Shown: positions 1 to 34,458 of the stretch, in pieces
Numbering within the stretch: the first letter of the stretch is position 1
Layout of the letters: each line of letters begins with the position of its first letter
Assembly (NCBI GenBank): GCA_003248125.1
Contig: QJXZ01000316.1
Span: forward strand, 1-34,458
Source: Gammaproteobacteria bacterium
Lineage (GTDB): Bacteria > Pseudomonadota > Gammaproteobacteria > Pseudomonadales > Azotimanducaceae
Direction of reading: 5' to 3'
DNA: 34,458 nt
Translations under genes and position numbers: made by a program
The notes under the pieces: model-generated
What the model saw: only the letters and a program-made list of their open reading frames with translations
Database searches by the model: none
What the model was told of the DNA's origin: nothing

Positions 1-2
1 GG

Positions 3-1322
3 GACGGCTGCAAGTCCGGCCGGCTCGCGGTGCTGATCGGCACACGCTCCGCGATCTTCGTGCCGTTCAAGGATCTCGGGTTCATCGCGGTGGACGAGGA
101 ACACGACGGCTCATTCAAGCAACAGGACGGCTTTCACTATTCGGCGCGTGATTTGGCGGCCAAACGAGCGAGCGACTTGCGCATCCCGGTCGTGTTCGGC
201 AGCGCGACGCCGGCCTTGGAGACCGTGCACAACGCCGAAAGTGGGCGCTATCGGCACCTTCGGCTCACCGCCCGTACCGGCGCTGCGGCACCGCCGCGTA
301 TGCAGGTGGTCGACCTGCGCGGCCAATCGCTCAGCGAAGGCTTGAGCCGCACCCTGCTCAGTGCTCTCAAGAGCCAGCTTGGCGCTGGTAACCAGGGGCT
401 CGTGTTCATCAACCGCCGCGGCTATGCGCCGAGTCTCGTCTGCACCAGCTGTGGCGAGCGCAGCGACTGTCCGCGCTGCGAGATTCCATTCACCGTGCAT
501 CGCTCGCCGCCGACGTTGCGCTGCCACCATTGCCTTGCCCAGGCGCCGATACCCAACGTATGCGCCGCCTGCGGCTTCGATGGCCTGCGCCCGATCGGGT
601 TCGGCACCCAACGCACCGAGGCGGCGTTGGTATCCGCATTCCCGGACGTGCCGGTGTTGCGCATCGATCGCGATACGACCCGCAGCCCGCAAGCGCTCGA
701 ACACCGCCTCGCCCACATCCGCCGCGGCCAACCGGCCATCCTGGTCGGTACTCAGATGCTGGCCAAGGGTCACCACTTCCCGCGCGTCACGGTGGTTGGC
801 GTGCTGAACGCGGATGCCGGCTTCGCAAGTGCCGACTTCCGAGCCCCAGAGCACACGGCACAACTCATCGAGCAGGTGGCGGGCCGCGCGGGCCGCGCCG
901 AGCGGCCGGGCGAAGTCATCATTCAGAGCTACGACCCCGACAACCCGCTGCTCGCCGCCCTCATCGCCGACGGCTACCAAGGTTTCGCCCGTACCGAGCT
1001 CACCCATCGCCGCGCGGCAGGTCTACCGCCCTTTCGGGCAATGGCGCTGCTGCGTGCCGAGGCGGCCGAGCAGGCGCCGGCGCTCGAGCACCTGCGCACG
1101 CTGCTCGAACCGATCGAAGCGCTCGCGGACGTCGAGCGCTGGGGTCCCGTGCCGGCGCCGCTCGCACGGCGCGCGAACCGCTTTCGCACCCAGGCAGCGG
1201 TGCTGGCGCGGAGCCGCACCGTGCTCGGCAGAGCTTTGAACCTCGTGCTCGAACGTGCCGCAAGCATTCGCCGCCGCAATGTCCGCTTCTCCCTCGACGT
1301 CGACCCCTTCGACATGGTTTGA
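3..1322 (+). CDS. priA: PriA primosomal helicase N', C-terminal part (partial)
   Basis: The gene runs in from upstream of the window; the frame is open from base 3 and ends at TGA 1320-1322. PriA is the DNA helicase that reloads the replisome at stalled forks. About 439 residues are present, covering the end of helicase lobe 1, the zinc-binding insert and lobe 2. Visible marks are the Walker B DEEH box (93-104), a cluster of CxxC-type cysteine pairs between 441 and 572 typical of the PriA zinc domain, a GTQMLAKGHHFP motif, and AGRAGR followed by VIIQSYDP near the end of lobe 2. The N-terminal 3' DNA-binding domain and Walker A lie outside the window. In Pseudomonas argS normally follows priA; here only 59 bases separate it from the SPOR gene. 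Identification is secure. Confidence 0.97.
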   Translation, partial: DGCKSGRLAVLIGTRSAIFVPFKDLGFIAVDEEHDGSFKQQDGFHYSARDLAAKRASDLRIPVVFGSATPALETVHNAESGRYRHLRLTARTGAAAPPRMQVVDLRGQSLSEGLSRTLLSALKSQLGAGNQGLVFINRRGYAPSLVCTSCGERSDCPRCEIPFTVHRSPPTLRCHHCLAQAPIPNVCAACGFDGLRPIGFGTQRTEAALVSAFPDVPVLRIDRDTTRSPQALEHRLAHIRRGQPAILVGTQMLAKGHHFPRVTVVGVLNADAGFASADFRAPEHTAQLIEQVAGRAGRAERPGEVIIQSYDPDNPLLAALIADGYQGFARTELTHRRAAGLPPFRAMALLRAEAAEQAPALEHLRTLLEPIEALADVERWGPVPAPLARRANRFRTQAAVLARSRTVLGRALNLVLERAASIRRRNVRFSLDVDPFDMV

Positions 1323-1381
1323 CCGAGGTGTGGCCGCTATGATGCGAGCCCACTTTCGATCCAGGACGAGCTGCCCCAACC

Positions 1382-1912
1382 ATGGCCACCCGCCCCCAAC
1401 GATCCCGCGCACGCCGGCGCCGTGGCGGCGTGCAATGGGGTAGCTTCGGGGCCGGGCTCGTACTTGGCATCGGCCTGACGGTGACCGGCGCACTGCTGCC
1501 CGATTTGCTCGACGACCGTACCGACGAAGCCGCGGCGACTGCCGCACCCACGCCCGCGGAAGCCACGCCACGATTCGAATTCTTCGAGTCGCTGCCGAAA
1601 GGCGAGGTCGCGGTCGATACCACCCCCTACCGTACGCTGACGCCCACCCGTGCGAGCCGCGAGCCGGTGGAGTACCTGCTACAGGCAGGCTCGTTCGCCA
1701 ACCGTGACGATGCCGAACGACTGCGGGCAACCGTGCTCCTCACCGGCCTGACCGCCACCACCGCGCAGGCGACGCTGCCGAGCGGTGCCGAGACTCATCG
1801 TGTCATGGTCGGACCGTTCGCCCGCGAGCAGGACGTGCAGCGCGCCATGACCAAGCTGCGCGAACAGCACATCGACCCATTGCTGCTGACCCGTCCGAAA
1901 GGGGCCGGCTGA
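1382..1912 (+). CDS. SPOR-domain membrane protein (FtsN-like)
   Basis: A 176-residue bitopic inner-membrane protein. An Arg-rich cytoplasmic tail (residues 1-16) is followed by one membrane helix (about 18-40), a linker rich in Ala, Thr and Pro, the segment FEFFESLP (65-72), and a C-terminal SPOR domain (about 97-170) with QAGSF and VMVGPF. SPOR domains bind denuded septal peptidoglycan. Position directly before hslVU matches ftsN in Escherichia and the SPOR gene of Pseudomonas, so a role in cell division is likely, but the linker is much shorter than in E. coli FtsN, so I leave the symbol blank. The ATG at 1382 puts a positively charged tail before the helix as expected. Its stop lies 14 bases before the hslV ATG, so co-transcription is likely. 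Confidence 0.9.
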
Positions 1913-1926
1913 AGGATTTACCAGTG

Positions 1927-2472
1927 ATGCAACTGCACGCCACCACCATTGTCTCCGTGCGCAAGGACGGCGTGGTCGCCATCGGCGGCGACGGCCAGGT
2001 CTCGCTCGGTCAGACCATCATGAAAGGCAACGCCAGAAAGATCCGTCGCCTCTACAAGGACAAAGTGCTCGCCGGTTTTGCGGGCGGTACTGCCGATGCC
2101 TTCACGCTGTTCGAGCGCTTCGAGGGCAAGCTCGAAAAACATGGCGGCCAGCTCACCCGTGCCGCGGTCGAGCTCGCCAAGGACTGGCGCCTCGATCGGG
2201 CGCTGCGACGCCTAGAGGCGATGCTGATCGTGGCCGACGAATCCGCCTCGCTCCTAATCAGCGGTACCGGCGACGTGATTGAGCCGGAACACAGCGTCAT
2301 CGCAATCGGCTCGGGCGGGCCATTCGCCCAGGCCGCTGCGCGTGCATTGCTCGAAAACACCGATCTGGATGCGGAACAAATCGTGCGCCGCGCGCTCGCC
2401 ATTGCCGCAGACATCTGTGTCTACACCAACGACCAGGTCACCATAGAAACTCTCGGAAGCAGTGAAGGCTGA
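1927..2472 (+). CDS. hslV: ATP-dependent protease proteolytic subunit HslV
   Basis: HslV is the threonine peptidase of the cytoplasmic HslVU (ClpYQ) heat-shock protease. The protein aligns by eye with E. coli HslV along its length: [10 protein letters not shown] at the start, [60 protein letters not shown], and ICVYTN near the end. The catalytic Thr is residue 6 when the ATG at 1927 is used, so a five-residue propeptide (MQLHA) must be removed; E. coli removes only Met. A GTG at 1924 would add one residue and is equally compatible with the AAGGA ribosome site at about 1913-1917. It is followed 3 bases later by hslU and is certainly in one operon with it. Confidence 0.97.
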
Positions 2473-2475
2473 GCA

Positions 2476-3828
2476 GTGAGTAGTGCCGTTCCCGACATCA
2501 TGACCCCGCGCGAGATCGTGCATGAGCTCGACAAGCACATCGTCGGCCAAGACGCCGCCAAACGTGCCGTCGCCATTGCGCTGCGCAACCGCTGGCGACG
2601 TATGCAGTTGCCCGATGAATTACGCGAGGAAGTGACCCCCAAGAACATCCTGATGATCGGCCCCACCGGTGTGGGTAAGACCGAGATCGCGCGACGGCTG
2701 GCGAAGCTAGCCAACGCGCCTTTCATCAAGATCGAAGCTACCAAGTTCACCGAGGTCGGTTACGTCGGCCGCGACGTCGAGTCGATCGTCCGCGACTTGG
2801 TCGATGTGGCAGTGAAGATGCTGCGCGAGCAGCAGATGGAGAAGGTGAGCCTTCGCGCCACCGATGCCGCTGAAGACCGGTTGCTGGATGCCTTGTTGCC
2901 GCCGGTGCGCGGCGCCGGCTTCAACGCCCCCGAGGCCGGTGCCGATTCCGCCACCAGGCAAGCGTTCCGCAAACGGCTTCGGGAAGGCGAGCTCGACGAT
3001 AAGGAGGTCGAGATCGAGGTGTCCGCCGCACAGGTCGGCGTCGAAATCATGGCGCCACCCGGCATGGAGGAAATGACCAACCAACTGCAAAACATGTTTT
3101 CGAGCCTGTCGTCGGGGCGCAAGCGAACGACGCGTCTGAAGGTGAAGGATGCGTTACGCCGCCTGCATGAGGAGGAAGCGCGCAAGCTGGTCAACGAGGA
3201 CGAGATCAAGGCGCGTGCCATCGATGCGGTCGAGCAGACCGGGATCGTGTTCTTGGACGAACTCGACAAGGTCGCGAAGCGCGGTGAGACGGTTGGCGCA
3301 GACGTTTCGCGCGAAGGCGTGCAGCGCGATCTGTTACCGCTCATCGAAGGCTCGACCGTCAGCACCAAGTACGGCATGGTGAAAACGGACCACATCCTGT
3401 TCATCGCATCGGGCGCATTCCATCTTGCGAAGCCGTCCGATCTGATCCCCGAGCTCCAAGGACGCTTGCCCATTCGCGTCGAGCTCGCCTCACTCTCGAC
3501 CGACGACTTCCGGCGCATACTCACCGAGCCGGATGCATCACTTACCGAGCAATACAAGGCGTTGCTCGCCACCGAGGGGCTCGAAGTCTCGTTCACCGAC
3601 GACGCAGTCGCGAAGATCGCGGAGATCGCCTGGCAGGTGAACGAGTCGACCGAAAACATCGGCGCGCGCCGGTTGCACACCGTGCTCGAAAAGCTGCTGG
3701 AGGAGATCTCCTTCGAGGCCACCGAGCGTGGCGGTCACGAACCCGGTGTGGTGATCGATGCCCGCTACGTGGAAGAACGCCTGACCGACCTCGCCCGCGA
3801 TCAGGACTTGTCGAGGTATATCCTGTGA
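2476..3828 (+). CDS. hslU: ATP-dependent protease ATPase subunit HslU
   Basis: HslU is the AAA+ unfoldase that feeds substrates into HslV. The 450 residues match the usual family length (443 in E. coli). Visible motifs are [19 protein letters not shown] at the N-terminus, Walker A GPTGVGKT (62-69), [14 protein letters not shown], the I-domain with [11 protein letters not shown], Walker [10 protein letters not shown] (257-265), [15 protein letters not shown] with the arginine finger, sensor-2 [12 protein letters not shown], and the C-terminal tail DLSRYIL that docks into HslV. The start is GTG 2476, three bases after hslV; an ATG at 2500 would also leave all domains intact. No missing key residues were seen. 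Confidence 0.98.
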
Positions 3829-4265
3829 CGACGGCGAAGGGTACAGATAGCCACGTTGCACCGCTCGAGCTCAAGCTACACCGGCGCTCGCGCGAGCTCT
3901 CCATCCGTTTCGCAGACGGCGCGACATTTCGGATTCCATGCGAGTTGTTGCGCATCTACTCGCCGTCCGCTGAAGTGCGCGGCCACGCGCCCGAGCAGCG
4001 CAAGCTCGTCACGGGCAAGAAGTACGTCAACGTCGAGTCGCTGGATCGCATCGGTAACTATGCCGTCCGCATCGTGTTCGACGATGGTCACGACACGGGT
4101 ATCTACTCATGGCAATACTTGCGCGAGCTCGGCGAACAGCAAGCGCAGTTGTGGGAGCAGTACGCGGCAGATCTCAAGATCGCGAATGCGAGCCGGTTGC
4201 CGAGCATCCCGATCGCCCAAGCGGTTGGCCAGTGGCGGCCCCGCGACGACGAGCAGTCGACGTGA
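3825..4265 (+). CDS. DUF971 / GBBH-like N-terminal domain protein
   Basis: A 146-residue protein of the DUF971 family, which resembles the N-terminal domain of gamma-butyrobetaine hydroxylase. The diagnostic part is [12 protein letters not shown]...[16 protein letters not shown] (about 21-51) followed by [26 protein letters not shown]. The function is unknown; the domain has a small beta fold and in some relatives binds zinc or iron-sulfur partners, which cannot be judged here. The GTG start at 3825 overlaps the hslU stop by four bases, and the stop overlaps the ubiE GTG by four bases, so the gene is translationally coupled on both sides. The hslVU-DUF971 linkage is conserved in Pseudomonas and many other gammaproteobacteria. 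Confidence 0.9.
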
Positions 4266-5017
4266 ACGAACGCGAACGCACCGCGGACTTCGGCCACGAA
4301 CGGGTCACGCCCGCGGAGAAACAGCGGCGCGTGGAAGGGGTGTTCCGCAGTGTCGCGGACCGCTACGACTTGATGAACGATCTCATGTCGCTGGGCCTGC
4401 ACCGCGTGCTGAAGCGCATGACTGCCGAAACGTCGGGGCTGCGCGAAGGCGATCGCGCGCTCGATTTGGCTGGCGGCACGGGCGATCTCGCAGCGCTACT
4501 CGCGCCCATCGTCGGTGCGAGCGGCTTTGTGGCATTGGCCGACATCAATGCATCGATGCTGGAAGTCGGGCGCGATCGGCTTTTCGATCGCGGTATCACG
4601 AACGTCGCCCTCTGCCAGGCGGACGCCGAAGCCCTTCCCTTCACCGACGCAACGTTCGACTGCATCACCATCGCGTTCGGACTGCGCAACGTCACCGACA
4701 AAGACCGCGCACTACGCGAGATGCATCGTGTGCTCGTGCCCGGCGGCCGGCTGCTGGTGCTTGAATTCTCGAAGGCGGAGAATCCCTTGGTGAGTGCCGC
4801 CTACACCGCGTTTCAGTCGCTGTGGCCTGCGGTCGGCAAGGCGGTGACAGGTGACGGTGCGGCCTACCGTTACTTGGTGGATTCGATCGCCGTGCATCCC
4901 AACCAACGGGCGTTGAAGCAGATGATGACCGATGCAGGTTTCGCAGATGCCGACTACGACAACCTGTTGAATGGCATTGTGGCGCTGCACCGCGGAACGC
5001 GCACGGCACCCGCGTGA
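4262..5017 (+). CDS. ubiE: Ubiquinone/menaquinone C-methyltransferase UbiE
   Basis: UbiE is the SAM-dependent C-methyltransferase that acts on 2-polyprenyl-6-methoxy-1,4-benzoquinol in ubiquinone synthesis and on demethylmenaquinol. The start is GTG 4262, overlapping the previous stop; this gives 251 residues, exactly the E. coli length. Clear family motifs are FRSVADRYDLMNDLMSLGLHR, SAM motif I LDLAGGTGDL, VALADINASMLEVGRDRL, DAEALPFTDATFDCITIAFG, LRNVTDKDRALREMHRV, PGGRLLVLEFSK, and DNLLNGIVALHRG at the end. It starts the ubiE-ubiJ-ubiB cluster, each gene overlapping the next by four bases. A longer upstream open frame exists but lies within the DUF971 gene and carries no family residues. 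Confidence 0.97.
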   Translation: MNERERTADFGHERVTPAEKQRRVEGVFRSVADRYDLMNDLMSLGLHRVLKRMTAETSGLREGDRALDLAGGTGDLAALLAPIVGASGFVALADINASMLEVGRDRLFDRGITNVALCQADAEALPFTDATFDCITIAFGLRNVTDKDRALREMHRVLVPGGRLLVLEFSKAENPLVSAAYTAFQSLWPAVGKAVTGDGAAYRYLVDSIAVHPNQRALKQMMTDAGFADADYDNLLNGIVALHRGTRTAPA

Positions 5018-5622
5018 GCACGCTGCTCAGTACGATCGCGCCGCTCGTGAGTGCGCTCACCAACAACCTGGTGACACTCGATGCAAACGCGACTGCGAGG
5101 CTCGCCAAGTTGGAAGGTGCAGCGCTCCGCTTCGAGACGATCGCGCCCGACGATTGCATCACGCTCACCGTGCGGGCGGGCCAGCTCGAGGTCGACCACC
5201 GGCCGGTGTCGCCGCCGGCCGTGATCGTGCGCGGTCGGAGCGGGGCGCTGGTCGAGTCGTTTCTGCGCGGCGATCTCGCCGCGAGCGCACTCGAGATCAC
5301 GGGCGATGAAACGTTGCTCGCAGAGTTGGTCGACGTACTACGCGGCCTGCGGCCCGACGTCGAAGCGCCGCTGTCCCGGTTCATCGGCCAAGAGAGTGCG
5401 CGCAATGTGGTTGGCTTTCTCGAGTACGGCATGGAAACGCTAGGGCGAATCGCACGCGACTTAGGCGAGGAGAGTCAACGCTTGGCGCGACGTGAGGCAC
5501 ACCGCTACTACATCGATCGCACCGACCTCGACCATCTCGACGAACGCCGGCACGCGGCAACGCTCAGAGTCGATCGACTCGAGGCGCGGATCGCGCGGCT
5601 CGCACCGCCGTCAGGGTCATGA
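5014..5622 (+). CDS. ubiJ: Ubiquinone biosynthesis accessory factor UbiJ (SCP2 domain)
   Basis: A 202-residue protein between ubiE and ubiB, the fixed place of ubiJ. UbiJ is a lipid-binding accessory factor of the soluble Ubi complex that, with UbiK, helps present the hydrophobic intermediates to the Ubi enzymes. The N-terminal half has the weakly conserved SCP2 pattern (a central beta stretch [15 protein letters not shown], then [15 protein letters not shown] and [21 protein letters not shown]), and the C-terminal third (about 125-195) is charged and helical, probably coiled coil, as in E. coli UbiJ. GTG 5014 overlaps the ubiE stop. Assignment rests on both sequence pattern and position. Confidence 0.9.
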
Positions 5623-7289
5623 AAGCGCTGATACGCGTGCGCCGCATCGCGCGCATCGTGTTCAAGTACCGGCTCGACGATCTACTCGACGTCGGCGCGG
5701 TTGCCACTGCACAACTACCGCCGCTCATTCGGGTGCTGTGGTTCTTTGCCCCGCACCGATGGCTACCCAAACCCACCACCCCGCGCGCACAACGTCTGCG
5801 GCAGGCACTAGAAGAACTCGGTCCGGTGTTCATCAAGTTCGGCCAGATCCTCTCCACGCGCCGCGATTTGCTGCCGAGCGACTTCGCCGAAGAGCTCGCG
5901 CTATTGCAGGACCGTGTGCCACCGTTTCCTAGCGATCAGGCGCGCGCGATCCTAGCCGAGGATCTCGGCCAACCCATCGAAGCGGTGTTCGAATCGCTGG
6001 ACGATGTGCCGCTGGCATCGGCGTCGGTCGCGCAAGTACACGGCGCGCGTCTAAAGGCGGACGGCGCAGCGGTCGTGGTCAAGGTGATCCGACCGGGCAT
6101 CCGTGCCGTGATCGACGCGGATCTTACGCTGCTCGAATCGATTGCCGCCATGCTCGAGCGCGTCTCGCAAGATGCGCGCCGGCTGCACTTGGGCGCGATC
6201 GTCGACGACTACAAGCAAACCATCGGCAATGAGCTCAATCTGCTGCACGAAGCGGCTAACACGACCAAGCTCAGACGCAACTTCGCTGAATCACCGCTGT
6301 TGTACGTGCCGCGCGTGTACTGGGATCACAGCTCCGAGCGCGTGTTGGTGCTGGAGAGAATTCACGGCATACCGATTGCAAACGTCTCGGCGCTGAAAGC
6401 GGCGCGGACGAATATGAAGTTGCTCGCCGACCGCGGTGTCGAAACGTTCTTCCGGCAAGTGTTCGTCGACAACTTCTTCCACGCCGACATGCACCCCGGA
6501 AACATCTTCGTCGACGTGACCGAGCCCGAGAGCCCGCGTTACATCGCCGTCGACTGCGCCATCATCGGCAGTCTCACAGCAGACGATCAGAACTATCTCG
6601 CTCGCAACCTGGTCGCGTTCTTCAATCGCGACTACAAACAAGTCGCTCGATTGCATCTCGAATCGGGATGGGTGCCCGAGGGAACACGGGTCGACGAGTT
6701 CGAAGCCGTGATCCGCGAAGTGTGCGAGCCCATCTTCGAAAAGCCGCTCAAAGACATCTCGTTCGGTCACTTCTTGGTGACGCTGTTTCGCACCGCGCGA
6801 CGGTTCAACATGGAAGTGCAGCCGCAATTGGTGCTGTTGCAGAAGACGCTGCTCAACATAGAAGGGCTGGGGCGCCAGCTCTATCCCGACCTCGATCTGT
6901 GGCATACGGCCAAGCCATTCATGGAAGAGTGGATGCAAGAGCGCGTCGGTCCTACCGCGTTGCTACGCGAATTCGGCAACCACGCACCGGAGATCATGGA
7001 GCAGTTGCCGCGACTGCCGGAGCTCATTGCCGGCGCCGGCTTTGCGCTCAAGCGTCTCGATCGTATCGCCGCCGAGCAAAGGCATCTCAATGGCCGCCTC
7101 GACGACTTGATCGACGCCCAAGCGAGTCGCAGCCGATGGCGGCGAGCTGCCGGTCTCTTGCTCGTGATTACGGGCGTTGCACTGCTTTGGCAACCGGTCA
7201 GCGCGGCGATAGCGAGTCATGAACCGTTGCCCGTCACGCTGGGCGTGCTTGCGGCCGTGCTAGGCTCACTGTTGATCGCACGGGCTTGA
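5619..7289 (+). CDS. ubiB: UbiB atypical kinase/ATPase of ubiquinone biosynthesis
   Basis: A 556-residue member of the ABC1/ADCK/UbiB atypical kinase family needed for ubiquinone synthesis, probably using ATPase activity to extract lipid intermediates from the inner membrane. The start is ATG 5619, overlapping the ubiJ stop. It has the family KxGQ motif (K73, G75, Q76), the Ala-rich nucleotide loop [13 protein letters not shown], the VVVKVIRPG lysine, HADMHPGN in the catalytic loop, and [26 protein letters not shown] split over conserved positions near 400. Two hydrophobic helices close the C-terminus (about 508-554), as in E. coli. One oddity: the metal-binding DCG motif of the relatives I recall reads DCA here (D312, A314). 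Confidence 0.95.
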
Positions 7290-7301
7290 GAGTAATCGGC
7301 C

Positions 7302-7640
7302 ATGGACATAATCGAGCGACTCACCGACGTGCTGAATGCCCGACGCGGCGCCGACCCGAAGTCGTCCTACGTGGCGTCGCTTTATGCGGCTGGGCTCGAC
7401 AAGATCTTGGCCAAGGTGTCGGAGGAAGCGGCCGAGACTTGTGATGCGGCCCGGCACGCGACGGGGACCGAACGCGACGCGCACCTCGTTCACGAAGTAG
7501 CCGATCTCTGGTTTCACACGCTAGTGCTGCTGGTGCACTTGGGGCAGAACCCGGGCGACGTGCTCGCCGAGCTCGAGCGGCGATTCGGCACCTCCGGTCA
7601 CGACGAGAAGGCCGCCCGACCTGTTTCTCAAAAGCCATGA
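7302..7640 (+). CDS. hisE: Phosphoribosyl-ATP pyrophosphatase HisE
   Basis: HisE removes pyrophosphate from phosphoribosyl-ATP, the second step of histidine synthesis. The 112-residue protein shows the all-helical MazG-like fold signature: SYVASLYAAGLDKILAKVSEEAAET, where the EExxE-type acidic residues bind magnesium, and HEVADLWFHTLVLL with ExxD. In many gammaproteobacteria with this gene order hisI lies directly before hisE; here the 12 bases between ubiB and hisE leave no room, so the cyclohydrolase must be encoded elsewhere. The start ATG 7302 follows ubiB closely, suggesting read-through from the ubi operon. Confidence 0.95.
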   Translation: MDIIERLTDVLNARRGADPKSSYVASLYAAGLDKILAKVSEEAAETCDAARHATGTERDAHLVHEVADLWFHTLVLLVHLGQNPGDVLAELERRFGTSGHDEKAARPVSQKP

Positions 7641-7651
7641 ACCATCGCGCC

Positions 7652-7657
7652 TATAAT
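7652..7657 (+). promoter_or_regulatory. Probable -10 box of the tatABC promoter
   Basis: A perfect TATAAT stands 33 bases before the tatA ATG, with a GGAGA ribosome site at 7681-7685. No good -35 box is seen at the right distance (the region around 7628-7634 is only weakly similar), so the exact promoter class is uncertain. It suggests the Tat genes can be transcribed independently of ubiB-hisE. Confidence 0.5.
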
Positions 7658-7689
7658 GGCGTGCACGCATCGACGTAACGGAGAGCGAC

Positions 7690-7947
7690 ATGTTCGGTTT
7701 GGGCCTGCCGGAGCTGCTGGTCATCTTGGTGATCGTGCTCGTGCTGTTCGGACCCAAGCGCTTGAAGAGCCTGGGCTCGGATCTCGGTAACGCAATCAAG
7801 GGCTTCCGCTCGGCCGTCAAGGAAGAGGAAGCACCGCCGCCGCAACCACAGGGCCGCGTGATCGACGGCGAAGTCGACCGCGCCGATAGCGCCGATAGCG
7901 CTAAGCCCGAATCGGCGAAGGGCAAGCGACAGGACACGAATGTTTGA
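7690..7947 (+). CDS. tatA: Sec-independent translocase subunit TatA
   Basis: TatA forms the variable-size membrane assemblies that let folded twin-arginine proteins cross the inner membrane. The 85-residue protein has the standard layout: short N-terminus, one membrane helix (about 6-21: [16 protein letters not shown]), the FGPKRL hinge, an amphipathic helix [16 protein letters not shown], and an acidic, proline-containing tail. The tail contains a small nine-base duplication giving DSADSA (around 7880-7900). A TATAAT box and a ribosome site precede it. It overlaps tatB by eight bases. Confidence 0.97.
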
Positions 7948-8296
7948 CATCAGCTTTCCGGAGCTGGTGCTGGTTTGTGTCGTCGCACTGCTGGTACTCG
8001 GCCCCGAGCGCCTGCCCGAAGCGCTCCGAACGCTCGGCCTGTGGCTGGGCCGCGCGCGCCGCAGCTTCATGTCGGTGAAGGCGGAGATCGAGCGCGAGAT
8101 CGGCATGGACGAGGTACGTCGGCAACTGCACAACGAAACCATCCTCGAAGACCTGAAGCGGCTCGAACGCGACGTGCAAGGCCGGCCGCCGCCGACCATT
8201 GGCAATCCAGCCGACCAGCCGCCCGCGCAAGTGAACGCACCGCGCACGGACAGCGACAGCAATGGCACTACGACCGAAACCAAAGCCGACGGCTGA
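7940..8296 (+). CDS. tatB: Sec-independent translocase subunit TatB
   Basis: TatB pairs with TatC to recognise twin-arginine signal peptides. The 118-residue protein starts [30 protein letters not shown] split over one membrane helix and the characteristic E-L in the membrane (FPEL) plus GPERLP hinge, then a long amphipathic helix (about 32-80) and a polar tail. The ATG 7940 overlaps tatA, and the end overlaps tatC by 35 bases. The N-terminal MFDI form distinguishes it from TatA. Confidence 0.96.
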
Positions 8297-9092
8297 TCAG
8301 CTGGCTGCCGATCAACTGAAGGCCGAAGAGCACGATCGCAAGGTCGACGAGGATGGCCAGCCGTTCCTTTCGCACTTGCTCGAGCTCCGGCAACGACTGC
8401 TACGCAGCGTACTCGCGGTCGCAGTGTTGTTCTTTCCCATTTACTACTTCGCAAACGGCATCTACGAGTTCGTCGCCGCCCCGCTGATGGCCAATTTGCC
8501 GTCAGGAAGCGGCATGATAGCGACTGAGGTGGCGTCGCCCTTCTTGACGCCATTCAAGCTCGCCGCGTACTCGGCGGTATTCGCCGCCATGCCTTACATG
8601 CTGCACCAGGCATGGGCGTTCGTGTCACCGGGTCTGTATCTGCGCGAGAAGAAATTTGCAGTGCCGCTGCTCGTGTCGAGCATCGTGCTTTTCTATCTCG
8701 GTATGGCATTCGCCTACTTCGCGGTGTTTCCGCTGGTATTCAAGTTCTTCGCAAGCGTCGCACCCATCGGCGTGACCATGATGACCGACATCAACGCGTA
8801 TCTCGAGTTCGTCATGAAGATGTTCTTCGCGTTCGGTTTCAGTTTCGAAATTCCGATTGCTACGTTCTTGATGGCGGCGACCGGCATTTCTTCGACCGCG
8901 AGCATGAAGGCCAAGCGTCCCTATGTGATCGTCGGATGTTTCGTGGTCGGCATGCTTCTCACGCCGCCGGACGTGATCTCGCAAGTACTGCTGGCGGTAC
9001 CGATGTGGATGCTGTTCGAAGCGGGTATCTGGTTTGCCAAGCTCGCCGAACGAGGGTCGGGCGAGACAGCGGTCGCTGCCACCGGTGATTGA
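8262..9092 (+). CDS. tatC: Sec-independent translocase subunit TatC
   Basis: TatC is the six-helix membrane receptor for twin-arginine signal peptides. The 276-residue protein has an extended polar N-terminus (1-33), then [16 protein letters not shown], the conserved start of the family, six hydrophobic segments, the periplasmic P-F-x-T-P-F-K region ([13 protein letters not shown]), YxxxPGLYxxEKK ([14 protein letters not shown]), FxFGxxFEIP ([11 protein letters not shown]) and LTPPDVISQ at the start of the last helix. The ATG at 8262 lies inside tatB (35-base overlap); no closer in-frame start was noticed, and the long N-terminal tail is acceptable. Last gene of the tatABC set. Confidence 0.97.
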
Positions 9093-9582
9093 CATCGTCC
9101 CGTTCGACGTTGCCCGCGCGGCAGATATCGTCACGGTATGGCGGCTCTCCAAGGAGCGTGCGCTCGCACCCTATCGCGAACACCACTCGGTGGCCGAGCA
9201 GCTCGCCTTCCTGACCGAGGTGCTGCCGAAGCGCGCCATCATCGACGTCGCCATCGACGCCGCGAACGACCGCATCGCTGGATTCATGGCGCAAGCCGGC
9301 GAGTCGATCGAGCAGCTGTACCTGCATCCCGACTATCAACGCCAGGGGCTCGGCTCGCGCTTGCTCGAGATCGCCAAGTCGCGCTCACCCAAGCGGCTGC
9401 ATCTCTATACGTTTCAGCGCAATCTACCGGCGCAGGCTTTCTACCTGCGGCATGGCTTCCGCGAGATCGGCCGCGGTGTGGCGGCCGACGAGGGACTACC
9501 CGACATCGAGTACGTCTGGGAAATTGGTGACAGTTACCTGTTTCGCGCTTCTGACACAGGGGACGGCACGCCGCCCGATTGA
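9085..9582 (+). CDS. GNAT-family N-acetyltransferase
   Basis: A 165-residue acetyltransferase of the GNAT fold. The acetyl-CoA pyrophosphate loop is clear: IEQLYLHPDYQRQGLGSRLL, with the R/Q-x-x-G-x-G signature at residues 85-90, followed by a helix and LHLYTFQRNLPAQAFYLRHGFREIGRG, the typical N...A..FY...GF end. Substrate is unknown. I chose GTG 9085, which overlaps the tatC stop by eight bases; a TTG at 9034 is possible but lies deeper in tatC. The last 20 residues (from about 146) and the stop codon are encoded inside a long palindromic repeat (9521-9612), so the native C-terminus was probably altered by insertion of that element. It faces dtd, which is on the other strand. Confidence 0.88.
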   Translation: MIDIVPFDVARAADIVTVWRLSKERALAPYREHHSVAEQLAFLTEVLPKRAIIDVAIDAANDRIAGFMAQAGESIEQLYLHPDYQRQGLGSRLLEIAKSRSPKRLHLYTFQRNLPAQAFYLRHGFREIGRGVAADEGLPDIEYVWEIGDSYLFRASDTGDGTPPD

Positions 9583-9612
9583 TGGCGCGAAATAGGTAAC
9601 TGTCACCAATTT
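9521..9612. repeat. 92-base palindromic repeat, copy 1 (MITE/REP-like)
   Basis: Two 28-base arms (9521-9548 and 9585-9612) are inverted copies with a single mismatch (a possible G-U pair), around a 36-base centre. The arm core GGTGACAGTTACCT recurs in a second palindrome at 23766-23852 with C-rich ends (GGGGACAGTTACCT). The element fills the gap between the convergent GNAT and dtd genes and could also end transcription from both sides. No transposase lies nearby, so it is best read as a non-autonomous palindromic element mobilised in trans, perhaps by a REP-associated tyrosine transposase; that last part is inference. Confidence 0.85.
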
Positions 9613-9615
9613 CCG

Positions 9616-10053
9616 CTACGAGGTGAGCAGGAAGGTGACCGGGCCGTCGTTGACGAGCTCGACTTGCATATCGGCGGCGAAGCGACCCGTCGCTACTTGT
9701 CCGAGCGATTCGCGGATCCGCTCCACATAGCGCCCGTACAGAGCCTCGGCGAGCGCGGGTTCGGCGGCCGTCGTGAAGCTCGGCCGGTTGCCGCGGCGCG
9801 TATCGGCGGTGAGTGTGAATTGCGAAACGACCAGCACTTCACCGCCGACGTCGACCACACTGCGATTCATGGGTTTGGCCGCGTCCGCAAAGATGCGCAG
9901 TGCAAGTGTCTTGGCGGCGAGTCGATCGGCATCCGCTTCGGCGTCACCCTGTGCGACACCGAGCAACACCAACAAACCGGCGCCGACGTGGGAGATCTCT
10001 ACACCCTCGACCAGCACGCGGGCACGGGTCACGCGCTGCAGCAGCGCTCTCAC
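9616..10053 (-). CDS. dtd: D-aminoacyl-tRNA deacylase Dtd
   Basis: Dtd hydrolyses D-amino acids mischarged on tRNA and also clears glycine from tRNA-Ala. The 145 residues equal the usual length. It begins [17 protein letters not shown] and carries the two signature motifs of the active site at the dimer interface: SQFTL with neighbouring [12 protein letters not shown], and NDGPVTFLL at the C-terminus (the cross-subunit Gly-cisPro). Its start overlaps the bipA stop by four bases, so the two genes form a minus-strand operon. It ends three bases from the palindromic repeat. Confidence 0.97.
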
Positions 10054-11870
10054 GCGCTCTTCGCCTCGCGCTTGCGTTCGTGCTCCTTCAGGCGGCGCTT
10101 GCGAATGCGAATCGCACGCGGCGTAACCTCAACCAGCTCGTCGTCGTTGATGAATTCGAGCGCTTGTTCGAGAGAGAACCGCACTGGCGGTGTGAGCAGA
10201 ATGTTCTCGTCGCTACCCGCGGCACGAATGTTGGTGAGCTTCTTTTCCTTCATGGGGTTCACGACCAGATCGTTGTCGCGGCTGTGAATGCCGACCACCA
10301 TGCCTTCGTAGCACTCCTCGCCCGGACCGACGATCATCCTTCCCCGATCCTGCAGATTGAATAGCGCATAGGCCACCACCTTGCCTGGCCCAATCGCGAT
10401 CAGCACACCATTGTTGCGCTGCCCCAGGAGCACCGGAATCTCGTCGTCGTAGCCGGCCGATCCGTACGACATGATGCCGGTGCCCGATGTCATCGACAGA
10501 AACTGTGGACGAAAGCCCATGAGCGCCCGGGCTGCGATTCGATACGTGAGTCGCACCCGGCCGCGGCCATCCATAGCCATATCGACGAGCTCACCGCGGC
10601 GCTCACCAAGCGCCTCCATCACTCGCCCTTGATGAGCCTCTTCGATATCCAACGTGAGCTCTTCGAACGGCTCCAACGTGCGTTCGCCGTCCTTGCGCGT
10701 GATCACCCGCGGCCGCGAGACACCGAGCTCGAAGCCTTCACGCCGCATCGTCTCGATCAACACCGACAAGTGCAGCTCGCCGCGCCCCGAGACGCGAAAC
10801 TGATCCGGGTCTTCGGTTTCCTGCACGCGAAGGGCGACATTGTGCGACGCCTCACGAAACAATCGTTCGCGGAGTTGCCGGCTGGTAACGAACCTACCGT
10901 CGCGACCCGCGAACGGTGAAGTGTTCACGCAGAAAGTCATCGTTACGGTCGGCTCGTCGACGGTGAGTGCCGGCCGCGCTTCGGGCTGTTCCGGTGCACA
11001 CAGCGTATCGGAGATACCGATGCCATCGACGCCGGTCACGCAAACGATGTCGCCGGCAGTCGCGTGCTCGAATTCCACTCTCGATAGCCCGTGATGGCCG
11101 AGCACTTGCAGTACACGCGCTGCACGTTTGCGGCCCTTCGCGTCGATCACGGCGATCGGCGAATTGGGTTCGAGCGAACCGCGCGACACGCGGCCGATGC
11201 CGATCACACCGACGTAGCTCGAGTAGTCGAGCGAGCTGATCTGCATCTGGAATGGGCCGTCGACGTCAACGCTCGGCGGCGGCACGCGTTCGAGAATGGT
11301 GTCGAGCAGTGGCGTCATGTCGTCGGCCATGGCATCGGGGTCGAGTCCTGCCGTGCCGTTGATTGCGGAGGTGAACACCACGGGGAAGTCGAGCTGCGCC
11401 TCGGTGGCGTCGAGGGAATGAAAGAGATCGAACACCAAATCGACGACCTTGTGGGGCCGCGCGCCAGTGCGATCGACCTTGTTCACCACCACGATCGGAT
11501 TCAACCCGCGCGCGAATGCCTTTCGGGTGACGAAGCGTGTCTGCGGCATCGGCCCATCGACCGCGTCGACCAACAACAACACACTGTCGACCATCGACAG
11601 AATACGTTCGACCTCGCCACCGAAGTCGGCATGGCCCGGCGTGTCGACGATGTTCACGCGATGGCCGCGATAGGAAATTGCCGTGGTCTTCGCGAGAATC
11701 GTGATGCCGCGCTCGCGTTCGAGTTCGTTCGAGTCCATGACGCGGTCGGGCGCAGCTTTGCGCACATCGATCGTGCCGGTTTGCTGCAACAATCGATCGA
11801 CCAGCGTGGTCTTGCCGTGATCGACGTGCGCGACGATGGCGACATTGCGCAATGCTTGAGCTCGGGACAT
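10050..11870 (-). CDS. typA: Ribosome-associated GTPase BipA/TypA
   Basis: A 606-residue translational GTPase of the EF-G class, involved in 50S subunit assembly and stress adaptation. The G domain is complete: G1 AHVDHGKT (14-21), G2 region RERGITI, G3 [15 protein letters not shown]4 NKVDR and G5 TSAINGTAG. It is followed by the beta-barrel domain II, domains III and V ([30 protein letters not shown]), and the BipA-specific C-terminal domain with NMKE-type [18 protein letters not shown] and RIRKRRL. ATG at 11868-11870. It is transcribed away from the thiouridylase-like gene and shares a four-base overlap with dtd. Confidence 0.98.
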
Positions 11871-11904
11871 CGGAGTTCTCGACGGTGACGCGATCGGCGT
11901 GTGC

Positions 11905-11910
11905 TAGACT
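11905..11910 (+). promoter_or_regulatory. Possible extended -10 box before the thiouridylase-like gene
   Basis: TGTGCTAGACT gives a TG-extended -10 (TAGACT) in the gap between the divergent bipA and thiouridylase-like genes, 46 bases before the ATG. No convincing -35 at 16-18 bases; extended -10 promoters can lack one. Low confidence. Confidence 0.3.
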
Positions 11911-11955
11911 GCGCGGCCCTTGGGTCCGGCCGCCCAGGAAAAAAGGCCGCGCATT

Positions 11956-13005
11956 ATGAACGAACCCCGCAAAGCTGTCGCGCTCATTTCCGGTGGACTC
12001 GACTCCATGTTGGCCGCCAAGGTCATCATGGAGCAGGGTGTCACCGTGGAAGGCCTCAACTTCTATACCGGCTTCTGCGTGGAAGGTCACACCCACGCCA
12101 TACGCAGCACGGACCGCAAGCGCGAAAAACGCAACAACGCACTCTGGGTGGCCGAGCAACTCGGTATCCCCCTGCACATCGTCGACATTTCCGAGCAATA
12201 CAAAGACATCGTACTGAATCCGAAGCATGGTTATGGCCAGAACTTGAACCCATGCCTCGACTGCAAAATCTTCATGGTGCACAAAGCCAAGGCGTGGGGG
12301 TTTCTCGAAGAAAACGGCTTCGACTTCATCGTCACCGGCGAGGTGATCGGTCAACGACCGAAGTCGCAGCGCCTCGACACCATGCCGCTCATTGCGCGTG
12401 AGTCTGGTGCAGACGAGCGCCTCGTGCGGCCGTTGACGGCGAAGAACCTGCCGCCGACGTTGCCGGAACGGGAAGGTTGGATCGATCGCGACAAGCTGTA
12501 CGACTTTCATGGCCGCAACCGCAAACCGCAGATGGCCTTGGCGGCGCAGTTCGGATTCCACGACTACGCGCAACCAGCCGGTGGCTGCTGCTTCCTCACC
12601 GACCGGCAGTATTCGGCGAAGCTCGAAGACCTGTGGCAGGCGCGTGGCGTGCGCGACTACAGCCTCGACGACATCGTGCTCTTGAAAGTGGGCCGGCACA
12701 TTCGGCCGGCACCGCACTTCAAGCTGATCGTCGGGCGGGACGAAGGCGAGAACCATTTTCTCGAAGGCTACCGCAAGCAGTTCGTGCACCTACGCATCGA
12801 GAGCCACCTCGGGCCGTTGACGCTGATCGACGGCACGCCGGCGGCGGCGGACCTCAAACTCGCAGCCCGGATTGCGGCGCGCTTCAGCCAAGGCCGTGAT
12901 GCCGAGCGCGTGCAAGTATCCGTGCACACGCCCGATACAACGGTGGAGATGCTCGAAGTGACACCGGCGGCACCCACCGAGATCGCCCCGCGCTGGTATG
13001 TCTGA
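11956..13005 (+). CDS. PP-loop tRNA thiouridylase-like protein with C-terminal NFACT-R-like region
   Basis: A 349-residue protein from ATG 11956 (a TTG at 11920 would add 12 non-conserved residues). The N-terminal half is an ATP-pyrophosphatase (PP-loop) domain with SGGLDS at 12-17, as in the tRNA sulfur-inserting enzymes MnmA and ThiI. Two cysteine motifs are striking: CLDC (100-103) and GGCC (209-212), which in related thiolation enzymes carry either a persulfide or an iron-sulfur cluster. The C-terminal region (about 243-275), with KVGRHIRP, IVGRDEGEN, resembles the NFACT-R/DUF814 RNA-binding domain. The stop overlaps a TusA gene. It occupies the place that thiI has next to bipA in Pseudomonas. 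It is not standard MnmA (the length and C-terminus differ). A role in tRNA thiolation is likely; the exact nucleotide is unknown. Confidence 0.8.
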   Translation: MNEPRKAVALISGGLDSMLAAKVIMEQGVTVEGLNFYTGFCVEGHTHAIRSTDRKREKRNNALWVAEQLGIPLHIVDISEQYKDIVLNPKHGYGQNLNPCLDCKIFMVHKAKAWGFLEENGFDFIVTGEVIGQRPKSQRLDTMPLIARESGADERLVRPLTAKNLPPTLPEREGWIDRDKLYDFHGRNRKPQMALAAQFGFHDYAQPAGGCCFLTDRQYSAKLEDLWQARGVRDYSLDDIVLLKVGRHIRPAPHFKLIVGRDEGENHFLEGYRKQFVHLRIESHLGPLTLIDGTPAAADLKLAARIAARFSQGRDAERVQVSVHTPDTTVEMLEVTPAAPTEIAPRWYV

Positions 13006-13234
13006 CGCCATCGAAGTCGACGCACGCGGTCTGCTCTGCCCGTTGCCGGTGATTCGCCTCCAAGCGGCTGCCAAGGGGCAAGCGGTCGGCGTCACAATCA
13101 AGATCACTGCCACCGACCCTGGCGTGCGGGCCGACATACCGGCTTGGTGCCGCGTGCACGGGCACGCCGTCGTGGCCGAACGACAGGACGGCCGCGACAT
13201 CGAGATCACGGTAAAACTGGGGTCCGCCCCATAA
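12998..13234 (+). CDS. TusA-family sulfur carrier
   Basis: A 78-residue protein with the CPxP motif of TusA: GLLCPLPVIRLQ, active cysteine C14, near the N-terminus, then the beta-alpha-beta pattern VGVTIKITATDPGVRADIPAW and a final beta strand DIEITVKL. TusA proteins accept a persulfide from a cysteine desulfurase and hand it on. The ATG 12998 overlaps the preceding thiouridylase-like gene by eight bases, which suggests that the two are made together and that this protein supplies its sulfur. E. coli-type TusDCB partners are not seen in the window. I leave the symbol blank because several TusA paralogues exist. Confidence 0.9.
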   Translation: MSDAIEVDARGLLCPLPVIRLQAAAKGQAVGVTIKITATDPGVRADIPAWCRVHGHAVVAERQDGRDIEITVKLGSAP

Positions 13235-13257
13235 CGGCGCAACTTGGTGCTACCTTT

Positions 13258-13272
13258 GCACTAAAACAGTGC
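13258..13272. promoter_or_regulatory. NtrC box 1 upstream of glnA
   Basis: GCACTAAAACAGTGC is a palindrome fitting the NtrC consensus GCAC-N7-GTGC. Its centre lies 30 bases from the centre of the second box, about three helical turns, so two NtrC dimers would bind the same DNA face. Confidence 0.85.
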
Positions 13273-13287
13273 GTATCCATCGATATC

Positions 13288-13302
13288 GCACTAAGACAGT
13301 GC
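13288..13302. promoter_or_regulatory. NtrC box 2 upstream of glnA
   Basis: GCACTAAGACAGTGC, the second GCAC-N7-GTGC palindrome, differs from box 1 at one base. The pair lies about 55-115 bases before the sigma-54 promoter, the normal enhancer distance at glnA. Confidence 0.85.
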
Positions 13303-13355
13303 GCTGGTGAGTAACCGCTTACCGACACGTCCCCATCAACGTTGGCGCCGGCCCG

Positions 13356-13371
13356 TGGCATGACTATTGCT
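13356..13371 (+). promoter_or_regulatory. Sigma-54 promoter of glnA
   Basis: TGGCATGACTATTGCT matches the -24/-12 consensus TGGCAC-N5-TTGCW, with ten bases between the invariant GG and GC. With the paired NtrC boxes upstream and ntrBC downstream, nitrogen-controlled transcription of glnA by RpoN is well supported. Transcription would begin near 13382. No clear IHF site was found between the boxes and the promoter. Confidence 0.9.
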
Positions 13372-13464
13372 CTTTTGCAGGGCTAAGATAACCGGCCCGC
13401 CGGGGGATCCGAGGGCGCTTATCCAACCTCCATACCGACCGACTTAAGGAGCGGCGAGACCGAT

Positions 13465-13498
13465 ATGTCCCACAACACAATGAAACTCATCAAAGACC
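13465..13498 (+). pseudogene. glnA: Original 5' end of glnA, separated from the gene by deletion and frame change
   Basis: An ATG at 13465 with a strong AAGGAG ribosome site (13446-13451) encodes [11 protein letters not shown], the expected start of type I glutamine synthetase. After this the frame encodes unrelated residues, while the continuing family sequence ([10 protein letters not shown]...) resumes in another frame from about 13499. Compared with remembered GlnA proteins, about 11 residues (the equivalent of VKFVDLRFT and neighbours) are missing, matching a deletion of about 32 bases. Either a real mutation or an assembly error. Confidence 0.7.
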
Positions 13499-13528
13499 GA
13501 CCCGCGTGGCAAGGAACAGCACACCACC

Positions 13529-14845
13529 ATGCCGGCATCCAAGGTCGACGCCGACTCCTTCGAAGATGGCTTCATGTTCGACGGCTCGTCGATCGCAGGT
13601 TGGAAGGCGATCAACGAGTCCGACATGATCCTGATGCCGGACGACGAGACACCCGTGATCGATCCGTTCCGGGACGAGACCACGCTCAACTTGCGCTGCG
13701 ACATCATCGAACCCTCGACGATGCAGCCCTACAGCAGGGATCCGCGCTCGATCGCGAAGCTCGCCGAGGCCTACCTCAAGTCGAGCGGCATTGGCGACAC
13801 CGCCTACTTCGGTCCGGAAGCCGAGTTTTTCGTGTTCGATGATGTGCGCTGGAAAGTGCAGATGTCCGGCGCGTCGTATGCGATCTCCGCCGAGGAAGCG
13901 GCGTGGGAATCACACTCCGACTTCGAGGGCGGCAACTTGGGTCACCGGCCGCGGATCAAAGGCGGCTACTTCCCGGTACCGCCGGTCGATTCCGCTGTCG
14001 ATCTCCGCAACGCCATGTGCAGCACCATGAAGGCGATGGGCCTCGAAGTGGAAGTGCACCACCACGAAGTGGCAACGGCGTGTCAAAACGAGATCGGCGT
14101 GCGCTTCAACACGCTGGTGAAGAAAGCCGACGAGCTGCAGATGTACAAGTACGTCGTGCACAACGTCGCGCATGCGTATGGCAAAACCGCGACCTTCATG
14201 CCGAAACCGCTGGTCGGCGACAACGGCAGCGGCATGCACGTGCACCAATCGTTGTCGAAGGGCGGCAAGAACCTGTTCCATGGCGACGGCTACGCCGGCC
14301 TATCCGAGACCGCGCTCCATTACATCGGCGGCATCATCAAGCATGCACGCTCGCTGAACGCCTTCACCAACGGCGCGACCAACTCGTACAAGCGCTTGGT
14401 GCCAGGCTTCGAGGCGCCGGTGCTGCTCGCCTACTCGGGCCGCAACCGTTCCGCATCCATCCGCATTCCGTACGTGCAAGGCGGCAATCCGAAGGGCTAT
14501 CGCATCGAAGTTCGCTTCCCCGATAGCACGGCAAATCCGTATCTCGCCTTCGCAGCGATGATGATGGCTGGCCTCGACGGCATTCAGAACAAGCTCCACC
14601 CGGGCGATCCGTTCGACAAGGACCTCTACGATCTGGAGCCGGAAGAGCTGGAAGGCGTGCCGACGGTTTGCTCATCGCTCGAGCAAGCACTCAATTCGCT
14701 CGACGCGGATCGCGAGTACTTGAAGAAAGGCGGTGTGTTCACCGACGACACCATCGACAGCTACATCGCACTCAAGCGCCAGGACGTGCAGTACATCGAC
14801 ATGACCACCCATCCGGCCGAGTTCGAGCTGTACTACAGCGTTTGA
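13529..14845 (+). CDS. glnA: Type I glutamine synthetase (N-terminus damaged)
   Basis: Glutamine synthetase makes glutamine from glutamate, ammonia and ATP. From the first in-frame ATG (13529) 438 residues remain, against about 469 normally; an in-frame TGA at 13481 closes the frame upstream. The rest is intact: [18 protein letters not shown] (active-site loop with the Asp that binds ammonium), [67 protein letters not shown], the adenylylation tyrosine in [10 protein letters not shown], and FELYYSV at the end. The missing N-terminal segment helps form subunit contacts in the dodecamer. An AAGGA at 13511-13515 lies 13 bases before this ATG, rather far for efficient starts. Regulation is by NtrC and sigma-54, and probably by adenylylation. 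Confidence 0.93.
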
Positions 14846-14872
14846 TTCGGTTCGCGAAGAGGCTCACGTTTC

Positions 14873-14907
14873 AACCCCGGCCGTGTGAACGGCCGGGGTT
14901 TTCTTTT
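14873..14907 (+). terminator. Rho-independent terminator of glnA
   Basis: An 11-base perfect stem (14873-14883 and 14890-14900; AACCCCGGCCG and its complement) with a six-base loop TGTGAA, followed by TTCTTTT. It begins 28 bases after the glnA stop and separates glnA from the DUF4124 gene and ntrBC. Confidence 0.93.
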
Positions 14908-14963
14908 GCCTGCCGGCACCCCATATTGTCGACAAGCAGTTGACGCCCGGAAACGGTCGAGAC

Positions 14964-15506
14964 ATGCAGCGCCTCCTGGTCACAGCCGTCATCGCAACGC
15001 TCGTCGGTAGTGCGTGGGCGGAGATCTTCAAGTCCGTCGACGAGAACGGCAATGTCGTGTTCTCCGACTTACCCCCCGCGGGTGACGCGGCCGAGCCCGT
15101 CACCGTCGAGCCAGTCAACTCCTATGACACGGCGCAGGCGACGCCACCGTCGGCGCCCACCACGGGCGCTGCGGCAACGATCGATGCGGATTACTACGGG
15201 ATATTTCGGATCACCGATCCCGCTACGGACACAGCCATTCGCGACAACGCCGGCAACGTGGCCATCACGTTTACGCTGATGCCCGGATTGCGCGGCGATC
15301 ACCGCCTGCAGCTCCTGCTCGATGGCACGCCCGCGCCTGCGACGCTCGATGACAGTCGTTTCCAACTCACGAACGTCGATCGCGGGACGCATACCGCGGT
15401 CGGCCGCATCGTCGATGGCAACGGCGACGTCGTCACCGAGACCGCCCCTATCACGTTCCACATGCTGCGCGCCTTCCTGCGCCCGACCCCCGCGCCGAGC
15501 AACTAG
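14964..15506 (+). CDS. DUF4124-domain secreted protein
   Basis: A 180-residue exported protein. From ATG 14964 there is a signal peptide (about 1-19, ending GSAWA) followed directly by a DUF4124 domain: EIFKSVDENGNVVFSDLPP, the short repeat-like W/F-K-x-x-D-x-x-G-x-V-x-F-S-D pattern. The remainder (Ala/Thr/Pro linker, then ITFTLMPGLRGDHRLQLLLDG and HTAVGRIVDGNGDVV) looks like a small beta-sandwich. Function unknown. A gene of this family sits between glnA and ntrB in many pseudomonads and relatives, so position supports the call. A TTG at 14940 would add eight residues and spoil the signal peptide start. Confidence 0.85.
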   Translation: MQRLLVTAVIATLVGSAWAEIFKSVDENGNVVFSDLPPAGDAAEPVTVEPVNSYDTAQATPPSAPTTGAAATIDADYYGIFRITDPATDTAIRDNAGNVAITFTLMPGLRGDHRLQLLLDGTPAPATLDDSRFQLTNVDRGTHTAVGRIVDGNGDVVTETAPITFHMLRAFLRPTPAPSN

Positions 15507-15529
15507 CACGTTGACCCATTACTGTTGAC

Positions 15530-15544
15530 GCACTATTTTGGTGC
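15530..15544. promoter_or_regulatory. NtrC box upstream of ntrBC
   Basis: GCACTATTTTGGTGC fits GCAC-N7-GTGC, and the palindrome extends to GAC...GTC on both sides (15527-15547). It lies about 100 bases before a sigma-54 promoter, so NtrC probably controls its own operon. Confidence 0.75.
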
Positions 15545-15607
15545 GTCCAGCCCGAGGACCGTATCCGGCGGGCGTTCGACGGAACACAAACACGGCGGAT
15601 GGTCTGT

Positions 15608-15623
15608 AAGTGGGCGCTCACTT
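15608..15623. promoter_or_regulatory. Palindrome before ntrB of unknown role
   Basis: AAGTGGGCGCTCACTT has five-base inverted ends around six bases, between the NtrC box and the sigma-54 promoter. It does not fit the NtrC spacing; it may bind another regulator or be chance. Confidence 0.3.
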
Positions 15624-15637
15624 CAAACTTTACAACC

Positions 15638-15653
15638 TGGTTCGCTTTTTGCA
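15638..15653 (+). promoter_or_regulatory. Sigma-54 promoter of ntrBC
   Basis: TGGTTCGCTTTTTGCA has the GG and GC dinucleotides ten bases apart and the TTGCA end of the -12 element; the -24 element departs slightly from TGGCAC. It lies 43 bases before the ntrB ATG. Confidence 0.7.
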
Positions 15654-15695
15654 CTCGGTTCACCGAGTGGCGATGAGCCGCACCACCGGAGCGCA

Positions 15696-16772
15696 ATGTT
15701 GACGGTCATGTCGAGCGATGACGACATTCTCGAGCAACTCACCACGGCCATCGTGGTGCTCGACTGCGAGCTCGGCATCCGCTACTTGAATCAAGCCGCC
15801 GAGGCACTCTTCGAGGTGAGCCGCGTGCGGGTCATCGGTGAGCCGAGCCAGCGGTTGTTCTGCGATCCAGCCACGCCGGCGACGGCGCTGTCGGACGCGC
15901 TCGCGTCCGGCCAGGCCTTCACCAAGCGCGGCGCCACGCTGCGCACACCGCTAGGTGCCGAGCTCATTGTCGACTACGCCGTGTCGGTGATGCTCGAGCG
16001 CAACGTGGAAGGGCTGTTGATCGAGGTTACGCCGCTCGACCGCCTGGCGCGCATAAATCGCGACGATCACCACGCCTCAGTTCAAGAGACCACGCGCAAG
16101 CTGGTGCGTGGCTTGGCCCACGAGATCAAAAACCCATTGGGCGGCATCCGCGGTGCTGCTCAGTTGCTCGAACGCGAACTCGAGAGCGAGCGCCTGCGCG
16201 ATTACACGCAAATCATCATCGAAGAAGCCGATCGGTTGCGGAACCTCGTCGACCGCATGTTCGGGCCGAGTCAGCTGCCGAAGATCGCGCCGGTCAACCT
16301 GCATCAGGTACTCGAACGGGTGCTGCAGCTAGTCGAAGCCGAGAATCCTGGTCGCATACGTATCGAACGCGACTATGACGTGAGCCTGCCCGAGGTCGAA
16401 GCCGACTTAGAACAGCTCATCCAAGCGGTACTCAACATCGTCCGCAACGCACAGCAGGCACTCGGCGGCGCAGCAGAGCCATGCATCCAGCTACGTACGC
16501 GTGTCATTCGTCAATTCACCATCGGTAGCACCCGCCACCGCATGGTCGTGTGCATCGACATCACCGACAATGGCTCCGGCATACCGCCCGAGATCGCCGA
16601 CCGCATCTACTACCCGATGATCAGCGGTCGCGCCGATGGCTCGGGCCTCGGTCTGTCCATCACGCAATCGATCATCACGCAGCACCACGGCCTCATCGAG
16701 TGCGAGTCAAGGCCAGGTGAAACCACATTCACTATCTATTTGCCGCTGGAGCAGCCCAATGCCAGGAAATAA
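15696..16772 (+). CDS. glnL: Nitrogen regulation sensor kinase NtrB
   Basis: A 358-residue cytoplasmic histidine kinase/phosphatase that reads nitrogen status through PII and controls NtrC. I chose ATG 15696, preceded by GGAG; an ATG at 15708 is also possible, and a much longer frame reaching back to 15525 runs through the promoter and is rejected. Domains: N-terminal PAS (about 12-115; TAIVVLDCELGIRYLNQAAEALF), DHp with the phosphorylated His at 142 in GLAHEIKNPLGGIRGAAQL, and an ATPase domain with N-box NIVRNAQQAL, G1 DNGSGIP, and GSGLGLSITQSII. Note the IYYPMISGRADGSG stretch in place of the usual F-F-T-K. The end overlaps ntrC by 14 bases. Confidence 0.96.
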   Translation: MLTVMSSDDDILEQLTTAIVVLDCELGIRYLNQAAEALFEVSRVRVIGEPSQRLFCDPATPATALSDALASGQAFTKRGATLRTPLGAELIVDYAVSVMLERNVEGLLIEVTPLDRLARINRDDHHASVQETTRKLVRGLAHEIKNPLGGIRGAAQLLERELESERLRDYTQIIIEEADRLRNLVDRMFGPSQLPKIAPVNLHQVLERVLQLVEAENPGRIRIERDYDVSLPEVEADLEQLIQAVLNIVRNAQQALGGAAEPCIQLRTRVIRQFTIGSTRHRMVVCIDITDNGSGIPPEIADRIYYPMISGRADGSGLGLSITQSIITQHHGLIECESRPGETTFTIYLPLEQPNARK

Positions 16773-18180
16773 CGTCTGGGTGGTCGACGATGACCGCTCC
16801 ATCCGCTGGGTGCTCGAACGCGCGCTCGAGCAGGAGGGATTGCACGCGTTGTCGTTCGAAAACGGCAACGAGGTGCTCGCTCGGCTCGCGAAGAGCCGCC
16901 CCGACGCCATCATCAGCGACATTCGAATGCCCGGCATCGACGGCATCGACCTGCTCAAGCAAGTGCGCGAGCGTCACCCCGACTTACCCATCATCATCAT
17001 GACCGCCCACTCCGACTTGGAAAGCGCGGTCAGCTCCTATCAAAGCGGCGCGTTCGACTACCTGCCGAAGCCATTCGACGTCGACGATGCAGTGGCGATG
17101 GTGAAGCGCGCCGTGACCCATGCACAGGACAGCCGCTCCGCGCAAACACCGACCACGGATCAGATCGCAACCGAGATCATCGGCCAGGCGCCGGCGATGC
17201 AGGAAGTGTTCCGCGCCATCGGACGCTTGTCGCACTCCAACATCACGGTACTCATCAACGGTGAGTCCGGTACCGGCAAGGAATTGGTGGCGCGCGCGCT
17301 ACATCGACACAGCCCGCGCCGCGATCAACCGTTCGTGGCGCTCAACATGGCCGCGATTCCAAAGGACTTGGTCGAAGCGGAGCTGTTCGGCCACGAGAAG
17401 GGCGCGTTCACCGGTGCAACGTCGCAACGGGTCGGAAGATTCGAACAGGCCAATCGCGGCACGTTATTCTTGGACGAAATCGGCGATATGCCGAACGACA
17501 CGCAGACGCGCTTGCTGCGCGTGCTGGCCGACGGTGAGTTCTATCGTGTCGGTGGCCACGAACCGGTGCGCGTCGACGTACGCATCATTGCGGCCACGCA
17601 CCAGAACCTCGAGCAGCTGGTGGCCGATGGCCGCTTTCGCGAAGACCTGTTCCACCGCTTGAACGTCATTCGCGTGCATTTGCCGACGCTTGCCGAGCGG
17701 CGCGTGGACATTCCACTCCTGGCCCGTCATTTCTTGAAGGAAGCAGCTCGCGAGCTTGGTGGCGAGCCAAAGGTGCTGCGCCCGGAAACCGAGCGCTTTC
17801 TCACCAATCTGCCGTGGCCCGGAAACGTCCGGCAGCTCGAGAACACGTGCCGCTGGATCACGGTGATGGCCCCGGGCCGCGACATTCACGTCGACGACTT
17901 ACCTCCCGAGCTCAAGGCCACCAACCCGGTGGTCACGCACACCGCCGGCTGGGAAGAAGCCCTCGCCGAGTGGGCGAGCGCGGAACTCGCCGAGTTTGCG
18001 ACCAGCGGTGGCGCACCGCTTCTCGATACCGCCGTACCGAAATTCGAACGCATCATGATCGACGCAGCGCTCGCATTCACCCACGGTCGCCGCCGCGAGG
18101 CAGCCGAGGTGCTCGGTTGGGGCCGCAACACGCTGACGCGCAAGATCAAGGAACTCGGCTACTCGAACGGCGAAGAGTGA
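16759..18180 (+). CDS. glnG: Nitrogen response regulator NtrC
   Basis: NtrC is the sigma-54 activator phosphorylated by NtrB. From ATG 16759 the protein has 473 residues. Receiver domain: acidic pocket VVDDD (8-12), phosphorylation Asp 54 in ISDIRMPG, Lys in YLPKPFD. AAA+ domain: Walker A GESGTGKE, the sigma-54 contact loop GAFTGA, Walker B GTLFLDEIGDM, FREDLFHRLNV and the WPGNVRQLENT box. C-terminal Fis-type helix-turn-helix: RREAAEVLGWGRNTLTRKIKELG. Everything needed for function is present. It probably activates both glnA and its own operon through the GCAC-N7-GTGC boxes found here. Confidence 0.98.
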   Translation: MPGNNVWVVDDDRSIRWVLERALEQEGLHALSFENGNEVLARLAKSRPDAIISDIRMPGIDGIDLLKQVRERHPDLPIIIMTAHSDLESAVSSYQSGAFDYLPKPFDVDDAVAMVKRAVTHAQDSRSAQTPTTDQIATEIIGQAPAMQEVFRAIGRLSHSNITVLINGESGTGKELVARALHRHSPRRDQPFVALNMAAIPKDLVEAELFGHEKGAFTGATSQRVGRFEQANRGTLFLDEIGDMPNDTQTRLLRVLADGEFYRVGGHEPVRVDVRIIAATHQNLEQLVADGRFREDLFHRLNVIRVHLPTLAERRVDIPLLARHFLKEAARELGGEPKVLRPETERFLTNLPWPGNVRQLENTCRWITVMAPGRDIHVDDLPPELKATNPVVTHTAGWEEALAEWASAELAEFATSGGAPLLDTAVPKFERIMIDAALAFTHGRRREAAEVLGWGRNTLTRKIKELGYSNGEE

Positions 18181-18203
18181 CCTTCATCCGCACGTAGCCT
18201 GCG

Positions 18204-18311
18204 CAAACGCGTTGTTCCGGGGCAAGCGCGTTGCTCCGGGCAGATGCGTTGCTCCGGGGCGAGTGCCATGCTCCGGGGCAACTACCATGCTCCCGGGCAA
18301 GTGCCATGCTC
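18204..18311. repeat. 19-base tandem repeat array running into the trmL start
   Basis: Five full units of 18-19 bases and a sixth partial one, head to tail: 18204-18222, 18223-18240, 18241-18259, 18260-18278, 18279-18297, 18298-18311. The pattern is CRARYGCSWTGCTCCGGGG. The ATG of trmL (18306) is the ATG of the last partial unit; units 4 and 5 carry the same ATGCTC and units 2 and 3 TTGCTC. There are no spacers, so this is not CRISPR. The array replaces any normal leader or Shine-Dalgarno region of trmL. Confidence 0.85.
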
Positions 18312-18770
18312 GACATCCTGCTCTTTGAGCCCGAGATTCCGCCCAACACCGGCAACGTCATTCGGCTCGCGGCCAATACCGGCTTCCGGTTGCACCTGAT
18401 CGAGCCCCTCGGGTTTGCACCCGACGACGCGAAGCTGAGGCGCGCTGGTCTCGACTATCACGAATGGGCGCGCGTCGCACGACATGAAAGCTTGGCCGCT
18501 GCGCTCGCGGCGATCACACCTGAGCGGCTGTTCGCGTTCAGCACCCGCGGCGAGATTCGCTACGACACGGTGCAGTACTCGAGCGGCGATGCATTACTGT
18601 TCGGCCCCGAAACCCGCGGCCTTCCCGCCGAACTGTTAGCAGATCTGCCGACCGATCGCGTGCTCAGACTCCCGATGAAGGCCGAGTCGCGCAGCCTCAA
18701 TCTCTCCAACGCTGTAGCGGTGGTTGTGTTCGAAGCCTGGCGTCAGCTCGGATTCATCGGCGGCCGTTAG
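18306..18770 (+). CDS. trmL: tRNA (cytidine/uridine-2'-O-)-methyltransferase TrmL
   Basis: TrmL methylates the wobble ribose (position 34) of certain tRNA-Leu species. The 154-residue SPOUT protein matches E. coli TrmL in length and in motifs: [58 protein letters not shown] (motif 2 of the trefoil knot) and [22 protein letters not shown] (motif 3). The start is fixed at ATG 18306 by homology, though the open frame continues upstream to a TTG at 18231 through the tandem repeat array. No ribosome site of the usual kind is seen unless the GGGG of the repeat unit serves. It is convergent with secB, 15 bases apart. Confidence 0.95.
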
Positions 18771-18785
18771 CCCGCCGTCTCGGGG

Positions 18786-19271
18786 TCAATGCTCGATCGA
18801 TCCCTTCGGCGAGGCGATGCTCACGTCGCCGCCGTCACTCTTCGCCTGCCCAGCCGCACGACGCTTCACGGCCTCCTCGAACAGCGCATCGAAGTTCACC
18901 GGCGCGAGATTCACCACCGGCAGCCCACCGCGCGCCATCATCGAATCGATGACCTCGCGCACGTAGGGGAACAGGATGGTGGGGCACCCGGTGGCAAGCA
19001 GTCGCGCGCGGTCGGCGTCGGCCAGATCTTTGATTCGAAACAGGCCCCCCTGTTGCACTTCGACGATGGCGACCGGCACTTGGTCGGCGCCGCGGACGTT
19101 GACCGTCACCGTCAACACCACCTCGAAGCGATCGTCGCCGAGTGCCGTTGCCTTGGAGTTGATGTCGAGCTGCATGGCTGGCTGCCACTGCGACTTGAAC
19201 ACATCGGGCGCCTGCGGCGACTCGAAGGAAAGGTCCTTTATGTAGATACGTTCCAGCGCGAATTCCGCCAT
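18786..19271 (-). CDS. secB: Protein-export chaperone SecB
   Basis: SecB is the tetrameric chaperone that keeps preproteins unfolded and delivers them to SecA. The 161-residue protein matches the family: FALERIYIKDLSFESPQAP, FKSQWQPAMQLDIN, FEVVLTVTV, VEVQQGGLFRI, PTILFPYVREVIDSMMARGG, and PVNFDALFEEAV, the strongest family signature. Its ATG shares one base with the stop of the rhodanese gene (TAATG at 19269-19273), so it is second in a two-gene minus-strand operon. The glutaredoxin gene that often sits between the two in Pseudomonas is absent. Confidence 0.97.
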   Translation of the reverse strand: MAEFALERIYIKDLSFESPQAPDVFKSQWQPAMQLDINSKATALGDDRFEVVLTVTVNVRGADQVPVAIVEVQQGGLFRIKDLADADRARLLATGCPTILFPYVREVIDSMMARGGLPVVNLAPVNFDALFEEAVKRRAAGQAKSDGGDVSIASPKGSIEH

Positions 19272-19687
19272 TAGCCTTTCACCACCGGTAAGTTCTGGTT
19301 ACGCCACTCGGTCATGCCCCCCGCCAAGCGGGCGACGTTTTGAAAGCCGGCCTTCTTGAGCACCGTGCCCGCCGAACCCGCGTGCTGGCCGACTTTGCAG
19401 ACGATGGCGACCGGTTTCTCCTTGTATTTGTCGATCTCGCTCAACCGACCTTCGAGCGCGCCATGCGGAATGTTGACCGCATCGACGATATGCCCCGCCC
19501 CAAACTCCTTGCCGTCGCGCACGTCGAGCACCAAGGCACCTTCGCGATTGACCAAGTTGACCAGTTCCTGTGGGCTGACCGTGCGACCGCCGCGCTGTGT
19601 CTCGTTTCTGATGAACAGCACCAACAGCACCAGGAACGTGCCGACCAGAATCGGGTGATTACCAATGAATTCAAAGAGTTGATCCAT
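19271..19687 (-). CDS. Membrane-anchored rhodanese-like sulfurtransferase
   Basis: A 138-residue protein with one N-terminal membrane helix (about 12-27) and a single rhodanese domain (about 37-135). The domain shows [25 protein letters not shown], and the active loop VCKVGQHAG with Cys 97 able to carry a persulfide, then [15 protein letters not shown] at the end. This matches E. coli YibN, which is also next to secB and gpmI. Possible roles are sulfur transfer or membrane-protein quality control; neither can be decided from sequence. The upstream gap to gpmI (122 bases) must hold divergent promoters. Confidence 0.92.
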
Positions 19688-19809
19688 ATGCGACGTCGGA
19701 GTCAGCGAAACGACGGCGCATTATACGTATGCCTGCAGGATGCGTAACCGACCCCGCTCGCTTGCCTGATAGAATCGCGCCTCGTTTTACGTTGCGGGTT
19801 TCGCGCGCG

Positions 19810-21372
19810 ATGGCGCACAGCAAGAGCAGCACATTGCTCATCGTTCTCGACGGCTTCGGCTACAACCCGTCGCCGCAAGACAACGCCATCGCCGCCGCTC
19901 ACACGCCGACTTGGGATGCGCTGTGGCGCGATGCGCCGCACACAGTGATCTCCGGCTCGGGCACTGACGTGGGATTGCCACCCGGGCAGATGGGCAACTC
20001 GGAGGTCGGCCACATGAGCCTCGGGGCGGGCCGTGTGGTGTACCAAGACCTGACACGGATCAGCCACGCCATCGAGACCGGCGAGTTCGATGCCAATCCA
20101 GTGCTCAACCGCGCGATTGCGGCGAGCCGCGATAGCGCCCTGCACGTCATGGGCTTGCTCTCCCCGGGCGGCGTACACAGCCACGAAGATCACATCGCCG
20201 CGTTCATCGCCATGGCGGCAGCAAAGGGCGCCAAGCGCGTCTACTTACATGCTTTTCTCGACGGCCGTGACACACCACCGCGCAGCGCACGCGATTCGCT
20301 CGCCAGCGCCGAACGGCAACTCGCAGCATTGGGTGTTGGACATGTCGCCTCGATCACCGGCCGCTACTACGCAATGGATCGCGACCAGCGTTGGGATCGC
20401 ATCGAGCGCGCCTACGACCTGCTGACGCGCGGTGATGCGCCATTCCACGCGAGCACCGCCGTGGCTGGACTCGATGCCGCCTATGCGCGGGGCGAAAGTG
20501 ACGAGTTCGTGCAGCCCACGGTAGTGCATGCCGATGCTGATTCGCCGGTTCGAATCGTGGATGGCGACGTGGTGGTGTTCATGAATTTCCGCGCCGATCG
20601 CGCGCGACAAATTACTCGCGCATTCGTCGCCGACGCGTTCAGCGCATTCACGCGTCGGTCGAGGCCGAAGCTCGCCGACTACGTGATGCTCACACGCTAC
20701 GCCGACGACATCGACACGAGCTGCGCATTCGAGCAGGAAACGCCATCCAATACGTTCGGCGAATTCATCAGCGCCAAGGGCCTCACCCAACTACGCATTG
20801 CCGAGACCGAGAAATACGCCCACGTCACCTTCTTCTTCAGCGGCGGACGCGAAACACCCTTCACGGGCGAAGAACGCATTCTGGTGCCGTCACCGAAGGT
20901 CGCGACCTACGACCTGCAGCCGGAGATGAGCGCTGTCGAGGTGACCGACAAGCTGGTCGACGCCATCGATCGGCGTGCCTTCGACGTGATTGTCTGTAAC
21001 TTCGCGAATGGCGACATGGTTGGGCACACCGGTGTCTTCGAAGCAGCAGTGAAAGCCGTGGAAACTCTCGATGCATGCCTGGCACGCATCATCGCGGCCA
21101 TTCGGACGACCAATGCACAGTGTTTGATCACGGCCGATCACGGCAACGTCGAGAAGATGCGGGATCACGACACCGGTCAGGCGCATACCGCGCACACGTG
21201 CGAGCCCGTTCCGCTCGTCTACGTCGGATCACGCGCCATTCGCCTGCGCGACGGCGGCCGACTGACCGACATCGCACCGACCTTGCTGACACTCATGGAC
21301 TTGCCAGTGCCCAACGAAATGACCGGCAAGAGCCTGGTCGAAGAGACCTCGCGCGCGCGCCGCAGCGCGTAA
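19810..21372 (+). CDS. gpmI: 2,3-bisphosphoglycerate-independent phosphoglycerate mutase GpmI
   Basis: GpmI interconverts 3- and 2-phosphoglycerate in glycolysis using two manganese ions. The 520-residue protein starts at ATG 19810; a TTG further upstream would add residues without family likeness. Seen motifs: [13 protein letters not shown] (metal Asp 14), the catalytic serine S64 in [109 protein letters not shown] and [11 protein letters not shown]. All belong to the alkaline-phosphatase-type active site and look intact. It begins the plus-strand series gpmI - envC-like - ctpA - deacetylase. Confidence 0.97.
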
Positions 21373-21420
21373 TGACTCGATCGGCAATGAAGAGTTGGTC
21401 CCGGTCGTGAAACAACGTTG

Positions 21421-22566
21421 ATGGCACCGACGATCGCAGGCATGCATACGCGGCTCGTGATTCTAGTCACCGCGTGCTGCCTCGCCCTGCCGGCTGTGCC
21501 GCAGGATGCCGGTAGCGCACGCCGTGAGATGCAGACGATCACTCGGCAACTGAACGATCTCTCAGCATGGTTCTCGGGCGCACAGAAGCAACAAAAGCAA
21601 GCCCAATCGGACATCAAGCGCATCGATGAGCAGATCGCCAAGACCAGCCAAGAGATCCGCGCACTCGATGCCGACCTCGCTAGCATTCGCACCGCGCTTG
21701 CGGATCTGGAGCGTGAACGGCGCACCCTCGACGCTGCGCGCACTGCGCAGGCCGCGCGCATCGCCAATCATTTGGCGGCCGCCTACCGACTGCAGGGCCA
21801 GGACTTCTTCAAGATGCTGCTCAACCAAGAGAGTCCCGAGCGCTTTGAGCGCATGATGCGCTACCACCAGTATTTCTCGCTCGCGCGGACGGAGTCGCTG
21901 CGGGAGTACGAAGCCACGCTCACCGAGCTGGAAGGCAACGCTACGGCCACTGCAAACCGCGAGCAGAAGCTAAACCAGCAGCAACGCGCACTCGACACGG
22001 AACGCCGCGAGCAGGTGACGCAGCGCCGCGAGCGCGAGCGGCTGTTGGCATCACTCGACGCGGAAATGAAGGACAAATCGAAGGAACGCAATCGACTCAG
22101 CCAGGACCGTGATCGATTGGAGCAACTGCTCGCCGAGCTCACCAAGCGTACGCAGGCGCCGGCTGGCGCCTTCGCGTCTGCCAAAGGCAAGCTGCCGTGG
22201 CCGGTCGAAGGGCGCGTGCAGCACGGCTTCGGCGAACGCCGGGCCGGCGGTCATCTGCAATGGCATGGGCTGTTCATCGCCGCCAAGGAGGGCGCGCCCG
22301 TCACCGCCGTACATCCTGGCCGCGTCGCATTCGCGGACTGGCTGCGCGGCTTCGGTTTGCTCACGATAGTGGACCACGGTGCGGGCTACATGAGCCTTTA
22401 CGCTCATGCCGACGTCATCTATAAACAAGTCGGCGACTGGGTGGAAGGTGGCGAGACCATCGCCACCGCCGGCCGCAGCGGCGGTCAGACCGACCCGGGT
22501 CTCTACTTCGAAGTACGCTCGAAGGGCACGCCGATCAACCCCCGCGGTTGGCTACGCCCCCGCTAG
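21421..22566 (+). CDS. EnvC-like LytM/M23-fold amidase activator
   Basis: A 381-residue periplasmic protein. A signal peptide (best n-region from the second Met, coded at 21442) is followed by a long coiled coil (about 30-240, rich in Q, E, R and heptads) and a C-terminal LytM domain (about 260-380). The LytM domain is catalytically degenerate: the H-x3-D pair reads H...I (WHGLFIA) and the final H-x-H is GLY in GLYFEVR, so it should not cleave peptidoglycan. This is the EnvC pattern: the coiled coil binds FtsEX and the LytM domain activates cell-wall amidases at the septum. It lies between gpmI and ctpA as in Pseudomonas and E. coli. Start could be 21421 or 21442. Confidence 0.9.
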   Translation: MAPTIAGMHTRLVILVTACCLALPAVPQDAGSARREMQTITRQLNDLSAWFSGAQKQQKQAQSDIKRIDEQIAKTSQEIRALDADLASIRTALADLERERRTLDAARTAQAARIANHLAAAYRLQGQDFFKMLLNQESPERFERMMRYHQYFSLARTESLREYEATLTELEGNATATANREQKLNQQQRALDTERREQVTQRRERERLLASLDAEMKDKSKERNRLSQDRDRLEQLLAELTKRTQAPAGAFASAKGKLPWPVEGRVQHGFGERRAGGHLQWHGLFIAAKEGAPVTAVHPGRVAFADWLRGFGLLTIVDHGAGYMSLYAHADVIYKQVGDWVEGGETIATAGRSGGQTDPGLYFEVRSKGTPINPRGWLRPR

Positions 22567-22581
22567 CGAGGCCTTGTACGC

Positions 22582-23736
22582 ATGAGCACCGACCTACACC
22601 CGCGTCCCCTGACGCTCGTCGCCCTCGTGGTGAGCATCGTCACGGGTATCGCGATCGGCATCACCGCCCACCACTACATCGAGCGGCAAGCGGACCAACC
22701 GCGAACGAATCTCGATACGTTCGCGCAGGTAGTAAGAGAGATACGCGACAACTATGTCGATCCGGTCGACGAATCCCGCCTGGTCGACGACGCCATCGCC
22801 GGCGTGGTGCGGCAACTCGATCCGCACTCGTCGTATCTCGATCGCGCATCGCTCACCGATCTCACAGAACAGACCACCGGCGCATTCGGCGGCATCGGCG
22901 TCGAGCTCGGCTACCAGCACGATCGCCTCACGGTCATCGCGCCGATCGACGGCTCTCCGGCCGCACGTGCTGGCGTCCTGGCGGGCGACGTGTTGGTCGG
23001 CGTGAACGGCGAATCGCTCGGTGAGGCAACCATGGAAGACGTGGTGCGACGGTTGCGCGGCGAACCCGGCAGCACGGTGACGCTGATGCTAGATCGTGGC
23101 GATGCCGAGCAGACGATGAACATCGAACTGATTCGCGCCATCGTCAACGTCGATAGCGTGCGCAGTCGGTTCCTGGAGCCGGGCTACGGCTACGTGCGTA
23201 TATCCCAGTTCCAGAACGGCACCGGCAAAGAGGTGGTGCGCGCAATCGAGGCGCTGAAAGCGGCCCACGGCCCATTGCAGGGACTGGTCCTCGATTTGCG
23301 CAACAACCCAGGCGGCGTGCTGCAGGCGTCGGTCGAGGTGGCCGATGCGTTCTTGACCGAGGGGTTGATCGTGTACACCAAGGGGCGACAGCCGTCGTCG
23401 GATCTCGAGTTCAACGCGAGCGGCGCCGATTTGCTCGCCGGTGCTCCGCTCGCCGTGCTGATCAACCGTGGCTCGGCATCGGCCTCGGAGATCGTGGCAG
23501 GCGCCTTGCAAGACCACGGCCGCGCGTTGGTGCTCGGTCGCACGAGCTACGGCAAAGGCTCGGTGCAGGCGGTGCTCACGCTCGACGAAGATCACGCGCT
23601 GAAGCTCACTACGGCACGCTACTTCACGCCGAGCGGACGCTCGATTCAATCCGACGGCATCCACCCCGACGTCGACCTCGAGGACGACGACGAGCTCCTG
23701 CTGGCCGAGGCACTCAAGCGCTTGAAGCGCGGGTAA
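22582..23736 (+). CDS. ctpA: C-terminal processing peptidase, S41 family (CtpA)
   Basis: A 384-residue periplasmic serine protease of the Ctp/Tsp group. N-terminal signal anchor (about 10-30), helical region with LDTFAQVVREIRDNYVDPV and LDPHSSYLD, PDZ domain (about 93-175; GGIGVELGY, PAARAGVLAGDVLVGVNGE), then the S41 core: YVRISQFQNGT, LVLDLRNNPGGVLQASVEVAD, GSASASEIVAGALQD with the nucleophile serine, and GRTSYGKGSVQ with the catalytic lysine. In Pseudomonas CtpA degrades cell-wall hydrolases with the lipoprotein LbcA. It starts 15 bases after the envC-like gene. Confidence 0.95.
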   Translation: MSTDLHPRPLTLVALVVSIVTGIAIGITAHHYIERQADQPRTNLDTFAQVVREIRDNYVDPVDESRLVDDAIAGVVRQLDPHSSYLDRASLTDLTEQTTGAFGGIGVELGYQHDRLTVIAPIDGSPAARAGVLAGDVLVGVNGESLGEATMEDVVRRLRGEPGSTVTLMLDRGDAEQTMNIELIRAIVNVDSVRSRFLEPGYGYVRISQFQNGTGKEVVRAIEALKAAHGPLQGLVLDLRNNPGGVLQASVEVADAFLTEGLIVYTKGRQPSSDLEFNASGADLLAGAPLAVLINRGSASASEIVAGALQDHGRALVLGRTSYGKGSVQAVLTLDEDHALKLTTARYFTPSGRSIQSDGIHPDVDLEDDDELLLAEALKRLKRG

Positions 23737-23765
23737 CCGCCGCCCCTGATTCGCTCCGGAGCCGC

Positions 23766-23852
23766 GGGATTTGGGGACAGTTACCTATTTCCTCCTGCTG
23801 GTTTCCAATGACAGCCAACCAGACCGGAAATAGGTAACTGTCCCCAATTCCC
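23766..23852. repeat. 87-base palindromic repeat, copy 2 (MITE/REP-like)
   Basis: Inverted arms of 27 bases (23766-23792 and 23826-23852) differ at one base, with a small inner inverted pair CTGGTT/AACCAG (23798-23803, 23817-23822). The arm core GGGGACAGTTACCTATTTCC is shared with the palindrome at 9521-9612. It lies between ctpA and the deacetylase gene. Confidence 0.85.
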
Positions 23853-23867
23853 GTTGCTCCGAGGCGA

Positions 23868-23890
23868 GGATTCGAGGACAGTTACCGAAT
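23868..23890 (+). repeat. Partial third copy of the palindromic repeat arm
   Basis: GAGGACAGTTACCGAAT repeats the left arm of the adjacent palindrome with a few changes and has no matching right arm. Probably the remnant of a second, nested or tandem insertion. Confidence 0.55.
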
Positions 23891-23943
23891 CGAGGGCGGC
23901 TGCGTCGCCGACCCTAGACTGCGGGGAAGGACGCCAACACCAC

Positions 23944-24765
23944 ATGCTGACAGCGCGCCGACGCAGCGTGGCGTTTTGCCTGTTGATGGCCCTGGCCGGC
24001 GCGCACGCGCAGGCGGACACGCCACGGCTCGCGCTGATCATCGACGACATCGGCTATTCGCTCGAGCGCGGACGCCGCGCCATCGCCCTCCCTGGCCCTG
24101 TGACGCTTGCGGTGTTGCCCTTCACACCGAACGCGAACGCGCTCGCCGCCCTCGCGAGCGAGCGTGGGCAAGACGTCATCCTCCATCAACCGATGGAAAG
24201 CATCTACGCCGATGCGCGGCCAGCGCCCGCTACGCTCACCACCGAGATGCCGTGGGCGTCGTTTCACCGCACGCTCGGGCTCGCGCTCGACTTCTTGCCG
24301 CAAGCAATCGGCGTGAGCAACCACACCGGCAGTCTGCTCACCGCCCGCAGCGAACAAATGGCCTGGTTGATGAACGAGGTGGGTGCGCGCGGCCTGTTCT
24401 TCGTCGACAGTCGCACGACTGCCGAGACTGTCGCGCTCGACACCGCCACTCGTATCGGCGTACCGTCCCTGCGCCGCGACGTGTTCCTGGACCACGATCT
24501 CGACCCGTCCGCCATGACGCACCACTTCGAACGTGCCGTCACCATCGCCAGAACCAAGGGGCATGCGGTCGTGATCGCACATCCCCATGATGAAAGCCTG
24601 GCGTTTCTGGAGCGCTCGCTTCCCGCACTGGCCGCGCGCGGTGTTGCCCAGACGCGCGTTGCCGAGTTGGTTTCGTCCGGCGCAGGCGCCGCTAGGAAGC
24701 CGAGTCGAGCAGCGCCTGGCCTGCCGCGAAATCCAACGTCCCCTCGTACAGGGCCCGCCCTGTAA
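23944..24765 (+). CDS. Divergent polysaccharide deacetylase family protein
   Basis: A 273-residue exported protein. From ATG 23944 a signal peptide (about 1-25, ending AHAQA) precedes a divergent polysaccharide deacetylase domain (DUF610 type): RLALIIDDIGYSLERGRRAIALPGPVTLAVLPFTPN, split over NodB-like motif 1, ILHQPMES, GVSNHTGSLLTA, GLFFVDSRTTAE and VVIAHPHDESL. Function is uncertain; the family is found beside envC and ctpA and may act in the cell envelope. The open frame also extends upstream through the repeat to a TTG at 23854, which is unlikely to be used. The last 74 bases overlap hisA on the opposite strand, and the C-terminal 25 residues (R-, P-rich) look like run-on. Confidence 0.9.
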   Translation: MLTARRRSVAFCLLMALAGAHAQADTPRLALIIDDIGYSLERGRRAIALPGPVTLAVLPFTPNANALAALASERGQDVILHQPMESIYADARPAPATLTTEMPWASFHRTLGLALDFLPQAIGVSNHTGSLLTARSEQMAWLMNEVGARGLFFVDSRTTAETVALDTATRIGVPSLRRDVFLDHDLDPSAMTHHFERAVTIARTKGHAVVIAHPHDESLAFLERSLPALAARGVAQTRVAELVSSGAGAARKPSRAAPGLPRNPTSPRTGPAL

Positions 24766-25435
24766 TCGCGCCGAGAATTTCGCCGCTCGATTGCGCCGCA
24801 GCGGTCGCCAGCATCTGCAGATCGGTGATGGTCGCGATCCCGCCGGATGCGATCACGGGTACGCAAGCACGCTCCGCGAGCGCGACGGTCGCTGTCACGT
24901 TCAATCCTGAAAGCATGCCGTCGCGACTGATATCGGTGTAGACGATACCGCCGAGCGGCAGCTTCGCCGCCCACAGGGCAAACTCGGTGAGCCCGCGGCC
25001 AGATGCGCTCTCCCACCCTTCGGTGGCGATCTCCTCGCCCCTGGCATCGAGGCCGAGCAGGATGCGTCCGGGATAGGTCGCGCAAGCACTCTCCAGGAAG
25101 GCCGGATCGCGCACCGCGCGCGTGCCCACGATCACTTGCTCGACGCCCGCCGCGAGATATCGTCCCACAGTATCGAGATCGCGAATGCCGCCACCGACCT
25201 GCACGGGCACCTCGCCGAGCGCAGCAGTGATCGTGCGAATGATCTGCTCGTTGCGCGGTACGCCGTCGATCGCGCCATCGAGATCGACCAGATGCAGCCG
25301 GCGACAGCCGACCGTCGCCCATTGCCGTGCCATCGCAAGCGGATCGTCGGAGAACACCGTTACATCGTCCATGCGTCCTTGCTTGAGACGCACACAACGG
25401 CCGTCTTTTAGGTCGATGGCGGGGATCAGCAGCAC
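24692..25435 (-). CDS. hisA: ProFAR isomerase HisA
   Basis: HisA is the TIM-barrel isomerase of the fourth step of histidine synthesis. The 247 residues match the family, with the catalytic acid-base pair D8 (IPAIDLKDG) and D130 (ILLGLDARG), and phosphate loops VQVGGGIRD, VIVGTRAV, YTDISRDGML and VIASGGIATI. In Pseudomonas hisA is flanked by hisF and hisH; both are missing here, so the histidine genes are split further. The 3' end overlaps the deacetylase gene in antisense. Confidence 0.97.
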   Translation of the reverse strand: MLLIPAIDLKDGRCVRLKQGRMDDVTVFSDDPLAMARQWATVGCRRLHLVDLDGAIDGVPRNEQIIRTITAALGEVPVQVGGGIRDLDTVGRYLAAGVEQVIVGTRAVRDPAFLESACATYPGRILLGLDARGEEIATEGWESASGRGLTEFALWAAKLPLGGIVYTDISRDGMLSGLNVTATVALAERACVPVIASGGIATITDLQMLATAAAQSSGEILGAITGRALYEGTLDFAAGQALLDSAS

Positions 25436-25468
25436 TGTGCTGCACCTAATTCCATTGCACGCAATCGC

Positions 25469-25490
25469 GTAGGAGCGGCCTTGGCCGCGA
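25469..25490. repeat. REP-like palindrome between hisA and hisB
   Basis: GTAGGAGCGGCCTTGGCCGCGA has the form of the REP sequences frequent in pseudomonads and xanthomonads: a GTAGGAG head and a GCGGCC-TT-GGCCGC stem. A copy with the same stem lies at 30284-30303. It lies between the hisB stop and the hisA start. Confidence 0.7.
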
Positions 25491-25538
25491 TAAGTCGCGG
25501 ACTAGTCACATATCCACGGCGAAGTGGTGCTCGGCCGC

Positions 25539-26189
25539 TCAAAGCACGCCTTTGGTCGACGGCGTGGATCCGGCTGCGCGCGAATCCGGCGTCAGCGCCA
25601 TGCGCAGCGCGCGCCCGAACGCCTTGAAGATGGTCTCCGCCTGATGGTGGGCGTTGTTGCCGCGCAGAGTGTCGATGTGCAGCGTCACCTGCGCATGATT
25701 GACGAAACCTTGGAAGAACTCGTGCACGAGATCGACGTCGAACTCGCCCACCCGCGCGCGGGCGAACTGAACGTGGAACTCGAGCCCCGGACGTCCGGAA
25801 AAGTCGACCACCACGCGCGATAGCGCCTCGTCGAGCGGTACGTAAGCGTGGCCGTAGCGCACGATGCCCCGCTTCTCGCCGATCGCCTTCGCGGCCGCTT
25901 GGCCGATGGTGATGCCAATGTCCTCGACCGTGTGATGCGCGTCGATCTCGAGATCGCCCGAGGCCTTGACGGTGAGGTCGATCAAGCCGTGACGCGCCAC
26001 CTGATCGAGCATGTGATCGAGAAACGGTATGCCTGTCGCAAGCGCGCTACGCCCGTCACCGTCGATGTCGAGCGCAACATCGATGCGGGTCTCGAGCGTG
26101 TCCCGTGAGACGCTCGCACTGCGCTTCGAGCGCGCTGTCGGGCGTGCCTTGACCGGGCGAGCCTTGGCCTTCGGCTTGCGCGCTGCCAT
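25539..26189 (-). CDS. hisB: Imidazoleglycerol-phosphate dehydratase HisB
   Basis: The monofunctional dehydratase of histidine synthesis. From ATG 26189 the protein has 216 residues: a Lys/Arg-rich extension (1-24) not found in most relatives, then the domain with metal-binding motifs HHTVED (85-90) and HHQAE (181-185), [16 protein letters not shown], and [18 protein letters not shown]. The basic N-terminal tail is unusual and could be trimmed if a later start is used, but no good ATG appears before the domain begins. A longer open frame upstream to 26465 overlaps the next gene and is rejected. Confidence 0.95.
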
Positions 26190-26230
26190 CGGTGGAATCC
26201 AAGCGAAAAGCGCGGGGAGTATAGCAGCCC

Positions 26231-26629
26231 TCAGAGTCGGTCTAAGAGGCTGCCCCACGGCAGGAATTTGTTGGTGCTGTTGGCCTTGATCCACGCCGTG
26301 AGCGACGGTGGATAGGTGCCGCGGCGGCGCAGCTCGGCGGCGAGCGCAATTACGGGCGAGCGATTCCCGGCTTCCCAGTTCGGCAGTTTCTGCTCCGCGA
26401 CCGTGAGCACCCGCACGAGCGCGACGAGGTCCGCGTCCGGCCGCTCGCGCACCAGTGCTTGCCACTCCGCGGCCTCGCGTCGCATGCAGGACGCGAACGC
26501 CGCCACTTCCTGGGGCGCCAACCCGAGCGCCTGCCGCTCGAGCGTATCGGCGGCCTCAATCAGCCGATCGAGCAGCGCCGAATCGAGCGGCGCACCATCC
26601 AAGTCCGGTTGCCAACTACCCACACTCAT
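26231..26629 (-). CDS. Conserved hypothetical protein next to hisB
   Basis: A 132-residue soluble protein, mostly helical, with no motif that I can name. The C-terminus [20 protein letters not shown] followed by [12 protein letters not shown] has a composition that suggests a conserved family tail, and genes of this type are found between hisB and asmA-like genes in some gammaproteobacteria. I chose ATG 26629; a TTG at 26662 is possible. It is transcribed in the direction of hisB, with a 41-base gap. Confidence 0.7.
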
Positions 26630-26756
26630 CGTCAATTCGTGAATGTCACGTAATTCCAACACTCGGCAGTTAGCCTAGCGTTGCTTACAACCAAGGCACA
26701 ACGGTCACGGGGGTGACGTGCTGCAATACTCGACAGTCACGAGGGCCGCTTCAGTC

Positions 26757-26996
26757 ATGTCATCGGAGCGCATCTTCCAACGTCAGGACGGCTGGTACTT
26801 TCACGTTCGTGGTGATACCAGCATGGGTCCGTACATCAACTATCGCGAAGCGCGTGACGGCCTCGAACGGTACGTCGCATCCTGCACGCGCCAATCCGAA
26901 CTCTCGTTCTCGTGGCCACGATGGCTGCACGTGAAGAGCCTGTTTCGCAAGCTCGACGAGCCGCGACCCTCGGGCGCCCAGCCGCGCCGCGTATAG
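26757..26996 (+). CDS. Small DUF6316-like protein
   Basis: A 79-residue protein from ATG 26757 (a GTG at 26718 would add 13 residues). The core is RIFQRQDGWYFHVRGDTSMG then PYINYREARDGLERYV, a WYF-x-x-R-x-G-x-x-G-P-Y/F pattern that I associate with DUF6316, small proteins of pseudomonads with a GYF-like look. The C-terminus is Trp-, Pro- and Arg-rich. Function unknown. It stands alone between two divergent units, just before the asmA-like gene. Confidence 0.6.
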   Translation: MSSERIFQRQDGWYFHVRGDTSMGPYINYREARDGLERYVASCTRQSELSFSWPRWLHVKSLFRKLDEPRPSGAQPRRV

Positions 26997-27076
26997 CGAA
27001 TTCGTCCATCACGAACGGCTGAAAGCGCGCCGCCACGCGCACACCACGGCGGTCGTTGTCGCGCGACCATCCTTTA

Positions 27077-27106
27077 CCGTGCCTTGTCGGCACGGCACCG
27101 TATAAT
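27077..27106 (+). promoter_or_regulatory. Hairpin and -10 box before the asmA-like gene
   Basis: A perfect seven-base inverted repeat (CCGTGCC, 27077-27083; GGCACGG, 27089-27095) with a TTGTC loop ends five bases before a perfect TATAAT (27101-27106). The -10 box is only seven bases before the ATG at 27114, so a transcript from it would be leaderless or nearly so. No -35 box at the usual distance is seen; the palindrome occupies its place and could be an operator. Confidence 0.45.
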
Positions 27107-27113
27107 GCCGACG

Positions 27114-28910
27114 ATGCGCAAATTCCTCGTGGTCCTCGTCGTTCTCCTCGCAGCTGCCATCGGCGTTCTGTATTGGCTGCTGGCCGATCCCAATCGCTTC
27201 AAAGGCGAAATCTCCGAGTTGGTGCAGCGTGAAACAGGCTTGGTGCTAGAGCTGCGCGGTGATCTGGGCTGGCGATTGTGGCCTCCCGTGCGCCTCGTGG
27301 CTGCCGACATCGCAGCCGATTGGCAGGCACCCGGGGAGGCGCCGCTCGTCCACATCGATAATCTCGAACTCGACGCCGACCTGCTGCCGCTCATCACGGG
27401 TGAGCGACGTCTCAGCGTGAGCGGTGTGACGATAGAAGGCCTCAGAGCGAACCTGATCGAACGCGCCGGCAAAGCCAATTGGACGCCGCCCGGCGCGACA
27501 ACGCGTAAACCTCCGCCAGTGCCCGTCGGCGCAGCGCCCGAAGACGAATCGGCCGCCTGGGCAGTCGACGTCGTTACCCTGCGCGACTCGCGCATCGACT
27601 ACGACATCGACGGCGAGCTGACGCGTCTCGACATCGACGAGATCATTGTCGCCAACGTCGCACCCGGTGCCACCTCGCCAACCAAGGCGAACGTCACAAT
27701 CACCACCGGCGAACGGACGGTCGCTGTCGATGTCCGCGCGGATGCGACTGCGGCAAGCGATGCAGTTCGCATCGAGCACGGTGAACTCGAGGCTACTCTC
27801 ACGCCGCCAGCGATGCCGGTGACTGCGACATTCAGCGCCACCTACGATCTCACGCGCGAGCGCCTTGCGGTGGAATTCGATGCGGCCATCGATGAGTTCA
27901 CGATTCCGACCGAGGCCGAGCCGATAGCGCTAGGTGCCGGCGGCTTCGCCGCGGTTGCGTTCGCCGCACCGGCGATGACGAACGATTCGTCGCTCGACGA
28001 GCCCATCCTGCCGCTCGAAGCAATCCGCGCCGTCGATTGGGACGGTGTCGTGCGCATCGCTCGACTCGACTATGGCGGCACGATTTTCCCAAACGCGAAG
28101 ATCACTACGGCCAACAGCGGCGGGCGTATGAACGGCAAACTCGAACTGCCGCAGGTCTTCGGCGGCAGCGCCACGTCCGATTGGTCCATCGATGCCCGCC
28201 GCACACCGAAGTGGCACCTGGCGCCCAAACTCGAGCGTATCGACAGCAAGGCCCTGCTCGAGTTCTTGCAGGAGCGGCATGAGTGGGTGGCGCTGTTTCT
28301 AGGCAGCTCGGACCTGACCATGACCGGCAACACGGAGCGCGAACTGATCACGTCGATGAAGGGCAAAACCACTTTCGACGGCGGGCAAGGCAAGCTCGAC
28401 ATCAAAGGTATTCGTGACATCGCGCTCGCGATCGCGGCGCGCGTCGGTGGCACCGAGCGCATCGCCGCATGGCCCGAGGTGCTCGACTACAAACGCTTTA
28501 CCGGAAACTGGGACGTCGACGGAACCAGCCACCGCCTGAATGTGCTGCTCGACAATCTGGCAATCGACTTGGAGGGCACCCTCGATCCGATTACGGAAGC
28601 CCTCGACATGGCGGTCGGCGTGACAGTGCAAGACACTGCCGAGTACCGCAGCTTCGAGGTCGACCCATTGCTGATGGGTTTGTCGTTGCCGATTCGTTGT
28701 CAGGGCAGCGTCAGCGAGCCTCGCTGCAAAGCCGACGAAGAAGGCACGAAGAAGCTGGTGGCACAAGTGCTGTCCGGCAAGAACCCTGAACTCAAGGCCA
28801 AGGTCGACAAGGCAATCGACGAGAAGGTACCCGAGGAGTACCGCGACGCGGCACGGTCGTTGCTCGACATGCTCGGTAAAGGCAAGCAGCACCAACAGCA
28901 GGATCAGTGA
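27114..28910 (+). CDS. AsmA family protein
   Basis: A 598-residue envelope protein of the AsmA family, now understood as bridge-like lipid transporters between inner and outer membrane. One N-terminal membrane helix (about 4-22), then a long periplasmic part rich in beta strands: DPNRFKGEISELVQRETGLVL, LRGDLGWRLWPPVRL, and in the C-terminal domain FDGGQGKLDIKGIRDIALAIAARVGG, KRFTGNWDVDGTSHRLNVLLDN and FEVDPLLMGLSLPIRCQGSVSEPRC. Length equals E. coli AsmA. The ATG at 27114 was chosen, with one at 27105 as alternative. It is directly before mutY, as in Pseudomonas. Confidence 0.92.
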   Translation: MRKFLVVLVVLLAAAIGVLYWLLADPNRFKGEISELVQRETGLVLELRGDLGWRLWPPVRLVAADIAADWQAPGEAPLVHIDNLELDADLLPLITGERRLSVSGVTIEGLRANLIERAGKANWTPPGATTRKPPPVPVGAAPEDESAAWAVDVVTLRDSRIDYDIDGELTRLDIDEIIVANVAPGATSPTKANVTITTGERTVAVDVRADATAASDAVRIEHGELEATLTPPAMPVTATFSATYDLTRERLAVEFDAAIDEFTIPTEAEPIALGAGGFAAVAFAAPAMTNDSSLDEPILPLEAIRAVDWDGVVRIARLDYGGTIFPNAKITTANSGGRMNGKLELPQVFGGSATSDWSIDARRTPKWHLAPKLERIDSKALLEFLQERHEWVALFLGSSDLTMTGNTERELITSMKGKTTFDGGQGKLDIKGIRDIALAIAARVGGTERIAAWPEVLDYKRFTGNWDVDGTSHRLNVLLDNLAIDLEGTLDPITEALDMAVGVTVQDTAEYRSFEVDPLLMGLSLPIRCQGSVSEPRCKADEEGTKKLVAQVLSGKNPELKAKVDKAIDEKVPEEYRDAARSLLDMLGKGKQHQQQDQ

Positions 28911-28911
28911 G

Positions 28912-29955
28912 TTGAACAGCTTTGCGCGTCGCGTGCTCGATTGGTACGACGCGCATGGCCGCAAGAACTTGCCTTGGCACATTGACCGAACGCCGTATCG
29001 CGTGTGGATTTCCGAGGTAATGCTGCAGCAGACGCAGGTTGCGACCGTCATTCCCTACTTCGAGCGATTCACGGCGCGATTTCCCAACGCAGCGACACTA
29101 GCACAGGCGGAGATCGACGAAGTGTTGGCGCTGTGGACGGGACTTGGCTACTACGCGCGAGCACGCAATCTGCACGACGCCGCCAAGCGCATCGTCGAAT
29201 CTCACGGCAGTGAGCTACCCGCCGATCTCGCCGCCTTGATGGCATTGCCCGGCATCGGTCGCTCGACCGCGGGCGCGATTCTAGCCTCGGCCTTCGAAAT
29301 TCGTGCGCCGATTCTCGACGGCAACGTCAAGCGCCTGCTCGCGCGCTTTCACGCAGTCGCGGGATATCCCGGTTCGACCGCGACGGCCAAGCAGCTGTGG
29401 CAGCGGGCCGAATCGCACATGCCGGATGAACGCGTTCGTGACTACACGCAGGCCCTGATGGACCTCGGGGCGCTGGTGTGTACGCGCAGCAAGCCGAGCT
29501 GCACCGCCTGTCCGCTCGCGTCCGATTGCATCGCATATGCGCGCGACGCGGTCACCGAATTCCCACATCCACGACCGAAACGACACATGCCGGTGCGCCG
29601 GACGCGAATGTGGCTGCTGACCGATGAATTGGGGCGCTGCTTGCTCGAGCGTCGTCCGCTGAATGGGCTGTGGGGAGGGCTCTGGAACCCCATCGAACGA
29701 CAACTCGACGACGACGTGAACCAAGTGCTCGGTTCGCTCGGTCTACAGCGACGCAGCAATGTCGAGCCGATGACCGAGTTTCGTCACACGTTCACGCACT
29801 TCCATCTCGACGTGGAACCGGTACGTGTACACGTCTATGGCAGTGGTGCGCAGGTTGCCGATGGCGAACAGCGCCGCTGGTACGGCCCCGGCGCAAACGA
29901 ACCGATCGGCTTGTCTCGCGTTGCCGAGCGATTGCTGGCTATGATCTCGCCATGA
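28912..29955 (+). CDS. mutY: A/G-specific adenine glycosylase MutY
   Basis: MutY removes adenine mispaired with 8-oxoguanine. The 347-residue protein starts at TTG 28912, one base after the asmA-like stop, with AGGA (28900-28903) eight bases before it; homology to the family start ([15 protein letters not shown]) supports this. Catalytic E35 in [13 protein letters not shown], helix-hairpin-helix [13 protein letters not shown] with D136 in [10 protein letters not shown], and the iron-sulfur loop C190-x6-C197-x2-C200-x5-C206. The C-terminal third is the NUDIX-like domain that reads 8-oxoG, ending in [10 protein letters not shown]. Co-transcribed with yggX. Confidence 0.97.
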
Positions 29956-30224
29956 CACGCATGGTGCATTGCCGAAAATACGGTGAAGAGTTGCCGGGTT
30001 TGGATCGTCCACCGATGCCTGGCAAACGCGGCCAGGACATCTACGACACGATTTCGAAGAAGGCGTGGGAAGCCTGGCAGGCGCACCAGACAACGCTGAT
30101 CAACGAAAAGCACCTGCGGCTGATCGATCCCGAAGCGCGTGCGTACCTGCTCGAGCAGATGGAGAAGTTCTTCGCCAACGAGGACGTCGAGCAGGCGGAG
30201 GGGTTCGTTCCGAAGGATCGATAG
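29952..30224 (+). CDS. yggX: Oxidative-damage/iron trafficking protein YggX
   Basis: A 90-residue YggX-family protein, which protects iron-sulfur clusters and contributes to iron trafficking. It overlaps the mutY stop by four bases (ATGA at 29952). Family features are MTRMVHC with the conserved Cys 7, [39 protein letters not shown] and EGFVPKD at the end. Its pairing with mutY, an iron-sulfur enzyme that acts on oxidised DNA, is conserved from E. coli to Pseudomonas. Confidence 0.96.
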
Positions 30225-30233
30225 CTGGATTTG

Positions 30234-30257
30234 ATTGCGAGCATGCTCGCTCCCACC
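30234..30257. repeat. REP-like palindrome after yggX
   Basis: GCGAGCATGCTCGCTCCCAC (from 30237) is a reverse-oriented REP: stem GCGAGC-AT-GCTCGC and CTCCCAC tail. It pairs with the oppositely oriented REP at 30284-30303 to form a doublet in the gap between two convergent genes. Confidence 0.7.
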
Positions 30258-30283
30258 ATGCCCTGCATCTAGTTTCCTCGGTC

Positions 30284-30303
30284 GGAGCGGCCTTGGCCGC
30301 GAT
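30284..30303. repeat. REP-like palindrome before the end of the DUF853 gene
   Basis: GGAGCGGCCTTGGCCGCGAT shares the GCGGCC-TT-GGCCGC stem of the copy at 25469-25490. With 30234-30257 it forms an inverted REP pair 26 bases apart. Confidence 0.7.
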
Positions 30304-30308
30304 GGCGT

Positions 30309-31784
30309 TCATTTGAGCAGCGAACCCAAGATTCCCCGTACGAACTTCCTGCCAAGCGAGCTCCCCACCGCACGCGCCGCGCTCTTCAACATCGCCTCGC
30401 CGATCCCCTGACGATTGCTGCGGCGAGCCGGCGCAGCCTCACGCGCTTCTTGCTTTGCACGAGCCTCGGCTTCGGCCGCTGCACGTTCGTCCATGGCGCG
30501 CTGCTCCGCGCGCTGCATCAGCTTCTCGTATGCCGACTCGCGATCGACAGTCTCATCGTATCGACCCGCCACAGGTGATCGCCCCATGATGTCCAACCGC
30601 TCAGCGCCATCGAGCGGGCCGATGCGTGATTCCGGCGGCCGAATCAGCGTGCGCGCAACCGGTGTCGGCGCACCCTTGGCGTCCAGCGTCGACACCAACG
30701 CTTCGCCCCTTTCCAGTTCCGTCAGCACCGTCTCCACGTCGAGATCGGGATTGGCGCGGAAGCTTTCGGCTACGGCCTTGATCACCTTGCGGTCTTTCGG
30801 CGTGAACGCTCGCAACGCGTGCTCGATCTTGAGGCCCAGCTGCCCCAACACGTCGTCCGGCAGATCGAGCGGGCTCTGCGTCACGAAATAGACGCCGACG
30901 CCCTTCGAGCGGATCAATCGCACCACCTGCTCGATCTTGTCGAGCAACGATTTCGGCGCGCCTTCGAAGAGCAAATGTGCCTCGTCGAAGAACAACACCA
31001 GCTTCGGCTTTGGTGCGTCCCCGACTTCCGGTAGGTCTTCGAACAGTTCGGAAAGTAGCCACAACAGGAACGCGGCATAGACGCGAGGCGCCTCACGCAG
31101 CAAACGCGTCGCATCGAGCAGACTGACCACCCCGAGCCCGGAAAAGTCGGTACGCATGAAGTCGCGCAGATCGAGCGCTGGCTCACCAAAGAATCGGTCG
31201 GCGCCCTGCTCTTCGAGCACCAGCAACGCACGCTGGATCGCGCCAATCGACGCACTGGAGATGTTGCCGTACTCGCCGCGCAAATCCTTCGCGTTGTCGT
31301 TCATCCACGTGAGCAGCGAACGGAGATCCTTGAGGTCCAACAGCAGCAGGCCTTGATCGTCGGCGATCTTGAAGGCAGCGAAGAGAATGCCCGATTGGGT
31401 ATCGTTGAGCTCGAGCAGGTTGGTCAAGATCAAGGGGCCAACTTCCGAGATGGTCGTGCGCACCGGATGGCCTTGCGCGCCGTAGATGTCCCAAAACATC
31501 GTCGGCAAGCCGCGTTGCGCGTAGTCGGGAATCGAAATCAGCGAGAGCCGCCGGTCGATCTCTTTGTGCGGTTTGCCGGCGGTTGCAATGCCCGACAGGT
31601 CGCCCTTCACGTCCACCGCGAACACGGGAACGCCAGCGCGAGCAAAGCCTTCTGCCAAGATCTGGAGCGTCACGGTCTTTCCCGTACCGGTGGCGCCCGC
31701 CACAAGCCCGTGCCGGTTGCTCATCGCAAGCGCTTGCGTGACGAGGGAACCTGCTGCCCCGCCGATCAGCACCGAATCGGTCAT
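30309..31784 (-). CDS. HerA-like ATPase, DUF853 family
   Basis: A 491-residue P-loop ATPase of the DUF853 (YjgR) group, related to the HerA/FtsK DNA translocases. Walker A GATGTGKT (30-37), PVFAVDVKGDLSGIA, MFWDIYGAQGHPVRTT, and Walker B KLVLFFDEAHLLF, followed by the arginine region IRSKGVGVYFVTQSPLDLPDDVLGQLG. The tail (about 400-491) is charged, with EQRAMDERAAAEAEARAKQE, then a basic stretch. The physiological role is unknown; DNA translocation is inferred from the family. Its start is 66 bases from the tRNA promoter on the other strand. It ends just beside the REP doublet. Confidence 0.92.
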   Translation of the reverse strand: MTDSVLIGGAAGSLVTQALAMSNRHGLVAGATGTGKTVTLQILAEGFARAGVPVFAVDVKGDLSGIATAGKPHKEIDRRLSLISIPDYAQRGLPTMFWDIYGAQGHPVRTTISEVGPLILTNLLELNDTQSGILFAAFKIADDQGLLLLDLKDLRSLLTWMNDNAKDLRGEYGNISSASIGAIQRALLVLEEQGADRFFGEPALDLRDFMRTDFSGLGVVSLLDATRLLREAPRVYAAFLLWLLSELFEDLPEVGDAPKPKLVLFFDEAHLLFEGAPKSLLDKIEQVVRLIRSKGVGVYFVTQSPLDLPDDVLGQLGLKIEHALRAFTPKDRKVIKAVAESFRANPDLDVETVLTELERGEALVSTLDAKGAPTPVARTLIRPPESRIGPLDGAERLDIMGRSPVAGRYDETVDRESAYEKLMQRAEQRAMDERAAAEAEARAKQEAREAAPARRSNRQGIGEAMLKSAARAVGSSLGRKFVRGILGSLLK

Positions 31785-31850
31785 GCCTCACCCCAGCTGG
31801 CGTTTTGGACGCATGATAGCGAGCGAAGTCGGTGGCCCCAAACCACTTCC

Positions 31851-31879
31851 TTGACCCCTTGGGGGGCAGCCGCTTTAAT
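31851..31879 (+). promoter_or_regulatory. Sigma-70 promoter of tRNA-Phe
   Basis: TTGACC (31851-31856), a 17-base spacer, and TTTAAT (31874-31879), followed by a GC-rich discriminator (ACCGCGC). This is the typical form of a stable-RNA promoter subject to stringent control. Transcription would start near 31886, about 54 bases before the tRNA. Confidence 0.85.
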
Positions 31880-31939
31880 ACCGCGCTCGCTGAAACGGTG
31901 CCGCCACAGATAGCGACGTGGCCGCGCCGAACCCTCCAA

Positions 31940-32015
<76 letters not shown>

Positions 32016-32024
32016 TCCATGTAA

Positions 32025-32294
32025 TCAACGACTTACGTCAGCTCGAAAACCAGCGGTTTTCCAATATTCGGGCGATCTTCCAATATATTCAGCGGACGCC
32101 TTTGCGGTCTGAAGCAAAGCCGCCTTGCGCGCGGCAGAATCACTTAGTGACGAAACGTAGGCCTCGATGTCATCACGGACGCCATTATCGTTGACGTCAG
32201 GACCGTCGATGTCGGTCGATCGATCTAACACGGGAATCTGCCCCGAACCTTCTAGACTCGATAGTGCTGTCGCGACGCTTACCATTGGGCTCAA
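32025..32294 (-). pseudogene. Truncated gene with a calcium-loop-like D-x-N-D-N-G motif
   Basis: About 89 residues in an open frame from a doubtful TTG at 32294. The segment PVLDRSTDIDGPDVNDNGVR then DDIEAYV has the D-x-N-D-N-G-x-x-D-D pattern of calcium-binding (thrombospondin-3-like) loops and of a family of secreted hypothetical proteins that I recall with longer sequences. No signal peptide or ribosome site is seen upstream, an in-frame TGA lies near 32330, and the frame ends nine bases from the tRNA-Phe 3' end. I read it as a gene fragment cut at both ends; it could still be a short functional protein. Confidence 0.5.
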
Positions 32295-32363
32295 AGGTAT
32301 GTAGGTCGACGGTTCACACGCGGCGTCCGGTCATCTTGACGCGCTGAAACATGCCACTCGCAA

Positions 32364-32392
32364 GCACTATCGGGTGAAACCCGAGAAAGTGC
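32364..32392. other. Stem-loop in the gap between the gene fragment and the first small membrane protein gene
   Basis: GCACT/AGTGC (32364-32368, 32388-32392) and CGGGT/ACCCG (32371-32375, 32379-32383) form an interrupted hairpin with a GAA loop. The stretch 32295-32459 has no convincing gene apart from this hairpin and the 16-base direct repeat at 32408. There is no U-run, so it is not an ordinary terminator. Confidence 0.45.
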
Positions 32393-32407
32393 GTCCGCTC
32401 CGCTGAA

Positions 32408-32423
32408 CCTCCGGTGTGGATTG
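32408..32423. repeat. 16-base direct repeat, copy A
   Basis: CCTCCGGTGTGGATTG, identical to 32997-33012. It lies 36 bases beyond the stop of the small membrane protein gene 32460-32954. Confidence 0.75.
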
Positions 32424-32459
32424 GGAAAGCGTAGAACGGGGCGCAGCATGAGGGAATGG

Positions 32460-32954
32460 TCAGGCGCCGTGCGGGACCGTTGGATCTCGAAGTTCAACTC
32501 CCGCGAGGACATTATCGATGTAGCGGACCATGTCAGGGTGTGCGATGGGTTTCAGCGCCTCGTAAAACAGGCTCCCCCAACTACCTCGTCCGTATGAGCC
32601 AGCAATCGAATGATCGAAACCATGGCGCTCGATTACCGAGAGTTCGTCCACTGCCGGAATGATCTGCGCCCGATATTCCCAGAACGCGTTCGAAAGCCAT
32701 AGCGCTCTCAGCGCTTCTTGGTGCGTGAGTCCAGCCCGTTCCAGGATGGCCACAACAAATGGATGCTCTCCGAGCTCGAATGCATCATCCATCTTGGCAC
32801 GAATTCCAGTCATGCCCGGTTCGCCGCTCCACTCAAACAACTGGCGAAGTGCCTCGCCACGCCCTTGCCTCAAGACGCGCCGGGTCTCCTGCCGCGCATG
32901 GCGAACCTGAACGGCCAGATAACCGAGCGTCACGAACACCGCAACCGCGCCCAT
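32460..32954 (-). CDS. Small membrane-anchored protein, paralogue 1 (N-terminus frameshifted)
   Basis: From ATG 32954 the protein has 164 residues: a membrane helix at once (MGAVAVFVTLGYLAVQVRHA), then a soluble helical part with RQLFEWSGEPGMTGIR, FVVAILERAGLTHQEALRALW, FWEYRAQIIPAVDELS and ALKPIAHPDMVRYIDNVL. The same plan is seen in the two following genes. Upstream, an ATG with a good GGAGGGG ribosome site encodes MNWEALG in another frame, and the frame of the gene encodes AIGET just before Met 1; together they make the expected family start, so one base appears to be lost in a GGGG run near 32970. Function unknown; the family is of short uncharacterised inner-membrane proteins. Confidence 0.65.
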   Translation of the reverse strand: MGAVAVFVTLGYLAVQVRHARQETRRVLRQGRGEALRQLFEWSGEPGMTGIRAKMDDAFELGEHPFVVAILERAGLTHQEALRALWLSNAFWEYRAQIIPAVDELSVIERHGFDHSIAGSYGRGSWGSLFYEALKPIAHPDMVRYIDNVLAGVELRDPTVPHGA

Positions 32955-32996
32955 AGTCTCTCCAATCGCCCCAGTGCTTCCCAGTTCATCGCATCC

Positions 32997-33012
32997 CCTC
33001 CGGTGTGGATTG
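32997..33012. repeat. 16-base direct repeat, copy B
   Basis: CCTCCGGTGTGGATTG. On the minus strand it reads CAATCCACACCGGAGG, whose end GGAGG is the ribosome site for paralogue 1. The identical copy A lies 589 bases away on the other side of the gene. Confidence 0.75.
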
Positions 33013-33032
33013 CTGGCGTCAACTCCATCACA

Positions 33033-33515
33033 TTACGCGGCACTTTCGGCCCTGCTTGACCATGCCTCGACGTATCGAACGAAAGCGTCCGGATACACCT
33101 TCACTCCAAATTCACGCCACCATGACATCTGAGTTTGGCTTGTCACCATAATCTGCATGTGCGCCTCGTCGCGCGTCGCATACTCGCCCGCCGCATGAAC
33201 TTCGCGCTGTACCCACTCAGAGTACGTTAGTGCCCAGCTGCCAGAACAGTGTGCGCCTAGGCGACCCTCTTCCTCTTCGGTCAGAGGCGCGCCGGACGCC
33301 ACTTTTAGCTGGATGGGCTCAATGTAGGGTGAATCGCGTACGCTAATGAACCAAGCGATGCGCTCTGATCTATTCGCCTGTACGGCGGCGAACTGTGCAA
33401 CTTTGCGCGACTCGCGTACCTGCACAGACAAATACACCAATGTGGCCAAGACGCCGATTGACCCTAGGAAGTCTCCAATATCTCCAAGAACCTGGACTAT
33501 CTCAGCGGCAGACAT
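33033..33515 (-). CDS. Small membrane-anchored protein, paralogue 2
   Basis: A 160-residue protein with the complete family plan: IVQVLGDIGDFLGSIGVLA then TLVYLSVQVRESRK (a membrane helix about 12-30 ending in a basic Q-x-R turn), followed by a helical soluble domain with FAAVQANRSERIAWF, SYIEPIQ-like DSPYIEPIQLKV, LTEEEEGRLGAHC, YSEWVQREV and WWREFGVKVYPDAFVRYVEAW. ATG 33515 has GGGAG at a good distance. The helix and the Q-V-R ending match the other two copies; the rest is divergent. Function unknown. Topology should place the soluble part in the cytoplasm if the basic side is inside, but this is inference. Confidence 0.75.
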   Translation of the reverse strand: MSAAEIVQVLGDIGDFLGSIGVLATLVYLSVQVRESRKVAQFAAVQANRSERIAWFISVRDSPYIEPIQLKVASGAPLTEEEEGRLGAHCSGSWALTYSEWVQREVHAAGEYATRDEAHMQIMVTSQTQMSWWREFGVKVYPDAFVRYVEAWSSRAESAA

Positions 33516-33737
33516 GTGGATCTCCCGAAATTACGCAAGCATATCTTCGGGGAGTTGCGCCATCATCACCACTCCTTGGCCTCCCGTGGACTGTCCCATC
33601 GCGTGTGGACCGATGTCCGCTCGCGACCCGAAGCAGGCAACGAATGTGGCTTCAACCCGCCTAGGCCATCCGTATCTGCACCGCGACCAATGCGATAGCC
33701 TTGTCGTAGTTACGGAGGGATGAGAGGCGGAGCTGCT
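33516..33737. other. Divergent intergenic region between paralogues 2 and 3
   Basis: No gene is supported here. The piece 33607-33645 (GATGTCCGCT followed by CCGAAGCAG) recalls widespread intergenic repeats in other proteobacteria that are often mis-translated, but only one copy is present in the window. Promoters for both flanking genes must lie here; I see no strong -35/-10 pair. Confidence 0.4.
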
Positions 33738-34259
33738 ATGAGCCTTAGCGAACTCGGAAATCTGGGCGAGTTCTTGGCGTCGATCGGCGTACTTGTTTCT
33801 CTCGTCTTCGTTGGCTTTCAGATGAAGCAGAATGCGAAGGCGACTCGTGCCAGCGTTAGGCAATCGATCTTTGACTCAAGCCTCAGCTGGCACAACGCGC
33901 AGATCGATCCTAAGACCCTTGCAGTGGCTCAGTTCAAGCTGGATTCGGACATAGAGATCGATGACTTCGAGGCGCATCAGATAGATCGCCTTCAACAGAT
34001 GAATCTCCGGGCGTTTGAAAGCCGACACTACCAGTACATGCACGGCCTAATCGACCAGGAAACATGGGCACGATCGACCGCGATCATTTGGGGTACGTTT
34101 AACGGGCCGGTGCCTGCTAGAAACGCCATCGTGAGGCGTGTGTGGAATCGGACACGCCGAAGCATGCATAGGGATTTCGTTGCAGTAGTAGAGAGTTTGA
34201 TCCGCATCTCACCCGAGGAGGCGGACCAACTTTGGGCGTCGCCGAAGCCGGAAGAATGA
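33738..34259 (+). CDS. Small membrane-anchored protein, paralogue 3
   Basis: A 173-residue protein on the opposite strand to its two relatives. LGNLGEFLASIGVLVSLVFV then GFQMKQNAKATRAS gives the same membrane helix and basic turn; then FDSSLSWHNAQIDPKTLAVA, MNLRAFESRHYQYMHGLID, ETWARSTAIIWGTF and HRDFVAVVESLIRISPEEAD. The pattern Q-N-A-K-A-T-R-A-S, followed by F-E-x-x-x-Y-Q-Y-x-x-G-L-I-D, is typical of a common family of short uncharacterised membrane proteins. I chose ATG 33738 with GGAG five bases before; ATG 33720 has its GGAGGG touching the start and is less likely. Confidence 0.75.
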   Translation: MSLSELGNLGEFLASIGVLVSLVFVGFQMKQNAKATRASVRQSIFDSSLSWHNAQIDPKTLAVAQFKLDSDIEIDDFEAHQIDRLQQMNLRAFESRHYQYMHGLIDQETWARSTAIIWGTFNGPVPARNAIVRRVWNRTRRSMHRDFVAVVESLIRISPEEADQLWASPKPEE

Positions 34260-34263
34260 CCAA

Positions 34264-34458
34264 TTGTGGCCGAAACCAGTAGCGAAGGAGAGGAAGAATG
34301 CCGGAGTCGATTTCTTTCTGTACCACCGACGGCTGCGGATAGGCTGGGACAGAGTCAGAGCAGCGACCACACCCCCTGGGCGCATCGGTCGGCAGAACGC
34401 CTTTACCGAAGCGGCTTATGAAATGGATGGAAAGAAGATGTCACTCTACAAGTGGGCT
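34264..34458 (+). other. Open frame running off the window end, unidentified
   Basis: A frame is open from a TTG at 34264 to the last base, encoding about 65 residues that end ...MDGKKMSLYKWA. No domain is recognised and no start is secure. A second frame holds a 14-codon ORF (ATG 34298) with a good ribosome site. It may be the beginning of another gene of the island. Confidence 0.25.

Follow-up and report, generated by a model that had tools for sequence, protein, structure and literature searches.

Does the group of small genes at the end of this bacterial contig, directly downstream of a tRNA-Phe gene, represent a genomic island, and what kind of protein do these genes encode? The window, that is, the whole stretch of DNA that was analysed, is the complete contig C258 (34,458 nt) from a draft assembly of 4.24 Mb and 383 contigs, and the contig ends at position 34458. 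A preliminary description had proposed that three neighbouring genes after the tRNA, on both strands, encode related small membrane proteins and belong to an acquired region in which one gene type has multiplied. The features of this region are the following, with genes A and B on the − strand and gene C on the + strand, in agreement with that description.

31940..32015, + strand: tRNA-Phe (GAA), called by ARAGORN and matched by the Rfam tRNA model with 73.6 bits.
32408..32423, − strand: orphan copy of a leader/RBS repeat (CAATCCACACCGGAGG on the − strand), after which no family gene follows; on contigs C15 and C383 this repeat stands in front of A-type genes.
32460..32954, − strand: family gene A, a 164 aa open frame from an internal ATG (ORF call, profile match, AlphaFold).
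32997..33012, − strand: leader/RBS repeat (CAATCCACACCGGAGG on the − strand) just ahead of gene A's conserved start (repeat comparison with paralogues).
33033..33515, − strand: family gene B, 160 aa, intact (ORF call).
33738..34259, + strand: family gene C, 173 aa, intact (ORF call, AlphaFold).

We find that the three proteins are indeed related, although the N-terminal helix motif by which they had been grouped is matched exactly only in B (GDIGDFLGSIGVLATLVY) and C (GNLGEFLASIGVLVSLVF) and loosely in A (GETMGAVAVFVTLGY). The similarity of B to C (BLASTP 8e-10, 0 of 500 shuffles) and of A to B (BLASTP 3e-5, 0 of 500 shuffles) is above chance, and that of A to C is weaker (BLASTP 0.002, 9 of 500 shuffles). 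These pairwise alignments are restricted to the N-terminal part, covering the first 22–75 residues. A family profile of 177 positions was built from 76 members, with B and C included and A left out, and gene A matches this profile at positions 6–154 with an E value of 4e-25. Since this match was obtained with a profile built without A, the soluble domains are homologous too, and judged by sequence A, B and C are one family, homologous over their full length. The predicted structures point in the same direction, with related rather than unrelated soluble domains. The AlphaFold model of C is a confident helix bundle (pLDDT 94.8, pTM 0.81), in which a long helix (residues 3–55) is predicted to start in the membrane and run into the cytoplasm, followed by five more main helices; the model of A (pLDDT 75) has the same order of helices plus one short extra helix. 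The closest relative of gene B, in genome G015, has 47% identity over query positions 6–149, and relatives of gene C in genome G008 cover positions 1–155.

Gene A is frameshifted at its N-terminus compared to its paralogues, such that translation from the conserved start at 32989 reaches a stop after 19 codons, while the reading frame is kept in the paralogues on C15 and C383 that have the same leader; gene A is thus possibly a pseudogene. Because the leader copy at 32408–32423 has no family gene behind it, a tandem neighbour has probably been lost, and the orphan leader is probably its remnant. The 16-base repeat at 32408 and 32997 was also considered as an attC site or the end of an insertion element, and was ruled out as either, being the leader/RBS of tandem A-type genes. 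Two other ORFs lie on either side of the tRNA. An 89 aa ORF with a TTG start directly after it (32025–32294, − strand) carries a DxNxNGVRDDI motif, gives no family hits and resembles what is left of the C-terminal end of a gene for a secreted protein or lipoprotein. Upstream of it, at 30309–31784 on the − strand, is a HerA-like ATPase (PF05872, E 1e-214) with a close homologue in 8 of the 40 relatives searched.

If a genomic island targeted to tRNA-Phe had brought in the three genes as one unit, their position would be explained: the genes begin ∼450 bases past the tRNA 3′ end, and the GC content falls, as had been described, from 0.632 in positions 1–31900 of the window to 0.565 after the tRNA. 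However, the low GC content is not specific to this spot, as family members across the genome have a GC content of 0.576 compared to 0.614 for neighbouring ORFs, making it a trait of the family. Moreover, a duplicated tRNA-Phe end, which would have marked the far side of an island, was not found; the 3′ 26 bases of the tRNA occur once in the draft genome at up to 3 mismatches. There is no integrase in the 2.4 kb between the tRNA and the contig end. Other family copies show no evident enrichment of tRNAs in their surroundings, where ∼245 kb contain 3 tRNAs, a density close to that of typical bacterial genomes. The eight relatives with a homologue of the HerA-like gene have no tRNA in the flanks examined and are uninformative about an island. 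With a unique tRNA 3′ end, no integrase in reach, no enrichment of tRNAs and a low GC content that is family-wide, the island is not needed to explain the locus. As the main explanation we reject it, given the single tRNA 3′ end and the lack of evident tRNA enrichment near copies, and we consider it very improbable; the tRNA at the boundary is probably incidental.

The proposal that one gene type has multiplied holds on a scale that is not visible in the window. Searching this genome with the 76-member profile yielded 79 matches, corresponding to ∼73 distinct genes or fragments on 38 contigs, and many of these matches are fragments. The copies are clustered: 42 of the ∼73 lie within 2.5 kb of another, compared to ∼6 expected by chance. 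Related genomes have from 0 to 28 copies, while the same count gives at least 63 for this genome, and a survey of the phylum found the family in 14 of 397 genomes; the expansion is therefore lineage-specific. Near-duplicate family genes occur on different contigs (C84/C261 and C239/C363, with 93% and 99% protein identity). Because the estimated contamination of the draft genome is 4.55% and such pairs lie on separate contigs, a few of the copies may be strain variants.

Members were also found in metagenome-assembled genomes (MAGs) of Gemmatimonadota, Myxococcota, Deltaproteobacteria, Bacteroidetes and Acidimicrobiales, a distribution over distant phyla that fits horizontal spread, bearing in mind that errors in the binning of MAGs are possible. 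One such locus, a 3.9 kb contig (L175) of the Flavobacteriales MAG NORP294, holds five tandem family genes and no detected attC site of the types tested, and is possibly a misbinned contig. No family member was detected in plasmids, phages or IMG/VR viral contigs at the sensitivity used.

The notion of an acquired region survives in a different form, in that the genes are mobile as integron cassettes in related genomes, while an island targeted to tRNA-Phe is not supported. In G008 (contig C142, JAJFKA010000052.1), family members are separated by attC sites, which are imperfect inverted repeats with GCATAAC/GTTATGC ends and inner complementary arms. A covariance model made from these sites detected more of them in the G008 array and also in loci L093 and L099, with attC sites separating members in L099; overall, 10 of the 18 inter-attC intervals in the G008 array contain a family gene. 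For attC searching, a simple pattern scan proved too strict, and a relaxed scan recovered further arrays. The loci L117, L146 and L163 have arrays of four or five members with a different attC sequence type. The 79 named loci gave 29 attC hits, every one on the same strand as the family gene; most are in the G008 array (L128) and the others are spread over eight further loci. In L091, L099, L117, L146, L163 and L157, a family gene is flanked by attC sites that share its orientation. In a Haliea sp. MAG (L149), a broken integron integrase adjoins an array whose first genes are family members.

Integron components are also present in this genome. A complete integron integrase (486 bits) lies at the end of contig C95 (L107), downstream of a glmS-like gene, with attI and the first cassettes beyond the contig. 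A short attC array with family members is on another contig, C125. In all, the attC searches of this genome detected no more than 4 sites, which lie on 2 contigs and not in the window, and thus most of its own copies, including those in the window, are outside recognisable cassettes today. Genes A, B and C have no attC flank with the models R1 or R2, although they may have a degenerate site of some other type. The family is therefore cassette-borne in relatives from several marine gammaproteobacterial lineages and partly in this genome. These arrays resemble sedentary chromosomal integron arrays (superintegrons) in that members in related genomes are mostly found one per cassette between attC sites and in the orientation of those sites. 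They differ in that a single protein family fills more than half of the inter-attC intervals of one array, and in that the copies of this genome, the window's included, are mostly outside detectable arrays.

Clustering the ORFs around the copies revealed no constant partner gene, the top clusters being common enzyme families, although some cassette companions recur in 6–8 loci. A second type of small membrane protein, of ∼120 aa with several hydrophobic segments, is present in 8 family-carrying loci, including L100, L117, L134, L146, L159 and L163. Another cassette membrane protein is common to arrays of different lineages (L067:6644-7171, L091:6207-6758, L125, L127, L128 and L152, of which L091 and L128 are the same array).

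Public profile libraries leave the family essentially unannotated. The window proteins have no credible match in Pfam, NCBIfam, PADLOC or PHROGs, and for the wider member set no family in these libraries fits convincingly; in PADLOC-DB, the window proteins have no match and there are isolated weak hits among the 76 members. Two marginal matches were set aside: Prok-E2_A, which matched one window protein only, with a score below the cut-off (E 0.003), and a designed protein (E 0.009), the sole match in a profile search of PDB sequences. Fold searches of the PDB and the viral BFVD found nothing significant (best Foldseek E against the PDB 0.9; VIA-align Z at most 6.3), and we do not claim a new fold from this result.

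The nearest, though distant, relative on sequence grounds appears to be DUF6082 (PF19560), a Pfam family of unknown function. One cassette-borne member from this genome (L067:8456-8926) aligns to positions 7–126 of the 163 in its profile, covering the helix and reaching into the bundle (E 1.7e-4), and 9 of the 76 members and 3 of 97 match weakly. However, the best match seen in detail scores 21.6 bits compared to a curated cut-off of 26.7, and the window proteins have no match at all; because the best member falls below the cut-off, we do not claim membership in DUF6082. DUF4760 (PF15956) is weakly matched by far fewer members (5 of 76, best E 0.001), and the window proteins have no hit. Our search of the open-access literature found nothing on DUF6082 and a single passing mention of DUF4760.

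Conservation within the family is concentrated in the membrane helix. Mean pairwise identity is 51% in residues 9–32, which comprise this helix, but 16% in the bundle, and similar values (52% in the helix versus 15% in the soluble part) are obtained from a set assembled without use of the helix motif. The conserved helix residues G7, E11, G14, V18, L22, L25 and Q28 fall on one face (helical moment p 0.013), and E11, an acidic residue inside the helix, is conserved in >90% of members. The segment before the helix carries a net charge of −1 and the one after it +1.3, a distribution that, under the positive-inside rule, would place the bundle in the cytoplasm. We thus infer a single-pass inner-membrane protein with a short N-terminus outside and, according to the models, a cytoplasmic helix bundle. 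The conserved positions of the bundle are mainly aromatic residues, glycine and proline with a few charged residues, and form no evident catalytic pattern.

The difference between helix and bundle (∼52% versus 16% identity), the single conserved face and the lack of a catalytic pattern in the bundle suggest a shared membrane interaction combined with variable cytoplasmic specificity. In such a mechanism, the conserved face of the helix would pack either against the same face in other copies or against a single membrane partner shared by all, the divergent bundles would bind different clients, and each paralogue would be one specificity variant of a repertoire that may owe its spread to integrons, to local duplication and to scattering afterwards. 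That we are dealing with a large, essentially undescribed, expanded and cassette-mobile protein family we hold with high confidence; the mechanism as a whole we hold much lower, and we give about even chances to the family and the mechanism taken together as an explanation. Against this explanation count the lack of a recurrent partner gene and of a convincing match to a defence-family profile. It is also weakened by the lack of detected members on plasmids, phages or viral contigs at the sensitivity used, by the small number of attC sites detected in this genome, by the purifying selection in close pairs described below and by the chance that some near-identical pairs in this draft are strain variants.

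Conserved helix features could also be expected if the proteins were sensor or regulator subunits, in which the bundle would act through the shared helix to control a conserved partner in the membrane, and the various copies would tune envelope or stress physiology. The single conserved face with its acidic E11 and conserved Q28 agrees with such a role, as does a soluble part that has no conserved catalytic pattern, but no partner gene recurs beside the copies, and a range from 0 to ∼70 copies among relatives would be odd for a core regulator. We therefore regard regulatory subunits as possible but doubtful.

The selection acting on the copies bears on two further explanations. In close pairs, dN/dS is ∼0.04–0.4, well below 1 in every case, and the family genes are therefore constrained. 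This result argues against the genes being selfish or near-neutral cassette cargo, multiplied by integrons and local duplication with little benefit to the host, as does the conservation of the helix across distant phyla. The many fragments, the tandem A-type copies with repeated leaders, and the frameshifted copy and orphan leader in the window are what such cargo might leave behind, but on balance we think this explanation unlikely. The selection seen in close pairs is purifying and not diversifying, so that an arms race finds no support in it.

Purifying selection in close pairs also weighs against an orphan immunity or anti-phage repertoire, in which each protein would have its own toxin or phage component to neutralise at the membrane, and copies would be collected as they are in acquired-immunity arrays. 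Similarly unfavourable are the lack of a convincing match to PADLOC models and the fact that the membrane helix is the most conserved part, a pattern more suggestive of one shared partner than of variable targets alone. Consistent with such a repertoire, the many divergent single-gene copies have no fixed partner, are clustered on both strands, move as cassettes and have expanded patchily; furthermore, defence genes are overrepresented in integrons according to a published survey (PMC7370490). We consider this repertoire, and more generally a defence or immunity-type role, plausible but less likely than not. In its most specific form, the family would be a membrane receptor repertoire supplied by integrons, in which a conserved helix with a common partner carries diverging cytoplasmic recognition bundles, with dozens of copies per cell exchanged as single-gene cassettes and used in bacterial recognition or immunity, a proposal that is rather improbable as it stands.

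About two thirds of integron genes have no known function (PMC7370490), and a sizeable share of cassettes encodes exported or membrane proteins (PMC10963911). The products of most integron cassettes have no known function, and here a single family that public profile libraries have missed takes up more than half of the intervals in one marine array. The family is now defined by a profile, has a candidate interface and comes as single-gene cassettes, which makes its function testable.
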